A stretch of DNA of 64,000 nt from Haloferax sulfurifontis ATCC BAA-897 (GTDB lineage Archaea > Halobacteriota > Halobacteria > Halobacteriales > Haloferacaceae). A model generated the notes under the pieces. It was not told the origin of the DNA, made no database searches, and worked only from the letters and a program-made list of their open reading frames with translations. The translations under genes were made by a program, and so were the position numbers. This document shows, one piece after another, positions 1 to 64,000 of the stretch. The stretch spans positions 1-64,000 of the forward strand of contig NZ_AOLM01000008.1 in the NCBI RefSeq assembly GCF_000337835.1, in the 5' to 3' direction. Every line of letters starts with the position of its first letter. The stretch's first letter is position 1.

Positions 1-1099
1 TCGTCGCGTCTGCGGCGGTTCTGAGCGTGACTGCGACGGTCGTACCGCCGTCGGGGTCGCTCTCAACCGCGATGCTCCCGTCGAACTGCTCGACGAGCGC
101 GGCGACGAGCGAGAGACCGGTCCGGGAGTCGGACGGTTCCGCGACGGTCTCGCCCGCGTCGAGGAGGGCGTCCTCGGGGAACGACGTTCCGTCGTCGGAG
201 ATGCGGACGGTCACCGTGCTATCTCCGCGTTCGGCGTGCAGGCGAACGCGCGGGCGCTCGGCGTCCGCCCGCTCGACGGCCGTGACGAGGAGGTTTCGAA
301 AGACCGCAGAGAGCATGCTGTGAGCGAGGACGTTCACCTCGGGGAGGTCACCGACGACGACCACGTCGGCGTCGTGCCCGGCCCGGAGCTTCTGAAGCTC
401 GGTCTCGGCCAGCGGCTTCGGTTCGAGGTCGGCGGCTCGGTCCGAGGTGAGCACGTCGGTGAACTGCGCCGTGCTCTCGGTGAGGTCGATGATGCCGTTG
501 CTCGCGGCGACGATGTTCTCCAGTCGGTCGTCGGCCGCCGACCCCGCCTCCTTCCGCATGACCGATGCCCACCCGCGGATGACCAGCGTGTCGTTGCGGA
601 TGTCGTGTCGGAGGACGCGGTTGAGGACGGCGAGCTGTTCGCGCTGTTGGTGGAGTTCGGTCTCTCGTCGCTGGCGCGCGATGGTCCACCGATAGAGGCC
701 GAACGCGAGGAGGACCGCGCCGACCGCCTGCGCGCCGTCTTCGAACAGGTAGCTGAACCAGGCGGGCTGTTCGACGAACTCGTCGAGGAAGTCGGTCAGC
801 GCGAACAGGGACGAGGCCGCGACGCCGCCCGCCAGCGGGTAGAATACCGACGGGTCGCGCACTCGTCGGACCACGAACAGACACGCGAAGAGAACGGCGA
901 CGACGACGCCTTCGCCGACGAGGTCGAGCGCCGTCGTCTCCGGGTCCGGCGGGAGCGCGACGACCTGGACGACGACCGAGACTGCCGACCCGGCGGCGAC
1001 TGCCCACGGGAGGTATCGATGTGCGGCTCCCGCGGGTTCCTCTCCCGTTGCTTCCGATTCGTCGTCATCGACTCCTCGCGTCCGGGTTTCGGGTTTCAT
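1..1099 (-). CDS. Membrane histidine kinase (3' end cut by window edge)
   Basis: Sensor histidine kinase, 366 codons visible; the stop lies beyond base 1. I translated the minus strand from ATG at 1097-1099; an in-frame TGA lies just upstream, so this is the longest ATG start. Four hydrophobic segments fall near residues 30-50, 60-78, 88-102 and 118-136. A short linker leads to a HisKA-type box LNRVLRHDIRND with the phospho-acceptor His at about 165. The last visible residues have the HATPase end pattern (AVESDPDGGTTVAVTL). There is no PAS domain, so the membrane part is probably the sensor. Partner response regulator not in the window. Family call firm; stimulus unknown. Confidence 0.85.
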   Translation of the reverse strand, partial: MKPETRTRGVDDDESEATGEEPAGAAHRYLPWAVAAGSAVSVVVQVVALPPDPETTALDLVGEGVVVAVLFACLFVVRRVRDPSVFYPLAGGVAASSLFALTDFLDEFVEQPAWFSYLFEDGAQAVGAVLLAFGLYRWTIARQRRETELHQQREQLAVLNRVLRHDIRNDTLVIRGWASVMRKEAGSAADDRLENIVAASNGIIDLTESTAQFTDVLTSDRAADLEPKPLAETELQKLRAGHDADVVVVGDLPEVNVLAHSMLSAVFRNLLVTAVERADAERPRVRLHAERGDSTVTVRISDDGTSFPEDALLDAGETVAEPSDSRTGLSLVAALVEQFDGSIAVESDPDGGTTVAVTLRTAADAT

Positions 1100-1293
1100 T
1101 TCGGTTCACCACGCCCCGAGCGTCTCCCGCGTCCGACCGGCGGCTTCTGTCTCGCTTGCATACTCTCGTTGACGGCGATGACCGATGAAGTGGTTGCTAT
1201 GTGGATTGTCTGCCTCACTTTGTGCTCGGGAGCGGAACGAGGTGTTCGATAGTCGTATAGAGTCGAAAATAGTCCGGCGGTTGGGGGCGCCCG

Positions 1294-2253
1294 TCAGGTG
1301 AACACCCAGACCGCGGCGACGAACAGCAACGACCCGAAGACGAACGTGACGTCTCGCGTCCGAATCATCATGCCTTCGGTCCGGAGCGCTTGGCTCCGTT
1401 CGTCGCCCAGCGAGCGCGAGAAGCCCTTCGTCTCCATCGCCTCGACGGTGACCCGCGAGCGCTTCGCCACGTTGAAAATCAGCGGGTAGAACGCCTTGAC
1501 CGAGAGCGTCAGCAGGTAGTAGAAGTAGCGCCACCTGAACAGCCCCTGTTTTTCGGGGACCTTACTTCGAAGGCGGAAGGAGTTGATGAGCGCGTGGTAC
1601 TCCTCGACGAGAAGCGGCATCATCCGGTAGCCGTACGCGATTGCGAACGTGAGCTGTCGGGGGACGCCCAAGCGCAACATCCCCTTGCTGAGTTTCTGCG
1701 GGCTCATCGCCGAGAAGACGGCGAGGCTGATGACCGAGATAATCGTGAGCTTGAGGAAGAACGGGACGAGCGCCCCGACGGCGTCGATGCCGACTTCCTG
1801 GCTGGTCGTGGCGGTGTGAATACCCCGGCCGACCGCGGCCGCGACGATGCTTCCGGTTTCGGCGAACACGCTCGCGTCGCCCGCCATGACGCCCGCGACG
1901 ACCCGACCGGCGTTCTCGCCCAAGTGACCGACCGCCCGAATCGTCCCGCCGATGATCGGGACCAACACCACGAAAAAGCCGACGTTGGTGACTTGGCCGA
2001 ACAGGAGCAACGCGAGCAGGTACTTGCTGACCTGCGAGAGCGCGGCGAGCGCGAAGGCCGCCGCGAGCAGGATGGCCAGCGGAAGCGTGTCGTAGAACAG
2101 CCACGGGATAATCATGAACAGCACGGTCCACAGCAGGACTACCCGCGGGTCGAAGCTGTTCAACAGCGCGTCCTCGTTGTCGTAGGCGGTCCGCATCAAG
2201 TCGACCTTGATGTCGGCGACCGAGATGTCGGTGAACGCGTCGACGTACTTCAT
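1294..2253 (-). CDS. ecfT: ECF transporter transmembrane subunit EcfT
   Basis: 319-aa integral membrane subunit that couples the ATPases to a substrate-binding S component in energy-coupling-factor importers of vitamins or metal ions. It has several hydrophobic segments (residues about 40-100 and 150-195) and a cytoplasmic region with the EcfT coupling-helix signature VEAMETKGFSR near residue 265, the variant of the usual A-R-G motif. Its ATG overlaps the stop of the upstream ATPase gene by 4 bases (ATGA), so the two are translationally coupled. It is the last gene of a three-gene minus-strand operon. Substrate cannot be told from this subunit. Confidence 0.88.
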   Translation of the reverse strand: MKYVDAFTDISVADIKVDLMRTAYDNEDALLNSFDPRVVLLWTVLFMIIPWLFYDTLPLAILLAAAFALAALSQVSKYLLALLLFGQVTNVGFFVVLVPIIGGTIRAVGHLGENAGRVVAGVMAGDASVFAETGSIVAAAVGRGIHTATTSQEVGIDAVGALVPFFLKLTIISVISLAVFSAMSPQKLSKGMLRLGVPRQLTFAIAYGYRMMPLLVEEYHALINSFRLRSKVPEKQGLFRWRYFYYLLTLSVKAFYPLIFNVAKRSRVTVEAMETKGFSRSLGDERSQALRTEGMMIRTRDVTFVFGSLLFVAAVWVFT

Positions 2254-4073
2254 CGCGTCCCTCCGTCCGACTCGGCGTCGCCACCCACGTCGCCGACACC
2301 GCCGTCTGCGAGCCCGTCACCGTCGAGCGAACGAGCCAGCGTCTCGCACATCGCGTCGGTGCTGAGCGCGGGGGATTCCAGCCCGAGTCGCCGGCTCAGT
2401 TCGACCACCTGCGGCTGTCGCAAACCGGTCTCCGCGAGGAGGTCCGGGTCGGAGAACACGGCCGCCGGCGGCGCGTCCGCGAGCACCTCGCCCCCGCCCA
2501 TGACGAGGACGCGGTTGGCCCACGCCGCGACCAGTTGCAGGTCGTGCGAGGCGACGACGACGGTCTCGACTCGGCTCTCGGCCTTCCGGAGCATTCCGGT
2601 CACTTCGCGACGGCTCTGGAGGTCGAGACTGCCCGTGGGTTCGTCCAGGAGGACGACCGTCGGGTCGGTCGCGAGGCCGATGCCGAGCGACGCGCGGCGC
2701 TGTTGGCCGAGGCTCATCAGGCGGCCGTCGCGGTCGGCGAGGTGTTCGAGGTCCAGATACGCGAGAATCTCGTCGACGCGTTCGTCAACGTTCGGGGCGT
2801 CGCGGTTCTCGAGGTAGTAGGCGACGTCCTTGCGGACGGTGTCCTCGACGAACATCTCCTCGGGGTTCTGGTGGATGTAGACGGTGTCGTCGGCCAGTTG
2901 CTCGGGGAGCGTCTCGCTCGTGTCGCGGCCGAGGACCGTCACCCTCCCTTCGTCCGGGGACTCCAATCCCGTCATCAACCGCAACAGCGTCGACTTGCCG
3001 GAGCCGTTGGCACCGACGAGCGCGACCCGGTCGCCCGCGTGCAGTTCGAGGTCCAGCCCATCGAGGACGCGGTTGTACCCCTCTCGAAGCGTGGGGTAGC
3101 CGTGGCCGACACCGCGCATCGTCACCAGCGCGTCCCCGTCCTGCTGGCGGCCGGTCGGCGCGTCGTCGGTGCCTGCGCCGGGTGTCGCTACCGCGCCGCC
3201 GTCGACCGCGGCCCGCGACTCGCGCGTCGTGGCGGGCTGAAACGCCGTCGCCGCCTCGTCGACGGTCACGGGATACCGACCGCTGGGCAGGGTTCCCACC
3301 TCGGTCGGGAGCCCGTCGGCAATTTGCGTGACTTGCGGCGGGTGGATGTCGTGGGCGAGTAAGTCGTCGAGCCTGTTGAGTCCGACCTCGACCGGTTCCT
3401 TCCAGGCGACTCCGCCGTCGGAGACGAGCACCATCTCGTCGCAGTAGTCGGCGATGAACTCGGAGTGGTGTTCGATGACGATTATCGTCTTGTCGCGCTC
3501 CTCGTTGAGTCGTCGGAGCTGTTCGTACGTCTCGCGGGCGTTTCGGGGGTCGAGCTGTGCGGCCGGCTCGTCGACGAAGATGAACTCGGGGTCCATCGCG
3601 AGCACCCCCGCGAGCGCGACGAGGTGTTGCTGGCCGCCGCTCAGTTCCCAGATGAATCGGTCTTCGAGATGGTCGAGACCGAGCGTTTCGAGCGCGCGGG
3701 TCGCCCGCTCGGCGTAGTCGTCGAGCCCGTGGTTGAGGGGTGCGAACTCCACGTCGTCGCGAACCGTCTCCTGAACGAGTTGGTTCTCGAAGTCCTGGAA
3801 GACGTAGCCGACCGTCTTCGAGAGTTCGGCGACGTCCGACTCGCGGGTGTCGGTGCCGGCGACGGTGACGCGCCCGTCGAACGTCCCCTCGAAGAAGTGG
3901 GGGATGAGCCCGTTGAACGTCTTACACAGGGTCGTCTTTCCGCTTCCGTTGCCACCGACGACGGCCGTGAACTCGCCCGGCTCTATCGTCACGCTCGCGT
4001 CGCGCAATACCGCCTCGTCGCCGCCGGGGTACTGAAACGTCAGGTTCTCCACGACGATGTTGTTGCGACTCAT
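2250..4073 (-). CDS. ECF transporter fused double ATPase (EcfA-EcfA')
   Basis: 607-aa protein carrying two complete ABC ATPase domains in one chain, which power the ECF importer. The first domain has Walker A GGNGSGKTT (residues about 40-48), signature LSGGQQ and Walker B FIFVDEP. The second has Walker A GANGSGKST (about 385), a divergent signature SLGQQRRASL and Walker B VVLLDEP. A linker rich in D/G/T joins them. I start at ATG 4071-4073 (MSRNNIVVEN) because the open frame upstream of it is Arg/Ser-rich and unlike an ATPase. It lies 19 bases after the membrane S-like gene and overlaps ecfT. Fusion replaces the separate EcfA1/EcfA2 of bacteria. Confidence 0.9.
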   Translation of the reverse strand: MSRNNIVVENLTFQYPGGDEAVLRDASVTIEPGEFTAVVGGNGSGKTTLCKTFNGLIPHFFEGTFDGRVTVAGTDTRESDVAELSKTVGYVFQDFENQLVQETVRDDVEFAPLNHGLDDYAERATRALETLGLDHLEDRFIWELSGGQQHLVALAGVLAMDPEFIFVDEPAAQLDPRNARETYEQLRRLNEERDKTIIVIEHHSEFIADYCDEMVLVSDGGVAWKEPVEVGLNRLDDLLAHDIHPPQVTQIADGLPTEVGTLPSGRYPVTVDEAATAFQPATTRESRAAVDGGAVATPGAGTDDAPTGRQQDGDALVTMRGVGHGYPTLREGYNRVLDGLDLELHAGDRVALVGANGSGKSTLLRLMTGLESPDEGRVTVLGRDTSETLPEQLADDTVYIHQNPEEMFVEDTVRKDVAYYLENRDAPNVDERVDEILAYLDLEHLADRDGRLMSLGQQRRASLGIGLATDPTVVLLDEPTGSLDLQSRREVTGMLRKAESRVETVVVASHDLQLVAAWANRVLVMGGGEVLADAPPAAVFSDPDLLAETGLRQPQVVELSRRLGLESPALSTDAMCETLARSLDGDGLADGGVGDVGGDAESDGGTR

Positions 4074-4092
4074 AAAAGCAAAGAGGTGGGGT

Positions 4093-4956
4093 TCAGTCCT
4101 GCAGGCCGTCGACCTTGCGCTGGCGGTAGGCGACGAGCCCGAACGAGACGACCGCCGCGATGGCGATCGGCACGAACAGGAACGCTTGGCCGTACGTTTC
4201 GACGAACTCCGGCGTGAACGTGATGAGCCCACCGCTGGTCTCGCTCAGCGTCTCGAACGCGAACGCGACGGGTATCAGCGCCACCCACGCTATCAGTCGC
4301 TTCAGGGACGTGCGCGTGAACATCGGGCCGTCGCGCCCCTCGACGGGACTCATGCCGAGTAACGGTTCGATCTTCCCGCGGAGCCGCGGGTAGAGGAACA
4401 GGGTCGGAATCGCCCCGAAGACGACGCCGGCGATGATAATCTGAAGCAGGGCACCGATTCCCTCGGTTGCCCACACGGTCTCGGGGAGCCACGAAATCGC
4501 TTCGAGTTCTTCGACGCCGACGTAGAACTTCCCGACGTCGATGAACCACGCCGCGGTCTCTTCCATCGCCTTCGCGAGGAAGCCCAGCGCCGCGATCTGC
4601 TTGACGTCTTTCGGGTCCGTGATGAGCGACATCACGAAGAACCACGACAGCGTGACGACGATTAGCCCCTCGACCGCTCCGAGCGCGCTGAAGTCACCGA
4701 TGAGAATCTCTCCGAAGACGATGCCGCCGACCGGAATCGCGAGACAGGCCCAAAACGAGCGGAACAGAAGGACGACCGACATCGCAACGAACCAGAACGG
4801 TCCGATAGAGAGGCCTAACCCGCCTATCGAGAACTCCGGCAGGAGTTCCGTAATCATGCTCTGCAGACCGTGTAGCGACATGACGAGGATGAACGCCATC
4901 ATGTCCCTATGGTCGAAACTGAACGCACTACTCGAGTTGTTGGACGTTGTCACCAT
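4093..4956 (-). CDS. Probable ECF S-component-like membrane protein
   Basis: 287-aa polytopic membrane protein, first gene of the ECF operon and therefore the likely substrate-specific subunit. Hydrophobic segments alternate through the chain (residues about 20-35, 48-65, 68-85, 92-115, 165-190, 220-238, 255-275). At 287 aa it is clearly longer than typical S components (about 180-200 aa), and the loop near residues 115-165 is amphipathic. No strongly diagnostic vitamin-binding motif was recognised, so the function rests on gene order. It could be a cofactor-specific S component or an accessory membrane protein. Start ATG 4954-4956; a later Met pair at residues 19-20 is an alternative. Confidence 0.65.
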   Translation of the reverse strand: MVTTSNNSSSAFSFDHRDMMAFILVMSLHGLQSMITELLPEFSIGGLGLSIGPFWFVAMSVVLLFRSFWACLAIPVGGIVFGEILIGDFSALGAVEGLIVVTLSWFFVMSLITDPKDVKQIAALGFLAKAMEETAAWFIDVGKFYVGVEELEAISWLPETVWATEGIGALLQIIIAGVVFGAIPTLFLYPRLRGKIEPLLGMSPVEGRDGPMFTRTSLKRLIAWVALIPVAFAFETLSETSGGLITFTPEFVETYGQAFLFVPIAIAAVVSFGLVAYRQRKVDGLQD

Positions 4957-5187
4957 CCGGGTGGTGGTGGTCGAGCAACGTGTTTAATCGTTGGTATGAG
5001 TACAGCGTACGACTGTATATCGGACTGTACTCTGTGGAGTAATCGGTGGCAGTACATAGCAACCTCGTCAGTATGTCGTTCGCCCGGACTCCCTTCGGTC
5101 CCTGCGCTCGCAGGCCGGTTCGGATGCTACCGAAGTGGCTGTGTCTGTTCGCGTCGAAAAAGAACCGAGTGGCGGCGACGTCGACCG

Positions 5188-5985
5188 TCAGGCGTCGGTC
5201 GCGCCGACGCAACGCTCGACGTCCGCTCGGGACTTCATCTCCAAGACGTTGTACGGGGCATCGATGTCCGCGGCGACCGACCGGAACGATGGAAGCGGTT
5301 CGTGCGCGTCTTCGGTGCCGTCGTTGTCGTGGAGGTGTGCGACCTGAATACGGTCGCCGAATCGCTCGACGAACCGCCGGTAGTCGACGCCAGTCGCCTT
5401 CGCGTGGCCCACGTCGAGCGTCAGCTTCAGGAACTCGTCGTCGACGCCGACGTCATCGAGAAACGAGGCGAGGCGGTCCGGCGTCGCCGTGTGCCGACGC
5501 GTTCCCGGTTTGTCGCGCTGGTTTTCGAGACAGACCGGAATCCCCGCCTCGGCGGCGAACTCGGCGCACTCGCGGAGCGTCTGGACCGCCTGCGCACGGG
5601 TGTGTTCGCGGACGTGTTCGGGGTACCGAGTCCGAACCGAGCCCCCGTGGACGATGACGCCACCGGCGTCGATTGCCGCGGCGAGTTCGATTGCCTCTTC
5701 GGTCGCCGCGACCGCGGCCTCTCGAAGGTGCTCGTTGACGTTACCGGGCGCGACGTCGAGGTGCGGGCCGTGGACCGTGTAGCTCACGTCGAGTTCGTCT
5801 GCGACTGTCCGCAGGCGCTCGGCGTCTCGCTCGTCCGCCCGAACGTCCAGATAGCCCGCGCGGAGTTCGACGTGGTTCAGGTCGAACCCGCGGAGGAACT
5901 CGGCGAACGACGCGACGTCGGCCGCGTAGCGGATGTCCATCGACGCGCCGAACCGCGGTCGCTGGACGGGCGTCGCCTCAGACAT
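5188..5985 (-). CDS. Sugar phosphate isomerase/epimerase-like TIM barrel
   Basis: 265-aa protein of the xylose-isomerase-like / AP endonuclease 2 superfamily. Visible family features are the strand motifs YTVHGPHLDVAPG (about residues 70-82), GGVIVHGG, PVCLENQ with its metal-type Glu, LTLDVGHAKATG, and VAHLHDNDG near residue 218, giving the His/Glu/Asp set expected for a divalent metal site. Its start overlaps the end of the ComB-like gene by 8 bases, so the two form a translationally coupled pair. Substrate not identifiable; DNA repair (endonuclease IV) is less likely because the length and motifs fit the sugar epimerase branch better. Confidence 0.8.
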   Translation of the reverse strand: MSEATPVQRPRFGASMDIRYAADVASFAEFLRGFDLNHVELRAGYLDVRADERDAERLRTVADELDVSYTVHGPHLDVAPGNVNEHLREAAVAATEEAIELAAAIDAGGVIVHGGSVRTRYPEHVREHTRAQAVQTLRECAEFAAEAGIPVCLENQRDKPGTRRHTATPDRLASFLDDVGVDDEFLKLTLDVGHAKATGVDYRRFVERFGDRIQVAHLHDNDGTEDAHEPLPSFRSVAADIDAPYNVLEMKSRADVERCVGATDA

Positions 5986-6715
5986 CGACTTGGCTCGCGG
6001 GGACGAGGCGGTCGCCGCGGAGGACGGGCACGACCGAGCGAGAGTCGATGGCCGTCTCGAACTCGTGGAGGTCGCGCCGCCGAATCTCGTGTTTCTGTTC
6101 GTATCGCGGCCCTTTCGCCGTCACGAGGAGGCGCGCGTACCGCTCGCGGTCGCGGTCGGTGAGGCCGTCGCCGTGGAGGCACTCGTCGATGAGCGCCGCG
6201 CCGAGCGTGTCGTCGGGCGTCGGCTGACCGCTCGACCCGCTGGCGACGATCGTTATCGGTCGCCCGCGGTCTTCCAAGAGGTCCGCGACCGCCGCGGCGT
6301 TCGTGTAGCCGCCGACGAACACCTCGACACCGGGACCCCCGCGCTCGCGGAGCGTCGAGACCGCCCGCCCGCCGTTCGTGGAGGTCATCGCGGTCGGCCG
6401 CCCGTCGAGGTCCAGTCGCTGGACGTAGCTCGGCGAGTTGAAGAAGTCGTAGCCGGGGTTCGGCTCGTAGTCGTCGGTCTTGCCGCCGCCGATGAGACAC
6501 TCGGGGTGGTCCTCCCGATACGCCGGTTCGTCGCCGCGCTCGTCGGTCACGTGGACGTACTCCGCACCGAGCGCGAGCAGTTCCGCCACGGTCGCCGAGA
6601 AGTGGGTCACGTCGACCACGACGTAGTCGCCCGGAGCCGGTTCTGCCGGGATGTTCTCACAGCCCTCTATCAATGTCTCTGCGAACACCGCTGTCTGTCG
6701 TCCATCTGCGGACAT
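5978..6715 (-). CDS. ComB-like 2-phosphosulfolactate phosphatase family protein
   Basis: 245-aa protein resembling ComB, the phosphatase that makes sulfolactate in coenzyme M synthesis. Supporting motifs are VVVDVTHFSATVAELLALGA near residues 32-52, the central FFNSPSYVQRLDLDGR, TSTNGGRAV and GGYTNAAAV, in the order typical of the family. Haloarchaea are not methanogens, so a coenzyme M role is unlikely; a related 2-hydroxyacid phosphatase role is more plausible. It overlaps the TIM-barrel gene by 8 bases and is the first gene of that pair. The region before its start is A+T-rich (around 6750-6780) and probably holds the promoter. Confidence 0.78.
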   Translation of the reverse strand: MSADGRQTAVFAETLIEGCENIPAEPAPGDYVVVDVTHFSATVAELLALGAEYVHVTDERGDEPAYREDHPECLIGGGKTDDYEPNPGYDFFNSPSYVQRLDLDGRPTAMTSTNGGRAVSTLRERGGPGVEVFVGGYTNAAAVADLLEDRGRPITIVASGSSGQPTPDDTLGAALIDECLHGDGLTDRDRERYARLLVTAKGPRYEQKHEIRRRDLHEFETAIDSRSVVPVLRGDRLVPASQVDV

Positions 6716-7527
6716 AGCCCACGTTCTCTACAACACCTACAAGTCAATTGCTAGTAGCGATATATATCGAACCGTACTGTCCGTAGTTATCCTCGCCCGC
6801 CGGCAGGTCCCCGGCGGTACGACTCGTCACTCGCGCGTACCGCGTCGTCCGGTCGTGTGAACCACCTCGGGGTCAAGCCCCGAGACACTCGTCTCGATTC
6901 ATCTGTAGAAACGTGTTCGGCTCAATGGCTATCGGGCGCTCGACTATCGCCTTCGACGAGAGAATAGTCAGAAAGTTATACTAAAACAAGTATGAAATTT
7001 TATATATCCACCCACCGAGTTCTCTCTCGAAATCAGGCACCGACCGCGCCGTCGATCGCGGGATACCCGAGCCGCTTCGACTGCGTTCTCGCACCACGAC
7101 TGCGAGTTCGGCTCGCTCGACAGTATCCGCGGAAAACGGCTTAACTACGGCTCAAGAATCCGTTTTCAAGTGCAAGCGTCGTCGGTAGGTTACTCGCACC
7201 CGGTAGCGCGGTTTTTCGGGGCGAGCGTCGCACACATTCTCTCGGTTAAACGTGTGAAACTGCTGAAAATACCGGATACGACGAATGGGACGAGTTCGAT
7301 TACGAACGTCTCGCGTCCGTCACGGCGGGTCGGAAAGAACGTTCGAGTGGGGTCGCAATCTCACAACGGCAGTCTTCAAGTTTAGTGTCGAATATTTCAT
7401 ATTCCATACATTATTACTATACGACTATTGATTTTCGAAAGCTTCGGTTTCGGTCTCCGGTTCGGTATCGACGCCGGGTCGCCGACGCCGACAGCGTCTT
7501 TGACCGCCGGTCCAACGTCGATTCGAA
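6716..7527. other. Non-coding stretch with hairpins
   Basis: About 810 bases without a convincing gene between the ComB-like gene and the DoxX-like gene. The short open frames inside have Ser/Arg/Val-rich translations and no protein-like pattern. The left third carries two strong hairpins (listed separately). A+T-rich patches occur at about 6970-7012 and 7381-7435 and may hold promoters. No tRNA-like cloverleaf was found by eye. Confidence 0.5.
6797..6884. ncRNA. Two-hairpin element, possible IS200/IS605-type end or guide RNA scaffold
   Basis: Stem 1 pairs CCGCCGG (6797-6803) with CCGGCGG (6811-6817) across a 7-base loop. Stem 2 pairs CTCGGGG (6866-6872) with CCCCGAG (6878-6884) across the loop TCAAG. 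Stem-loops of this kind resemble the subterminal hairpins of haloarchaeal IS200/IS605 elements, whose right ends give the RNA used by TnpB. No tnpA or tnpB gene is present, so at most this is a remnant or a miniature (PATE-like) element. An ordinary bidirectional terminator structure is the main alternative. The stems are seen directly; the mobile-element link is from memory of the family. Confidence 0.35.
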
Positions 7528-7971
7528 ATGGCTCTCGCCGCCGAACGACTCCGCCGATTCAAGACGCCGCTCCGCTACGTGATGGGCGCGCTCTACGTCC
7601 TCGCGGGAGTGATGCACTTCGTCGTGCCGAACGCGTACGCGCAGGTCGTCCCGCCGGTCTTCCCGGCGGCGCTCGCGCTCGTGTACATCTCGGGCGTCGC
7701 CGAAATCGCCCTCGGCGTCGGCGTCGTCTTCCGCCGCACCCAACGCATCGCCGCGTGGGGACTCATCGCGCTACTGGTCGCGGTCTTCCCCGCGAACGTC
7801 TACATGGCGACGAGCGACATCGTCCTCGAAGGTGTTCCGGCGGCACTTCGGGAGCCCTCCGACGCCGCGCTGTGGCTCCGACTGCCGCTTCAGGGCGTGC
7901 TCGTCGCGTGGGCGTGGTGGTACACTCGCCCGGAGTCCGACGGCGGCGTCGACTCGTCGTCGAACCGGTGA
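7528..7971 (+). CDS. DoxX-like membrane protein
   Basis: 147-aa four-helix membrane protein. The family pattern is visible: an N-terminal helix ending in VLAGVMHFVVPNAYAQVVPP (residues about 22-42), then helices near 45-65, 72-92 and 115-130. Proteins of this family sit in the membrane and are often linked to redox or quinone stress, but this one has no informative operon partner: deoxyhypusine synthase follows 95 bases downstream and is a housekeeping gene. The C-terminus is short and polar. Family assignment is good; function unknown. Confidence 0.75.
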   Translation: MALAAERLRRFKTPLRYVMGALYVLAGVMHFVVPNAYAQVVPPVFPAALALVYISGVAEIALGVGVVFRRTQRIAAWGLIALLVAVFPANVYMATSDIVLEGVPAALREPSDAALWLRLPLQGVLVAWAWWYTRPESDGGVDSSSNR

Positions 7972-8066
7972 CCGTCGCCGAGCGAATTGGTGTCCACCCC
8001 CACGCAGTCCGCTGTTTTCGGAACCGAACGGAACTGATTCAAGCGCGCCGATGCGACCCGTAGCCG

Positions 8067-9041
8067 ATGACCGAAGACGACACTCACGACCACGTCGTCC
8101 CCGGAAGCGACGAGGCCATCGATTCGGCCGACGTTCGGGGCTACGACTTCGACGGCGCGTTCGACTTCGACGAGTTCCTCGACGCGTACGCGACGACCGG
8201 CTTTCAGGCGACGCAGCTCGCCGAAGCCATCGACATCGCCGAGGAGATGCAGGAGGCGGACGCGACCGTCTACCTGACGTTCACCTCGAACATCATCTCG
8301 TCGGGGCTGCGCGAGGCCGTCGCCTACCTCGTCCGCGAGGGCTTCGTGGACGTGCTCATCACCACCTCCGGCTCGCTGACCGAGGACGTCATCAAGACCG
8401 CGAAACCGTTCAAGATGGGCTCGTGGGACGCCGACGAGGGCGAACTCCGCGAGCGCGGCATCAACCGCCTCGGCAACATCTACGTCCCCTCCGACCGGTA
8501 CGTCTGGCTCGAACAGTACCTCTATGACTTCTTTGAGGACTTCTTCGCCGAAGAGAAGGTGCGGACGCCGACGGCGTTCGCCCGCGAGCTGGGCGAGACG
8601 CTCGACGACGAGCACTCGGTGTTGAAGCAGGCGGCCGACAACGACGTGCCGGTCTACTGCCCGGCGCTCACCGACGCCGAGGTGGGCAACTTCCTGTACT
8701 ACTACCGGCAGGGCTACGACAAGGACGTCGGCATCGAGATTCTCGACGACTACGACTCGCTCATCCAGAACGGGCTGCTCGCCGACGAAACCGGTCTCAT
8801 CGCCGTCGGCGGGGGCGTCCCCAAGCACCACGCCATCATGACGAACCTCTTCCGCGGCGGCGCGGACTACGTCGTCTACATCTCGACGGGGATGGAGGGC
8901 GACGGCTCGCTGTCGGGCGCGCCCCCGAACGAGGCCGTGTCGTGGGGGAAAATCAAGGACCACGACACGAACTACACGCAAATCGAAGCCGAGGCGACGC
9001 TCGTCTTCCCGCTTCTCGTCGCCGGCGCGTTCAAGAACTAG
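8067..9041 (+). CDS. dys: Deoxyhypusine synthase
   Basis: 324-aa enzyme that transfers the aminobutyl group of spermidine (or acts with agmatine, as shown for some archaea) onto a lysine of translation factor aIF5A, the first step of hypusine formation. Key features: NAD-binding segments TFTSNIISSGLREAVAYLV (about residues 70-88) and LITTSGSLTEDVIK, the GLIAVGGGVPKHH motif, and the catalytic box EAVSWGKIKD with the active lysine at about 295. Length fits archaeal family members. Stand-alone gene between the DoxX-like gene and an ABC importer. A very firm call. Confidence 0.96.
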   Translation: MTEDDTHDHVVPGSDEAIDSADVRGYDFDGAFDFDEFLDAYATTGFQATQLAEAIDIAEEMQEADATVYLTFTSNIISSGLREAVAYLVREGFVDVLITTSGSLTEDVIKTAKPFKMGSWDADEGELRERGINRLGNIYVPSDRYVWLEQYLYDFFEDFFAEEKVRTPTAFARELGETLDDEHSVLKQAADNDVPVYCPALTDAEVGNFLYYYRQGYDKDVGIEILDDYDSLIQNGLLADETGLIAVGGGVPKHHAIMTNLFRGGADYVVYISTGMEGDGSLSGAPPNEAVSWGKIKDHDTNYTQIEAEATLVFPLLVAGAFKN

Positions 9042-9154
9042 CGGGACTCCGTATCCTATTGTTCCCTTTGTAGCGCTATGTTGGAGTCTCAGCCGTCGAA
9101 ACGGCTACGTTAGACTCATAGCAATTTCCTTTAGCGGCCGGTCGTGTTGCCCGA

Positions 9155-10306
9155 ATGATGGTATCAACCAGGAGAAATTTCATCGGGGGTTCTGCCGCGG
9201 CGTTGGCGGGTCTCGCCGGCTGTCTGACGACGAGTAGTTCCGAGAGTGACGCCGACGCGACGGGTTCCGGTGGCGGCGACGCGGAGACGTACGAGGTCGG
9301 GTATCAGGACTTCCAGACGAACATCGAGGCCACCGCGTTCCCCGATACGCTGTACTTCTACTGCGTGCAGTCCGGGTGGATGAACTGGCCGTCGCTGATG
9401 CAGTCGTTCGAGGATTCCTACGGCGTGGCGGTCCACGACGACGACCGCTCGTCGGGCGAGGCGCTCCAGCACATGCGCTCGCACTCGAACAACATGACCC
9501 ACTCCGGGTACAACGGCGGGTATACCTACGGCATCGTCGCCCGGAACGAGGGCTTTACACAGGCGTACAAGCCGCAGGGGTGGGACAAAGTGCCGGACAC
9601 GCTCAAGACCGACGACGGGCACGTCACGGCGACTCGCCGGGTGACGACGGCCGTGACCTACCGGAAGGACATCTACGAGGAACGCGGCCTCGACGAGCCG
9701 ACCACGTGGGAGGACCTGCTCCAGCCCGAAATCATGCAGGACCTCGCGCTCCAGACCCCGCAGGCGGCGGTCGGACTCGCGGCGGCGCTGTCGGTCAACA
9801 ACGCCCGCGGCGGTAGTATGGACGACCTTCAGCCCGTCATCGACTACTACGAGCGGATTCAGGAGGGCGGCGCGGAGTTCACCGACAACTTCCTCGCGCA
9901 GTTCTCCCGCGGGGAGTACGCGACGTTCGTCCGGTACGACTACTCCGGGCTCGACCTCAAGTACAACAACGACGAGGTCGCAGAGGAGAACGTCGGCGTC
10001 GCGCTCTTGGGCGGCGAAAACGGCAATAAGGGAGCGCTCAACATGCCGTACGGCTACGCGCTCTTGGAGGGCGCGCCGAATCCGGCGGCGGGCAAGCTGT
10101 TCATGGACTACGTCCTCTCGCTGGAGGGCCAACAGCAGTTCCTCGACGCCTACGTCAGGCCGATTCGCTCCTCGGAGCTGGAGCTTCCCGACGAGTTCAT
10201 CGACCCTACCGAGTACGACCGGACGGAGTTCCAAGTCGACTACGGTCAGTTGGTCGACCGGCAGGAGGACATCATCCGAGAGATAACGCGCGGCGCGAAC
10301 ATCTGA
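9155..10306 (+). CDS. ABC importer substrate-binding lipoprotein
   Basis: 383-aa periplasmic-type binding protein (spermidine/putrescine-iron-thiamine superfamily). The N-terminus STRRNFIGGSAAALAGLAGC is a twin-arginine signal ending in a lipobox Cys near residue 23, so it is Tat-exported and lipid-anchored, followed by a Ser/Asp/Gly-rich tether. The body has a type II binding-protein layout, with aromatic YFYCVQSGWMNWPS near residue 70 and a C-terminal domain with AAGKLFMDYVLSLEGQQ. Two adjacent ATG codons (9155 and 9158) are both possible starts. First gene of a four-gene operon; the next gene begins 2 bases after its stop. Substrate uncertain: thiamine, iron or polyamine are the usual choices. 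Confidence 0.85.
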   Translation: MMVSTRRNFIGGSAAALAGLAGCLTTSSSESDADATGSGGGDAETYEVGYQDFQTNIEATAFPDTLYFYCVQSGWMNWPSLMQSFEDSYGVAVHDDDRSSGEALQHMRSHSNNMTHSGYNGGYTYGIVARNEGFTQAYKPQGWDKVPDTLKTDDGHVTATRRVTTAVTYRKDIYEERGLDEPTTWEDLLQPEIMQDLALQTPQAAVGLAAALSVNNARGGSMDDLQPVIDYYERIQEGGAEFTDNFLAQFSRGEYATFVRYDYSGLDLKYNNDEVAEENVGVALLGGENGNKGALNMPYGYALLEGAPNPAAGKLFMDYVLSLEGQQQFLDAYVRPIRSSELELPDEFIDPTEYDRTEFQVDYGQLVDRQEDIIREITRGANI

Positions 10307-10308
10307 GG

Positions 10309-11244
10309 ATGTCCGACCGACACGCCGAGAACAGTCCGCTCTCGCTCCGGGCGCTCACGGCGCGGGCGGTCGGCGCGTTCGAGACCGTCGCGAACCCCGT
10401 CACCGAACGAGAGCGCGAGTACCGCCGCATCGTCGCGCTGTGCGCGCCGTTTTCGGTGCTGTTGCTCGTCGCGGGCCTGTACCCCCTCTCCGAGGTCGTT
10501 CGCATCAGCGTCTCGACGGCCCAGTACGAGTCGGTCGGGTTCTCGCTCGACGCCTACGCGACGCTGTTCGGGGACCCCTACTACCGCCGGGTGGCGTTCG
10601 ACTCCCTGTGGCTGACCACCGGGACGACGCTCGTCTCGGTCGGACTCGCCGTCCCCATCGCGCACGCACTCGAGAAGTACGACCTCCCCGGCGAGGACCT
10701 CCTCGTCACGCTCGTCTCGTTCCCCATCAGCCTCCCCGGCATCGTCGCCGCGTTCATGATTCTGGTGCTGTTCGGGAACAACGGCGTCGTCACCGCGGTC
10801 GCGGCCGCCCTCACCGGGAGCCGGCCCACCGACCTCGCCTTTGCGGTCAGCGTCCCGGGGCTGTTCGTCGCCTTCGTGTACTCGATGGTGCCGCGCGCGA
10901 CGCTCATCCTCCGCGGGACGTACGCCGAGGTCGACTCGGCCGCCGAGGAGGCCGCCCAAGCCCTCGGCGCGACGCCGTTCGAGACGTTCCGGCACGTCAC
11001 GCTCCCGCAGATTCGACCGGGCATCACCGGCGCGCTGATTCTCACGTTCCGGACGGGGCTGGCTATTTTCGGGACGCTCGTCGTCATCCAGACGCTCGTC
11101 GTCTGGACGCTCCAGCTCTCGCGGGAACTCGGCGTCGGCTACGACGTGCAGGTCGCCGGCGCGATGGCGACCGTCTACTTCGCGTTCACCTTCCTGTTCA
11201 CCGTCCTCGGACTCCGGTACACCAGCGCGGAGGTCGGCATATGA
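10309..11244 (+). CDS. ABC importer permease 1
   Basis: 311-aa inner-membrane permease of the binding-protein-dependent importer. Six or so hydrophobic segments follow an N-terminal charged region; the first spans about residues 43-62. The cytoplasmic EAA loop is seen as EEAAQALGATPFETFRHVTLPQ near residues 208-229. It starts 2 bases after the binding-protein stop and its own stop overlaps the next permease ATG by 4 bases (ATGA at 11241-11244), indicating co-translation. It pairs with permease 2 as a heterodimer. Confidence 0.9.
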   Translation: MSDRHAENSPLSLRALTARAVGAFETVANPVTEREREYRRIVALCAPFSVLLLVAGLYPLSEVVRISVSTAQYESVGFSLDAYATLFGDPYYRRVAFDSLWLTTGTTLVSVGLAVPIAHALEKYDLPGEDLLVTLVSFPISLPGIVAAFMILVLFGNNGVVTAVAAALTGSRPTDLAFAVSVPGLFVAFVYSMVPRATLILRGTYAEVDSAAEEAAQALGATPFETFRHVTLPQIRPGITGALILTFRTGLAIFGTLVVIQTLVVWTLQLSRELGVGYDVQVAGAMATVYFAFTFLFTVLGLRYTSAEVGI

Positions 11245-12122
11245 CGCCGTCCCTCTCGCGTCGGTTCGGACGGTCGGCCGTGACGCTGGCCCTGTTTTCG
11301 ACGGTCGCGTTCCTCATCGCGCCCATCGTGCTCACGATCGTCGCCTCGTTCGCTACGAGTTGGACCGGTGTCCTCCCATCGGGGTTCGTCACCTTCGAGA
11401 ACTGGCGGGCGGTGCTGGGGCTCGCTGATACGATTGGCTCACAGCGCAGTATGGGGTGGGACCCCCTGTTCAGCCTCCCGCTCGGCGGCGAGACGCTTTC
11501 GGTGTTGGTCCCGGCGGAGTTGGCGTTCAGCATCGGGCTGGCGCTCGGCGGCGTCCTCATCAACCTCGTCGTCGGCGTTCCCATCGCGTACGCGGTCTCC
11601 CGCTACGAGTTCCCGGGCAAAGAGTGGGTCAACGCCGTCTCGGTGCTCCCGCTCGTTCCGGGCGTCATCTTGGGCGTCGCGTTCCTTCGAGCGTACCCGG
11701 ACCTCTCGGCGACGAGCTTCGGGCTCATCGTCGGCTACTCGCTGTTGAAAGCGCCGTTCATGGTGATGGCCGTGCAAAGCGAGTTCGAGTCGATGCCGCT
11801 CCGACAACTGGAAGAGTCCGCCCGCTCGCTGGGCGCGTCGTGGCCGCGGACGTTCCTGACGGTCATCGTCCCGAACGCCCGCTCGGGCATCGTCTCGGGG
11901 GCCATCATCTGCTGGGCGCTCGCGGCCGCGGAGTTCAACTTCTCGTACATCGTCTGGGCGAAAGGCACTCAGCCGCTGGCGCTCTTCTTGCAACGCCACA
12001 TCTCGAACAGCACGTTCACCAAGGCGGCGGCCGCCGTGTCGATGTTCTTTTTCATCATCGTCGCGGTCACCCTCCTCCTACAGCGGGTCGGTCGCCGCGG
12101 ATTCGACACCAGAGGTAGCTAA
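11241..12122 (+). CDS. ABC importer permease 2
   Basis: 293-aa second permease. I place the start at ATG 11241, overlapping the previous stop; a longer open frame runs further upstream but is only the out-of-frame shadow of permease 1 (Arg/Pro/His-rich). Hydrophobic segments lie near residues 15-38, 95-120, 130-150, 155-172, 210-235 and 265-285. The EAA-type loop ESARSLGASWPRTFLTVIVP near residues 192-212 contacts the ATPase. Its stop overlaps the ATPase start by one base. Confidence 0.9.
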   Translation: MTPSLSRRFGRSAVTLALFSTVAFLIAPIVLTIVASFATSWTGVLPSGFVTFENWRAVLGLADTIGSQRSMGWDPLFSLPLGGETLSVLVPAELAFSIGLALGGVLINLVVGVPIAYAVSRYEFPGKEWVNAVSVLPLVPGVILGVAFLRAYPDLSATSFGLIVGYSLLKAPFMVMAVQSEFESMPLRQLEESARSLGASWPRTFLTVIVPNARSGIVSGAIICWALAAAEFNFSYIVWAKGTQPLALFLQRHISNSTFTKAAAAVSMFFFIIVAVTLLLQRVGRRGFDTRGS

Positions 12123-12862
12123 TGGCAGACGTGACACTAGACGCGGTTCGGAAAGACTACGACGACACGACGGCGCTGGACGGCGTTTCGCTCACCGTCT
12201 CGGACGGCGAGATTCTGGGCGTGCTCGGCCCCTCGGGGTGCGGGAAGACGACGACGTTACGAACCGTCGCCGGCTTCGAGACGCCGACCGACGGAACGGT
12301 GAGGTTCGACGGCGAGGACGTGACGAACGTCCCCCCGGAGAACCGAAACGTCGGATTGGTCTTCCAGGAGTACGCCCTATTTGACAACATGACGGTCACC
12401 GAGAACGTCGCGTTCGGGCTGAAGATGCGGGGCGTCGGGAAGCCCGAGCGACAGACTCGGGCCGAGGAACTGCTCGAAATGCTCGACATCGGCGAGATGG
12501 GCGACCGCGACCCGACGACCCTCTCCGGCGGCCAACAACAGCGCGTCGGGCTGGCGCGCGCGCTCGCCATCGAGCCGAACGTCCTCCTGTTGGACGAGCC
12601 GATGACGGGGCTCGACGCCCAACTGAAGGCGCGCCTGCGGACGGAAATCGGCGCGCTACTGGCGGAGTTGGACGTCACCGGCCTCTACGTCACCCACGAC
12701 CAGGAGGAGGCGATGGTGATGTGCGACCGCGTCGCCGTGCTGAACGAGGGTCGCGTCGAGCAGGTCGGCACGCCCCGAGAGATATACGAGTCGCCGGCGA
12801 ACGAGTTCGTCTCGGAGTTCGTCGCGCTCGACGCGCCCGACCTCCCGTTCGTTAGGTGGTGA
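12122..12862 (+). CDS. ABC importer ATP-binding protein
   Basis: 246-aa ATPase energising the importer of the three preceding genes. Walker A GPSGCGKTT (residues about 35-43), Q-loop FQEYALF, signature LSGGQQQRVGLARALA, Walker B VLLLDEP, and H-loop VTHDQEEAM are all present and intact. It is shorter than PotA/FbpC-type ATPases (about 350 aa) because the C-terminal TOBE regulatory domain is missing, making it look more like a ThiQ-type ATPase. Start ATG 12122 overlaps the permease stop by one base. This is the last gene of the operon; the next gene is convergent. Confidence 0.93.
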   Translation: MADVTLDAVRKDYDDTTALDGVSLTVSDGEILGVLGPSGCGKTTTLRTVAGFETPTDGTVRFDGEDVTNVPPENRNVGLVFQEYALFDNMTVTENVAFGLKMRGVGKPERQTRAEELLEMLDIGEMGDRDPTTLSGGQQQRVGLARALAIEPNVLLLDEPMTGLDAQLKARLRTEIGALLAELDVTGLYVTHDQEEAMVMCDRVAVLNEGRVEQVGTPREIYESPANEFVSEFVALDAPDLPFVRW

Positions 12863-12911
12863 TTCGCTGGTGGGTCGCGGGTGGGTCGCCGATGAGTCAA
12901 CTGGAATCGAC

Positions 12912-14156
12912 TCACGCGCTTGCGGGACCGCCCGCGACCGCCGACCGACCGCCGGCTTCGACGGCGTCCGGCGGGAGATGCGGAAGGCGATAGACGCGGT
13001 CATCGCGTTCGAGTCGGAGCGTCTCGCTTCCGAACAGTCGGTCGGTGGCGCTCCGGACGCGCTTTAGTTCGGTCCGCGACTCGGGAGCGAGCCGCCATTG
13101 CGGCCCGAACAGCCGGTCGTAGCCGACGAGCCGCCCGTCTCCGGACGCCCCGTCGCAGACGCGGTACTCCATCGCCAGATACCGGAACGACCGGTCGAAG
13201 ACGCCCAGCGCGGTGAACACCCCGGCGACTATCACGGCTCCCCCGAGCAGTTCGACCGCGACCCCGTCGGTCGTCGCGGTGCTGAGCAGGCCAACTAACG
13301 TCAACCCGGTCACCAACAGGAGCGCGAGCGGGGACCGGAGCCCGCGGACGACCCCGCCCACGACGACCGCCGATGGCTTCGGGCGGACGACTTCGGCCCC
13401 GTCCCGCGAACTCTCGATTCGCTCCCACTCGGGGGTGTCAGGAGCGAATCCGAGGTCGACCGACGTGCGCTCGTCGTACGCTTCCAGTCGGTCGCGGTAG
13501 ACGTCGACGATATCGGCGAGCAGTTTCACCGCGAGGACGAACGCCAGCACGAACGGCGGCGGGGCACCCGCGATGACGAACCCCCCGCCGATGAGGAGCG
13601 CCGAGCCGGTTCCCGCCATCGACACGAGCGCCGACTGAAGCGGTTGCTGTGGCGGGACCGACGCGTAGGTCCCGCCGAGGAGGTAGCGGCCCACGTCCAC
13701 GGCCCGGCCGACGACGACGGCGAGCACGCCCAACCCGACGGAGAGCGACTCGGCGTCGGTGAGCGTCGCGCCCGTTGTCTCGCCGACGCCGCCGACCCCG
13801 ATTGCACCGAAGAGGGCCCAACCCACGCTTCCGATGGCGAGGGCCATCAGGATGGCCGGGAGGTTCGCGACCTGAATCGACAGCGGCAGGACGGGCAGTC
13901 CGACGCGGCCGCGCTTTTCCGACAGGGCACCGAACACGAGCCACGAAAAGCCGTTCGCGTCGTAGGTCGGTCTGCCCTCCGCGAACAGCGCCTTCACCGC
14001 GGCACCGACGAGACACGCGCCGAGTTCGACCCAGTAGACCGCCAACAGCGCCACGAGCGACCAGTCGAGCGCGAGCACGCCGACGAGCGGGACGGCGTTG
14101 ACCGCCATCAACACCGCCACCTTCGCCCGCCGCTTCTCCCTGGGGGTGAACTGCAT
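12912..14156 (-). CDS. DUF6498-type multi-pass membrane protein
   Basis: 414-aa protein with about eight hydrophobic segments, beginning with VAVLMAVNAVPLVGVLALDW (residues about 12-31) and LVALLAVYWVELGACLVGAAVKALFA-type sequence characteristic of the haloarchaeal DUF6498 group. A soluble C-terminal tail (about residues 345-414) contains basic and acidic patches. I start at ATG 14154-14156 (MQFTPREKRR); the upstream open frame is Arg-rich and not protein-like. It faces a second member of the same family across a 340-base gap. Function unknown. Confidence 0.72.
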   Translation of the reverse strand: MQFTPREKRRAKVAVLMAVNAVPLVGVLALDWSLVALLAVYWVELGACLVGAAVKALFAEGRPTYDANGFSWLVFGALSEKRGRVGLPVLPLSIQVANLPAILMALAIGSVGWALFGAIGVGGVGETTGATLTDAESLSVGLGVLAVVVGRAVDVGRYLLGGTYASVPPQQPLQSALVSMAGTGSALLIGGGFVIAGAPPPFVLAFVLAVKLLADIVDVYRDRLEAYDERTSVDLGFAPDTPEWERIESSRDGAEVVRPKPSAVVVGGVVRGLRSPLALLLVTGLTLVGLLSTATTDGVAVELLGGAVIVAGVFTALGVFDRSFRYLAMEYRVCDGASGDGRLVGYDRLFGPQWRLAPESRTELKRVRSATDRLFGSETLRLERDDRVYRLPHLPPDAVEAGGRSAVAGGPASA

Positions 14157-14278
14157 TGCAGACGGCGAGGCGTTCCGACTCGAGATAGTTAGGTGGTCTG
14201 GCTCGCGTCGGGCGGTTGGAGCCGACTTCCCGCGACCGGTAAACAAGGTTGATGATGTCAACAAATCATATAGAACGT

Positions 14279-14500
14279 ATGCGTCCCTCCATTCGATACC
14301 TCGCCTCCCTCGTCGTCGGTCTCGTCGTCGCCGGTGTGGCCGTCTCGGCCGCCGACGCGCCGGGATTGCTTCCCGTGGCAATCGCTCCGCTGTACGCGGC
14401 GACGACCGCTCGCGGTCGCCGACTACGAGTCGCTCCCCGAGTAGTCGCGTGCCGCCGAGACGCTTCGAGAGCGGGTTTCATCAGATATATGACCGGATGA
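14279..14500 (+). CDS. Small membrane protein, possibly frameshifted
   Basis: 73-codon frame starting MRPSIRYLASLVVGLVVAG, with one clear membrane helix (residues about 8-25) and a second weak one. As read, its TGA overlaps the ATG of the next gene (ATGA at 14497-14500). From about base 14410, however, the codons become unusual (CGA, CTA, GTA, AGA), while the neighbouring frame reads VADYESLPE and stops at 14442-14444 with typical haloarchaeal acidic codons. A one-base insertion near 14405-14415 would explain this. Either a short real gene with an odd tail or a frameshifted 55-aa protein. Confidence 0.4.
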   Translation: MRPSIRYLASLVVGLVVAGVAVSAADAPGLLPVAIAPLYAATTARGRRLRVAPRVVACRRDASRAGFIRYMTG

Positions 14501-15948
14501 GCGAAACGACCAATCCGATGGCCCCTCCACGGTACGGCGACGTCCCGACTTCGTCTCTCCCCGCCGACATCGGATTCCTCCCGGTGCTCTCGGCGAACCT
14601 CCTCCCGCTCGCCGGCGTGCTGTGGTTCGGCTGGAACCCGGGGACGCTCCTCGCGGTCTACGTCCTCGAACTGCTGTTTTTGTTCCCGCTTTCGGGCGTG
14701 AAGGCGCTGTTCGCCGGCCGGCCGCCGACCTCGTTCCGCGAGGACGGCGTCTTCAGCCTGTCCGACAACGACCTCGTCGACAAGCGCGGAAGCGTCAGTA
14801 TCCACGACCGACTCCCGCCGGTGTACCCGCGAAACGTCCCGTTTGCGACCGCCGTCGTCGGCGGCGGCGCGTGGGTCGGCGTCTTCCTCCTCGCGCCGCT
14901 CTCGGAGGTCGTCTCGGTTCTCGACGTGCTCGCCCGGCCGGAGGCGGTCGTCAGCGTCGCCGCGCTCGTCGTCGGGCAGGTCGGCGAGACCGCCGCCGAG
15001 TTCCTCCGGCGCGACCGATACACCGAGCGCTCGCCGTACGCCCTCGTCGAGATTCCCGCCCGGCAAGCGATGTTTCTCGCGTGTTTCCTGTTCGTCGTCG
15101 TCCTCGGCGGCGCGACGGTCGCGCTCGCGGGGTTCGTGTTCGTGAAACTGCTCTTCGAGTGGTCCGGCTTCCGCGCAGAGCAGGGCGGCGGCGGCCGGCT
15201 TACGAGTTGGCTCTCCGGCCCCGACAGCGACGCGACCCGCGGCGAAATCGACGTTCCCGACGGCCGACCCTCGGTCGCAATCGACGCGGACCGTCGCGCG
15301 GTGGTCGCGGCCGCGGTCTGGCGCGCGGCCACCACGACGGGACCGTTCTACGTCACCATGGCCGCGATGGTCTGGATCGGCGGGACCGCGTTCGTCGTCG
15401 AGGGGACCCCCTCGCTCGCGGTCTGGGTCGGGTTCGGTCTCTTCGGGCTCTGCCTCCTCGCGTTCATGCTCGCCGGCGATATCGTCGAGAGCGTGCTCGC
15501 GAGCGGGTGGCTGACCTACCGACGTTTCGGCGACCGCCTCGTCGTTCACGACCGCCTGACGAACGAGTCGCAGTGGGCGGCGGCGGTCGGCGACCTGCGC
15601 GACGCCGAAGTCGTGGCGACTCGGCCCACCGACCGCTACCTCGGAACGCGGACCATCGCGGCGACGGTCGGCTGGGGCGACGACGAGACGGAACACACGC
15701 TCGGACCTGTCGCGGACGCCGAGGCGTTCGTCGACTCGTTCGACCTCCCGGTCGGCTCAACCGACCTCCCGCCGCTCGACCGCCGGTTCGTCGGGGCCGC
15801 CATCGCTTCGGTCGTCCTCACCGCGGTCGGCGTCGTCACCGTGGTTTTCACTCCGCTCGGGCCCTCCACGAGTTGGCTTCTCGCGCTGTTCCTGTTCCCG
15901 GCTTTCGCCATCGTCCCCAAGGGGTTCTGGAAGCTCGCGCACCCGTGA
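14497..15948 (+). CDS. DUF6498-type multi-pass membrane protein, paralogue
   Basis: 483-aa membrane protein with the same N-terminal pattern as the divergent gene at 12912-14156: FLPVLSANLLPLAGVLWFGW then LLAVYVLELLFLFPLSGVKA and a following LVDKRGSVSIHDRLPPVYPR. About nine hydrophobic segments; a soluble domain near residues 355-430 (LVVHDRLTNESQWAA onward) may sense or bind something; two final helices end at the C-terminus. Start ATG 14497 (MSETTNP) chosen because the upstream frame is not protein-like. The two paralogues lie head to head. Function unknown. Confidence 0.72.
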   Translation: MSETTNPMAPPRYGDVPTSSLPADIGFLPVLSANLLPLAGVLWFGWNPGTLLAVYVLELLFLFPLSGVKALFAGRPPTSFREDGVFSLSDNDLVDKRGSVSIHDRLPPVYPRNVPFATAVVGGGAWVGVFLLAPLSEVVSVLDVLARPEAVVSVAALVVGQVGETAAEFLRRDRYTERSPYALVEIPARQAMFLACFLFVVVLGGATVALAGFVFVKLLFEWSGFRAEQGGGGRLTSWLSGPDSDATRGEIDVPDGRPSVAIDADRRAVVAAAVWRAATTTGPFYVTMAAMVWIGGTAFVVEGTPSLAVWVGFGLFGLCLLAFMLAGDIVESVLASGWLTYRRFGDRLVVHDRLTNESQWAAAVGDLRDAEVVATRPTDRYLGTRTIAATVGWGDDETEHTLGPVADAEAFVDSFDLPVGSTDLPPLDRRFVGAAIASVVLTAVGVVTVVFTPLGPSTSWLLALFLFPAFAIVPKGFWKLAHP

Positions 15949-16061
15949 GGCGAGAGTCGGGACTGTCGATTTGGTGAATGCGTGTGAGCGAATTCGAGGA
16001 GAGCGAGCAAACGTGAGGAGGGAGTGCCCGATGGGACCGCCCGCGACGGCCCGCGGACGGA

Positions 16062-16373
16062 CTACCCTCGCGAATGTAACGAGTAGGCGATGAGCACGAC
16101 GCCACAGAACTGAAACAGCCGCGTGACGAGCGTGAGCGGCTGTTGGTACTGGAGGCCGATGTAGCCCTCGCGCAGGAGCACCGACCCGACGAAGGCGACG
16201 CCGAACGCGACGGCCGTGAGCAGGAACAGGCCCGCGGAGAGCGCCCGCATCGCCCGGCTGTCGTGACGGCGGTAGCCGCGATAGGCCTGATAGCCGACGT
16301 AGCTCCCGACGAGCGTCGAGCCGAGGGCGAGCGCGACGATGAGCCAGTCGAGGACGGCCGACAGGGTCGCCAT
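16062..16373 (-). CDS. DUF7521-type small membrane protein
   Basis: 103-aa protein with three hydrophobic segments: WLIVALALGSTLVGSYVGYQ (residues about 10-29), a second near 45-65 and a third near 85-97. It matches the haloarchaeal pattern of a small three-helix protein encoded next to a winged-helix regulator; I recall this family as DUF7521 but cannot check. One base separates its start codon from the stop of the HTH gene, so they are co-transcribed and probably act together, perhaps with the membrane protein modulating the regulator. Confidence 0.7.
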   Translation of the reverse strand: MATLSAVLDWLIVALALGSTLVGSYVGYQAYRGYRRHDSRAMRALSAGLFLLTAVAFGVAFVGSVLLREGYIGLQYQQPLTLVTRLFQFCGVVLIAYSLHSRG

Positions 16374-16374
16374 C

Positions 16375-16746
16375 TCAGAGGTCCTCCCACATCCGTTTGA
16401 AGCGGTCGGCGGTGTCGGGTTCCCCCTCGCCGGGGAACGACTCGTCGTCGGTGCGCGTCAGGGACGACTCGAACGACCCGTCGTCCAGTGCGACGGAGAA
16501 CTCGGCGAGCGTGGCGGTGTAGACGCTGTAGTGATTGTTACTGGTTCGAATCTCGGTCTGTTCGTCGAGGAGTCCGTACGCCTGTAATCGTTCCACCCGG
16601 CGGTAGACCGTCGGTTTGGACATCTCACACTCGTCGGCAAGCTCTTGTGCGGACATTGGTCTGGTACTCGTCGCTTCGAGGATGTCGCGGGCGTACTCGT
16701 CGCTGAGGAGGTCGAGAACGTCACCCAGCGCCGGATCCTCACTCAC
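16375..16746 (-). CDS. Winged-helix (ArsR-like) transcription regulator
   Basis: 123-aa DNA-binding protein read from GTG 16744-16746 (SEDPALGDVLDLLSDEYARD). The longer ATG-started frame adds 36 Pro/Arg/Ser-rich residues that do not look like protein, so I prefer the GTG. The helix-turn-helix covers about residues 25-75 with the recognition part AQELADECEMSKPTVYRRVE, typical of haloarchaeal HTH_20/ArsR-like regulators. The acidic C-terminus ends in FKRMWEDL. It directly precedes the DUF7521-like gene and probably regulates its own operon. Confidence 0.82.
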   Translation of the reverse strand: MSEDPALGDVLDLLSDEYARDILEATSTRPMSAQELADECEMSKPTVYRRVERLQAYGLLDEQTEIRTSNNHYSVYTATLAEFSVALDDGSFESSLTRTDDESFPGEGEPDTADRFKRMWEDL

Positions 16747-17086
16747 GGTGGTCGGATGACTGCTCGGCGGATTAATAGGCCCACGGGTTTCCACCCCCGC
16801 TGGTCGCGGCGACCGACTCGGGACGGGGGTTCGGTGGGGGTGTCGAGATAGCACGGTAGTTCGGGGTAGTGCGACGATACCGCGGGAGCCTACGGCGATG
16901 CTGTGGAGGGGCTGTCGCGTCAGCGATGGCCGCGATGGGTGCCGAAGTGCTGTCAGAGGGCACAGTACGGTACTGCTCGGGAGGGCAGTCCGATGTCAGT
17001 GCGGCGGGGCCCATCGCAGTTCGACCGACGCGCCGGGACAGTATATAAAACGGGGGCCAGTTTCTGACCCAGAAACTCGCGGGTTT
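16747..17086. other. Gene-free stretch between HTH gene and LolA-like gene
   Basis: About 340 bases; no open frame with protein-like composition. It contains the upstream region of the HTH gene and the 3' flank of the LolA-like gene, including the A+T patch TATATAAAAC at 17041-17050, which could be a promoter element. Otherwise nothing recognised. Confidence 0.4.
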
Positions 17087-18283
17087 TCAGGCCGAACAGC
17101 CGACAGAGCGGCCGACTTCGACGAGGCGGTCCGTCTCGACGCCGGTCCCGCGGACGGTGTGGCCGTAGCCGTCGCAGTTCCACGACAGCGACGTGGTCGG
17201 CCCGTAGTCGATAGTCGCCGGCTGACCACCCACCGTCGCGTCGCGCTCGTCGGCGTCGATGTCGAGGGTGTAGTTGAACTTCGCCATCGTGAGCTCGCGG
17301 CCGCCGGCGGCGTAGCGGAGGCCGACCCCGTCGATGCGGCCGGTGGTCCGCGTGGCGTAGACCAGTTCGTACGCGGGCGGAACCGTCGGCTCGGGGACCG
17401 AAATCGAGCTCCGCGCTTCCAAGTCGGCCCTGCTACGGAACCACTCCGTGTTCGGCGTGTTCGGTCGCTCGACGGTCGTGTTCGCACCGATTTCCGGGCG
17501 GAACGCGTCCGCCGACACGGCCGCGTCGAACGTCACGTTCGTGTACGTCGTCGTCACCGACCGCCGGGTCCCGTCGGCCGTCCACGCCGTCTGTTTGCGG
17601 AGCGGGTAGAACCGCTCTGCGTCGAGCCACAGCCGCTGGCGGTAGCCCGCCTCGCTCCGGTTCGCCTCGGGGGCGATGTCGAGGACGTACGCCTCGCGCC
17701 CGCCGACGGTGTCTGTCTCGACGAACTCGACCGCGTAGCTACGGTTCGCGTCGGCTCCGGGGGCGGCACCCGGCGCGACACCGGCGTGTCGCGGCACGAC
17801 GGGAAGCGGCGACACGCCGATGGACTGCGGGCGACCGTCGCCGTCGGTCAGCCCCGCGGCCGCGACGAGCAGTTGGAGCCGTTCGGCCGTCCGCGACTCG
17901 GTCGGCGGCCCCGTCAGGTCGATGGCGGTCACCTCACCTCCGTCTGTGTCGTGAAGCCAGAGCGTCGACCCGTTCGAGACCTGCCGGTCGTACTGTCGGT
18001 TCACCGCGTTTCGGAAGTTCACGCGCTTCCGTTCCGTCTCCGGGACGAGCGTCACGTCGGCGACTGTCCGAGACCTGACGGTGTCGTTGGTTCGAATCTC
18101 GACCGTCTGCCTCCCGGTGAGCGTGTCGATGCCGCGGTAGCGCTCGGTCACGTTCGCGTCGACCGCGGGGCTCGCGTCGCCTATCGCGCCCCCCGTCGTC
18201 CAGAGGACCGCGGAGAGCGCGACGGCGACGAGCACGAATGCGGCGAGCGTGCGTCGGTTGAGTCGGAGTGGAGGGCGAGTCAT
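17087..18283 (-). CDS. LolA-like lipoprotein-sorting family protein, membrane-anchored
   Basis: 398-aa extracytoplasmic protein. One N-terminal hydrophobic segment (residues about 13-33, LAAFVLVAVALSAVLW) acts as signal or anchor; no lipobox Cys follows. The remainder has the alternating beta-strand character of the LolA/DUF4367-type fold found in many haloarchaeal surface proteins, with segments such as VTLVPETERKRVNFRNAV and QRLWLDAERFYPLRKQ (the latter is the typical strand where a carrier reports residue conversion). Haloarchaea lack an outer membrane, so transport of lipoproteins is not implied; lipid or hydrophobic-ligand binding is the inferred role. Confidence 0.65.
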   Translation of the reverse strand: MTRPPLRLNRRTLAAFVLVAVALSAVLWTTGGAIGDASPAVDANVTERYRGIDTLTGRQTVEIRTNDTVRSRTVADVTLVPETERKRVNFRNAVNRQYDRQVSNGSTLWLHDTDGGEVTAIDLTGPPTESRTAERLQLLVAAAGLTDGDGRPQSIGVSPLPVVPRHAGVAPGAAPGADANRSYAVEFVETDTVGGREAYVLDIAPEANRSEAGYRQRLWLDAERFYPLRKQTAWTADGTRRSVTTTYTNVTFDAAVSADAFRPEIGANTTVERPNTPNTEWFRSRADLEARSSISVPEPTVPPAYELVYATRTTGRIDGVGLRYAAGGRELTMAKFNYTLDIDADERDATVGGQPATIDYGPTTSLSWNCDGYGHTVRGTGVETDRLVEVGRSVGCSA

Positions 18284-18413
18284 GCTGTGTACACCCTGAC
18301 AGGGAGTTCGACTGCGTGTCTGGGAGCCGACGGCTAAATACTTCTGGACGCCGGTCGTTCCGGGCGCCCACCGAACCGACAGCTACGCCCTCAACGCCCG
18401 AGACCGGTCGGAT

Positions 18414-18933
18414 ATGTCGGCCTCCACGACTCCCTCGACGCGAACGCGAGCGTGGGTCTGCGCCCTCCAGTGGGGTCTCGTTCAGGCGTTCGTCCTCGAC
18501 ACGTTGGGTCGGTTCCTTCGGACCGACTCATCGGCGGGGCCGCGGGCGACTGTACCGGCGTGTTGCTCGCGGTTCTCGGGTTCGTTGTTTACTCGTGGTA
18601 CACCGTGGCGACGCAGACCAGCTATCGCCTTGGCGGCGGGACGGGTATCGTCGCGGCCGCGTCTGTCGGTGCCGCGGTCGGCTACGCCTCCACCGATACC
18701 GACCGTTCCGGCGCCGAGCTCGGGAGTTCCTCGTGTTGCTACTGGTGTCCGCGCTGGTGTTGGCGCTCGCGGTTGGACTTGTGACGCTCGCGCTCGCCCT
18801 CGTCGGCGTCTCGGTGTTCGTCGGCTCGTCGGTCGTCGTGCCCGCCGTTCCCATCGTCGGGTCGCTCGCGATTTCGGGGTATCTGGCGTTCGTCGCCGAG
18901 ACGACGCTCGTTTCTCGAATCGCTGACGGGTGA
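18414..18933 (+). pseudogene. Membrane-protein gene broken by two one-base shifts
   Basis: Three overlapping frames together spell one plausible membrane protein. Frame 1 starts at ATG 18414 (MSASTTPSTRTRAWVC) and stays protein-like to about 18520. The next frame continues with LIGGAAGDCTGVLLAVLGF and VATQTSYRLGGGTGIVAA to about 18715. The third gives REFLVLLLVSALVLALAVGL and ends ISGYLAFVAETTLVSRIADG at 18933. Both junctions need one extra base to restore reading, so two single-base deletions are implied. About four helices in the restored product, roughly 172 aa. Family not recognised. Real decay or assembly errors cannot be separated by eye. Confidence 0.6.
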
Positions 18934-19020
18934 CTCGACGACTGGTCGACGACGCTTCCACCCGTACACGCCTCGAACCGCCGGGGAGTTTATGCGCGTG
19001 GGGATGGTATTCAACCAATA

Positions 19021-20586
19021 ATGTCCAGCGAGCGGATGGAGTTGTTCGAACACGTCGAAGCCGACCTCATTCTTCGGGAGTTCTTTCAGGAAGTCACCGA
19101 GTACGCGATATTTCTCCTCGACGCGGACGGGCTCGTGGCGACGTGGAACGAGGGCGCGAGACGCATCAAAGGTTACGAGCACGACGAGATTATCGGTCGC
19201 CATCTATCCGTGTTCTACCCAGACGACGGCGACGGTACGTCCCCCGAGGCGGTGCTCTCAATCGCCGAATCCGAGGGGAGTTACGAGGAGAAGGGGTGGC
19301 GCGTCCGGAAAGACGGGTCGCACATCCTCGTGCACGTGACCGTCCGCGCGCTGAACGACGACGCCGGTGAACTCAAGGGGTTCACGAAAATCGTCCGGGA
19401 CGTCACGGAGACCTACGAGTACCGACAAGAGCTGGAACGAAGCCGAGACCGACTCGAACGCACCGAGCAACTGGCCGATATCGGCGGGTGGGAGGTCGAC
19501 TACGAGACCGGCGACCTCCAGCTGACCGATGGAACCAAACGGCTGGCGGATATTCCGCCCGACGCGGAACTGACGCTCGACGAACTCAGAGACCACTTTC
19601 ACGAGGACGACCGCGCGATTATCGACGAGGCTATCGAGGGCGCGCGAACCGACGGCGAGCCGTTCGACATCGAGATGCGAGTGATAACGGCGACGGGGCG
19701 AACGCGGTGGGTCCAAGTCCGCGGCGAGCCGACGGGCAACCGGACGAACGTCCGCGGCGCGGTGCGCGATATCTCGGACAGGAAGGAGCGCGAAGAGCGG
19801 CTCATGGTGCTGAACCGCGTGCTTCGTCACAACCTCCGGAACAACCTCAACATCGTCAGCGGCTACGCGCGGGAGCTTCGTCGGGACCTCGACGGGGTCG
19901 ATATCCCGGCGCTGGGCGACGGTGACCACGAACGGTTACACGAGACGCTGGAGAACATCAGCGAGACGACAAGGGGTATCGACGCGGAACTGCGGACGCT
20001 CGACAAGTTGGTCGACGCGGCGAGCCGGTTCTCGGCGGAGGCGATGGTGTCGAAGACGAACCGAATCATCGAGAACGCCGACGGGCTCATGTCGACCGGC
20101 GAGAAGGCTCGTCGGTTCGAGAGCGTCGTCAAGGAGGGCGCCGACAGACGCCCGGTTCGCGTCGACGACGTGTTCACCGACCTCAAACAGACCTACGAGC
20201 AGAAATACCCCGAGGTAGAGATTCGACTCGAACCGGGCGAACAGACCGTACTCGCGGGCGAACACTCGCTGTTCCTCGCGCTCGACGAACTCGTACAGAA
20301 CGCCATCGTCCACAACGACGAGGACTGTCCTATCGTCGCTGTCTCGTCGCGTCGCCTCTCCGGCGAGCGGGTCGCCATCACGGTCGAGGACAACGGCCCC
20401 GGCATCCCGCGAACCGAACGCGAGATTCTGAAACGCGGGAAAGAGACCCCGCTGGCACACGGGAGCGGGATGGGGCTGTGGACCGTCCACTGGTTCGTCA
20501 CGCAGTTCGACGGCGAAGTCTCCATCGAGGACCGCGCCGAAGGCGGGTCGACGGTCGAAGTCAGACTCCCCACGCCGGAGAACTGA
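19021..20586 (+). CDS. PAS-domain histidine kinase, soluble
   Basis: 521-aa cytoplasmic sensor kinase with no membrane segment. Order: PAS 1 (residues about 20-130, including GYEHDEIIGRHLSVFYPDD), PAS 2 (about 150-255, PAC ending VRGAVRDISDRKEREERL), HisKA box LNRVLRHNLRNNLN with phospho-His at about 270, and HATPase (about 395-519) with N-box DELVQNAIVHN, G1 VEDNGPGIP and G2 GSGMGLWTV. This layout is the common haloarchaeal single-component-like kinase that senses redox, light or small ligands. No response regulator adjacent. Downstream lies the 9-bp repeat region. Confidence 0.92.
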   Translation: MSSERMELFEHVEADLILREFFQEVTEYAIFLLDADGLVATWNEGARRIKGYEHDEIIGRHLSVFYPDDGDGTSPEAVLSIAESEGSYEEKGWRVRKDGSHILVHVTVRALNDDAGELKGFTKIVRDVTETYEYRQELERSRDRLERTEQLADIGGWEVDYETGDLQLTDGTKRLADIPPDAELTLDELRDHFHEDDRAIIDEAIEGARTDGEPFDIEMRVITATGRTRWVQVRGEPTGNRTNVRGAVRDISDRKEREERLMVLNRVLRHNLRNNLNIVSGYARELRRDLDGVDIPALGDGDHERLHETLENISETTRGIDAELRTLDKLVDAASRFSAEAMVSKTNRIIENADGLMSTGEKARRFESVVKEGADRRPVRVDDVFTDLKQTYEQKYPEVEIRLEPGEQTVLAGEHSLFLALDELVQNAIVHNDEDCPIVAVSSRRLSGERVAITVEDNGPGIPRTEREILKRGKETPLAHGSGMGLWTVHWFVTQFDGEVSIEDRAEGGSTVEVRLPTPEN

Positions 20587-21348
20587 CGTACCGGCTCAAG
20601 TCACATCCTCTTTGGCCGGAGAACTCGGCTCAACGCTGGCGACGTTTTGGTAGTGCGTGGTATGGTGGGGCGAGACATTCTTTGGGTAGTTCCGATAACC
20701 TAGATTATTCGAATTGCCCGGATTGTCTAATTATTCGGATTATCCGAGTGTTCTATAGTATCTCAGTAGTGTCGATACTGTGGATACGGTGCCTGTCGTT
20801 GAGCGGGAACGTGGCTCGGGAGAGGCACACTATCCACACACTTCAAGTAATCCACATTATTTGAAAAATAGAGATTATCAAAAGCACCGGTCGGTTCAGT
20901 CGCGTCGAATCGCGGTGAATCGCTCAGTTTTCCAGAGTATTCGAATTATCCAGATACTGTCGCTCGTCGGGGTTGCGTAACTCGTCCATCGTCGCCGAAG
21001 AATCTGCCCGGGATGGATTATGAGCACCATCTAGGCAAGCTACATTATCTAGATTGCTTGGATTTGGCAGGTGGAACCTGTAGCGATGACCAGTCACGAG
21101 ACCCACGGAACTCGAATAACGCGTCACATCTGGATGTCGTAGATTATTCAGATTATCGCAAGTAAGTGGGTAACTCAAAGACTGCTCATAGTCGAGGAAT
21201 CCAACGACTGTCGATTCTCCAGAGAGATCAGATACCCCGAGCAATCGAAGAAATCTACTAAACCCACGCTTCTTAGATAATCCAAATTATCCACATTGTC
21301 CGAATGTCGTCCGATTTAACCCGGACTCGTGAGAAGTCGTAGACGACT
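20587..21348. repeat. Region of degenerate 9-bp AT-rich repeats
   Basis: Gene-free 760 bases with clusters of imperfect 9-base units close to GATTATCCG. The longest run starts at 20694 and keeps a 9-base period to about 20791 (units GATAACCTA, GATTATTCG, AATTGCCCG, GATTGTCTA, then an 8-base unit, GATTATCCG and so on). Further clusters lie at 20826-20879, 20935-20961 (GAGTATTCG, AATTATCCA, GATACTGTC), 21043-21069 (CATTATCTA, GATTGCTTG, GATTTGGCA), 21142-21159 and 21276-21302 (GATAATCCA, AATTATCCA, CATTGTCCG). Unique G+C-richer sequence separates them. Function unknown; not a CRISPR because units abut and are far too short. Confidence 0.7.
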
Positions 21349-21582
21349 ATGACGACGCATTTCGATGACTTCGACCACGAGACACACATGCGCGAGTCGA
21401 ACCGCATCGTGACGGAGTCCGATATCCGACGCCATCCCGAGTTGCACCTCGCCTACCGAGCGTGCCGGGAGTACGACGCCGACGAGCGGGCGGAGATGGT
21501 GAGCGCCAGGAGACAGCTGACGACGCGTTCGCGAACGCCTGTCAACGACATGATTGGGCCGCCCAAGCGAGTCAGTTCGTAG
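21349..21582 (+). CDS. Small acidic hypothetical protein
   Basis: 77-aa open frame with haloarchaeal composition (MTTHFDDFDHETHMRESNRI at the start, many Asp/Glu, G/C-ending codons) and no membrane segment or metal motif. Two helical stretches are likely (residues about 20-45 and 45-60). Flanked on both sides by 9-bp repeat clusters, which is its only notable context. No family recognised. The coding call rests on composition and on lack of a better frame. Confidence 0.5.
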   Translation: MTTHFDDFDHETHMRESNRIVTESDIRRHPELHLAYRACREYDADERAEMVSARRQLTTRSRTPVNDMIGPPKRVSS

Positions 21583-21912
21583 CCCGGACGGGGTCGAGTA
21601 ACACTCTACGCTGACGCAGACGGCTCACGTCGCCCACATCTTGGTCCAGATACAAATAATCTCGGAGACCGGTACGTACGAGGGCTGTCGTGGCCGTCGG
21701 ATGTGGTTGGCGTCAGGGCTCCGTCAGTGCCGCGGATTCGGGGTAGTCGTGCTTGGGGAGTACACGGCGTCGATACCGACGAGAGCGATTTCCAATGGCA
21801 CCAAATGTATTATTTAAATAATTCAGATAGTTTGGAACTCTTGAGTTATTCAGATATAGTGCGTATCGACCGCGGACACGGGCGGTCGACTGCACCTCGA
21901 CGCCGGCCGAAG
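21583..21912. repeat. Second cluster of 9-bp degenerate repeats
   Basis: Gene-free stretch with the same kind of units as 20587-21348. Near 21805-21850 the run reads TATTTAAAT, AATTCAGAT, AGTTTGGAA, CTCTTGAGT, TATTCAGAT in strict 9-base phase; a shorter patch (GATACAAAT, AATCTCGGA) lies near 21648. No protein-like frame was found here on either strand. Confidence 0.55.
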
Positions 21913-22526
21913 TCACTCGGTCCGTGCGGCCTCGGCGGCCGTTCTGAACGCGCGGGCGTTCGCTTCGGCAGTGTCGAACTCGCCGCGAGCGATGGCGTCG
22001 GCGTCGACGATGGCACTCCCGACGCCGACGGCCGTCGCGCCCGCCTCGAAGAACTCATCGACGTTGTCCAGTCCGACCCCGCCGGTCGGAACGGACGGAA
22101 TGTGGCCGAGGGGACCGCCGAGCGCCGAGACGAATCCCGGTCCGAGCGTACCCCCCGGGAAGACCTTCACCATGTCTGCACCAGCATGGAAGGCGTTCAC
22201 GGCCTCTGTCGGCGTGGTGATACCCACGAGCGAAGGCGCGCCGTAGCGGTTTGCGGTCTCGACGACGCCCTCGTTCGACGAGGGCGTGACGATGAACTCC
22301 GCGCCGAGGACGGTCCCCGCGCCGACGGAGACCTCGTCGGCCGCGAACGACGCCGACACGTCTCGAATCATGTCGAGAACGCCGTCGGTGTTCGCCGTTA
22401 TCTCGACCGTCGAGACGCCGCCGCGGCGGAGTGCGTCGACCGTCTCAACCGCCGTCTCGGGGTCTGTGCCCGAATAATTGCGACGATGCCCGAGTCCGAG
22501 ATTCGCTGGGCGGTGGATGCGACCAT
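21913..22526 (-). pseudogene. KDPG/KHG aldolase (Eda-type), frameshifted
   Basis: Class I 2-keto-3-deoxy-6-phosphogluconate / 4-hydroxy-2-oxoglutarate aldolase homologue; in haloarchaea the KDPG enzyme serves the semi-phosphorylative Entner-Doudoroff path. Reading begins at ATG 22524-22526 with STAQRISDSGIVAIIRA, then the frame must change at the run of C (plus strand) at 22469-22471. The rest is TDPETAVETVDALRRGGVST, VEIT with the catalytic-type Glu, GAGTVLG, and ADMVKVFPGG with the Schiff-base Lys. Restoring one G gives the expected IIRGTDPETA. One missing base in a homopolymer: either a real mutation or a sequencing error. About 205 aa restored, normal for the family. Confidence 0.75.
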
Positions 22527-23487
22527 ATTCGAAGCAGGCCGACCCGCGACTTGACTTTCGGGGTAGCGACACCCGACACAAGCAGGTGTGCGGCGCCGTT
22601 CGTCTCGACTGGACGCGCAATCGAATCCAAACCACTCGGGAGAGGACTTGGGCCCCGCGACCGTCCCGGCACGCATCCGACCGCCTTACAGAAGCGGGGG
22701 GAGCGGCATCAACTCTCGCCATGCCGCGGAGAGTCTCCGGAACCCCTGGCGGAACCACCGCCAGACCGCCACCCTCAATTCGAGATGATTCATGGAGCCG
22801 ACCAGCTGTCATCTGTTCAACTAACGAATATCCAACAGCTTGTGTTACTAGTATCATGGACTACTACCGTCCATAATATTGCTACTTTATTACACTAATC
22901 CTTAATGACAGCTCCATCGGAATCGCAGGAAACGGCAGTCCGGAACGGAAGCGTATACATCACGGCACCGGTAGCAAGAAGGCAGAAAACAGGTCTCAGC
23001 ACGAATCCGTGCAGACAGTTTTAGCAGTTGAACGGCGAGAGTACCGGTCCGAGGGTACGTGACGTCAAGAAGTCGGTAGCGTCGCTACCCGGCCGGAATT
23101 ACACGGTCGACAAAGTTAATACCAGTCTAGTACTTCGCCACCATTCCTTGTGTACTTTCTACAATTTTAATTGTGGACGGGATCGTAGTACTCGTTCGGA
23201 GTGTCAGAAATAGTAACTTCTTCAGATAGACGGAATCACGATTACAGTTGGTTCTATGCCGATTGAATTCAATCCGAAAATCAGTCGACGATCACATCGA
23301 ACAGTCCGGTGGACTATCTCGTGAGATAGTTGGTTCGACTTATGGCCGGTACTATCTGAATATCCAGCCTCGTTGACAGCGACCACAGCTATATACTCGC
23401 TCGCGAGGCTTCGAGATTCCACCGAGCTCCCGGAACGTACTGAGTACGGTTCCCCCCATGCGCGCCATACTGTTCGACGGGAGGCTC
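22527..23487. other. Gene-poor A+T-rich stretch with a palindrome
   Basis: About 960 bases without a recognised gene. Several open frames exist on both strands, but their translations are Arg/Pro/Ser-rich and show no motif. From about 22800 base composition turns A+T-rich. A compact palindrome, ACTATCTC (23313-23320), GT, GAGATAGT (23323-23330), could be an operator or a hairpin. It may be the scar of an old insertion, since the next gene pair differs in base use. Confidence 0.4.
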
Positions 23488-23841
23488 TCAGAGCCAGTCG
23501 TCACCCCACGCATCGAGCGACTCGAACACGGGACAGAGCGCGTCTCCCCTCTCGCTTAGGGTGTAGTAGCTCGCGACCGGTGCCTCGAACTCTTTGCGGT
23601 TCTCGATGAACCCCGCTTCCTCCAGATCACCAAGAACACGCGAGAGCGTGTAGGAACTCGCGCCTGTCGAGCGCTTGAGTTCGTTGAACCGCTTTTCACC
23701 CTCACGTAAGTCGTTGAGAACGATGAGCTTCCATTTCGACCCTATCATCTCGATCGAACCGACGACGTTGCAGACGTCCGCGTTCCGTCGTTCGACCTCC
23801 GTCGGTTCGTCGGTTTCTTCCGAGGGTGGTTTGGTCACCAT
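23488..23841 (-). CDS. HxlR-family transcription regulator
   Basis: 117-aa winged-helix regulator. The family core is clear: CNVVGSIEMIGSKWKLIVL (residues about 24-42), a helix-turn-helix around FNELKRSTGASSYTLSRVLG, and the wing FIENRKEFEAPVASYYTLSE. It is transcribed away from the SDR-DoxX gene pair across a 62-base gap, the usual arrangement for a HxlR regulator controlling a neighbouring redox or aldehyde-stress operon. The single Cys after the N-terminal tail (about residue 24) is where redox-sensing HxlR members place theirs, so thiol sensing is possible. Confidence 0.88.
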   Translation of the reverse strand: MVTKPPSEETDEPTEVERRNADVCNVVGSIEMIGSKWKLIVLNDLREGEKRFNELKRSTGASSYTLSRVLGDLEEAGFIENRKEFEAPVASYYTLSERGDALCPVFESLDAWGDDWL

Positions 23842-23903
23842 TACTTGGTTATCGTATTATTGCCACGAACATAAATGGGTTTGGAGACAAACCAGATACT
23901 GTA

Positions 23904-24604
23904 ATGAAACTACAAAACTCGACGGTGCTTGTAACCGGGCCAACCGGTACATGGGGCCCTGCGTGACGGACCGTCTCGCTGACCTCGGTGTCGATGTCGT
24001 CGGGACGTGCTTCGATGAAACAGCGAGAGAGGACGTCGAGACGCGCGCAAAGCACGCCGACGCTGTGTCGTACTACCAGGTCGATCTGACTGACCAAACA
24101 GCAGTCGAAGCCTTCGCTGAGACGGTGCTCGGCGAGCATGGAACGGTCGACCACGTCGTCGGCCTCGCCGGCGGTTTCTCGATGGGAGGCATCGAAGACA
24201 CCGATATCGACGCGTTCCAGGCCGCACTAAACCGCCATGCCACGACGGCATTCCTGACCGTCAAGGCCTTCGCCGACCAGCTCACCGCCCAGAGCGGCGT
24301 TTTTCTGTTTAGCTCCGACCGTGCTATCGACCCCGTCGGCGGAACGCTCGCGTACGACGTCGGCAAGAGTGCAGTCCGCACGCTGACCGAGTCGCTCGAT
24401 ACCGAACTCGAAGCACGAGTCAATGCAGTCGCACCCTTCCTCATCGACGTACCGGACAACCGCGAAGCGATGCCCGATGCAGACGTTTCAGAGTGGACGG
24501 CCCCGGAAGCAATTGTCGGTGGAGTCATCCACCTCCTTTCGAACGATGGAATCACGGGCCAGACTGCCCGGACGACGGGCGGCCAACCGGAGCTAGCGGA
24601 ATGA
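23904..24604 (+). pseudogene. Short-chain dehydrogenase/reductase, frameshifted near the N-terminus
   Basis: NAD(P)-dependent SDR-type oxidoreductase. The ATG 23904 frame gives MKLQNSTVLVTGPTGTWG, containing the cofactor-binding turn, and stops at 23964-23966. The rest of the protein continues in another frame from about 23958: VTDRLADLGVDVVGTCFD, VDHVVGLAGGF, FLFSSDRAID, and the catalytic-type YDVGKS (Y-x3-K). A single missing base in the G/C run near 23953-23960 accounts for it. About 233 aa restored. Its TGA overlaps the DoxX ATG (ATGA at 24601-24604). If the shift is only an assembly error the gene is functional. Confidence 0.72.
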
Positions 24605-25092
24605 CGTCGCAATCAACGGCAAACTCCCCAACGGAGACCACAACCCATTGGAGTCTGCTAGTCGTTCGGCTCGCCTTGGGAGTACCCATATTAATCTCTG
24701 GCGTCGGAAAGGTCCTCGCAATCGGCCCGAAACCGATGGGAATCTCGGGTTTCGCAGGTTTCTTAGCTAGCCTCGGGGTCCCGCTTCCGACCGTTGCGGC
24801 ATGGGGGGTCGGCCTCCTCGAGCTCGTTGGTGGAGCCCTCCTGTTGGCTGGACTGACCGTTCGAGTCACGAGCGCGTTAATCGCAATCGATATGCTCGTT
24901 GCGACAGTGATGTATCATCTCCCAAACGGATATCCAGCGGCGAGCGCCGGTGTCGAACTGACGCTTACGCTGTGTTTAGTCGCGCTCGCGCTCGCGATTA
25001 CCGGCCCCGGAGCGTTCACCGTGAGACGTGCGTTGTCTGATACGGAACGTCGGCCATCCGGTGCGTCTCAGTCGAGGGGGACGGACAGATAA
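24601..25092 (+). CDS. DoxX-family membrane protein
   Basis: 163-aa four-helix membrane protein. It has the DoxX pattern LVVRLALGVPILISGVGKVL (residues about 17-36), MGISGFAGFLASLGVPLP, and GLLELVGGALLLAGLTVRV, then two more helices and a polar tail. Start ATG 24601 overlaps the SDR stop by 4 bases, so it is co-translated with it; both are divergent from the HxlR regulator. DoxX proteins are commonly paired with redox enzymes in oxidative or electrophile stress, which fits this trio. Confidence 0.85.
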   Translation: MTSQSTANSPTETTTHWSLLVVRLALGVPILISGVGKVLAIGPKPMGISGFAGFLASLGVPLPTVAAWGVGLLELVGGALLLAGLTVRVTSALIAIDMLVATVMYHLPNGYPAASAGVELTLTLCLVALALAITGPGAFTVRRALSDTERRPSGASQSRGTDR

Positions 25093-25152
25093 GTCGCACC
25101 GTTTGGGGGATTCTGTCGCAGGGCGGCGTCTGTGGCCCAACAAGACAGTCGC

Positions 25153-25920
25153 CTACTCGTAGGCTAACCGGAGTTCGATTTCGTTCGACCCGGTACTGAC
25201 GAGTTCGATGAGCCGCTGACGGTACTCGCTGTTCTCGACGCGTGCGTGCGGCGCCGCGATGGCGACTGCACCTCGTACGTGGTCTTCGGCGACGATGGGT
25301 GCGGCGACTGCGGAAACGCCCTGTGCGGTTTCGTTGTGGTTGAGCGCGTAGCCACGTTCTCGGATTTCGGCGAGTTCGTTCTGGAGTTCGTCCATCGACG
25401 TAATCGACTCGGGCGTCTTCTGCGGGAGACCGTGCGTCTCGACAACGTCCGCAACGTGTTCGTCCGACGAGAAGGCGAGCATCACCTTTCCGGACGCCAG
25501 GCAGTTCATGAACTCGTGTTTCCCCAGCCGTTCGTGGGTCTCAATCGAGTTCTCTCCCAACTCCTGTGCGAGGTATACCGCTTTCCCGCTCTGTTCGACC
25601 GTCAGCCATACGGCCGCACCGCTTTCTTCGGCCAACTGTTTGAGGGTCCCTCTCGACTTCGAATATATCGAAAACGTGTCCCGCGCGGCGATACCGTGGT
25701 CCAGGAATCGAAGCGAGAGACTGTACTGCCCATTTTCGTTCACGAAGTAACCGAGATGCGTGAGAGTCGTCAGATAGTCGTGCAACGTACTCTCTGCCAT
25801 CTCGACGTTCGACGCAATCTCGGTGAACGTCGCAGACTCCAACTGCTGGACGGTCTGGACCAAATCGAACACTCGAACTGCCGTTTTGATGGGCCGGTTC
25901 GGCGAGTCGGTGTGTGCCAT
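25153..25920 (-). CDS. IclR-family transcription regulator
   Basis: 255-aa regulator. The N-terminal winged helix (residues about 12-75) includes ATFTEIASNVEMAESTLHDY; the C-terminal IclR effector domain (about 85-250) includes the conserved stretch FMNCLASGKVMLAF and GVSAVAAPIVAEDHVRGAVA. Haloarchaeal IclR proteins regulate catabolic genes, and this one heads the aromatic-acid region to its right (Rieske, amidohydrolase, gentisate genes), so it is the natural candidate regulator there. The start region at 25921-25950 is A+T-rich and could hold its promoter. Confidence 0.88.
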   Translation of the reverse strand: MAHTDSPNRPIKTAVRVFDLVQTVQQLESATFTEIASNVEMAESTLHDYLTTLTHLGYFVNENGQYSLSLRFLDHGIAARDTFSIYSKSRGTLKQLAEESGAAVWLTVEQSGKAVYLAQELGENSIETHERLGKHEFMNCLASGKVMLAFSSDEHVADVVETHGLPQKTPESITSMDELQNELAEIRERGYALNHNETAQGVSAVAAPIVAEDHVRGAVAIAAPHARVENSEYRQRLIELVSTGSNEIELRLAYE

Positions 25921-26314
25921 AGTGTATAGAATGGCTAATCATAACATAAGACTTGTTCTGTGATGCCACACCTTCCGTCGCGGAGACAACAGTCTCACGC
26001 CGGACTATCGTACGGTTTCCGGTTCGTGACCGACTCCGGTTTCGTGACTCCGTCGGGAAAATTACACTCATAGTTCTGTAAATCACACCGCCGGATGACG
26101 CGTCGACCTCGACTCTATCGAAGTCGCTGTCCGACCTGTCAAGACCGGCTTCGGCGGGACGACGGCCTCTGCGGATAGAGTCGGAGCCGACGCTCCGGCG
26201 AAATCGAGTTCGAGGATATCGAACCGAGGCTAATCGGTTTAGCAAACGCGGAGTTGTGTCCCTTCGGACCGACGAAAACGAGGCACGCTCGGTTACCGAA
26301 CCGTGCGGAGTTGC
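25921..26314. other. Gene-free stretch
   Basis: About 390 bases between the IclR start and the stop of the Rieske gene. One minus-strand open frame crosses it, but it is Arg/Ser-rich and runs on as a shadow inside the IclR gene. A+T-rich at its left end (promoter of the regulator). Nothing else recognised. Confidence 0.4.
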
Positions 26315-26692
26315 TCAGATTCGGACGTAGACGTCGCCGTCGACGGCCTCCGCGTCAAACGTACCGATACACTTCCCTGAAACCTCATGCTCACCGGACT
26401 CGATATCCAGTTCCCAGAGATGCCACGGACAACTCACGCTGAGCTCCTCTTCGTTGACCCCGCCCCGGGACTCCGTCCACGTATGCTCCGCGTTAATCTT
26501 CTCCTCACCGGCCTTGTACAGCGGCGCGTTTTGGTGTGGACAGCGGTTAGACAGGGCGTGAAACTCGCCCTTGACGTTGAAGATCGCGATCTCGATTCCG
26601 TTAGCGTTCACCGCAATCCCGCGGCCACGGGGGATGTCCTCGACCGATGCGACCTTGACGTAGTCGTCTTTGACCTGTGAATCTGTGCTCAT
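26315..26692 (-). CDS. Rieske [2Fe-2S] ferredoxin
   Basis: 125-aa soluble Rieske protein that passes single electrons to or from a redox partner. The cluster ligands are complete: Cys51-x-His53 in NRCPHQNAPL and Cys88-x2-His91 in SCPWHLWELD. There is an insertion between them (about 35 residues, EKINAEHTWTESRGGVNEEE) slightly longer than usual. It begins 6 bases after the amidohydrolase stop, so the two are one operon. No oxygenase alpha subunit or ferredoxin reductase is nearby, so its partner is unknown. Confidence 0.92.
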   Translation of the reverse strand: MSTDSQVKDDYVKVASVEDIPRGRGIAVNANGIEIAIFNVKGEFHALSNRCPHQNAPLYKAGEEKINAEHTWTESRGGVNEEELSVSCPWHLWELDIESGEHEVSGKCIGTFDAEAVDGDVYVRI

Positions 26693-26698
26693 GGCTGG

Positions 26699-27832
26699 TT
26701 AGATACCGAGGATGTCTTCGGCGTTCTTGTGTAAGACCGCGTCGCGAAGCTCCTCGTCGAACGCGCGGGACGTGTAGAACCACGTCGGCGGGTCGAGCGT
26801 CTGGTGCGGCCAGTCGCTCGAGTAGATGAACGTGTCCGCCGCCATACTCAGCTCCAGTAGATTCCTCGCTTGTCCGGACCCTCGCGGAAGCGCGAGCGGT
26901 TGGGTCGTCACGTAGATGTTGTCGCGGAGGTATTCGCTCGGGCGCCGGTCAAGGTACTCCTCGCCGTCTTCGTGCTTCCGGGGAGTGATTCTGACGTCGT
27001 CGGGGTGCATCTCGTAGAACTCGTCCATCCGGTAGCGCAGGAACGGGAGCCACCAGTGGCCGCCCTCCTGAAACACGACATCGAGGTCGGGATACCGGTC
27101 GAACACGCCTCGCATAATCATGTTGACGATGTTCACCATCGTGTGGACGGGCCAGTCGAAGCCGAGGACTTCGGTCCACGTCAGCATCTCGTCGCCGACG
27201 TAGGAGTGCTGTGGCCAGTACGCGAGCGACCCGTGCAGGAGTAGTGGAAGGTCGTGTTCGACGAGTGCTTCGAACACCGGCTCGAACTGTTCACTACCCC
27301 ACGGCGTCTTTGGATCGAACCACGAGTACGCGGCGACGATGTTGTCTTCCGACGCGACGCGCTCGATTTCTTCAACCGCGTATTCGGTGTCCCACTTCGG
27401 GACGAGCATCGAGGTGTAGACACCCTCGTCCGCGAAGTTGTCGAGCATGTAATCGTTGCCCGCCTGCACGAGCCCGTTCTTCAGGACCGGATGGTGCTGA
27501 AGTGGGAGGTTGTTGATGCCCGCATTGACGATTGGGTCGTCGATGGCGAACTTCTCGCAGGCCTCGTGGACGTCTTCGGCGTACTCCGCGCGTCCCTGCG
27601 TGAACAGACCCTCGTTGCCTTCTTTGATGCCGTAGGCGGCGTCCCACTTGCCCATAATCGGTGTCGGACCGAACTCAGTCGTCAGCTTGTCTCTGACGAC
27701 GTCGTCTTCCACGTACGATAACAGCTCGTCCTCCAGCGGGTTAACGTGGAAGTCGAGATCAATGACTCGGTCATCGAACGCTTGGTCGGGCACCTCTGCT
27801 TGAGCATCTATTCGGCTAATTGGCGAACCCAT
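26699..27832 (-). CDS. Amidohydrolase-2 family (ACMSD-like) hydrolase/decarboxylase
   Basis: 377-aa metal-dependent TIM-barrel protein of the group that contains aromatic-acid decarboxylases and 2-amino-3-carboxymuconate semialdehyde decarboxylase. Start ATG 27830-27832 (MGSPISRIDA); the frame upstream is not protein-like. Metal-site regions: IDLDFHVNP at residues 24-32, where the usual H-x-H is His29-Val-Asn31; LPLLLHGSLAY; DVVFQEGGHWW; and YSSDWPH near residue 345, with the conserved Asp. Loss of the second His is notable. Paired with the Rieske gene; the context suggests aromatic breakdown. Confidence 0.85.
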   Translation of the reverse strand: MGSPISRIDAQAEVPDQAFDDRVIDLDFHVNPLEDELLSYVEDDVVRDKLTTEFGPTPIMGKWDAAYGIKEGNEGLFTQGRAEYAEDVHEACEKFAIDDPIVNAGINNLPLQHHPVLKNGLVQAGNDYMLDNFADEGVYTSMLVPKWDTEYAVEEIERVASEDNIVAAYSWFDPKTPWGSEQFEPVFEALVEHDLPLLLHGSLAYWPQHSYVGDEMLTWTEVLGFDWPVHTMVNIVNMIMRGVFDRYPDLDVVFQEGGHWWLPFLRYRMDEFYEMHPDDVRITPRKHEDGEEYLDRRPSEYLRDNIYVTTQPLALPRGSGQARNLLELSMAADTFIYSSDWPHQTLDPPTWFYTSRAFDEELRDAVLHKNAEDILGI

Positions 27833-28090
27833 GATGAACAAATGTGATACTCTCGCATAAATAAGTTGTGTGTATTCGCAAATATTTGTTGGCTCCCAAG
27901 TCGGACCGCGCGGGCGAGTGATTCGCGATTCCGGTGACCGCCGAAGCAATAGAGAACTGTACGGTGGACCGCGAACGAGTCGAATCGACGAATGGGACCC
28001 GCTATTGTGGACGAACCGTAACTGGGCAGGCGCATCACGCCTGAACGTGGACTGCTATTGAAATAGGTTATAATTATTTTCTCAGGTAGG

Positions 28091-28097
28091 TTTATCA
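28091..28097 (+). promoter_or_regulatory. TATA-like box of the YjiH-type gene
   Basis: TTTATCA lies 24-30 bases before ATG 28121, the archaeal TATA position for a nearly leaderless transcript. The gene at 28121 shows no clear ribosome-binding site, which fits. Confidence 0.45.
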
Positions 28098-28120
28098 CGG
28101 ACGGAGAACTCTCACGAGTT

Positions 28121-29581
28121 ATGCTCGGTAGCCAAGCATGGGAGAGCGAGGACCACGTATCCGACGCATCGGTGAGGGCCGAGGAGAAGTCGATTTCCGA
28201 TGTAGACTTCAGTCGAAACGGCTGGAGACCGATACTCCGGTTCGTTGTCGCGTTTCTGACTGGAGGGTTCGTCTTCCTGTTTCCCGTACAGTGGAACGGA
28301 CAGACGACGATTCCGCTCGACGTCATCTTGACGCTCATCCAGAACGCATCGATAGCCGCCGTCGAACTGTTCGCACTCGGCATCATCATCGTGGGGGGTG
28401 TGCTGACGACTGTCGCCGACGTCCACTATCGTGGCACGCCGACGTTTAGCCAGCGAACGGTCGACCGGCTGGAGTTGGAGTACTGGCGTACAGCGTCCGT
28501 GTTCGTACTGTTCAGGCTCGCGGCAGTCTTCTTCGCGTTCGCGATTCTGTTCGACGTCGGACCGGCGTGGATGCTTGCGGACCCCATTGTCAACATCGCC
28601 TGGGGCGCACTCGTCATCACGGTCGCGCTCGTGATACCGATCGGCGCCGTCTTCGTCAATCTGCTCGCGGAGCTCGGAGGACTCCAGTTCATCGGTACGC
28701 TGGCACAGCCAGTCATGCGGCCGGCGTTCAAACTCCCCGGGCAGTCAGCGCTCGATAGCGCGGCATCGTGGCTCGGGTCGTTCAGTATCGGCTACTACCT
28801 CACTCGGAACGTCTTCGACCGGGGCGGATACAACAAGCGCGAGGTGTTCGTCATCTACACCTGCTTCGCGACGGCGAACTTAGGGACCGTCGGCGCGGTT
28901 GCGGCCATTCTCGGCCTGCTTCACATCTTTCCGGTCATCGTGCTCCTCTACACCGTTGCGACCCTCGTCGTCGCGGCCATCCTCGTCCGGATTCCACCGC
29001 TCTCGATGGTACCGAACGAGTACATCGCAGAGCCCGACCCAGAGCCTCGGTTTACTGGAACCGTCGGGGAGTATCTACGGTTCGCGTTCAACGAGGGCGT
29101 CTCGACGGCGGCGAACGGCGACTCGATACCCCGCGCGTCGTTTACTGGCTTCATCGATGGGCTGAAGCTTGCCGGTACGGTCGTCGGGTCCGTGTTGACG
29201 ATGTCGATGGTCGTGCTCCTGCTTGAGGCTTACACGCCGGCGTTCCAATATATTGCCGAACCGTTCGTTCCGCTACTGTCTCTGTTCGGGATTCCGGACC
29301 CGAAACTGGCCACTATCGGTATCATCCTCGGCGGAGCGGAGTTCTTCATCGGAAGCACGTTCGTCGTCGAGGCGGACTTAGTCACGCAGGTGTTCGTCCT
29401 CATCGTCACGAGTGCGCAGGCCATCTTCTTTTCTGCACCGGCACCGATGATGGTCGATATGTTCGACGACGTGCCGATGCGCTTTCGCGACCTCTTTCTC
29501 CTCTTGGTCATGCGTACCGCGCTCCTCGTTCCGATTGCCGCGGCGCTGACGCATGCGGCGGACACGCTCGGCCTGATATAG
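28121..29581 (+). CDS. YjiH-family nucleoside-recognition (Gate) membrane protein
   Basis: 486-aa membrane protein with about ten hydrophobic segments. Gate-domain character shows in GSFSIGYYLTRNVFDRGGYN (residues about 220-240), FATANLGTVGAVAAILG (about 250-266), and the C-terminal half with FFIGSTFVVEADLVTQVFVL and FFSAPAPMMVDMF. Proteins of this group are probable permeases of unknown substrate. It diverges from the amidohydrolase gene with 288 bases between them and faces the UspA gene. In this region it is a candidate importer of an organic substrate, but that is inference only. Confidence 0.78.
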   Translation: MLGSQAWESEDHVSDASVRAEEKSISDVDFSRNGWRPILRFVVAFLTGGFVFLFPVQWNGQTTIPLDVILTLIQNASIAAVELFALGIIIVGGVLTTVADVHYRGTPTFSQRTVDRLELEYWRTASVFVLFRLAAVFFAFAILFDVGPAWMLADPIVNIAWGALVITVALVIPIGAVFVNLLAELGGLQFIGTLAQPVMRPAFKLPGQSALDSAASWLGSFSIGYYLTRNVFDRGGYNKREVFVIYTCFATANLGTVGAVAAILGLLHIFPVIVLLYTVATLVVAAILVRIPPLSMVPNEYIAEPDPEPRFTGTVGEYLRFAFNEGVSTAANGDSIPRASFTGFIDGLKLAGTVVGSVLTMSMVVLLLEAYTPAFQYIAEPFVPLLSLFGIPDPKLATIGIILGGAEFFIGSTFVVEADLVTQVFVLIVTSAQAIFFSAPAPMMVDMFDDVPMRFRDLFLLLVMRTALLVPIAAALTHAADTLGLI

Positions 29582-29649
29582 CCCGGCCGGCGCTTGATAG
29601 TCGGCGCGCTCGAATCGCGGTGAAAAATCGTGCAGAGGTTTCTCCCGTC

Positions 29650-30042
29650 TCAATCGGTCGTCTCAATGAGGACCGGTCGCTCCGACTTCAGGAGCACGTC
29701 CTGTGACACGCTCCCGAAGAGTGCTTTCCCAGCGGGTGACCTCTTCCGACCGGCGAGACTGATGATGTCGGCGTCGATACGCTCTGACATCTCGAGGATG
29801 CTTTGAACCGCATCCCCGCTCGACTGTTCGACTTCGACCGCAAACCCTGCCGCCTCGAGGTCATCGAGGGCCGCCGTGACCGACTTGAGATTCCTCGCGT
29901 CGGCTCCGTCGTCGTCCGTACGGAAGACGTGCAACACGGAGAGGTGAGTGTCCTCGCTCTGGAGCGGGAGACCGGTTATGGTTTTGGCTTGTTTTTTCGC
30001 CCGTTCGACATCCGTGTCGACTGCAAGTAGAATCGTTGTCAT
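29650..30042 (-). CDS. Universal stress protein (UspA family)
   Basis: 130-aa single UspA domain. Start ATG 30040-30042 gives MTTILLAVDTDVERAKKQAK, the usual first strand; the upstream frame extension is Arg-rich and left out. The end GKALFGSVSQDVLLKSERPV is the UspA nucleotide-binding loop and last strand; the loop glycine pattern is present but slightly divergent, so ATP binding is likely rather than certain. It lies between the YjiH-like gene and the FAH gene and may be co-regulated with the latter. Confidence 0.85.
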   Translation of the reverse strand: MTTILLAVDTDVERAKKQAKTITGLPLQSEDTHLSVLHVFRTDDDGADARNLKSVTAALDDLEAAGFAVEVEQSSGDAVQSILEMSERIDADIISLAGRKRSPAGKALFGSVSQDVLLKSERPVLIETTD

Positions 30043-30300
30043 GGTTTCGCTGTCGAGTGACGTCGAGCGATTGGCTCGCAATCGCTTTCCGCCACTCGCA
30101 CGACCATACGAATGGTATCTTATGACATAGTTCTTTGTGCCGGCTCTCGAAGCCCGAGAGCGTCTTGAGACTCACGTCACCCCGAGAGTGGTGAGTACGC
30201 CTATCGGTATTGGCCCGTATTCGTGCTCTCCGATACGCTTCGCTACGTCTCGCGACGCTCGTCGGACGCAAAAAAGAACGTGGCGCTCCGTACTGCGACG

Positions 30301-31170
30301 TTACCGGCCGCCTTTCTGGACGTTCACGTCGGCGAAAGATAGGTCCCGTTGCGTGACGTCGATGGTCATCGACCCGATACGCTCAATCTCGGCCTCGACG
30401 ATATCGCCGTCGTTGAGTTCGCTCACGCCTTCTGGCGTTCCCGTCGTGACGATGTCGCCGGCTTCGAGCGTCGCGCCGATACTCGCGTACTGAACGATGT
30501 CCGCACAGGTGTAGACCATGTCGTTGGTGTTCGCGTCCTGGCGCGTCTCCCCGTTGAGGTCGAGTTGCATGTCCAGGTCCTGCGGGTCGTCAATCTCGTC
30601 CGCGGTGACGACGTTTGGGCCGACAACGGTGAACGTGTCGTAGGACTTCCGGTTCGACCGGTCCTGGTCGCCGCGAACCGAGATGTCGAGCAGGATAGTG
30701 TACCCGAAGATGTTGTCCCAGGCCTCGTCGGAATCGACGTCCTTGGTGTCCTCGCCCATCACGAACGCGAGTTCGATTTCGTGGTCGACGCGACGGTCGT
30801 CGAACGGCAGTTCGATGCCGTGGTCCGGCCCGACGACGCTCGACGGCGCTTTGAGGAAGTACCCCTTGTCCTCGATTGAGAACCACTCGTCGGTGGTGAT
30901 GTCCTTGTCCGCCATGGCTTCCTCGATGTGGTTCTCGTAGTTCAGGGGTGCCGCGATGACCTTGCCGGGGCGCTTTACCGGCGACTTGATCTCGACTTCG
31001 CGTCCATCGTAGTCCGGTTCGGCGTCGACGTATTCGCTGGCATCGTAGTCGCCGTTGATGTACTCGACGAGCGGGTCATCGGTTCCGAGTCCGAGGCGGT
31101 CGGTGAGGTCGACGATGCCGTCGTTAGTCAACAGTCCCAGGTGTCCCTGGTCGAATCTGACGAATCGCAT
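30301..31170 (-). CDS. Fumarylacetoacetate hydrolase-family protein (probable fumaryl/maleylpyruvate hydrolase)
   Basis: 289-aa enzyme hydrolysing a C-C bond of an acylpyruvate. The metal ligands of the FAH fold are visible in RRVDHEIELAFVMG (Glu131 and Glu133), with a later ligand in the segment ILLDISVRGDQDR, the family's n-D-v-(S/T)-a-R-d region. The C-terminal GDIVTTGTPEGVSELNDGD is the standard FAH end pattern. As the last gene of the gentisate run it most likely splits fumarylpyruvate or maleylpyruvate into pyruvate and fumarate/malate. It starts 117 bases after the upstream oxidoreductase stop. Confidence 0.88.
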   Translation of the reverse strand: MRFVRFDQGHLGLLTNDGIVDLTDRLGLGTDDPLVEYINGDYDASEYVDAEPDYDGREVEIKSPVKRPGKVIAAPLNYENHIEEAMADKDITTDEWFSIEDKGYFLKAPSSVVGPDHGIELPFDDRRVDHEIELAFVMGEDTKDVDSDEAWDNIFGYTILLDISVRGDQDRSNRKSYDTFTVVGPNVVTADEIDDPQDLDMQLDLNGETRQDANTNDMVYTCADIVQYASIGATLEAGDIVTTGTPEGVSELNDGDIVEAEIERIGSMTIDVTQRDLSFADVNVQKGGR

Positions 31171-31287
31171 ACTACTTGATTTACTCAGTATGGTTATAAA
31201 GCATGCTGTTCGAGAAAATCTGCGAAGAGCAGGTCTCGACGAGTCAACGCCGAGTAGCGGGTCTGTACGAAACCCCTACGCGCCCTG

Positions 31288-34200
31288 TTAGTTGGAGAGA
31301 CAGTAGTCGAGTAGTTCGACCGGGGTCGGCGGCTCTTCGCGGTCGAGTTCAGTTCCAGACAACGAGCTTTCGGTGGTGACTGCTTCGATACGGTCGTCGC
31401 TGAGTTGCGTCCGGCAGGACGTTCCGGGGGCCGTGACGGCAGTCGCCTCACTCGCCTCGATCTGCTCGAACAAGATTTCACCGATCGACTTGCTGAGTGA
31501 GTAATGCTCGGCCTCGTAGCCGAAGCTCCCGGCCATTCCGCAACAGCCCGAATCCAACGGGTCGACCTCGTAGCCGGCGCGCCGGAGGACACCGACGGCG
31601 TGGTGGTCTTTCTTCACCGCCTTCTGGTGGCAGTGACCGTGGTAGGCGACCGATTCAGTCGTCGGCTCCCAGTCGACGTTCTCGCCGAGCCGGAAGGCGT
31701 CGAGGTATTCGCAAACTCCGTAGGCGTTCGCCGCGAGGGATTCGACGGCGGGGCCGTCGCATAAGTCGAGCGCGTCAGACTGGAACATCACCGCGTCGGA
31801 CGGCTCGGCGAGGACGACGTCCCAGCCGTCTCTGACGTACGGTGCGAGTTCCGCGACGTTGCTTTCGACCGCGTCGCGCGACTTCTCGACGAACCCCTTC
31901 GAGAGCGCCGGGCGACCGCTATCGGTGTGCTCGGCGACCCTGACGTGGACGCCGGCGGCCTCCAGGACACGAACCGTCGCTTTTCCGACCTCCGTGTGAC
32001 TGTAGTTGGTGTAGCTGTCCACGAAGAAGACCGCCTTCCGCTCGGCGTCGCTCTCGGCGACGCGCGCGCCGCCGCGGCTCTCGAACCAATCACGTACCGT
32101 CTCACGTTGGAACTCCGGAAGCGCCCGCTCGCGTGCGATTCCGAGCGTCTTCTCCGCAATCGTTCTCGCTCTCGGAATCGACTGTGCGAGATTCGAAATC
32201 GGGGCGAGCGCGCTCCCGAGGGGAGCCAATGCGTCGAAGTTCGCAAAGAGCTTGTCGCGGAGGCTCGACCCGTGTTCTTGGTGACGCGCGTGCATGACCT
32301 CGGTCTTCAGTTTCGCCATGTCGACTTCGCTCGGACAGTCGCGGGCACATCCCTTACAGCCGATACAGAGGTCGAGCACCTCCTCGGCGAACTCGTCGTC
32401 CGTCGGGTCGTCGGGCAGGTCCCCACTCATCGCCTGCCGAAGGAGATTCGCGCGCCCCCGCGTCGTCGTAATCTCTTCGTCGGCGGCGCGGTACGTCGGA
32501 CACATCACGCCCCCGGACGTGTCTTGGCCACCACGACACCCACCACAGCCGTGGCAGAGTTCGACCATCCCCTGCATGCCGTTTTCGTTCTCCCAGTTGA
32601 GCGATGGCTCGAATCCGGCGTCGTAGCTGTACTCGCCGTCGTATCGGAGATGCTCGGTCATATCGTGGTCGCCACAGACGTTGCCGGGGTTGAGCAACCA
32701 GTCGGGGTCGAACGCGGTCTTCAGGTCACGGAAGGCGTTCCAGAGCGCGTCACCGTACAGTTTGCGGTTCCATTGCGTCCGCGCGCGACCGTCCCCGTGT
32801 TCGCCGGAGACGCTCCCGCCGAGTTCGACCACGAAGTCGGTCACAGCGTCGGCAATCTCGACCATGTCCCGCCGGTCCGCCGCGGCTTTCGTGTTCACGA
32901 GCGGGCGGACGTGCAAGACGCCCGGACCGGCGTGAGCGTAAAATGCCGCGTCGACGTCGCGGTCCTTGGCTTCGAGCAACGTTTGGAAACGTTCGACGAA
33001 CTCGGGGAGGTGCTCCGGTGGAATCGCACAATCCTCGATGAAACTGATGTGTTTCTCGTCGGATGTCCGAGAGAGCAGGATGGGGAGGCCGGCTTTCCGA
33101 AGCTTCCAGAACTGTTCTCTGTCGGCCTCGCTGTGCGCTTCCACCCCGGCGAACGAGAACGGCTGTTCGGTGTCGGGGCGGTCCTCCAGCTGTTCTGCGT
33201 GCCCCGCTCCCTCGGAGACGCGGTCGGCGAGGAGCCCCGCGGTCAGCGCCCGTGCGTGAGCCTCGTCCTCGGCGTAAAACTCCACGAGCAGTCCCGCCTG
33301 TGCGTCGTCCGGGACGGGCGCGGCAATCTCCTCGAAATCGGCGGTTCCCCGCGCCAACCCGATGAGGACGTCGTCGATGAGTTCGACGGCCGCGGGGTCG
33401 TGTTCGAGGACGTACTGCACGTCGGTCACGGCGTCGAGCACGCTCTCGTAGAACAGCAGTGAGACCGCCTTCGTCTCGGGGACCGGCTCTAAGGCGACCG
33501 TGGCTTCGGTGACGACCGCTAACGTCCCTTCGCTCCCCGCCATGAGGCGCGCGAGGTTGACCGTCCCCGCCTCGGCTTCTTCCACGAGAGCGTCGAGGTT
33601 GTACCCGGACACGTTGCGTTTCAACTCGGGGAACCGCGCTCTGACCTCGTCGGCTTCGTCGTCGACGACGCGAACGACTTCGGCGTACACGCGTTGGAGA
33701 AGCGTGCCGTCGCTGTCGGCGCGCTCTCGGAGTTCATCGAGGTCCGTGTCGCCGAGCGTTGCGACCGTTCCGTCGGCCAAGACGACCTCACACTCCTCGA
33801 CGTACGCGTCGGTCTTCCCGTACTCGAGCGAGTGCGCGCCGGTCGAGTTGTTTCCGATGGCACCGCCGATGACGCTCCTGTCGCCGGCCGCGGGGTCAGG
33901 TGCGAACTTCAGTTCGTGCGAGGACAGCGCCTCGTTGAGTTCCGCGAGGACGACGCCGGATTGCACCTGCGCGCGCCGGGCATCCGCATCGACCGACACG
34001 ATGGTGTCCATGTGCCGGGTGAAGTCGAGGACGACGGCCTCGTTGACCGCCTGTCCGGCCAGACTCGTTCCAGCACCACGGGGGAGGACCGGGATTCCCC
34101 GTCCGGAGCAGTAAGAGACGACGGCGGCGGTGTCCTCGGTCGACGTCGGGAATACGACGCCGATGGGCGTCTCTTCGTACGCACTCGCGTCGGTCGCATA

Positions 34201-34362
34201 CAACTGCCGCGTGTACGTGTCGAACCGAACGTCGCCATCGACTCGCTCTCGGAGGTCGGAGACGAGCGCCGGCCGCTTGACGTCGTTCGACGCGTGGTCG
34301 TAGTCCGGCCGTTCGTCGGTGTGATCGGCAGACGTGCCGCGTTGGTCTAGACGGTTACTCAT
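31288..34362 (-). CDS. FAD/Fe-S oxidoreductase, D-lactate dehydrogenase-like fusion
   Basis: 1024-aa fusion. Residues about 30-290 are an FAD_binding_4 domain (VLPRGAGTSLAGQAVN, SVIGGAIGNNSTGAHS); about 290-560 an FAD-oxidase C domain (HAGPGVLHVRP, GSVSGEHGDGRARTQW). Then come two Fe-S clusters in a HdrC/GlpC-like part (LCHGCGGCRGG and LCIGCKGCARDCP) and two CCG-like motifs (GHCHQKAVKK, DSGCCGMAG) near the C-terminus. It resembles archaeal-type D-2-hydroxyacid dehydrogenases passing electrons to the membrane pool. Start ATG 34362 overlaps the small zinc-finger gene by 8 bases. In this operon it may oxidise a 2-hydroxyacid product or feed electrons from aromatic catabolism. Confidence 0.9.
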   Translation of the reverse strand: MSNRLDQRGTSADHTDERPDYDHASNDVKRPALVSDLRERVDGDVRFDTYTRQLYATDASAYEETPIGVVFPTSTEDTAAVVSYCSGRGIPVLPRGAGTSLAGQAVNEAVVLDFTRHMDTIVSVDADARRAQVQSGVVLAELNEALSSHELKFAPDPAAGDRSVIGGAIGNNSTGAHSLEYGKTDAYVEECEVVLADGTVATLGDTDLDELRERADSDGTLLQRVYAEVVRVVDDEADEVRARFPELKRNVSGYNLDALVEEAEAGTVNLARLMAGSEGTLAVVTEATVALEPVPETKAVSLLFYESVLDAVTDVQYVLEHDPAAVELIDDVLIGLARGTADFEEIAAPVPDDAQAGLLVEFYAEDEAHARALTAGLLADRVSEGAGHAEQLEDRPDTEQPFSFAGVEAHSEADREQFWKLRKAGLPILLSRTSDEKHISFIEDCAIPPEHLPEFVERFQTLLEAKDRDVDAAFYAHAGPGVLHVRPLVNTKAAADRRDMVEIADAVTDFVVELGGSVSGEHGDGRARTQWNRKLYGDALWNAFRDLKTAFDPDWLLNPGNVCGDHDMTEHLRYDGEYSYDAGFEPSLNWENENGMQGMVELCHGCGGCRGGQDTSGGVMCPTYRAADEEITTTRGRANLLRQAMSGDLPDDPTDDEFAEEVLDLCIGCKGCARDCPSEVDMAKLKTEVMHARHQEHGSSLRDKLFANFDALAPLGSALAPISNLAQSIPRARTIAEKTLGIARERALPEFQRETVRDWFESRGGARVAESDAERKAVFFVDSYTNYSHTEVGKATVRVLEAAGVHVRVAEHTDSGRPALSKGFVEKSRDAVESNVAELAPYVRDGWDVVLAEPSDAVMFQSDALDLCDGPAVESLAANAYGVCEYLDAFRLGENVDWEPTTESVAYHGHCHQKAVKKDHHAVGVLRRAGYEVDPLDSGCCGMAGSFGYEAEHYSLSKSIGEILFEQIEASEATAVTAPGTSCRTQLSDDRIEAVTTESSLSGTELDREEPPTPVELLDYCLSN

Positions 34363-34534
34363 GGGCAATGGACTCGTCAAATATCTCTGAGGAGTCGAAC
34401 AGTTCGCGGCAGTCCTCGCACACCATCCGGTCTTGAATGGCGTACTCCCACAGTTTTCCGCCACAGTTCAGGCAGTCGAAGTGCGCTCGGACAAATGGGT
34501 TTGCCTGCGCGTAGAGGTTCTTGAACTCCGCCAT
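34355..34534 (-). CDS. Small zinc-finger protein in the gentisate operon
   Basis: 59-aa protein found by reading the minus strand in the third frame from ATG 34532-34534 (MAEFKNLYAQANPFVRAHFD) to TAA 34355-34357. Two paired-cysteine knuckles, CLNCGG and CEDC, about 17 residues apart, form a classic four-Cys zinc ribbon. The acidic tail ends ESIAHE. It overlaps the start of the large oxidoreductase by 8 bases and follows the dioxygenase by 118 bases, so it belongs to the same transcript. Such haloarchaeal mini zinc fingers are often regulators or chaperone-like adaptors; the role here is unknown. Confidence 0.8.
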   Translation of the reverse strand: MAEFKNLYAQANPFVRAHFDCLNCGGKLWEYAIQDRMVCEDCRELFDSSEIFDESIAHE

Positions 34535-34652
34535 ACACGTTCTCGTGGCGCGGAGTACATAAGCCTACCACCTGCAGTAAAACAACGTATGAAATATCGC
34601 TCAGCAGTACAGCTGTCGTCCGTAGTGCTTGAACGCTCGCCGAAAGCCCCTA

Positions 34653-35726
34653 TTACTGTGGTGCCGCCTCGGCGTAGAGGTTGAACGCCTCGAACACGGG
34701 ACGGTCGGTCATCCCGAGGAGGATGGCGTCCCCGTCAGGCTCGTGGTGGTGAATCTCGTCCGGGGCGACGACGAACACATCCCACTGACTCCACTCCAGC
34801 GCCTCGTCGCCGACGTGCGTCGCGCCTTCACCCTCGATGACGAAGTACACCTCGGTCGCGTTGTGGAAGTGCGGGTCGGTCTCCGCTTGGAGCAACTGCG
34901 CGCGGAACGACATCGTCGGGAACAGCGGCGGCTCTCCCGACGCCGGGTTGACGTACGAGAGACTGTAGCCGTCGTGCGGGTCTGGGGTGTCGTTGTCGGC
35001 GCGCTGGCGGAGCGCTTCCAGGGTGTCGTCCCACCCGAACCGGTAGGGCGGCGTCGCCTCGAATTTACCCTCGAACGGACCGGGGATGCCGTCTCGCTTC
35101 GTCTCGTCGTAATCGCGGGCTCGACCGTACTGGGATTCCCAGTACCCCGGCGTCTTCGTGACCGGCTGACGAGTCAGTTCGTGATACTCGAAGGTGTTTT
35201 TCGCGTTGAGCGAATCGAGGACGAGCGGGAGGTCGAGCACGTCGAGCCACGCCGCCGTCTCGTCGCCGTCGTTGACGTGGTCGTGCCACTCCCACTGCGG
35301 CGTCGTGATGAGGTCGTTGTCCTTCATCGGGAACTCCTCGCCCGCGACCACCGTCTTCATGTCCTCGTGCCCGTCGATAGTGAATCGAAGCGCGTTCGCC
35401 CCGTGTCGGTGCGCAGGTGCCGTCTCACCCGGCGAAACCGTTTGAATCCCGACGTAGATGGTGTTCGAGATGGCGTTCGCCGTGTTGATTGGAACGGCGA
35501 CGCGCCGCTGGAACCCCGGCGGGAGGTCGGCAATCGGAACATCGTCCTCGATGGCGTCGATAGCGGTCTGGACGTCTTCCCACTTCCAGACGTCCGACTC
35601 GGGGTCGTCGAGGACGTGACCCATGTCGTCTTCGACTTCCCACAGCGGACGGAGGTCGTGTTCCTCGAGGATACTTCGCGTCCCAGCACTCATCTCTAAG
35701 AGGTCTTTTGGCTCTTGCCGTGCCAT
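34653..35726 (-). CDS. gdoA: Gentisate 1,2-dioxygenase
   Basis: 357-aa bicupin non-haem Fe(II) enzyme that opens the ring of gentisate (2,5-dihydroxybenzoate) to maleylpyruvate. The N-terminal cupin holds the metal site: His106 and His108 in PAHRHGANALRFTIDGH, with WEWHDH further on. The C-terminal cupin has DPHFHNATEVYFVIEGEG. Start ATG 35724-35726 (MARQEPKDLL) rather than the longer Arg-rich frame. Length fits family members, including the known haloarchaeal gentisate dioxygenase from Haloferax sp. D1227. It heads the minus-strand run and diverges from the SLC13-type transporter. Confidence 0.93.
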   Translation of the reverse strand: MARQEPKDLLEMSAGTRSILEEHDLRPLWEVEDDMGHVLDDPESDVWKWEDVQTAIDAIEDDVPIADLPPGFQRRVAVPINTANAISNTIYVGIQTVSPGETAPAHRHGANALRFTIDGHEDMKTVVAGEEFPMKDNDLITTPQWEWHDHVNDGDETAAWLDVLDLPLVLDSLNAKNTFEYHELTRQPVTKTPGYWESQYGRARDYDETKRDGIPGPFEGKFEATPPYRFGWDDTLEALRQRADNDTPDPHDGYSLSYVNPASGEPPLFPTMSFRAQLLQAETDPHFHNATEVYFVIEGEGATHVGDEALEWSQWDVFVVAPDEIHHHEPDGDAILLGMTDRPVFEAFNLYAEAAPQ

Positions 35727-35841
35727 ACCACGCCGTTGGGACAGTTTCGCAATAAGTCTATGGGGAGCCGACCGGGTCGGCCGGCGACCGCGAAACACTC
35801 CCGATAGAATCATTGATGTCGGCTCTGTCTACCGACACACA

Positions 35842-37257
35842 ATGTCGGATAACTCGCGTTGGTCGGCCGTCGGCGTCTCCGGCGTCGACCCCACGTGGCT
35901 GTCACCGCTCTTCGGGGCGCTCGCCGCCGTGGCAGTCTTTCAGTTCGCCCCGCTCGCGAGAGACGCGAGTACGATGCTCGCAATCACCGTCTTTTGTATC
36001 ATGCTGTGGGTCCGGTCCCCGGTCGAGCCGTGGTTCACCGCGCTCGTCGGCATCGGACTCATCGGCGTCGCGTTCTCACCGGCGCTCGCGCTTTCGGGGT
36101 TTCGCTCACCGGCGACGTGGCTGGTCGCCGTCGGTATTCTCGTCGGTGAGGCCTCCCGTCAGAGCGGACTCGCCGGGTTGGTCGAAGAACTCGCACGCAC
36201 TCGGATGTCGGACGCCGCGTCGTCCGACGCCACCACAGCGTTTCGATATCTTCTGGTCACCTCCTGTCTCGCCAGCCTCGCGCTGGCCGTTCTGATTCCC
36301 TCTTCGCTCGTTCGGGTGCTCATCCTCGGCCCGATACTGCTTTCGCTCGGAGACCTCTTCACGGAGCGTCGGGCGAAGATAGGACTCTTTCTCGGGCCGC
36401 TATTCGCGACGTTTTACGGTTCTTCGGGGGTCCTGACCGGGTCTCTCGCGAACATCATCGTGACCGGCCTCGTCGAATCGGCCGCCGGGCTGTCCATCTC
36501 GTGGACGGAGTGGCTTCGCTGGCTCGCCCCGGTGATGGGTCTCGGTCGCGTTCTGGTGGTCATCGGTGTCACCTATCTGCTCTACCGTCCGCGCGACGCC
36601 GACGCGCTCGACGCTCCGAAGCGCTCCGAGAGCGTGGGCGTGAACGTGACGGCCGAACAGGCGCGGATGCTCGTCTTCCTCCTCGTCGGCGTGGCTATCT
36701 GGGTGACGGACTTCGCACACGGACTGCACCCGCTTTTCGGTGCGCTCGTAGTCGCGCTGTTGGCGTTTGCTCCGAAAATCGGCGTCGTCGACCCCGATGC
36801 CGTCGGAGAGGCGGATTTCTCGATCCTGTTCTTTTTCGGAGCAATCTTCGCAATCGCGGCCGGTCTCCAACAGACCGGGTTCACCAATCTGGCCGCCGAA
36901 ACGCTCCTCTCACAGCTTCCTACCGACGTGTCTCTCCCGCTCGTGCTCGTGTTTGTCGTCGTCATCTCACAACTGCTCACGCTGGTGATGGAAGGGCTCG
37001 CCGTTGCCAGCGTTCTCACGCCGATTCTCGTTTCGTTTTCGAATACCGTCGGCGTCCCGTTGGTGCCTATCGCGATGATGGAGGCCGTGGCGCTCAACAC
37101 CTACTTCTTCCCGTACCAGTCGGCGGTTCTCGTGGCGATTCTCGGGATGGGCGCCGTCGACAGCGTCGAACTGACGCGGATGTCGAGCGCAATCGCCGTG
37201 GCAACGCTCTTACTCCTCGTTCCGATACAAATCGGCGTGTTCTTGATGTTCTTCTGA
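35842..37257 (+). CDS. SLC13/DASS-family anion transporter
   Basis: 471-aa membrane protein with about 11-12 hydrophobic segments, beginning WLSPLFGALAAVAVFQFAPL. It has the divalent-anion:sodium symporter layout: two inverted halves with helical-hairpin motifs such as FYGSSGVLTGSLANIIVTGL (residues about 193-212) and VMEGLAVASVLTPILVSF (about 385-402). Start ATG 35842 (MSDNSRWSAV) follows a short spacer from the divergent gentisate dioxygenase (115 bases). The shared divergent promoter makes it the likely uptake system for an aromatic or dicarboxylic acid used by the operon. Confidence 0.82.
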   Translation: MSDNSRWSAVGVSGVDPTWLSPLFGALAAVAVFQFAPLARDASTMLAITVFCIMLWVRSPVEPWFTALVGIGLIGVAFSPALALSGFRSPATWLVAVGILVGEASRQSGLAGLVEELARTRMSDAASSDATTAFRYLLVTSCLASLALAVLIPSSLVRVLILGPILLSLGDLFTERRAKIGLFLGPLFATFYGSSGVLTGSLANIIVTGLVESAAGLSISWTEWLRWLAPVMGLGRVLVVIGVTYLLYRPRDADALDAPKRSESVGVNVTAEQARMLVFLLVGVAIWVTDFAHGLHPLFGALVVALLAFAPKIGVVDPDAVGEADFSILFFFGAIFAIAAGLQQTGFTNLAAETLLSQLPTDVSLPLVLVFVVVISQLLTLVMEGLAVASVLTPILVSFSNTVGVPLVPIAMMEAVALNTYFFPYQSAVLVAILGMGAVDSVELTRMSSAIAVATLLLLVPIQIGVFLMFF

Positions 37258-38384
37258 ACTGCGCTGGTTCTCTTCGGCGCGAATGACGGTTTGTACGTCC
37301 CCCGGAGATGAGCGGTCTCGATTACCGGAGTTCAGAAATACCGAAACCGAGTAGGTGAACCCGAATTTCCGTCCACCGCCTGAGGACACGGTGCAGGTCC
37401 GAAGCGCGCGATGGTGATACGCGAGTTTCCTCGCCGTGAGCCCGTATCGCAGGCTGACTGGAAGAGACAGACACTAGCCGCACCACACACCCACGCACAG
37501 TTGGACTGGCCCATCTCCGGTCGACCGATTTCGGATTTATCGAAGCTATCGACGGGGAGGCAGTGTCGCTATCCGAGTGAGGTGCCGCTCTTCGGCAGGG
37601 GTTCCTACTGAGAGTGACGAATGATAATACGTACTGTTCCTCGAGTAGTCCGGCTATTTCGAATCTGCTCAGAGTCAACCACTCAGCGACTACTGTTCGA
37701 GAGGTACCACGATTGAGCCGCACAATAATTACAACTTTAGTATCGTAATGGTACGGCTGATGACCCGCGAATCGACCGCGGTTCTTCAGGCTCCGAACCT
37801 CGTGGAAGACGACACAAAATGGATATCGCAGTATATGGTTTATCGGCGTTTCCAGACCCGCGTTCGACCGTGAGCGAAACAGAGAGCGAACGCGAACCGA
37901 CGAGCTGAGTGCTTGAAATCGTCGCATGAGCCAAAACGGCAGTATCGGCGTCGCCGGTCATCGAGGCAACACTCGAACTCGGAGTGGAACCGAAAGAAAT
38001 CGTTCGACCGCCCGAGTTAGACTGAGTTCGCGACAGTCGACGGGTCGAACCGTGGCAGTGAGTCTTCGGCCCGTGAAACCGGGACCGAAACCAGCGAAGT
38101 AGCGCTCTGCGGACCACCCCGAATCTGAATACGCGATTTCGGCGAGTATAATCAAATATATCATATATCTAACTTTCCCGCAAATATCGTTGTCTACTGG
38201 AGACAATGAGGATTAGCAGAATATCGACCAGCCACCGGATTTCGGTGATGAATCATATTTCGCGATATACAATTCTGAGGACAGCGTCACACAGTTTCGG
38301 AGGATGGGCTCGAAACTGGCCACCTCGGGCCGAACTGTACATCGCAAGATCGTACTCACACCAGCGAAACCCGACTCCTCACAA
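37258..38384. other. Gene-free stretch at the left edge of the accessory island
   Basis: About 1.1 kb with no convincing gene. A minus-strand 201-codon frame (37322-37927) and neighbours are Ser/Arg-rich with no motif. From about 38140 the sequence becomes A+T-rich with near-palindromic ATATATCATATATC patches (38156-38170). Such a stretch typically marks a former insertion site, but I see no intact transposase, integrase or direct repeat. Confidence 0.4.
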
Positions 38385-38534
38385 TCAGAAGACGGGTGCT
38401 CGCCGCCTCACTCGCTCATAATCAAGAATTTTCTCTCGCACGTCTTCCTCGGTCGGTCCCCGCCGCGTCGGGACCAAATAGTTCACATCCGGGGTCGACA
38501 GCGTCTGAGATACGTCCTGGTAGTCACTCGACAT
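38385..38534 (-). CDS. Small hypothetical protein (or remnant)
   Basis: 49-aa frame from ATG 38532-38534 (SSDYQDVSQTLSTPDVNYLV) to TGA at 38385-38387. Composition is protein-like and haloarchaeal, with an amphipathic helix TEEDVREKILDYERVRRR near the end. No family recognised. It lies head to head with the A+T-rich lipoprotein gene and its first codons overlap that gene's TATA box region. It could also be the surviving end of a larger lost gene. Confidence 0.4.
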   Translation of the reverse strand: MSSDYQDVSQTLSTPDVNYLVPTRRGPTEEDVREKILDYERVRRRAPVF

Positions 38535-38541
38535 TTATGTA
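38534..38541 (+). promoter_or_regulatory. TATA-like box of the Tat lipoprotein gene
   Basis: TTTATGTA sits 22-29 bases before ATG 38563, the expected distance for a leaderless archaeal transcript. No ribosome-binding site is seen between them. Confidence 0.5.
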
Positions 38542-38562
38542 GTTCCAGCAAACGTATCGAAT

Positions 38563-40260
38563 ATGGACAATACGCCTCCAAGCCGGCGAGACATCCTCTC
38601 CCTTGTCGGGATTGGTCTGACCACCGGTCTCGCCGGCTGTAATAGCCCCACAGAACCAGAGCCCGCACCGGATAGTTCTGCGCAGACAGAAACCAGAAGC
38701 GGAGACGGAGACATATCTATCAGTATCTCTACGGAGACTCAGCCATCCGAACTACCGAGTATATGGGAAGATCAGAGTATCGAGGACTTTCAGGCCCAGT
38801 TCAAGGTTGAGACCACCGGAGGGCCAACCCAGGCCACAGTCTCGAACGGAAAAATAGAGATTAATAAAGACTCAGAGCAGTGGAACGGAAGTAATGTTAC
38901 AGTACAGCCAGGCCAGATGCAGAGCGGTGAACAACAGTTTACGGCAACCGCTTCAAAAGGTTCCCAGCAAGTACAGGACACTGCACCAGGCGTAAAATCA
39001 ACTCCAGGCAACTACAAGCTGGACATAGTTCCACAGAGAAATGAAGAACTGAGGAACCAGATCAGCCAGAACACTCTAGAAGATAGCTATCTTGAGAAAC
39101 GTGGCGGATTCGTCACATCAGATCCAGTACTAGATACCTACAGCAGCCACGAACAGCTCTCATTCGATAAGTTCGGAATCGACCTTGTGGCCTACGAATG
39201 GCGACACGATAACGACTATACTGACTTAGCAGAAGCTCAACCTATAGAAGTAAAGAACTTTGTGGACAGTATTGGTGTAGACACAGGCAATTCCGATATT
39301 GAAGCTATAAAGAGTGGCGATGAAGTACCTGCTGCAATATACCCCAACGGAAGCATGGCGGAGAGAAGAGGAGGAAACTTTGACTTCGAACAATTCTCAA
39401 ACGCAGAAACAGTAGGCGAAGCACTGGGCTGGGTTCATCCATACCTATTCAACTGGCAGGCCAAGAGGACGCCAGACGGCCCTTATTCTGTAGAAGATGC
39501 TCTTTATGCACCATCTCTAGAACAAGCAATTGAAGAAAACACTAAAAACGGCTTAGAAGTTCATGCATGGGACGTTGAAACCTTAGGCCACGGTACCGGC
39601 CTTATTTACGGTGAAAACGCTGACGGCTCAGAAGAACTCAGATTCATGGAGACTGTGGCAACTCCTGTCACAGCCACCGCAGATGACCAACAACTACACC
39701 CCTTAATCGAGAACTCAGGATACCTAGACCCAGAAAATGATGGATTCCAAGAATACTGGCACCCACTCCGATTCGGCTGGGAAAAAGACGAAGACACGTC
39801 TCCACTAGATTTCTCGAGTAAGAAGGCTAGGGCTGTACGAACAATAGGAGAAATGTCCAATTCCCTTTATCATGAAGATGATCCGCATCCCGGAGAACCA
39901 GGTACTGTAGCTCCGACAACCGAATATGTTGTTGACTTCACAGAAAGACTTAGAAATTTCAACCAGAACGACATAAAATTCGAGACTCTATACAATCAGT
40001 CGAAAGTATTAGAAAAGATGGTCATGGAGGAAGATACCAACCATGTGATATATGGTATTACGGAGAATCCTCAGTACGCAGTTGTAGAAGACGACTCCAT
40101 AATTGAAGACGTATGGGAAGATACAGATGGAGAATATGATGACTTCAATCAGTTCCTCCGCGACAATCCAGAGTACAGCATGAGCATAAATGATGTTGAC
40201 ACATCACTAGACGAAGAAGAAGTACATGACTTCGGCCAACAGGTACTGGCCGGAGCGTGA
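38563..40260 (+). CDS. Orphan Tat-exported lipoprotein of foreign base composition
   Basis: 565-aa secreted protein. The N-terminus SRRDILSLVGIGLTTGLAGC is a twin-arginine signal with lipobox; the mature chain is lipid-anchored on the outside, with a Pro/Glu/Ser/Thr tether to about residue 65. The body is rich in Glu, Asp, Asn and Gln, with no recognised domain; segments such as LDTYSSHEQLSFDKFGIDLV and EALGWVHPYLFNWQAKR look globular. Codon use differs sharply from all neighbours: many A/T-ending codons, AGA/AGG arginine and ATA isoleucine. This points to horizontal acquisition, with a low-G+C halophile such as Nanohaloarchaea or a virus as possible donor. It is flanked by gene-free, transposase-scarred DNA. 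Confidence 0.85.
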   Translation: MDNTPPSRRDILSLVGIGLTTGLAGCNSPTEPEPAPDSSAQTETRSGDGDISISISTETQPSELPSIWEDQSIEDFQAQFKVETTGGPTQATVSNGKIEINKDSEQWNGSNVTVQPGQMQSGEQQFTATASKGSQQVQDTAPGVKSTPGNYKLDIVPQRNEELRNQISQNTLEDSYLEKRGGFVTSDPVLDTYSSHEQLSFDKFGIDLVAYEWRHDNDYTDLAEAQPIEVKNFVDSIGVDTGNSDIEAIKSGDEVPAAIYPNGSMAERRGGNFDFEQFSNAETVGEALGWVHPYLFNWQAKRTPDGPYSVEDALYAPSLEQAIEENTKNGLEVHAWDVETLGHGTGLIYGENADGSEELRFMETVATPVTATADDQQLHPLIENSGYLDPENDGFQEYWHPLRFGWEKDEDTSPLDFSSKKARAVRTIGEMSNSLYHEDDPHPGEPGTVAPTTEYVVDFTERLRNFNQNDIKFETLYNQSKVLEKMVMEEDTNHVIYGITENPQYAVVEDDSIIEDVWEDTDGEYDDFNQFLRDNPEYSMSINDVDTSLDEEEVHDFGQQVLAGA

Positions 40261-40509
40261 CTGTTAATTTGTACGGCTGAAGAACTTCGGCGAACAGATC
40301 ACTCTATATGCTTTATATTTCAAAATAATATTCTGAAATGAAGACACGCAATAGATCCATCTTCCGAGACTGTGAAGATTCTAGAGTTCCGGAGGATGGT
40401 TTTGATGCGTGCCTTCTTTTCGGGACTCCAAAGAGGAACCCATAGATGATCCGTTTCATCCAACACACCCGAAAGTAGATTGCGTCAAGTGCGGCAATCT
40501 ACGGACCCC

Positions 40510-40630
40510 CCAGAACCGTCCCGGTCGCCGAAGACGATTTTCCCGTTGAGTATTGTGTTATACAGACAAAATCACTTGCCATCGATTTCGACAGCGGTCT
40601 CGTCAGCTACGATATGCGAGTTGATGAGCC
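40510..40630 (-). pseudogene. Transposase remnant (IS6/ISH-type DDE core), minus strand
   Basis: Minus-strand reading gives SHIVADETAVEIDGK, then an in-frame TGA (plus 40572-40574), then FCLYNTILNGKIVFG. This matches the DDE transposase core in which V-D-E-T is followed by a G-E-W-x-W-L-Y segment; the stop falls exactly where Trp is expected (TGG to TGA). Only this short core survives. No terminal inverted repeats identified. Confidence 0.5.
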
Positions 40631-40872
40631 TACTGGTGAGTAATTAGACACAAGCGTTCTGTGCCGAGAATTCAGAGAACTCTTTTGTCTCGTTGATCGA
40701 ACACTCAGTCACGCGAAGTCCGACAAACGCCCTGATGAACGTCTGTTTCTGACTCTTTACTGCCGGTATTATATATAGAGGGACAGATGTAATTCTCCAA
40801 TTCGTCTGAGAATAATACTTATTTAAGCTCCTCTCCAGCAGATTAACAACGTAGTTGATATATTCTCAGACC

Positions 40873-41080
40873 TCACCAAAAACGACGCCGAAGTGGGTCG
40901 GAGTCGATGAGTCAACTGTCAAAATTGACGGCCAGTAGCCTTGGTTATACACTACAATACTTCAGGTGCGAAAAATGATTATTGACGCGTTGTGCAAGCG
41001 TTATAGAACCGCTCCGGCGGCTGCGGTTCTCGACGGTGTTGTGAGAAACGCGACTGTTCAGGGTCGGTGTGTCTGAGCGG
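40873..41080 (+). pseudogene. Transposase remnant (IS6/ISH-type DDE core), plus strand
   Basis: Plus-strand reading gives TPKWVGVDESTVKIDGQ, then TAG (40936-40938), then PWLYTTILQVRKMII. The pattern is the same V-D-E-S/T ... G-x-W-x-W-L-Y core as in the opposite-strand remnant, again with the conserved Trp codon turned into a stop (TGG to TAG). A decayed copy of a related insertion sequence. Confidence 0.5.
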
Positions 41081-41158
41081 TGCTTCGGATAAGAGTACTG
41101 AGAGACCGACTTCCGCATACACAATAGATAACATGCGACAGGTCGAACGTCACGACAC

Positions 41159-42463
41159 ATGTCTGAAAAACCAGCTGAAACACTCGAAGTAGACGAGTTC
41201 ACGCTCGGACTCGTCGGACCCGAACAGGAGTGGGCGGGAACGGTCCGCGACGGGGGGACGGTCAAGACACACACCCCCGCCGGGTGCTGGGGACCGATGA
41301 TCACTCCGTCGTTCCGCGGCGGACACGAGGTCACGCGGCCGATTTACGTCGAAAACGCCGAGCCGGGCGACGCGCTCGTCGTCCGAATCAAGGACGTCGA
41401 GGTGACGAGCGTCGCGACGAGCACCGGGAGCATGGCGGAGCGGGAGGGCGCGTTCGGCGACGACCCGTTCGTCGACCACCGCTGTCCCGAGTGCGGGACG
41501 CCGTGGCCCGAGACCGTCGTCGAAGGGACGGGACCGGAGTCGATTCGCTGTGCGGAGTGCGGCGCCAACGCGTCGTCGTTCGGGTTCGAGTACGGTTACA
41601 CCGTCGTCTTCGACGACGACCGAACCGTCGGCATCACCGTCGGCGCCGACGGTGCCCACCAGTTAGCCGAGCGCGCCGACGAGGCGATGGCGCTCCCCGA
41701 GAACTCGCGGCAACACCCGATTTTGCTGTACGAGCCCGACGAGATGCCCGGAGCGCTCGGTCGCCTGCGCCCGTTTATCGGAAACATCGGGACGACGCCG
41801 GCGGTCGAACTCCCCGACTCGCATAACGCGGGGGACTTCGGGCAGTTCCTCATCGGTGCCGAACACGACTGGGGGCTCCCGGACGAAGCGGCGCTCGAAG
41901 CGCGGACCGACGGCCACCTCGACTCGAACGAGGTGCGACCCGGTGCGGTGCTCATCTGCCCCGTTCGGGTCGACGGTGCCGGGCTGTACGTCGGCGACCT
42001 CCACGCCAACCAAGGAGACGGCGAACTCTCGCTCCACACGACGGACGTGAGCGGGCGGACCGAACTCGAAGTGGAGGTCATCAAGGGCCTCGACCTGCCG
42101 GGACCGTTGTTGCTCCCGAACGAAGCGGACCTCCCGCACATCGCGAAACCCTACACCGACGCCGAGCGTGACGCCGGGGCGACACTCGCGGACGAGTACG
42201 ACGTCGAGACGCTTCACGACGCCCTGCCGCTTCAGGTCATCGGGTCGGGCGCGACCATCAACGACGCGACGGAGAACGCGTTCGCGAGGGCGAGTTCGCT
42301 GTTCGGTATCAGCGAGGGAGAGGTCCGGTCTCGGTGCACGTTCACCGGCGGCGTCGAAATCGCTCGCCTGCCGGGCGTCGTCCAGTTGTCGATGCTCGTC
42401 CCGGTCGAACTGCTCGACGAGGTCGGCCTCACCGAGACCGTTCGCGAGCAGTACGGGGCGTAG
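41159..42463 (+). CDS. Acetamidase/formamidase family amidase with zinc-ribbon insertion
   Basis: 434-aa FmdA/AmdA-type hydrolase releasing ammonia from short amides. Family landmarks: THTPAGCWGPMITPSFRGGH near residues 37-56, PIYVENAEPGDALVVRIKDV near 61-80, IGNIGTTPAVELPDSHNAGD, and VDGAGLYVGDLHANQGDGEL with the conserved acidic/His site. Residues about 107-140 hold two Cys pairs (Cys109-x2-Cys112 and Cys131-x2-Cys134), a zinc-ribbon-like insertion not needed for the fold. It stands alone; its stop directly abuts the stop of the convergent beta-grasp gene. It could supply nitrogen from amides. Confidence 0.9.
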   Translation: MSEKPAETLEVDEFTLGLVGPEQEWAGTVRDGGTVKTHTPAGCWGPMITPSFRGGHEVTRPIYVENAEPGDALVVRIKDVEVTSVATSTGSMAEREGAFGDDPFVDHRCPECGTPWPETVVEGTGPESIRCAECGANASSFGFEYGYTVVFDDDRTVGITVGADGAHQLAERADEAMALPENSRQHPILLYEPDEMPGALGRLRPFIGNIGTTPAVELPDSHNAGDFGQFLIGAEHDWGLPDEAALEARTDGHLDSNEVRPGAVLICPVRVDGAGLYVGDLHANQGDGELSLHTTDVSGRTELEVEVIKGLDLPGPLLLPNEADLPHIAKPYTDAERDAGATLADEYDVETLHDALPLQVIGSGATINDATENAFARASSLFGISEGEVRSRCTFTGGVEIARLPGVVQLSMLVPVELLDEVGLTETVREQYGA

Positions 42464-42724
42464 TCAGCCGCCCCGCATCGCCGGAAAGAGCTTCACGGGC
42501 TCCCCGTCCGGTATCGCGTCGTCCAACGCCGCCTTGCGCGCTCCGACCATCACTCGGACGCTCGGGCGGACGCCGCCGCTCTCGTCGTAGAGGTGTGTTT
42601 CCGCGCTCGGATGGCGTGCCACGAACGCGTCGAGCAGGTCGCGAACCGTCGCTCCGCTCGGTGCTACGTCGACGGTCTTTCCACCTGCCGCGGACCGAAG
42701 CGGCCCGTAAACGGTAACCTGCAT
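42464..42724 (-). CDS. SAMP/MoaD/ThiS-like beta-grasp protein ending in Gly-Gly
   Basis: 86-aa ubiquitin-fold protein. It has the MoaD-like start MQVTVYGPLRSAAGGKTVDV, the helix segment TVRDLLDAFVARHPSAE, and ends FPAMRGG; the C-terminal Gly-Gly is what E1-like UbaA/MoeB enzymes adenylate. In Haloferax, relatives act as small archaeal modifiers (SAMPs) conjugated to proteins and/or as sulfur carriers for molybdopterin or tRNA. Which role applies here cannot be told; no E1 or MoaE gene is adjacent. Convergent with the acetamidase gene, with zero bases between the two stops. Confidence 0.88.
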   Translation of the reverse strand: MQVTVYGPLRSAAGGKTVDVAPSGATVRDLLDAFVARHPSAETHLYDESGGVRPSVRVMVGARKAALDDAIPDGEPVKLFPAMRGG

Positions 42725-42903
42725 ACCGAGTGCAGGGAGGCAACACAGAAATCACTACGGGTGCACGAAACTCGGCACGAATCCGCCACAGCGACTCGCA
42801 GAAGCCGGTTGCGAGCGTCCTGAGTACTGGTCGACGTCCGTGCGAAGAGATATTATTCTCACGGATACTGTACTGTCATGGGCGAACGTACGTGGATAAA
42901 TCA

Positions 42904-43917
42904 ATGCAACCCGGGGAACACGGCAGGGTAGTCTCACTCGAAGATATTCCGCTTCACTCGACGAACCTCCTCTCGCTACTCGACGAAGACGGCGTTATCC
43001 ACTATCAGAGCCCCTCAGTCGAGCGCTTGCTCGGGTTCGACCGAGACGAACTGGTGGGCGTTTCGTGCACCGACTGCTTCCACCCGGACGACCGCGATAG
43101 AGTGTACGACGCGTTCAAAAACGTCGTCTCGCGTGACGAGTACGTCGTCGAGGCCATCGAGTACCGCCATCTACAGGACGACGACACCTACACGTGGGTC
43201 GAGTCTGTCACGTCCTCGGAGCCGACCTCCGGTGGCCACTACGTTATCAACACGCGCGACATCTCCGAGCGAAAGCAGAAACAGAAGGAGCTCGAACGCG
43301 CCAACGAGCGCCTCAAGGAGTTCGCGGACATCGTCACCCACGACCTCCGAAACCCGCTCAGCGTCGCGATCGGGCGGCTCAAACGAGCGCGTAGAGAGTT
43401 AGAAAGCGAGGAGCTCGACGCGATGGTCGAGCCGCTCAATCGGATGTCGCGGATGATAACCGAACTTCGGACGCTCACGATGGGCCGGCGCCGAGACGCG
43501 AAGACGATGCCGGTCTCGATAGCGTCGCACGCGAAAACGTCGTGGATGGTGACCGAGACGGGGGACAGCGAGCTACGGGTGGAGATAGACCCGGCGGTCG
43601 AGTACGAGGCGGACATCGGCCTCCTCGACCACGTCTTCGAGAACCTGTTTCGGAACGCGGTCGCCCACAACCAAACCCCGGTGACGGTGACCGTGGGGGC
43701 GCTTGAGGGTCGGACCGGCTTCTACGTGGCAGACGACGGGGACGGAATCCCGCCCGAGAAAGCCGACGACGTCCTCGAATACGGCTATTCGACTGCACGC
43801 GGCGGGACCGGGGTCGGTCTCACTATCGTCAGCGAGTTCGTGGCGGCCCACGGGTGGGAACTGGCGATCGAGAACGCCGAGGACGGCGGGGCGAGGTTCG
43901 AGATTCACACGGAGTGA
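42904..43917 (+). CDS. PAS-domain histidine kinase, short
   Basis: 337-aa soluble sensor kinase. Start ATG 42904 (MQPGEHGRVVSLED); the frame upstream is not protein-like. One PAS domain (residues about 15-125, SVERLLGFDRDELVG), a HisKA box FADIVTHDLRNPLSVA with the phospho-His at about 146, and a HATPase (about 225-336) with N-box ENLFRNAVAHN, G1 VADDGDGIPPEK and G2 GGTGVGLTI. Standard haloarchaeal architecture; no linked response regulator. The glycan operon begins 356 bases downstream and might or might not be its target. Confidence 0.92.
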   Translation: MQPGEHGRVVSLEDIPLHSTNLLSLLDEDGVIHYQSPSVERLLGFDRDELVGVSCTDCFHPDDRDRVYDAFKNVVSRDEYVVEAIEYRHLQDDDTYTWVESVTSSEPTSGGHYVINTRDISERKQKQKELERANERLKEFADIVTHDLRNPLSVAIGRLKRARRELESEELDAMVEPLNRMSRMITELRTLTMGRRRDAKTMPVSIASHAKTSWMVTETGDSELRVEIDPAVEYEADIGLLDHVFENLFRNAVAHNQTPVTVTVGALEGRTGFYVADDGDGIPPEKADDVLEYGYSTARGGTGVGLTIVSEFVAAHGWELAIENAEDGGARFEIHTE

Positions 43918-44273
43918 CGGTCGTCTCGACGGACGTCTGTGGCGGCGACGGGGCCCGCTGAGCTCCCCGGACGCGGCGCCAAGTGTTTTGTACCGGGTGG
44001 TCGGATGTCTTGACCGCGGGTACCAGACGAACGATTCTGTTGACCTGCGAACGGGACGCAGAGCGCCCCGCCGACGCGAAACTCACGGGAGTCGCACGTT
44101 TCGCCCGGTCCCACCTACGCGTTCTCGTGTGATTCAGGAGATAGATTCTGTCACGCATTTAAATAATACTTGTAAAATTGTATCTAATTTTAGAATAAAC
44201 TACTAGAATATAACTGTTGTGGAGAGAGTATATGTCATCACAACTCATATTGTCATGGTAGCGCATAGCAATC
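43918..44273. other. Upstream region of the glycan operon
   Basis: 356 bases without a gene. The right half (44155-44260) is markedly A+T-rich (AAATAATACTTGTAAAATTG and on), and holds the likely promoter of the four-gene operon; a TATA-like AATATAACTG lies at 44205-44214. Left half G+C-rich, nothing recognised. Confidence 0.5.
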
Positions 44274-45074
44274 ATGAGCCAGCCCGAACCACACTACAGA
44301 GAGCCATCTCTCGGCGCCCATACGGCCGCTCGCTCGGTTGGGCGGGAGGAAGCGACGTCCGCCGTCCCACGGGTGTCTGTCATTATTCCGACGTACAACG
44401 AAGCCGAGAACATCCTGGACGCAATCGACCGCTGTCACGACGCCCTCGCCGACCACTCCTCCGAGATTATCGTCGTCGACGACGACTCCCCGGACGGGAC
44501 GTGGCGACTCGTCGAACGGCGGTACGACGCGACTGACAACGTTCGCGTCATCCGGCGCGAGGGGGCGCGCGGGCTGGCGACCGCTGTCGCCTACGGGTTC
44601 GCTCACGCCACCGCCGACTCCTGTGCGGTCATCGACGCGGACCTACAGCACCCACCCGAGTTGCTACCCGACCTCGTCGATACGGTCGCCAACGACGTCG
44701 ACATCGCCATCGCCAGTCGGTACGTCTCCCGCGGCGGCGTCGCCTACTGGCCGTGGCACCGCCGGGTCGTCAGTCGCGGCGCGACAGTTCTCGCTCGGCT
44801 CTGTATCCCGTCGGCGAGGGGCGTCGCAGACCCGCTCAGCGGCTACTTCGTCGTCCGCCGCGACCTGCTCCGGGAGGCGACGCTCAGCCCGACCGGGTAC
44901 AAAATCCTCTTAGAACTGCTCACGCGCTGTGACGGGGCGGAGGTCCGAGAGGTCCCGTACGTCTTCGAGGACCGGCGAAACGGCGACTCGAAGCTCTCGT
45001 CTCGGGAGTACCTCGAATATCTGTTGCACCTCGCGAAGCTTTCGTACCACAGTCGCCGGCGAGCGCTCGTATGA
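44274..45074 (+). CDS. Polyprenyl-phosphate sugar synthase-like GT2 glycosyltransferase
   Basis: 266-aa GT-A fold enzyme of the dolichol-phosphate mannose/glucose synthase type, expected to load a nucleotide-activated sugar onto dolichol phosphate on the inner membrane face. Motifs: VSVIIPTYNEAENI (residues about 34-47), IIVVDDDSPDGT, CAVIDADLQHPPELLP with the DxD site, ASRYVSRGG, and DPLSGYFVVRRDLL. No C-terminal membrane helices, so it is a single-domain, DPM1-like form. First gene of the operon; stop overlaps the next ATG (ATGA at 45071-45074). Confidence 0.9.
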   Translation: MSQPEPHYREPSLGAHTAARSVGREEATSAVPRVSVIIPTYNEAENILDAIDRCHDALADHSSEIIVVDDDSPDGTWRLVERRYDATDNVRVIRREGARGLATAVAYGFAHATADSCAVIDADLQHPPELLPDLVDTVANDVDIAIASRYVSRGGVAYWPWHRRVVSRGATVLARLCIPSARGVADPLSGYFVVRRDLLREATLSPTGYKILLELLTRCDGAEVREVPYVFEDRRNGDSKLSSREYLEYLLHLAKLSYHSRRRALV

Positions 45075-46192
45075 CTGACTTCCGACCCGTCCCGTTCGGT
45101 GACGCCCACGGTGCGTCGCACGCGGCACCCCACACCCACCCCGCCCACGCGAACCCCTCCGAGAAGCGCGTTGCGCTCTGTCCGCACCTCTCGCTCGAAC
45201 ACTACCGCGGCGGCGAGAAGTGGACCGCCACCCTCGCGAACCGACTCGCCGCCGACGGCGTGAACGTCGCCGTCCACGCGCTCCCGTACGCGCCCGGGAA
45301 CACGCGTCGCGTCGCCGTCAGAGACGTTCTCGACGCGGCCGTGCCGTACCGCGAAGCGTGGCGACACGACCTCTCGGCGTACGACACCGCGTACGTGTTC
45401 TACGCGCCGCTTTCCGAACTGTTCTTCACCGGAGCGAGTCGGGCCATCGCCGGCATTCACTCGTGGGTTTACGTGTCGCCGCGGCTGTTCGAGTCGCATT
45501 ACGGACTGGTGCCGACGGTCGTGAAAGCGCTCTACCGAACCATCGGTGCGACCGACCTCAGACGGTACGCCGCCGTTCACACCGTGACGCCCGCGTTCAG
45601 GTCGCCGCACGCGAACACGGTGTACATTCCCAACTTCGTCGACACCGACCGCTTCTCTCCCGGGCGGGCCCCGCTCGACGACGAGTTCACCGTGCTCGTC
45701 ACCGCCGCGCGCATCCGCGAGAAGGGATGGGACACGGTGCGAGCAGTCGCCCGTCGCCTCCCGGCGAACGTTCGGTTACTGGCGACCGGAACGGGGAGTG
45801 ACCCGTACGTCACGGACCTCGGGTTCCTTACGGAGGGCGAACTCGCGGACGCGTACGCCCGAGCACACGTCGTCCTCCACGCGGCCCGCGTCGACACCGA
45901 TAGCATGGTCATAAACGAGGCGTGCGCCACCGGAACGCCGGTCGTCACCACGTCGCTGCCGACCCACGACGTCGAAAACGAGGCGGTTCTCCACCGGGAC
46001 ACGCCGGACGAGATGCTCGGCGCGATAGCGATGCTGTACGACGAGTGGAAACTCGGCGACGGCTACGACGAGCGGTGTCGCGTCGCGCGCCGCGAGGGCG
46101 AGACGCACGGGTTCGACGTCGTCTACCCGCAACTCAAGCGGTTACTGCTCGGCGAGTCGGTCCCGGCGTCTCGCCCGGAGGTGGTCGGATGA
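45071..46192 (+). CDS. GT4-family glycosyltransferase
   Basis: 373-aa GT-B fold enzyme. The N-terminal domain has a His-rich leader (residues about 12-28) then CPHLSLEHYRGGEKWTATLA, the acceptor-side glycine loop. The C-terminal domain has FTVLVTAARIREKGWDTVRA, ARAHVVLHAARVDTDSMVIN and the GT4 site EACATGTPVVTT. Cytosolic, using a nucleotide sugar donor. It starts in the ATGA overlap with the GT2 gene and ends in an ATGA overlap with the membrane fusion gene, so it is tightly co-translated with both. Sugar and acceptor unknown. Confidence 0.88.
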   Translation: MTDFRPVPFGDAHGASHAAPHTHPAHANPSEKRVALCPHLSLEHYRGGEKWTATLANRLAADGVNVAVHALPYAPGNTRRVAVRDVLDAAVPYREAWRHDLSAYDTAYVFYAPLSELFFTGASRAIAGIHSWVYVSPRLFESHYGLVPTVVKALYRTIGATDLRRYAAVHTVTPAFRSPHANTVYIPNFVDTDRFSPGRAPLDDEFTVLVTAARIREKGWDTVRAVARRLPANVRLLATGTGSDPYVTDLGFLTEGELADAYARAHVVLHAARVDTDSMVINEACATGTPVVTTSLPTHDVENEAVLHRDTPDEMLGAIAMLYDEWKLGDGYDERCRVARREGETHGFDVVYPQLKRLLLGESVPASRPEVVG

Positions 46193-48891
46193 GCGGCGAC
46201 CAGTCGGTCGCCGACCGACTCCGGTCGCTCCCGCTCACCGGGCGTAACAGGCGGTTCGTTCAGTACCTCATCGTCGGTCTCGTCGGCATCAGTATCAACG
46301 AGGGGTTACTGTTCCTCGTGAGCGGTGTCGGCGGCCTCTCGTACGTGATTGGGGGCACGGTCGGTCGGGTCGTGAGCACGTTCGCCAACTTCGTCATCAA
46401 CGACCGCTGGACGTGGCGGTCCTACGGGAGCATCGGACACCGGCCGTGGGCGTGGCGGGCGACGAAGTACGGGATGACGCGACTCGTCGGTATCGCCATC
46501 GGCGTCGTCGCGCTCGTCGCGTTTGTCGAGCTCCTCGGACTGCACTACCTCGTGGCCAACGTCGCCGCTATCGGTGTCGGCGCGCTCTGGGGCTTCACCG
46601 CCAGCGACCGATTCGTCTGGCAGGCGAGTCGGGACGGCGCGGTCGTGGGCGACTTCGATTGGCCCGCGCTACAGGACCGACTGGCGAGAGTCGACAGACC
46701 GACGTGGTCCGTCGTGGCCGTCTCGGCCGGGGTGTTCGTCGTGTTCAGCCTCCTCACGGTCCAGCTCTATCGAGGGTACTGGACGACGGGGTCCGACTTC
46801 GGCTCGTACGTCCACATGCTCTCGACGACCCTCGACGGACAGGGGTTTCTCATCCACGGGAAGTACCGCGTGAGTCACCCGGGAGGCTCCTACTGGGGTG
46901 CGCACTTCTCGTTGACGCTCCTGTTTTTCCTCCCGCTTTTCGCGGTCGTTCGGTCGCCGATGACGCTCCTCGTCGCGAAGTCGTTCCTCCTCGCGTCCAG
47001 CGTGCTGGCCCTCTGGTTCGTCGCTCGAACGCATATCAAGAGCGACCGTCTCGCCGGGGTGGTCGTCCTCTCGTACGTGCTCAACCCGTTCCTCTGGTCG
47101 GCGTGGCTGTTCGACTTCCAGGAGCAGTCACTGCTCCCGGTGCTCATCTTCGGCGCGTACTACGCGTACGTCCGCCGCCGATACGTCGCGTTCTTGGGCC
47201 TTCTCGCGCTCGTACTCCTCACGAACGAGTTCGTCATCTTCATCGTCATCGGCGCGCTCTCCGGCCTCGCTGTCGCGGCGTACCGCGGCGGCCGACTCGA
47301 CGACGAGCGCTGGGTGCTCCTCGCCGGCTTCCTGTTCGTCCTGTTCGCGCACGTCCTCTCCGGGGCGGTCATGGACCGATTCAGCCTCTACGGCGGTATC
47401 CCGATGGCGTCCATCGCCGGGCCGCTCAAGCCGTACGTCGGTCCGCGGGTGGGCGTCGGCGAGCTACTCGCGCTCGGCGTGAGCGACCCGGCGCTCATCG
47501 TCAGCGCGTTCGGCGTGAACCTCTCCGACAAACTGCTCTACTTCGTCGTCTTTCTCGTCCCCGTCGTCTTCCTCTCGCTGAACGACGAGGTGTCGCTCGG
47601 TGCGCTCGCCCCGTACCTCCTGTTTTCGTGGTTCTTCGCGGGGCGGTCGATTTACTACATGTTCGGCGCGCACTACCCGCTTTACCTCCTCCCGTTTCTC
47701 TACATCGGAGCCGTCCGCGTCGCCGGCCGGGGCGCGGTTTCGATACCGTCTCAGGAACTCCTGTTTCGGTTGTTCGCGACCGTCATCGCCATCAACATCG
47801 TCACGGGGGCCGTCGTCGGGTTCGACCTGAACGTCGTCCCGGTGCCGACGCAGAACGAACACACGGAGACGCTCGAACGGGCCATCGACGGTATCCCCGC
47901 CGACGCGTCGTTGCTCACGCAGAACGACATCTACCCCCACATCGCGATGCGGCCGAACGCGACCTACGTCGTTCGACCGGACATGTTCCACCAGTACCAA
48001 CGGGAGTACGGGGCTATCACGCCGGAGTACGTCCTCTACGACACCCGCCTCACCGGCCGGCCGTACGACTGGTCGCAGGCCGTCCAAACGGCGTTCGGCG
48101 ACCGCCTCGGAACCGAGTACGGTCTCTATCAGTACCAAGACGGCATCTACGTCTACAAACGGGGGTACAGCGGTCGTATCGCCATCATCGACGACGCCTA
48201 CGAGTTCGACGAGCGGTTCGACGTCGGCGAGTTCGAACTCAGTCAGGAGAACGCGCGGGTCGTCGGCGACGACATCGTCGGCGAGGGCGGCGGCGAGGGG
48301 AACTTCTGGTTCGGCCCCTATATCGAACTCCCGCCGGGGAACTACACCGCGACGTACCGCGTGAACGTCGAGAGCGCCGGTGACGACCCCGTGTTGCGGC
48401 TGAACGTCGGTGCGGGCCACAACAGCCGGGTCGTCGCCGAGCGGACCGTCGGCGCGACCGACGGCTGGGAGAACGTGACCCTCCCGTTCACGCTCGACCA
48501 ACCCACCACGGGCGTCGAGTTCCGCGGGGCGGGGGCGGGCGGCAACGGGACGGTTCGGTTCGACGCCGTCCGCGTCGTGTATCAGTCGGCCGACGCCGAC
48601 GCCGACGCCGGCGGCTCGGAGAACGGAACGACCGCCGCAGGGGGCGCGGTCCCCCCTGAACTGTGGATGGAACTGAACTCGGTCCCGACCGAGGACGACC
48701 CCGCTGTCGGCTCGAACGAAAGCGACGCCGAGACCGACGATGCCGACCCCGCCGAGACAGGCGAGTTCGGCGTGGCTCGACTGGCGGCGTTTCCGGCGGG
48801 CCTGACTACCAGTCCGCCGGTCGCCGCTCCCGCTCGACCGTCACGAATCGACGGCGACCACGCACCGTCCGCCGAGGTGACCACCGAATGA
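46189..48891 (+). CDS. GtrA::DUF2079::beta-sandwich fusion, putative flippase-glycosyltransferase
   Basis: 900-aa membrane protein built from three parts. Residues about 22-146 are a GtrA domain (four helices, with FANFVINDRWTW at 65-76), a family tied to flipping polyprenyl-phosphate sugars. Residues about 175-660 are DUF2079, a GT-C-like multispan region with the acidic loop TTGSDFGSYVHM near 200-210 and the outer-face SRYVSHPGG-like segment YRVSHPGGSYWGAHFS. Residues about 700-800 form an extracellular beta-sandwich resembling a carbohydrate-binding module (PPGNYTATYRVNV, VTLPFTLDQPTTGVEFRG). An acidic, low-complexity tail follows. Read from ATG 46189 in the ATGA overlap; the longer frame upstream is a shadow. 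GtrA and DUF2079 are usually separate genes. Confidence 0.85.
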   Translation: MSGDQSVADRLRSLPLTGRNRRFVQYLIVGLVGISINEGLLFLVSGVGGLSYVIGGTVGRVVSTFANFVINDRWTWRSYGSIGHRPWAWRATKYGMTRLVGIAIGVVALVAFVELLGLHYLVANVAAIGVGALWGFTASDRFVWQASRDGAVVGDFDWPALQDRLARVDRPTWSVVAVSAGVFVVFSLLTVQLYRGYWTTGSDFGSYVHMLSTTLDGQGFLIHGKYRVSHPGGSYWGAHFSLTLLFFLPLFAVVRSPMTLLVAKSFLLASSVLALWFVARTHIKSDRLAGVVVLSYVLNPFLWSAWLFDFQEQSLLPVLIFGAYYAYVRRRYVAFLGLLALVLLTNEFVIFIVIGALSGLAVAAYRGGRLDDERWVLLAGFLFVLFAHVLSGAVMDRFSLYGGIPMASIAGPLKPYVGPRVGVGELLALGVSDPALIVSAFGVNLSDKLLYFVVFLVPVVFLSLNDEVSLGALAPYLLFSWFFAGRSIYYMFGAHYPLYLLPFLYIGAVRVAGRGAVSIPSQELLFRLFATVIAINIVTGAVVGFDLNVVPVPTQNEHTETLERAIDGIPADASLLTQNDIYPHIAMRPNATYVVRPDMFHQYQREYGAITPEYVLYDTRLTGRPYDWSQAVQTAFGDRLGTEYGLYQYQDGIYVYKRGYSGRIAIIDDAYEFDERFDVGEFELSQENARVVGDDIVGEGGGEGNFWFGPYIELPPGNYTATYRVNVESAGDDPVLRLNVGAGHNSRVVAERTVGATDGWENVTLPFTLDQPTTGVEFRGAGAGGNGTVRFDAVRVVYQSADADADAGGSENGTTAAGGAVPPELWMELNSVPTEDDPAVGSNESDAETDDADPAETGEFGVARLAAFPAGLTTSPPVAAPARPSRIDGDHAPSAEVTTE

Positions 48892-50240
48892 AAACGCTAC
48901 TCATCACCGTCGACGCGTGGCGCGCCAGCCACGCGTCGTTCATGCCGAACAGCACAGCGTCACGAACGCCGGCGTTGGAATCGCTCGCCGAACGCGGCGC
49001 GGTCTTCACGCAGGCCGTCAGCCACGGCCCGGCGACGCCGTACGCGTTTCCGGCGCTGTTGACATCGACGTATCCGCTCGATTTCGGGGGGTACGAACGG
49101 ATTCGAGCGGACCGGACGCTCCTGAGCGAACGGCTCGCCGACGCCGGATACTCCTGTTCGGGGATTCACGCGAACCCGTGGCTCGGCGAGAGATACGGCT
49201 ACGCGCGCGGCTACGAGACCTACCGCGATGTCGGGGCGTTCAGCTCCCCGACGCTCGATAGCGCCCGGGAGTTCCTTATCAACCGATTCGGCCTCGACCA
49301 CCCGGTGTACCGGGCGGCACAGTACCTGTTCCGGTTCGGCAGTGCCCCGCTGTACCGCCTCCGCGGCGGGGCCGACGAGGTGTCGCTGGCGCGGCGGGCG
49401 CTCGCCGATGCGCCGGCGGACAGTTTCGTCTGGGTCCATCTCCTCGACCCGCACGCACCCTACGCGCCGCCGAAGCGACACCGCGAGGCCGTCGGCGTCC
49501 GGTTGGGTCGGTCGTCGGCGACCCAGTTGACGACGCGGGCGCAACACAGCCCGGACAGCCTCAGCGAACGCGAACGCGAGTCGGTACACAGACTCTACGA
49601 CGCCTCGGTCCGGCACGCGGACGAGCGCGTCGGAGCGATTCTCTCGGAGGTCGGCGACGACGCGCTCGTCGTCGTCACGGCCGACCACGGCGAGGCGCTC
49701 TTCGAGCACGGGCAGGTCGGCCACGAACCCGCGCTGTACGACGAGTTGGTTCACGTCCCGCTTTTGGTTCGGCCGCCCGCGAGCGAACTCGCCGGCCCGC
49801 TCGTCGTCGACACGCAGGTCAGACACGTCGACATCGCGCCCACCGTCCTCGATTACGCCGGCGTCGACGCCCCGCCGTCGTTCGGGGGGAAGTCGCTCCG
49901 ACCCGCAATCGAGGGGAGAGCGATTCCGGAACCGCCGGCCGTGACGGAAGTCGCGTCGACCCGGCAGACGCCGGGTCGCATCGACGAGTCCGCGTTACAA
50001 ATCGGCGTCAGACTGCCCACGCACAAACTCGTTTCGCGGGGAGACGAGCTGTACGGGTTCGACTTGCAGGCCGACCCGGGTGAACTCGCCCCGATTCCGA
50101 ACCCCGAGGGTGCCGACTGGCGGCCGCTATACCGTCAGCTACGGGAGCGCCGCGACGCCATCGACTTCACCGGGACGGTCGCCGCCGAGCGCGACGCGAC
50201 CGTCGAGGAGCGACTCCGCGAACTCGGCTATCTCGACTAG
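48888..50240 (+). CDS. Sulfatase/alkaline phosphatase-superfamily enzyme with Thr at the nucleophile position
   Basis: 450-aa sulfatase-fold hydrolase or phosphotransferase. Start ATG 48888 (MKTLLITVDAWRASHAS) in the ATGA overlap. The metal site includes Asp9, the later HLLDPHAPYAPP and the VVVTADHGEALFEHG box with DH. At the nucleophile position the sequence is SHGPATPYAFPALLTS, with Thr50 instead of the Cys/Ser that type I sulfatases convert to formylglycine. This resembles LTA synthase or phosphoethanolamine transferases. No signal peptide is evident, so it may act inside the cell or on the inner face. Last gene of the operon; probably trims or adds a charged group on the glycan. Confidence 0.88.
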   Translation: MKTLLITVDAWRASHASFMPNSTASRTPALESLAERGAVFTQAVSHGPATPYAFPALLTSTYPLDFGGYERIRADRTLLSERLADAGYSCSGIHANPWLGERYGYARGYETYRDVGAFSSPTLDSAREFLINRFGLDHPVYRAAQYLFRFGSAPLYRLRGGADEVSLARRALADAPADSFVWVHLLDPHAPYAPPKRHREAVGVRLGRSSATQLTTRAQHSPDSLSERERESVHRLYDASVRHADERVGAILSEVGDDALVVVTADHGEALFEHGQVGHEPALYDELVHVPLLVRPPASELAGPLVVDTQVRHVDIAPTVLDYAGVDAPPSFGGKSLRPAIEGRAIPEPPAVTEVASTRQTPGRIDESALQIGVRLPTHKLVSRGDELYGFDLQADPGELAPIPNPEGADWRPLYRQLRERRDAIDFTGTVAAERDATVEERLRELGYLD

Positions 50241-50462
50241 GCCGCTCCGTGTCCCTGGCGTCGCCCGGCGAGCGCGTGGCAGTCCACGTTCGTCGTCACC
50301 GTACCGTGTGACTTCACCGTCTCCATACCGGCGAAGACGACGGCCCGCGGGACTGCACAAAATACGGCAGTGATAAAACATTAAAATTATTAACATTAAA
50401 TTTATGCTGTAAATATGGTTTTCACCACGGGAACTAAGTCGTTAGATGGACCCTAAGAAACG

Positions 50463-50920
50463 ATGTCTGACAGGAATATCGAACGTCGAGATCTTATCAA
50501 AATACTAGCGTGATGCCCGCGAGAGCGTACGCCAGTTCGCTCGTCGCACTCACTCCGGACGGAGATGTCGTGCCGGAAATCGCCGAATCCGTCAAGGCGA
50601 GTCCCTCCCGTATCTCGACGCCGTTCGATTCGAAATCGTGCCCGGAGACTCCTCTCGGATGACGCAGTTGCAGACCGGCGACACGCACATCGCGAACGAC
50701 GAAATCGACCTCGGGGTGATACGCGACGCGCTGTCGGACCGCGGCGACGCGACTGACGACGCGTCGGTTGTGGACGTTCTCTACAAGGGTCACGTCCGCG
50801 AACGGATACAATCGGTGACCGGCGATGACGTCCCAGACCGTCCCGCGTCAGTCGCCCGAGACGCCTTCGGGAAGCTGGTCGATGGGAATCGTGACGCCGC
50901 CGTATCCACGTCAAACAGGC
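50463..50920 (+). pseudogene. Decayed dipeptide/oligopeptide ABC substrate-binding protein
   Basis: A Tat-type start MSDRNIERRDLIKILA (ATG 50463) is cut by TGA after 16 residues. Further on, in other frames, come AYASSLVALTPDGDVVPEIA (from about 50525) and YLDAVRFEIVPGDSSRMTQL (from about 50615) plus QTGDTHIAN. These pieces are the N-terminal, early and middle parts of an SBP_bac_5 peptide-binding protein in right order but with internal deletion and frame changes. The following 108-codon open frame segment after QTGDTHIAN has no clear match. Not functional. Confidence 0.6.
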
Positions 50921-50924
50921 GGGT

Positions 50925-51071
50925 ATGGAGACATTCTGTGAGAGCGAGGAACCGACGTCACTGACGACGGATGCCGGCAGTGAAGTGAGCTGTCACCTGC
51001 ACGCGGAATCCGCGCCCGACCGTCAGCGTCGGACCGCGTTAGTGAACCGCGATAGGAGCAAGATTCCGTGA
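50925..51071 (+). pseudogene. C-terminal remnant of a dipeptide ABC ATPase
   Basis: 48-codon open frame with CESEEPTSLTTDAGSEVSCH followed by LHAESAP. The pattern C-x3-E-P ... V-x-C-H-L matches the extreme C-terminus of DppD/DppF-type oligopeptide ATPases. Together with the binding-protein fragment just upstream, this is the scar of a deleted peptide importer operon (binding protein at one end, ATPase at the other, middle lost). Confidence 0.5.
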
Positions 51072-51202
51072 CGCGGCGACGCGGCGATGGTCGGCGCGAG
51101 AGCCGACCCGAACTCGGCTGGCGCGACGGTCGCCGACGGCGGAGAGACAGAAGCGCTGTCCGCTGTCCGAGGCTTTTTCTCGCCGTGTAATGCATAGCCG
51201 TC

Positions 51203-52006
51203 ATGGACGCAGACCCCCGCGAAGCAGTCGCAGTCGCCGCCGCGGAAGTGGGAGCAGAGCACGCGTCGGCGCGGTTCAGGACCGAACTTGACATCGAACA
51301 GAAGGACGACGAAATCGACCTCGTGACCGAGGTCGACCGCGAGACGCAACGGCGGGTCATCGCGGAGATTCGAGAGCGGTTCCCCGACGACGCGGTCGTC
51401 GGCGAGGAGGAAGACGAGCTGAAGACCGTCCCCGAGTCGGGCTACGCGTGGATTATCGACCCGATAGACGGGACGCAGAACTACACGCGGGGGGCCCGCG
51501 AGTGGGTGACGAGCGTCGCCGTCGTCAGAGACCAGACGCCGATTGCGGCGGTGAACGTCTCCCCCGAGACGGGAGACACCTACATCGCCACGGAGGAGAG
51601 AGTCGAGCGGAACGGCCGGCCCATGACGGTCAGCGACGAATCGAACACCAGCGCGTTTCTCGTCTCCTCGACGCTCCGGTATCAGGACGGTGACCGACCG
51701 GGAATCGAGCGACTCGCTGGAGACATCTTCGGCACGTTCGGCGAGATGCGGAAGCTCGGGACGACGCAACTGACGCTCTCGCGGCTCGCCGACGGGTCGA
51801 TAGACGCGGTCGTCGGGCTCGACGAACAGCCGAACGCGTGGGACACCGTGGCCGGGGTCTACCTCGTCGAACGCGCGGGCGGAACGGTAACCGACCTCGA
51901 CGGAAACAGGTGGGGGCCGGGACAACCGGGTCTCGTCGCGTCCAACGGGCGCGCACACGACGAGGTACTCGAAGCGGCGCAGGCGGCGTTCGAGGCGACG
52001 CGATAG
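51203..52006 (+). CDS. Inositol monophosphatase-family phosphatase
   Basis: 267-aa metal-dependent sugar phosphatase. Metal and catalytic motifs are intact: DLVTEVDRETQRR (residues about 39-51), VVGEEEDE, WIIDPIDGTQNYTRG (about 83-97) and PNAWDTVAGVYLVERAGG near 212-229. Archaeal members act on inositol-1-phosphate, fructose-1,6-bisphosphate or related sugars, and NAD(P) phosphates. Monocistronic between the decayed ABC operon and a gene-free stretch. Which substrate is used cannot be told from sequence. Confidence 0.92.
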   Translation: MDADPREAVAVAAAEVGAEHASARFRTELDIEQKDDEIDLVTEVDRETQRRVIAEIRERFPDDAVVGEEEDELKTVPESGYAWIIDPIDGTQNYTRGAREWVTSVAVVRDQTPIAAVNVSPETGDTYIATEERVERNGRPMTVSDESNTSAFLVSSTLRYQDGDRPGIERLAGDIFGTFGEMRKLGTTQLTLSRLADGSIDAVVGLDEQPNAWDTVAGVYLVERAGGTVTDLDGNRWGPGQPGLVASNGRAHDEVLEAAQAAFEATR

Positions 52007-52689
52007 CGGCGTCGCCGCCCCTTCGTCTGCCGAAACGACTCGCGGTGGCGTGACTGTAATCCATCGAATTACACGGTTATGCCTGTAATGGATCGGCGCG
52101 TGCGACACCGACGATAGCGAGACCACGGAGACGAGAGGACAGCGACAGCGGAAGACAGTCGGCGACCACGGATTTATATCAATTTATAGATATGTAGAGC
52201 GTTGGGACCACACGGTGGACCGACGACAAACGGGTATCACGACTCCGGCACGCCACCGGACGGTACGGCGAGCGAACCGGTCGCTACCCCCGCTCCGACG
52301 GGCCTATTTAAACGTTCGCGCCTCCGAAAATCGAGTCGAAAGCGGACGTTTCAGCCCCTCGTTCGCCCGTGAGACCGAACCTCACGTGCCTCGGAGAGAA
52401 CCGGCGTTCCTCCCTTCCGAATACGTATAAACCGATGCGGCGGTCACCCCGCCGAAGAACGGATAATTCCAACGAGGGCCCTCCGTAACCAGCGTGTAGA
52501 GGAATGTTAACTATTGACAAACACTGGGATTTAAAATAAAGGTTCGACTCTGCGGAACGGTTGGAACGCCCGTTCGTCGGGTGGTCGCTTCCAGTCGAGC
52601 GACCGGCGTCGCAGTTGCGGTCGCCGGCCGGCACGGCCGCCCCGATAAACGGAGGTACATCTTTAACCCCGGACCGTGGATTCCTCTCC
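52007..52689. other. Gene-free stretch before the second IclR gene
   Basis: About 680 bases. One A+T-rich patch at 52169-52200 (GATTTATATCAATTTATAGA) and another at 52505-52550 look promoter-like, but no gene follows the first. The small open frames here lack protein-like composition. TTTAA at 52662-52666, 24-28 bases before ATG 52690, is the likely TATA element of the IclR gene. Confidence 0.45.
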
Positions 52690-53487
52690 ATGAATAGACA
52701 CGACCCGTCCGGCGTGCTCAAGACGACCGCCGCCTCGTTGGCGCTCGTCGACCACATCCTCGAACTGGAGGGGGCGACGATGAGCGAGCTGGTCGAGGCG
52801 ACGGACCTCGCGAAGAGCACGGTCTACGCTCACCTCAAGACGCTCGCGGAGTACGGCTACGTCGTGAACGTCGACAACGAGTACCACCTCGGGGCGAAGT
52901 TCTGCCATCTCGGCGACTACGTCAGGACGCGCAAGGACTACTACCGCGTCGCCCAGGAGACCGTCTCGTGGCTCGACAGCGAGTCGTCGATGGACGCGGA
53001 CTTCGCGGTCGAAGAACACGGTCGAATCGTCTCGCTGTACGGCGACCTCGAATTCGCGAACTCGCCGCGGTTTCTCATCGACGGCAGTCCGTTCCACGTC
53101 CACACGACGTGTTCCGGCAAGGCGATTATCGCCGAGTACCCGGAGACGCGAGTGCGGGAAATCATCGACCGCTGGGGACTGCCGGCGGCGACGGACGACT
53201 CCATCACGACCGAAGAGGAACTGTTCGCGGAGCTGGCGACGGTCCGCGAGCAAGGGTACGCCGAGAACAGCGGCGAGGCGGTCGAGGGCTTTTGGGCCAT
53301 CGGGAAGGCCGTGAAGTCGCCGCGGGGCGAGGTGTACGGGTCGCTGAACCTGAGCGGTCCCGCCTACGCCATCGACGAGGAGACGCGGGCGACGCAGGCC
53401 GAACTGCTCGAACGCGCCGCCGAGCGGTTCGAACAGGGCGTCGCGGAACTGTATCAGACCCAAGCGAGCGAGCCGAACGAAGAGTGA
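52690..53487 (+). CDS. IclR-family transcription regulator (second)
   Basis: 265-aa regulator read from ATG 52690 (MNRHDPSGVLKTTAAS). The winged helix (residues about 12-72) includes ATMSELVEATDLAKSTVYAH; the effector domain (about 82-255) contains HVHTTCSGKAIIAEYPETRV, GYAENSGEAVEGFWAIGKAV and GEVYGSLNLSGPAY. It is convergent with the aldehyde oxidoreductase gene and the only regulator in the 52.7-64 kb catabolic module, so it is the likely controller of the divergent promoter at 55.2-55.4 kb and of the transporter. Effector unknown. Confidence 0.9.
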   Translation: MNRHDPSGVLKTTAASLALVDHILELEGATMSELVEATDLAKSTVYAHLKTLAEYGYVVNVDNEYHLGAKFCHLGDYVRTRKDYYRVAQETVSWLDSESSMDADFAVEEHGRIVSLYGDLEFANSPRFLIDGSPFHVHTTCSGKAIIAEYPETRVREIIDRWGLPAATDDSITTEEELFAELATVREQGYAENSGEAVEGFWAIGKAVKSPRGEVYGSLNLSGPAYAIDEETRATQAELLERAAERFEQGVAELYQTQASEPNEE

Positions 53488-53542
53488 ACGCGGGAAGAGA
53501 GGAACGCGGAGAATCCGTCGGGCGGAGGGGTAGCCAGACGCG

Positions 53543-55210
53543 TTACGCCGGGACGTTTCCGGACGGGACGACGCCGTCGTCGGTCCAGCCGCGACGCTCG
53601 TAGTACGCTTCGAGCGCCGCCTCGAACCCGTCTAACTCGTCGGCGTACGGGAGCGTGTCGTCGCCGCGGTCGAAGCCGCGCTGGTTGTTGAAGTGCCGTT
53701 CGAGCGTGACGATGCGGTCGCCGACGGCCAGCAGGTCCTCGAAGTCGGCGCCGAACAGCATCTCGTAGCGCTCGGGGGTCATGAAGTCCCGCGAGAACTT
53801 GCAGACGATGCCGCTGTCGTTGAGCGCCATCTGGTTTTCCTTCTCGATGAGGCGCTTGGGCTTGCCCTCGAAGCCCTCCGGCGGATAGGCGTCGTCCTTG
53901 CCGACCAGCGGGTACTCCTGCGAGTAGAACACCGCGTACATGTGGTCCGCGCCGCGGTTGGCGACGGCGTACGACAGGCCCTGTCCGTGGAGGACGCGCC
54001 CCTCGTGGGCGGCGAAGTCCATCCCCTTGACCGTCCAGTTCTCGACGCCGAGGTCGTCGTGGACGCGGGCGATGCCCTCGGCGAGGTCGTCGCCGACGCC
54101 CTCTCGGTGCGCGATTTTCTCCACGAGGTCGTGGATGAGGTCGGTGTTGCCGAACTCGTCTTCGCTGGCGAGGTAGGCCGCGACGGTGTTGCCGGCCGAG
54201 ATGGCGTCGAGGCCGTAGCGGTCGCACAGTTCGTTCGACTTCATCACCTCGACGATGTCGTCGACGCCGGAGTTCGACCCGAACGCCATAGTGACTTCGA
54301 ACTCGGGGCCCTCGGTTTCCACGCCCGCCTCCTCGTCCCTCGTGGGGAGTTTGCACGCGAACGCGCAGGCGGAGCAGGTGCCCTTCTTGTACTTCTTCTT
54401 CTCGACGGCGTCGCCGTTGATGCCCTCCGCGCCCTCGAAGTGGCGCTCGGAGAAGTAGTACGACGGGAGGCCGTCCATCTCGTTGGCGAGGTCCAGCACG
54501 GCGACCGTCCCCTGTCGTTTCATGATGTGGTCGTCGGTGGCGGCCTCGCGGTGAATCTCCATCTGCGACGCCGGAATCTCGATGTCGGGCGCGGAGTCGC
54601 CGCCGAAGGTGAGCGCCTTCACGTTCTTCGACCCGAGGACCGCGCCGAGGCCGCCGCGACCGAACGCGCGCTCCTCGCTCGTCATGATGGAGGCGAAGCG
54701 CACGAGGTTCTCGCCGGCGGGACCGACGACCATCGTCCGGTCGGCTTCGATGCCGTGTTCGTCGTCGAGGTACGCGACCGTCTCGGGGACCGTCGCGCCG
54801 GCGAGGTCCGGGACGGACTCGAACTCGACGCCCTCGTCTGTGACGTGGAGGACGACCAACTCGTCGCTCGCGCCTGTGAGTTCGACCGCCGAGTAGCCCG
54901 CGTCCGCGAAGTTCCGCGAGACGAACCCGCCCGCGTTCGACGAGCAGAGGCCGCCGGTCAAAGGCGAGACGCTGGTGCAGTTCGTGCGGCCGGTGAAACT
55001 CATGTTCGAGGACTGCATGGGACCGGTGCTGAAGTAAACCCGGTTCTCCGGGCTGAAGGGGTCAACGTCGAATGAGACGCGCTCGTGGGCGAGGCGGGTG
55101 GCCACCCCGCGGCCGCCGACGTAGGATTCGAGAATCTCGTCGATGTCTTCCGTCCGGCTGGTCTTGTCCCCTAAGTCGACCGTGAGAAGCGGACCTTGTG
55201 CGTGTAACAT
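53543..55210 (-). CDS. Aldehyde:ferredoxin oxidoreductase (tungsten-type, AOR family)
   Basis: 555-aa enzyme oxidising aldehydes to acids with electrons passed to ferredoxin. N-terminal domain (residues 1-200) shows the pterin-binding features GGRGVATRLAHERV, FTGRTNCTSVSPLTGG and RGGLGAVLGSKNVKAL. Fe-S ligands are Cys279-x2-Cys282-x3-Cys286 in TCSACAFACKLP plus Cys470 in DSGIVCKF, as in known AORs. The cofactor would be tungsto- or molybdo-bispterin. Divergent from the aminotransferase gene by 158 bases. Best reading: it removes the aldehyde made by the aminotransferase. Length is slightly below the 600-aa norm. Confidence 0.9.
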   Translation of the reverse strand: MLHAQGPLLTVDLGDKTSRTEDIDEILESYVGGRGVATRLAHERVSFDVDPFSPENRVYFSTGPMQSSNMSFTGRTNCTSVSPLTGGLCSSNAGGFVSRNFADAGYSAVELTGASDELVVLHVTDEGVEFESVPDLAGATVPETVAYLDDEHGIEADRTMVVGPAGENLVRFASIMTSEERAFGRGGLGAVLGSKNVKALTFGGDSAPDIEIPASQMEIHREAATDDHIMKRQGTVAVLDLANEMDGLPSYYFSERHFEGAEGINGDAVEKKKYKKGTCSACAFACKLPTRDEEAGVETEGPEFEVTMAFGSNSGVDDIVEVMKSNELCDRYGLDAISAGNTVAAYLASEDEFGNTDLIHDLVEKIAHREGVGDDLAEGIARVHDDLGVENWTVKGMDFAAHEGRVLHGQGLSYAVANRGADHMYAVFYSQEYPLVGKDDAYPPEGFEGKPKRLIEKENQMALNDSGIVCKFSRDFMTPERYEMLFGADFEDLLAVGDRIVTLERHFNNQRGFDRGDDTLPYADELDGFEAALEAYYERRGWTDDGVVPSGNVPA

Positions 55211-55246
55211 GAAGGAAAAGAGGCGGTGCCTCGCACTAATCCATTG

Positions 55247-55301
55247 TGGTTACTGTTACGTCGCTAACCAAATCACCGCGGGAGACCGGTTCCGAAACCG
55301 G
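55247..55301. promoter_or_regulatory. Inverted repeats in the AOR/aminotransferase divergent promoter
   Basis: Two inverted repeats lie between the divergent genes: TGGTTA (55247-55252) with TAACCA (55265-55270), and CCGGTT (55286-55291) with AACCGG (55296-55301). They are placed where a dimeric regulator such as IclR could control both directions. No experimental site is known to me for this promoter. Confidence 0.4.
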
Positions 55302-55337
55302 ATACTGTGTACGTCATCAATAGGAAGCGTGGACAAA

Positions 55338-55346
55338 TTATTTATG
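55338..55346 (+). promoter_or_regulatory. TATA-like box of the first aminotransferase gene
   Basis: TTATTTATG is 23-31 bases before ATG 55369, matching a leaderless archaeal start. No ribosome-binding site is seen. Confidence 0.5.
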
Positions 55347-55368
55347 ACTGTTCTGCATGGGTTGAGGC

Positions 55369-56748
55369 ATGGTCGCAGGTCCACCGATTCACGAGTTGCA
55401 CTTCGACGACGCGCCGAGCGTGGGCGACGTTCCGGGGCCGAAGTCGACGCGACTCCTCGAAAAGCAACAGCGGATCGACAGTAGCGCCGTCTCGTACCCC
55501 GAGGACATCCCCATCGCGTTCGAAAGCGGGAAGGGCGCGACGGTGCGCGACGCCGACGGCAACACCTTCATCGACATGTTCGCCGGCATCGGCGTGCTCA
55601 ACGTGGGTCACTCGAACCCGTACGTCCTCGACGCGGTTCACGAACAGACCGACAAGTTCGTCCACACGGTCGACTTCCCGACGGAGGCCCGACTCGACCT
55701 CATCGAGAAGTTGGACGAAATCGCGCCCGAGGGACTGCGCGGGAACAACCGCGTCGTCTTCGGCGGCCCGACGGGGAGCGACGCCATCGAGGCCTCCATC
55801 AAACTCGCCAAGTACAACACCGGGGGGACCGGTCTCGTCGCCTTCCGCGGCGCGTACCACGGCGCGACGAGCGGCGCGATGAGTCTCACCGGCAACAAGA
55901 AGTTCAAGGGCGACTACTCGCCGCTCCTCCCCGACGTGGTCCACGCGCCCTATCCGAACACCATCGAGATGGGCAAGGGACCGCAGGAGGCGGTCGACCA
56001 CTGTCTCGAAGAGGTCAAGGCCATCTTCGAGGACCCCTACGGCGGCCTCGCCAACCCGGCGGGTATCTTCGTCGAACCGATTCAGGGCGAAGGCGGCGTC
56101 GTCACCCCGCCGAAGGGGTTCCTGAAGGGCCTCCGCGACATCGCCGACGACAACGGCGTGCCGCTCGTGTTCGACGAGATTCAGAGCGGCCTCGGGCGCA
56201 CCGGCGAGTGGTGGGCCAACGAGTGGTACGGCGTCACGCCGGACGTGATGACCTCGGCGAAGGCGCTCGGCGGGACCGGCTTCCCGCTGTCGGCGACCAT
56301 CTATCACGAGGACCTCGACACGTGGGGGTCGGGCGACCACGCGGGCACGTACCGCGGCCACGTCGTCGGGATGCGCGCCGGCACCCGCGCCATCGAGTAC
56401 ATCCAGGAACACGACCTCCTCGCGCACGCCCGCGACCTCGGCCAGTACATCCGCGATCGGCTCTCCGAGGTCGCAGAGGACAACCCCCGAGTCGTGGACG
56501 TTCGCGGGAAGGGGCTGTTCATCGCCGCGGAGTTCGTCGACGCCGAGGGCAAGCCCGACGGCGACGCGGCCGACGCGCTCCAGCAGTACTGCTTCGAGCG
56601 CGGCGTGTTAGTCTGGAAGGCCGGCCGGCACGGGAACGTCCTGCGACTGCTCCCGCCGCTCGTGCTCACCCGCGACCTCGCGGAGACGGCGCTCGACGTC
56701 ATCACCGACGGTATCGAGGCGGTCACGGCCGAGAAACAGCGGCTCTGA
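55369..56748 (+). CDS. Class III aminotransferase (GABA/diamine type), first copy
   Basis: 459-aa PLP-dependent omega-aminotransferase. PLP site: Asp269 in [18 protein letters not shown] and the Schiff-base Lys298 in [14 protein letters not shown]; phosphate loop [19 protein letters not shown] near residues 132-150. The family acts on GABA, beta-alanine, putrescine, diaminobutyrate or taurine, moving a terminal amino group to 2-oxoglutarate or pyruvate and leaving an aldehyde. Divergent from AOR and followed by RidA (45 bases between them). Substrate not fixed by motif. Confidence 0.9.
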
Positions 56749-56793
56749 GTCGCCCGCGCCGAGCGCACACCACACGATTCACGCTCACCAACG

Positions 56794-57180
56794 ATGCCAC
56801 CGGAACGAGTCATCACGGACGACGCCCCGCGCACGGACAACCCCTACTCGCAGGGCGTCGTCGCCGGCGACACGCTCTACGTCTCGGGCTACGGCCCGGT
56901 CGACCCCGAGACGGGCGAGGAGGTCGACGGCGACATCGAGGAACAGACCGACCGCGTGCTCGACAACATCGCGGCCGTCGTCTCCGAGGCCGGCGGCGAC
57001 GGCCTCGACGACGCGGTGAAACTGACGGTGTACGTCGCCGACCTCGACGACTACGAGCGGGTCAACGAGGCGTACGGCGCGCGGTTCGACGAGGTGCCGC
57101 CGGCCCGCGTCTGCGTCGAGGTCGCGCGCCTGCCCGGCGACGTTCGCGTCGAGATGGACGCGATAGCGTATCTCGGATAG
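56794..57180 (+). CDS. RidA/YjgF-family enamine/imine deaminase
   Basis: 128-aa trimeric-type protein that hydrolyses reactive enamine/imine intermediates leaking from PLP enzymes. The active-site Arg105 is present in PPARVCVEVARLPGD, with the family start NPYSQGVVAGDTLYVSG near residues 16-32. It lies 45 bases after the aminotransferase and in the same module as a threonine ammonia-lyase, two PLP enzymes whose products RidA would detoxify. A firm family call. Confidence 0.93.
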   Translation: MPPERVITDDAPRTDNPYSQGVVAGDTLYVSGYGPVDPETGEEVDGDIEEQTDRVLDNIAAVVSEAGGDGLDDAVKLTVYVADLDDYERVNEAYGARFDEVPPARVCVEVARLPGDVRVEMDAIAYLG

Positions 57181-57243
57181 GCCGCGGCTCGCGGGGGCGC
57201 AACCGCGCGACCGCGGGTTTATTCAGGGGTGGCGGACCGAGGT

Positions 57244-57897
57244 TCAGTCGTTCAGTTCGTCGACCCGGCGGTCGCGCCGCTCGTTCGCGGCGTCGATTCG
57301 CTCGAGGAACGCCGACATCTGCGCTTTCATGTCGGCGCGCAGGTCGGTCGCAGAGAAGTCGTCGGACTCCGCGAGGAGCCTGACGAACGCCTGTAGCTCC
57401 TCGTCCGTGAGCTGGTCGAACGCGCCGCGTTCGAGTTTGTCGATGACGGCGTCGACGTCGATTTGGCCGACCGGTTCGACGTTGAAGTCGACCGTGACCA
57501 TCCGGTAGTCGGAGCCGGCGAGTTCCTGTTCGGCCTTGTTGACGCCCTCGGCGAGCATGTCCTTGAACGGCGTGTAGTAACCCATCGTCCCGAGGTGGAG
57601 GAACGCGAGCATGTCGGTGATGCCCCGCGTGTACGCCTCGCGGTCGGCGGCGTCGGGGTTGAACACCGTCTCGCGGTCGCGGTCTTCGAGCGACTCGAAC
57701 AGGATGGTGAAATCGAGGATGGCGTTGCGGAGGCGGCGTCGAATCCGGTTTCGCTTCTGTTTCTTCGAGTGGTCGGTGTAGTCGGTCTTCCGGCCGAGCA
57801 GGAACTCGCGGTCGCTCGGCGTGAGGATGCCGCGGCCGCGGTCGGCGGCGTAGGCGAGGTCGTCGGTGCCGTCCGTTCCGTCGGCGTCGTTTGCCAT
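57244..57897 (-). CDS. Conserved haloarchaeal protein of unknown function
   Basis: 217-aa soluble protein read from ATG 57895-57897 (ANDADGTDGTDDLAYAADRG); the upstream frame is not protein-like. A strongly basic segment (TDHSKKQKRNRIRRRLRNAI, residues about 42-61) is followed by an acidic alpha-helical body and a C-terminal helix rich in charged residues (DMKAQMSAFLERIDAANERR). The basic patch could bind nucleic acid. Convergent with the RidA gene. No family name I can assign with confidence. Confidence 0.7.
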   Translation of the reverse strand: MANDADGTDGTDDLAYAADRGRGILTPSDREFLLGRKTDYTDHSKKQKRNRIRRRLRNAILDFTILFESLEDRDRETVFNPDAADREAYTRGITDMLAFLHLGTMGYYTPFKDMLAEGVNKAEQELAGSDYRMVTVDFNVEPVGQIDVDAVIDKLERGAFDQLTDEELQAFVRLLAESDDFSATDLRADMKAQMSAFLERIDAANERRDRRVDELND

Positions 57898-58149
57898 ATA
57901 CAGAACGCGTGTACGAATTCGATTAAGCGTTACGAACGGACCGAAAATCCGGCCGATACGGGCCGTGAATACGGAAATTCCCGGTGTCTGTCTACAGTTC
58001 GTATGAGCGCGCCGGGAGAACGCAAGCGAGGAGGCCACGTGAGGAGCGAAGCACCCGACTACGACGTGACAATCCGCCGAAGGCGAAGCCGGCAGATTTT
58101 TCGACCGTTTGTAAACGGATTTCGTTCTCGGCGTCACCGATAACCACAA

Positions 58150-58193
58150 ATTTTATGGTAATGTTTGCACTTGTCGTGATGTGAGACATCACG
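58150..58193 (+). promoter_or_regulatory. Promoter and palindromic operator before the BCCT gene
   Basis: The 466 bases upstream of the transporter hold a TATA-like TTTTATGG (58151-58158) and, about 17 bases on, a near-perfect palindrome CGTGATGT (58175-58182), GAG, ACATCACG (58186-58193). This covers the expected transcription start, the usual place for a repressor. The remaining upstream sequence contains two short open frames, 58198-58224 and 58221-58367, each overlapping the next start by 4 bases. Confidence 0.5.
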
Positions 58194-58363
58194 TAGCATG
58201 GTGTCCGTCGGAGCGATAGCATGACAGACCACATTACAGCACGCGGGTGCAACGGTCATCGTGGCGCACAGTTCGGGGCGCGGGCCTCGACCAGTCAGTC
58301 GGGAGGTGGCGGTCCCGTTCGGACGGAGTCGAACGGGGCGATTACGCACGGGGGGTGTCGGCG

Positions 58364-59989
58364 GTGAGTTCCTCGAACGGCGCGGTCAGCGAGTTCCTCG
58401 ACGAGATCGAGCCGGTGATATTCGCGTTCGGCGCGGCGATAACCCTGCTCTTCGTCGGCGCGTTCAGCCTCAACCCCGATGCCTCCTACGAGTTCGTCCT
58501 CGGCATTCGCCGGTGGATTCTCGCCACGTTCAACTGGTTCTTCCTAATAGCGATGCTCGGGTTCGTCCTGTTCTTGGGCTTCGTCATCTTCGGGCCGTGG
58601 GGGAACCTGAAGCTCGGCGACGAGGACCCCGAGTACAGCTTCCTCTCGTACTTCGCGATGATGTACTCCGCCGGACTCGCGGCGGGCATCGTCTTCTGGG
58701 GGCCCGCCGAGGCGCTGTTCCACTACTCGACGGTCCCGCCGCTGTACGGGGCCGAGGCGCAGTCCGCGGCGGCGATGCCGCTGGCGGTCCAGTACTCCAT
58801 CTTCCACTGGAGTCTGACCCAGTGGTCGTGTTTCACCGTGATGGGCCTCGCCATCGGCTACTTCGTCTACAACTACGACGCGCCGCTTCGCGTGTCGGCG
58901 GTCCTGACGCCGATTCTCGGCGCGGACAACGTCGACGGCGCAATCGGGAAGGTCGTCGACATCCTCGCCGTGTTCGCGACTCTCGGCGGCGTCGCCACCT
59001 CGCTGGGCTTCATCGGGAGTCAGTTCATCACCGGCCTGAACTTCCAGTGGGGCATTCAACTCGGCGACGTGGGAACCATCCTCGTCATCACGGGCATGGT
59101 CGTCATCTTCACCATCTCGCTGGTGTTGGGCGTCGACAAGGGGATTCGCCGGCTCTCGAACTTCAACATGGTCGTGTTCGGCCTGCTGATGCTCGCGACG
59201 CTGATATTCGGGCCGACCTTCCGCATCCTCGAACTCGGCACGCAGGCGACCGGCGGCTTCATCGGCGACTTCTTCCAGATGAGCCTGTTCACGCAGGCGA
59301 CCACGACCAGCGCCAGCAAGTGGGTCAACGCGTGGACCGTCTTCTACTGGCTCTGGCCGCTCGCGTGGTCGCCCTTCGCGGGGCTGTTCATCGCCCGCAT
59401 CTCGCGCGGTCGGAGCGTCCGCGAAGTCGCGTTCGCCGGTATCGGCGCGACCTCGCTGGCGACGGTCCCGTGGTTCGCCATCGTCGGCGGCGCGGGCGTC
59501 ATCATGCAACACAGCGGCGCGGCGAACGTGCTCGGGCCGGTCTCGGAGTACGGCGAGGCGGTCTCGGGGTACGTCCTCTTCGGCAACCTCCCCATCGCCG
59601 GGCCGCTCCTCCTGTTCGCGTTCCTCGTGCTCGTGACGACGTTCTTCGTCACCTCCGCCGACTCATCCACCCTCGCGGTGTCGATGATGACGACCGGCGG
59701 TAAAGAAGAGCCGTCCGCGCTCAACCGCGTCTTCTGGGCCGTCCTCCAGGGCGCGGTGGCGTCCATCCTGATGGTCGTCGGCGGCGTAAACGCCCTGCAG
59801 TCCGCGGCGATTATCACGGGCGCGCCGTTCGCCGTTATCTGCGTGATAGCGACGCTCGGACTCATCCGGACCTTCCAAGACGACTACGGGAGCCTCCTCC
59901 TCCAAGACGAGACGAGTCTCTGGGGGAAGTCGGAGTCGACCGGCGGGCAGTCGCCGGCCGCGAACGTCTCCAGCCACGACGACGACTGA
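58364..59989 (+). CDS. BCCT-family betaine/carnitine/choline-type transporter
   Basis: 541-aa sodium- or proton-coupled importer of quaternary amines and related solutes, with 12 hydrophobic segments. The BCCT signature is present in the fifth part: FYWLWPLAWSPFAGLFIARI then SRGRSVREVAF, with the aromatic substrate-box Trp residues. I choose GTG 58364 (SSSNGAVSEFLDE); an upstream GTG at 58355 or 58247 is possible, but the added residues are Arg-rich. The C-terminal tail is short and acidic. It probably imports the substrate of the neighbouring aminotransferases, or a compatible solute. Confidence 0.88.
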   Translation: MSSSNGAVSEFLDEIEPVIFAFGAAITLLFVGAFSLNPDASYEFVLGIRRWILATFNWFFLIAMLGFVLFLGFVIFGPWGNLKLGDEDPEYSFLSYFAMMYSAGLAAGIVFWGPAEALFHYSTVPPLYGAEAQSAAAMPLAVQYSIFHWSLTQWSCFTVMGLAIGYFVYNYDAPLRVSAVLTPILGADNVDGAIGKVVDILAVFATLGGVATSLGFIGSQFITGLNFQWGIQLGDVGTILVITGMVVIFTISLVLGVDKGIRRLSNFNMVVFGLLMLATLIFGPTFRILELGTQATGGFIGDFFQMSLFTQATTTSASKWVNAWTVFYWLWPLAWSPFAGLFIARISRGRSVREVAFAGIGATSLATVPWFAIVGGAGVIMQHSGAANVLGPVSEYGEAVSGYVLFGNLPIAGPLLLFAFLVLVTTFFVTSADSSTLAVSMMTTGGKEEPSALNRVFWAVLQGAVASILMVVGGVNALQSAAIITGAPFAVICVIATLGLIRTFQDDYGSLLLQDETSLWGKSESTGGQSPAANVSSHDDD

Positions 59990-60158
59990 CGCCGAGCCCA
60001 ACCGAACGTCGTTCCGCCCCCGTCTCTGTCCCCGTCGCCGTCCGTCTCCGTTCTCTGCGTCCCGGTTCCGTCCGACCGCGAGCGTCGCCGTCGCGGCCGA
60101 TGCGGCCGACGTGACCGTTTCGAACGGACCCACACGGTCGTTCCTGAGATACCAAGTT

Positions 60159-60175
60159 TTAATGTACACCATTAA
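60159..60175 (+). promoter_or_regulatory. Palindrome before the second aminotransferase gene
   Basis: TTAATG (60159-60164), TACAC, CATTAA (60170-60175) lies 13 bases before ATG 60188 and overlaps the TATA-like TTTTAATG. It is a plausible operator for a dimeric regulator. It does not obviously share its arms with the palindromes at 55247-55301 and 58175-58193. Confidence 0.4.
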
Positions 60176-60187
60176 CAAATCCTGTGT

Positions 60188-61546
60188 ATGGATAGGGATA
60201 CCGCAGAGCCGGACGCAGCAGCGCTTCCCGGGCCAAACGCCGAGAAGTGGGTCGAGTTCCACCACGAGCACGCCGCGCCCAGCGAGTACTCCCACGAGTT
60301 CGTCTGGGACGTGACCGCCGAGGCCGACGGCCCGTTCGTCACCGACGTGGACGGCAACGTCCTCTTGGACTTCACCTGTCACATCGGAGCCGCCCCGCTC
60401 GGCTACAACAACGAGAAAGTGCTGTCGAAGCTCCGCGAGTTCGACCTCGTCGAGCCGATGAAAATCGCCGGTCAGGACATGTACTTCGGAGCCGGTCCAG
60501 ACCCCGAGACGGCCGAGTTCCCCGGGTCGAGCCACCTGATGGACAAGCTCACCGACGTGTCGTCTCACTACGGGATGGACACGGTGTTCCTGTCGAACTC
60601 CGGGGCGGAGGCCGTCGAGAACGCGATGAAGATAACCCACGACCGCAAGGCTCCCGCGAAGTACGGCTACGCCTTCGAGGGGAGCTTCCACGGGCGGACG
60701 CTCGGGACGCTCTCGCTCACGAAGTCGAAGGAGGTCTACACCCGCCACTACCCGGAGGTCGCGGGCATCGAGACGGTGCCGTTCTGCGCGGATTCGGGCT
60801 GTTCGGCGGACTCTTGCGACTGCGGCTTCTTCGCGGGCGGCGGCTCGCGGTTGCGGAACTCGCTGTCGCCGGAAGGCGGTCACGTCAACCCCGACGAGGT
60901 CGCGTTCGCGATTCTCGAACCGATTCAGGGCGTCGGCGGCTACCGCTTCCCGAGCGAGGAGTTCATGGCCGAGGTGGGCGACGTCTGCGACACCTACGAC
61001 ATCCCGCTCGTCGTGGACGAGATTCAGTCGGGCGTCGGCCGCACCGGCGAGATGTGGGCCGCCGACCACTACCCCATCGAACCCGACGTCATCGCCAGCG
61101 CGAAGGGACTCCGCGTCGGCGCGACCGTCTCGCGGTCCGAGGTCTTCCCGACCGAGAAGAACCGCCTCGGGTCGACGTTCGGCGGCGGCGACCTGCTCGC
61201 GTCGATGCAGGGCGCGCTCACCCTCGACGCCATCGAGGAGTACGACCTGCTCGACAACGCGACCGAGCGCGGCCGGCAGGCGAAGGAGCTCCTCGCCGAC
61301 GACGCGCCCGACCACGTGGTCGACGTGCGCGGCAAGGGCCTCATGCTCGCCGTCGAGTTCGACACCAAACAGCGCCGCGACGCCGTCGTCGAGGCGGCGC
61401 TCGACCGCGGCCTGCTCACCCTCGGCTGTGGGAAGAAGACGATTCGCCTCCTGCCCCCGCTCGACTCCACCGAGCGCGAAATCGAGCTGGGCGTGGGCAT
61501 TTTCTGCGAGGCGATGGACGCCGTGGCGACCGAAGCGGTCGCGTGA
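60188..61546 (+). CDS. Class III aminotransferase, second copy, with Cys-rich insertion
   Basis: 452-aa PLP enzyme related to the first copy but distinct. PLP Asp277 in PLVVDEIQSGVGRTGEMW, Lys306 in IASAKGLRVGATVS, phosphate loop SNSGAEAVENAMKITHD. Between about residues 199 and 213 it carries four Cys (200, 205, 210, 212) in FCADSGCSADSCDCGF, unusual for this family and possibly metal-binding. Related enzymes act on lysine (6-aminotransferase), ornithine or GABA. Ends 75 bases before the convergent threonine ammonia-lyase stop. Confidence 0.9.
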   Translation: MDRDTAEPDAAALPGPNAEKWVEFHHEHAAPSEYSHEFVWDVTAEADGPFVTDVDGNVLLDFTCHIGAAPLGYNNEKVLSKLREFDLVEPMKIAGQDMYFGAGPDPETAEFPGSSHLMDKLTDVSSHYGMDTVFLSNSGAEAVENAMKITHDRKAPAKYGYAFEGSFHGRTLGTLSLTKSKEVYTRHYPEVAGIETVPFCADSGCSADSCDCGFFAGGGSRLRNSLSPEGGHVNPDEVAFAILEPIQGVGGYRFPSEEFMAEVGDVCDTYDIPLVVDEIQSGVGRTGEMWAADHYPIEPDVIASAKGLRVGATVSRSEVFPTEKNRLGSTFGGGDLLASMQGALTLDAIEEYDLLDNATERGRQAKELLADDAPDHVVDVRGKGLMLAVEFDTKQRRDAVVEAALDRGLLTLGCGKKTIRLLPPLDSTEREIELGVGIFCEAMDAVATEAVA

Positions 61547-61621
61547 GCGTGGGCTTCGCCGGACGGACAGCGTGAGAAAGAACGGACCCGAGACGCGGTC
61601 TGTCCCGTTTTTCCGGACTAC

Positions 61622-62920
61622 TCAGGCCGAGTCACCGGACTCGCCGACGCGCTCGTCCAGCGAGTGTGAGACGACTTCGACGCCGTCGAGCGCGGCCAGC
61701 GAGTCGAGCGCGTCCGCGAGGTGGTCCGGACCGCTCCCGTCGAGGCGAACCTCGACCGGAACCCGGTTCGGTTCGTCGGCGGCGGTTCGGGCGGCGCGCT
61801 CGACGCTATCGAGTTCGGCCCCCGACGCGGCGACGGCCTCGGAGAGGTCGCCCAGCGCCGCCGGCCAGTCGTCGAGTTCGAGGCGCGCTTCGGCGGCGCG
61901 GCCGAGCGCCTCCATCCCGACGCGAGTCAGTTCGGCGTGTTCCGAGAGGCCGACGTTGCCGCCGGAGACGACGGCCGCGACGCGCTCGCCCTCGACGTCG
62001 ACCGCGCCGGAGAGGAGCGCGGCGACCGGGGCCGCGCCGGCCGGTTCGGCGACCGTCTTCGCCCGCTCGGCGAGGACCGTCACGGCGACCGCGAGGTCCG
62101 CGTCGTCGACCGAGACCACGTCGTCGACGCGGTCGCGGACGACAGCGAACGTCCGCTCTAACAGCCGCGCGTCGGCGATGCCCTCGGCGACGGTATCGAC
62201 CTCCGAGAGCATGCGAATCTCGTCGGCCTCCAGCGAGGGCTTTGCGTGGGCCGCGCCCTCGGGTTGGACGCCGACGACGCGCACGTCGGGGTCCCGCGCC
62301 TTCATCGCGGTGGCGATGCCGGAGATGAGGCCGCCGCCGCCGATAGAGACGAGAACCGTGTCCACGTCGGGCGCGTCCGCCGCGATTTCCCGCCCGACGG
62401 TTCCCTGTCCGGCGATGACGGCCGCGTCGTCGAAGGGGTGGACGAACTCCAGCCCCTCCTCGTCGGCGAGTCGCAGGGCGTGTTCGTACGACTCCTCGTA
62501 GATGTCGCCCTCGACGACGACGTCCGCGCCGTAGCCGCGGGTGGCGTCGATTTTGACCGCCGGCGTGATTTCGGGGACGACGATGGTCGTGTCGATGCCG
62601 AGCAGGTCGCCGGCGAGCGCGACGCCCTGCGCGTGGTTGCCGGCGCTGGAGGCGACGACGCCCCGCTCGCGCACCGACTCGGGGAGTCGCGCCATCGCGT
62701 TGTACGCGCCGCGAATCTTGAACGACCCCGTCCGCTGGACGTTCTCCAGTTTGAGGTCGACCCGCTCGGCCCCGCAACGGTCGGCGATGGTCCGCGAGCT
62801 ATCGAGCGGCGTCCGGTGGACCACGCCGTCGAGTCGCTCGTGGGCGTCCGCCACGTCGTCGGCGGTGACGACTTCCGACGCCGGGGGAGCCGACTCGCCG
62901 GTGACGCGGCCGTCGCTCAT
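61622..62920 (-). CDS. Threonine ammonia-lyase
   Basis: 432-aa PLP enzyme turning threonine (or serine) into 2-oxoacid and ammonia through an enamine. The Schiff-base Lys68 is in RTGSFKIRGAYNAM, the glycine loop SIGGGGLISGIA in the middle, and SGGNVGLSE before the C-terminal ACT-like regulatory part (residues about 330-432). I start at ATG 62918-62920 (MSDGRVTGES); a longer reading frame upstream is a shadow of the M20 gene. ATGA overlap with that gene shows co-translation. Similar fold-type II enzymes occur in ectoine-utilisation operons (EutB), so the substrate may not be threonine. Confidence 0.9.
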   Translation of the reverse strand: MSDGRVTGESAPPASEVVTADDVADAHERLDGVVHRTPLDSSRTIADRCGAERVDLKLENVQRTGSFKIRGAYNAMARLPESVRERGVVASSAGNHAQGVALAGDLLGIDTTIVVPEITPAVKIDATRGYGADVVVEGDIYEESYEHALRLADEEGLEFVHPFDDAAVIAGQGTVGREIAADAPDVDTVLVSIGGGGLISGIATAMKARDPDVRVVGVQPEGAAHAKPSLEADEIRMLSEVDTVAEGIADARLLERTFAVVRDRVDDVVSVDDADLAVAVTVLAERAKTVAEPAGAAPVAALLSGAVDVEGERVAAVVSGGNVGLSEHAELTRVGMEALGRAAEARLELDDWPAALGDLSEAVAASGAELDSVERAARTAADEPNRVPVEVRLDGSGPDHLADALDSLAALDGVEVVSHSLDERVGESGDSA

Positions 62921-64000
62921 CGGTTCTCTCCCGCGAGTTCCGGTGCCGACTCGACGCCCGCGACCGAGAGAATCGACCGCGTGAGCACCTCGACGCCGGT
63001 TTCGAGACTGCGCTCGTCCACGTCGAACGTCGCGGTGTGGTGGCTCGTCGGGTGGTCGGTGCCGACGATGGAGTAGCACGCGAGGCCGCCGTCGCGCTGG
63101 ACGCGCTCCATGAGGAACGTCGCGTCCTCGCTCGCGCCGAAGTCGGCGGTCGGCACGACGCGGTCGACGCCGCGCACGCCCTCGGCGGCGTCGGCGACCG
63201 CCTCCACGAGCTCGGGGTCGCTGTCGGCCCGCGGGCTCTCGCTGACCACGTCGACCGTCGCCTCGCAGTCGTGCAGTTCGGCGGCCTTCTCGAACCGCCG
63301 GCGGAGTTCGGACTTGGCGTACTCCATGAGTTCGGTCGTCTCGCCGCGCGCCTCGGCGACGGCCTCGACCTCGTCGGCGATGACGTTGCTCGCGGTGCCG
63401 CCTTCGACCCGGCCGACGTTGACGCGAGTCATCCCGTCGGAGTGCCGCGGGATGCCGTAGACGCTCTCGATGGCGGTGCCGAGCGCGTGGATGGCGTTCG
63501 CGCCGGCCTCCGGCGCTTTCCCCGCGTGGGCCGTCGTGCCCTCGATTTCCGCGTCGATGTGGCACATGGCGAGCGGTTTCTCGATGCCGGCGACGACCTC
63601 GCCCGTCGGGTGGTCGAGGCCGACGTGGACCGCGAAGAAGTAGTCGATGCCGGCGGCGTACTCGCTTTTCGCCATGGGCGCGCCGCCGCCCGAAACCTCC
63701 TCCGCGGGCTGGAAGAACACGACGAGTCGGCCCGAGAAGTCGCTGTCCTTGACGGCTTCGAGCGTCGCCAGCCCCCACGTCATGTGGGTGTCGTGGCCGC
63801 AGGCGTGCATCGTCTCGCCCGTCTCCGAGCGGAAGCCCTCGGCCGCGGGGTCGTGGGCCGCGTCGTCCGACTCCTCGATGAACAGCCCGTCGATGTCGAC
63901 CCGGAGGCCGACCGTCGGCCCCTCGCCGCGGTCGAGGACCGCGACACAGCCGGTCGTCCCGCCGCGGAGCGGTTCGAGGAGGTCCGGGTCGGTCCCGCTG
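62917..64000 (-). CDS. M20-family amidohydrolase (5' end cut by window edge)
   Basis: At least 361 codons visible; the start lies beyond base 64000. Metal ligands: TMHACGHDTHMTWG (HDTH), FFQPAEE and ASNVIADEVE regions, with the dimerisation domain around ADSDPELVEAV and the C-terminal SEDATFLMERV and DHPTSHHTATF. This is the family of N-acyl-amino-acid, hippurate and aminobenzoyl-glutamate hydrolases. An apparent Met at 63808-63810 is inside the HDTH box, so it is not the start. Its stop overlaps the threonine ammonia-lyase start, so the two work in one operon; deacylation of an N-acyl amino acid is the likely job. Confidence 0.9.
   Translation of the reverse strand, partial: SGTDPDLLEPLRGGTTGCVAVLDRGEGPTVGLRVDIDGLFIEESDDAAHDPAAEGFRSETGETMHACGHDTHMTWGLATLEAVKDSDFSGRLVVFFQPAEEVSGGGAPMAKSEYAAGIDYFFAVHVGLDHPTGEVVAGIEKPLAMCHIDAEIEGTTAHAGKAPEAGANAIHALGTAIESVYGIPRHSDGMTRVNVGRVEGGTASNVIADEVEAVAEARGETTELMEYAKSELRRRFEKAAELHDCEATVDVVSESPRADSDPELVEAVADAAEGVRGVDRVVPTADFGASEDATFLMERVQRDGGLACYSIVGTDHPTSHHTATFDVDERSLETGVEVLTRSILSVAGVESAPELAGENR

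Follow-up and report, generated by a model that had tools for sequence, protein, structure and literature searches.

What is the function of a series of imperfect, adjoining 9-base units that surrounds a small gene in Haloferax sulfurifontis ATCC BAA-897? The units lie in the 64,000-nucleotide stretch of DNA analysed here (the window; G000:C8:1-64000), which belongs to a draft genome of 3.81 Mb whose contig C8 is not closed. The original prediction, which named no protein or process, offered three explanations for them, namely a protein-binding array, a DNA-bending element or a relic of replication slippage. The first of these is supported here: with a probability of roughly 85%, the window array is a partition site (centromere-like, parS-type) of its megaplasmid, served by a ParA/CBP system, in which CBP is a working name for a presumed centromere-binding protein.

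A degenerate array of near-palindromic 9-bp units

The predicted excess of lag-9 autocorrelation over shuffled controls was confirmed, with a lag-9 identity of 0.344 in 20587-21870 (z=+7.7) that none of 300 dinucleotide shuffles equalled or exceeded; lags 18 and 27 gave z=+6.0 and z=+4.0 against dinucleotide shuffles of the same region. When the DNA was scanned by dynamic programming over 9-bp units with 1-bp slips permitted, 20676-21302 appeared as a single run of 70 units scoring 144 bits under a unit model built from the region itself, compared with a best score of 20.8 in five shuffled windows on both strands. Because this model was trained on the window region, the scan was repeated with a second unit model trained solely on arrays that flank parA in five other Haloferax species. 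With this model, the window region scored 99.9 (300 shuffles: mean 1.6, maximum 31.0), and no array scored as high as 20 when the whole window was shuffled ten times. The units scoring above 5 in the second model share a single phase except for 1-bp steps near 20728, near 20934 and between 21195 and 21248. The seven runs described in the original prediction are real, but the units had been undercounted, and the picture of separate runs around a small gene gives way to one array with an outlying piece, next to the remnant of a deaminase gene (Table 1).

Many units of the window array score weakly, and the units are strongly degenerate; Tandem Repeats Finder left the array in the window undetected because the units are too divergent. 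The G+C content is 52% in 20587-21870 and 48% in 20587-21345, compared with 64% across the window, in agreement with the A+T-richness first noted for the runs. The pooled units have the consensus RRATWATYY in the palindromic register (RATWATYYR in the register used originally), and their frequency matrix hardly changes on reverse complementation. With a near-palindromic unit the array is strand-neutral, as a homodimer site should be. The counterpart of the units at 20935-20961 in H. massiliensis reads GAGTATCCG AATTATCCA, and 21809-21850 matches the last part of the homologous G006 array (L049:7378-7419) at 79% identity.

As already recognized in the original prediction, the contiguous, spacerless 9-bp units do not form a CRISPR array, for which near-identical repeats of ~25-40 bp and unique spacers are expected. 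One run contains TTATCCACA, a bacterial DnaA box, which was taken as a coincidence because archaea are not known to possess DnaA. Elsewhere in the window, a weak three-unit match (50375-50401, 20.3 bits) in A+T-rich DNA is probably due to chance.

Table 1 Array features and associated genes. Positions without a prefix are those of the window; C8 is the contig containing the window, and L numbers denote fetched loci.
Feature	Position	Strand	Remarks
Main 9-bp array	20676-21302	.	~70 contiguous units, phase slips of 1 bp at three places; proposed as a distal partition-site array
Best-preserved run	20694-20746	.	GATAACCTA GATTATTCG AATTGCCCG GATTGTCTA AATTATTCG GATTATCCG; slip shares one base
Well-preserved units	20935-20961	.	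GAGTATTCG AATTATCCA GATACTGTC
3' end of main array	21276-21302	.	GATAATCCA AATTATCCA CATTGTCCG
Outlying array piece	21808-21861	.	5-6 units
PAS-PAS-HATPase histidine kinase gene	19021-20586	+	Context only; wherever the gene was found in Haloferax, its 3' end adjoins the array
Nucleoside deaminase remnant (77-aa gene)	21349-21582	+	Context only; internal deletion, altered end
KDPG/KHG aldolase pseudogene	21913-22857	-	N-terminal part out of frame, ~12 residues absent
6-unit array	C8:71226-71278 (L053:7226-7278)		Between divergent genes
parA	C8:152460-153323	-	ParA-family ATPase
CBP gene	C8:152053-152463	-	136 aa; 4-bp overlap with the end of parA
Array after kinase gene, H. massiliensis	L048:3983-4624
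Array after kinase gene, H. denitrificans	L134:15460-16102
Array after kinase gene, others	L050; L051; L052; L049		H. gibbonsii; H. prahovense; H. marisrubri; G006, respectively
Second Haloferax parA-CBP system	L207, L210, L217-L219		Second replicon

The kinase gene beside the array shows 98% identity to its homologue in H. denitrificans ATCC 35960. Searches against named plasmids returned nothing useful for the kinase and only deaminase matches for the array region. An intact deaminase homologue occupies the same place in H. massiliensis (153 aa, L048:4671-5132), and a second one is present in G006 (L049, minus strand, about 4130-3674); the reference for the aldolase was a 222-aa homologue in G006 (L060:3923-4591). 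Both remnants seem unrelated to the function of the array as far as visible.

Arrays and the parA-CBP operon on one Haloferax replicon

To map the array units genome-wide, a scan suggested in the original prediction, a pattern of three units with up to 3 mismatches was used, with the reversed pattern as control. G000 yielded 10 forward and 9 reverse matches, all on C8 (20.7-21.8, 71.2, 152.0 and 153.4 kb), and none with the control. All matches listed lie on a single contig in each of ten well-assembled Haloferax genomes (G000, G164, G002, G003, G004, G006, G010, G011, G012 and G013), and this contig is the one with the orthologous parA. In near-complete assemblies this contig is 195-395 kb long and never the largest replicon or main chromosome (G013 C2, G010 C3, G004 C4, G002 C3). 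Matches fall on at least two contigs in G001, G005 and G007, which may be fragments of one replicon. The sites of G006 are spread round C3, at 0.5, 41, 75, 151, 263/265 and 401 kb.

The ParA encoded on C8 (AAA_31, E 3.1e-32; PHROG ParA-like, E 1.9e-41) has the deviant Walker A motif KGGIGKST. The window array is the longest of its kind found on the replicon, yet it lies 131 kb from the parA-CBP operon, which is on the same contig outside the window. Of 15 Haloferax genomes, 13 have both the orthologous ParA (identity of 89% or more) and the orthologous CBP (68% or more). The only two genomes without them, which may be close relatives, have no array match (G008) or one site (G009), and each of the other 13 has 5-15 forward matches. 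The site in G009 is a lone 5-unit array-like run (C5:63008-63036; L211:8011-8055), possibly a relic or chance. Three-unit matches in G044, G094, G097 and G080 were set aside, as no ParA lies near them and they look like chance or other systems.

In all 13 array-bearing genomes, units of the RRATWATYY type flank the two-gene operon. In G000, nine units lie directly upstream of parA and three start at the CBP stop codon; in G004, G005, G010, G012 and G013, much longer array blocks occupy both sides of the operon, followed by orc1/cdc6. The array is also conserved at its own locus, another point raised in the original prediction: it follows the homologous histidine kinase gene in other Haloferax. 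This gene and a long array are present in seven genomes (G000, G164, G002, G001, G006, G007 and G011), where the parA-side arrays are short, and the long arrays lie beside parA instead in the five genomes with the extended blocks. As the long array is thus kinase-side in seven genomes and parA-side in five, the distribution suggests that the main partition site may have shifted its place during the history of the genus. G003 has neither a kinase match nor long parA arrays in the stretches examined. The genes around the 6-unit array at 71 kb of C8 appear to encode a peptidase-like protein and a luciferase-like monooxygenase, and nearly the same units are found in H. gibbonsii (G007:C3:102457-102494).

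In every one of the 57 parA loci examined, the CBP gene was found no more than 1.5 kb from parA. Conserved features of the small, acidic CBP are the N-terminal motif DPFGDLDAAM and a C-terminal domain of ~75 residues; the protein also has an acidic linker. It has no family match in Pfam or NCBIfam, ParB models included. Among PDB sequences, a profile search brought up neither a relative (best E 0.019, proteasome) nor SegB. Its AlphaFold2 model (44 sequences, pLDDT 82) consists of an extended stretch and helices at 47-69, 76-89 and 91-102, a layout that would fit a ribbon-helix-helix monomer. Foldseek gave no match with this model, and in a further structure comparison with five chains, NikR (Z 2.6) was the sole structural hint of a ribbon-helix-helix protein.

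Nine-base periodicity at parA-CBP loci across haloarchaea

Of 146 genomes of the order, 52 yielded CBP homologues; a ParA is recognisable just before CBP in 38 of the 40 non-Haloferax loci fetched. In the 300 bp upstream of parA in these 38 loci, the mean autocorrelation was 0.365, 0.362 and 0.338 at lags 9, 18 and 27, respectively, and about 0.23-0.27 (0.234-0.269) at the other lags from 4 to 30. Corrected for coding 3-periodicity as the excess over lags 6/12/15/21, the signal was 0.126; control stretches of the same loci gave 0.000 when drawn at random (p=3e-21) and 0.002 when A+T-rich (p=2e-17). The excess was above 0.06 in 89% of loci, so that clear periodicity is not a feature of every haloarchaeal parA locus. 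On plasmid PHS3 of Halobacterium salinarum R1 (complete, circular), a 9-bp array with a unit of about TCTACTGTG lies just upstream of parA. Plasmid unnamed5 of Salinigranum rubrum (39 kb, circular), whose ParA is the closest to that encoded on C8 among the plasmid records listed (70%), has a weaker lag-9 signal with AGGTAGCTA-like units at that place. In L281 and L285 (G045 and G076), CBP-family genes have no tblastn-recognisable ParA nearby and may use a different ATPase.

The unit differs by system (RRATWATYY, RnAMWKYnY or ACAAWTTGT-like, ACCTnAGGT-like, CTAnnnTAG-like), and the units of other genera include CTAnnnTAG-like ones and ACGATTYKT. Paralogous parA-CBP loci on other Haloferax replicons carry 9-bp arrays with units of their own, either ACAAWTTGT-like or ACCTnAGGT-like. 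Units are the more similar the higher the CBP identity is (Mantel r=0.363, p=0.0005, n=33), their similarity rising from 0.42 at CBP identities below 30% to 0.91 at 70-80%; close relatives supply part of this signal, the correlation below 50% CBP identity being r=0.128 (p=0.011).

The second parA-CBP system, with ~45% ParA identity and ACAAWTTGT-like arrays upstream of parA, was seen in nearly every Haloferax genome examined. A third system, with ACCTnAGGT-like units, was seen in L208 (G164:C6) and L209 (G013:C1); the G013 operon lies inside the 2.98-Mb main replicon, perhaps in an integrated plasmid.

A proposed partition mechanism and its alternatives

In the proposed mechanism, CBP dimers would bind the palindromic 9-bp units side by side, one dimer per unit, to form an extended nucleoprotein complex, which the nucleoid-bound ParA ATPase would capture and move, bringing the plasmid to each daughter cell. 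Through the short arrays round the parA operon, which would double as operators, CBP may repress its own operon, and the further small arrays round the replicon, such as that at C8:71226-71278, may be auxiliary sites. Against this reading stand the 131 kb between the window array and the parA operon, the many weakly scoring units and the negative family and fold searches with CBP.

CBP might instead bind the arrays while the window array acts as an operator or a nucleoid-organising site, regulating neighbours or folding the replicon, and not as the partition site proper. Short arrays do lie in promoter regions, between the divergent genes at 71 kb and upstream of parA, sites are scattered over whole replicons as in G006 C3, and the likewise dispersed SegB sites of Sulfolobus have been proposed to be chromosome organisers (PMC12284271). 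However, 70 units are far beyond the need of an operator, and the genes downstream of the array vary by species (a bat-type regulator or a deaminase) while the array persists. Moreover, the arrays of plasmid pSM19035 overlap promoters and are centromeres together (PMC9499535), so that operator and partition roles need not exclude each other. We consider this alternative unlikely.

Iterons of a replication origin or of copy control, bound by Orc1/Cdc6 or another Rep protein, are classic tandem repeats, and orc1/cdc6 adjoins the arrays in five genomes (G004, G005, G010, G012 and G013). Yet an Orc1 homologue is present in only 19 of 58 parA-CBP loci within the fetched stretch, and the window contains no orc1. 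In G000, the orthologue at 136 kb of C8 is separated by ~15 kb from parA and by ~115 kb from the window array. A further argument is the variation of the unit with CBP. The iteron reading was rejected as very improbable because orc1 does not track the arrays. The C8 gene (L059:14072-15301; G000:C8:136073-137302) shows 96% identity to the array-adjoining gene of G004; par and orc1 are adjacent in one species group and apart in the other.

A relic of replication slippage, which the original prediction allowed, or a decayed satellite, in either case without function, would agree with the strong degeneracy of the units and with the neighbouring pseudogenes, but the substitutions in the kinase-adjacent array preserve the unit pattern, altering the unit score far less than substitutions placed at random would (window versus H. 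massiliensis: +53 observed, -173 expected). All ten ordered species comparisons gave p<0.01, a result that the alignment, which can favour the register, may inflate somewhat. As arrays also recur at parA operons across the order, such a relic is more improbable still, and a pure DNA-bending element is not needed. The least credible candidate is a structured or regulatory RNA from the intergenic region: the + strand folds at -203.9 versus -172.6 kcal/mol when shuffled (z=-3.8, 20 shuffles), but palindromic units fold by construction, which explains this value, the array reads nearly alike on both strands, an Rfam search gave no match, and array positions and lengths shift between loci while period and unit stay constant.

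With partition as the preferred reading, the closest worked-out parallel, by analogy, would be the delta-omega system of pSM19035 (type Ib ParABS), whose ribbon-helix-helix protein omega occupies 7-10 adjoining heptads (5'-WATCACW-3') per array, each with one dimer; the arrays lie at the par promoters and at several plasmid places, and at least four contiguous units are required for full stimulation of the ParA ATPase (PMC9499535). Both systems combine a small ParA, a small site-binding protein and contiguous short-unit arrays at par promoters and elsewhere on the plasmid. The Haloferax unit, however, has 9 bp and is palindromic, in contrast to the 7-bp, non-palindromic heptad; one array has ~70 units, and sites lie more than 100 kb from the operon on an archaeal megaplasmid. 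No sequence family links CBP to omega, and the best reading is that the partition system would resemble type Ib in layout, with a possible ribbon-helix-helix fold of CBP.

Among archaeal systems, SegAB of Saccharolobus/Sulfolobus likewise pairs a ParA-type ATPase with a small site-specific partner and has palindromic sites both near the operon and dispersed, but each of these sites is an isolated 13-bp palindrome (TCTAGASTCTAGA), located on the main chromosome (PMC12284271, PMC5120986), unlike the phased 9-bp arrays of Haloferax with their other consensus. The pNOB8 AspA-ParBA system also partitions an archaeal plasmid, its AspA dimers lining the DNA from a palindromic site; it differs in having three genes, a winged-helix AspA that nucleates on one 23-bp palindrome and then spreads, and no 9-bp arrays (PMC5120986). 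Judged from its sequence, parA-CBP is not a type Ia ParB-CTPase system, as no ParB/Spo0J CTPase domain was matched and CBP has 136 aa. Haloarchaeal replication-origin repeats (ORB) adjoin orc1/cdc6 and resemble the Haloferax arrays as repeats near orc1 on haloarchaeal replicons, whereas the arrays follow parA-CBP. The chances are about even that haloarchaea possess a ParA partition system of a class not described before, whose CBP proteins, likewise an undescribed family, coat contiguous palindromic nonamers with a unit 'code' per system, whose main centromere can relocate far along the megaplasmid (more than 100 kb from parA), and whose further sites are dispersed over the replicon.

Haloarchaea are polyploid and carry several megaplasmids. 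No earlier description of haloarchaeal partition sites was found in the open-licence literature searched. The available portion of a 2016 review of archaeal segregation describes SegAB and pNOB8 AspA-ParBA and names no haloarchaeal site, and the words ParA, partition and centromere are absent from a 2020 review of replication and repair in Haloferax volcanii. For the segregation of haloarchaeal megaplasmids, for which the literature searched describes no DNA site or adaptor, the finding supplies a concrete site, a candidate binding protein and a sequence rule predicting partition sites for many haloarchaeal replicons. A unit of its own for each plasmid could explain how co-resident plasmids are compatible, and archaeal plasmid segregation becomes directly testable.
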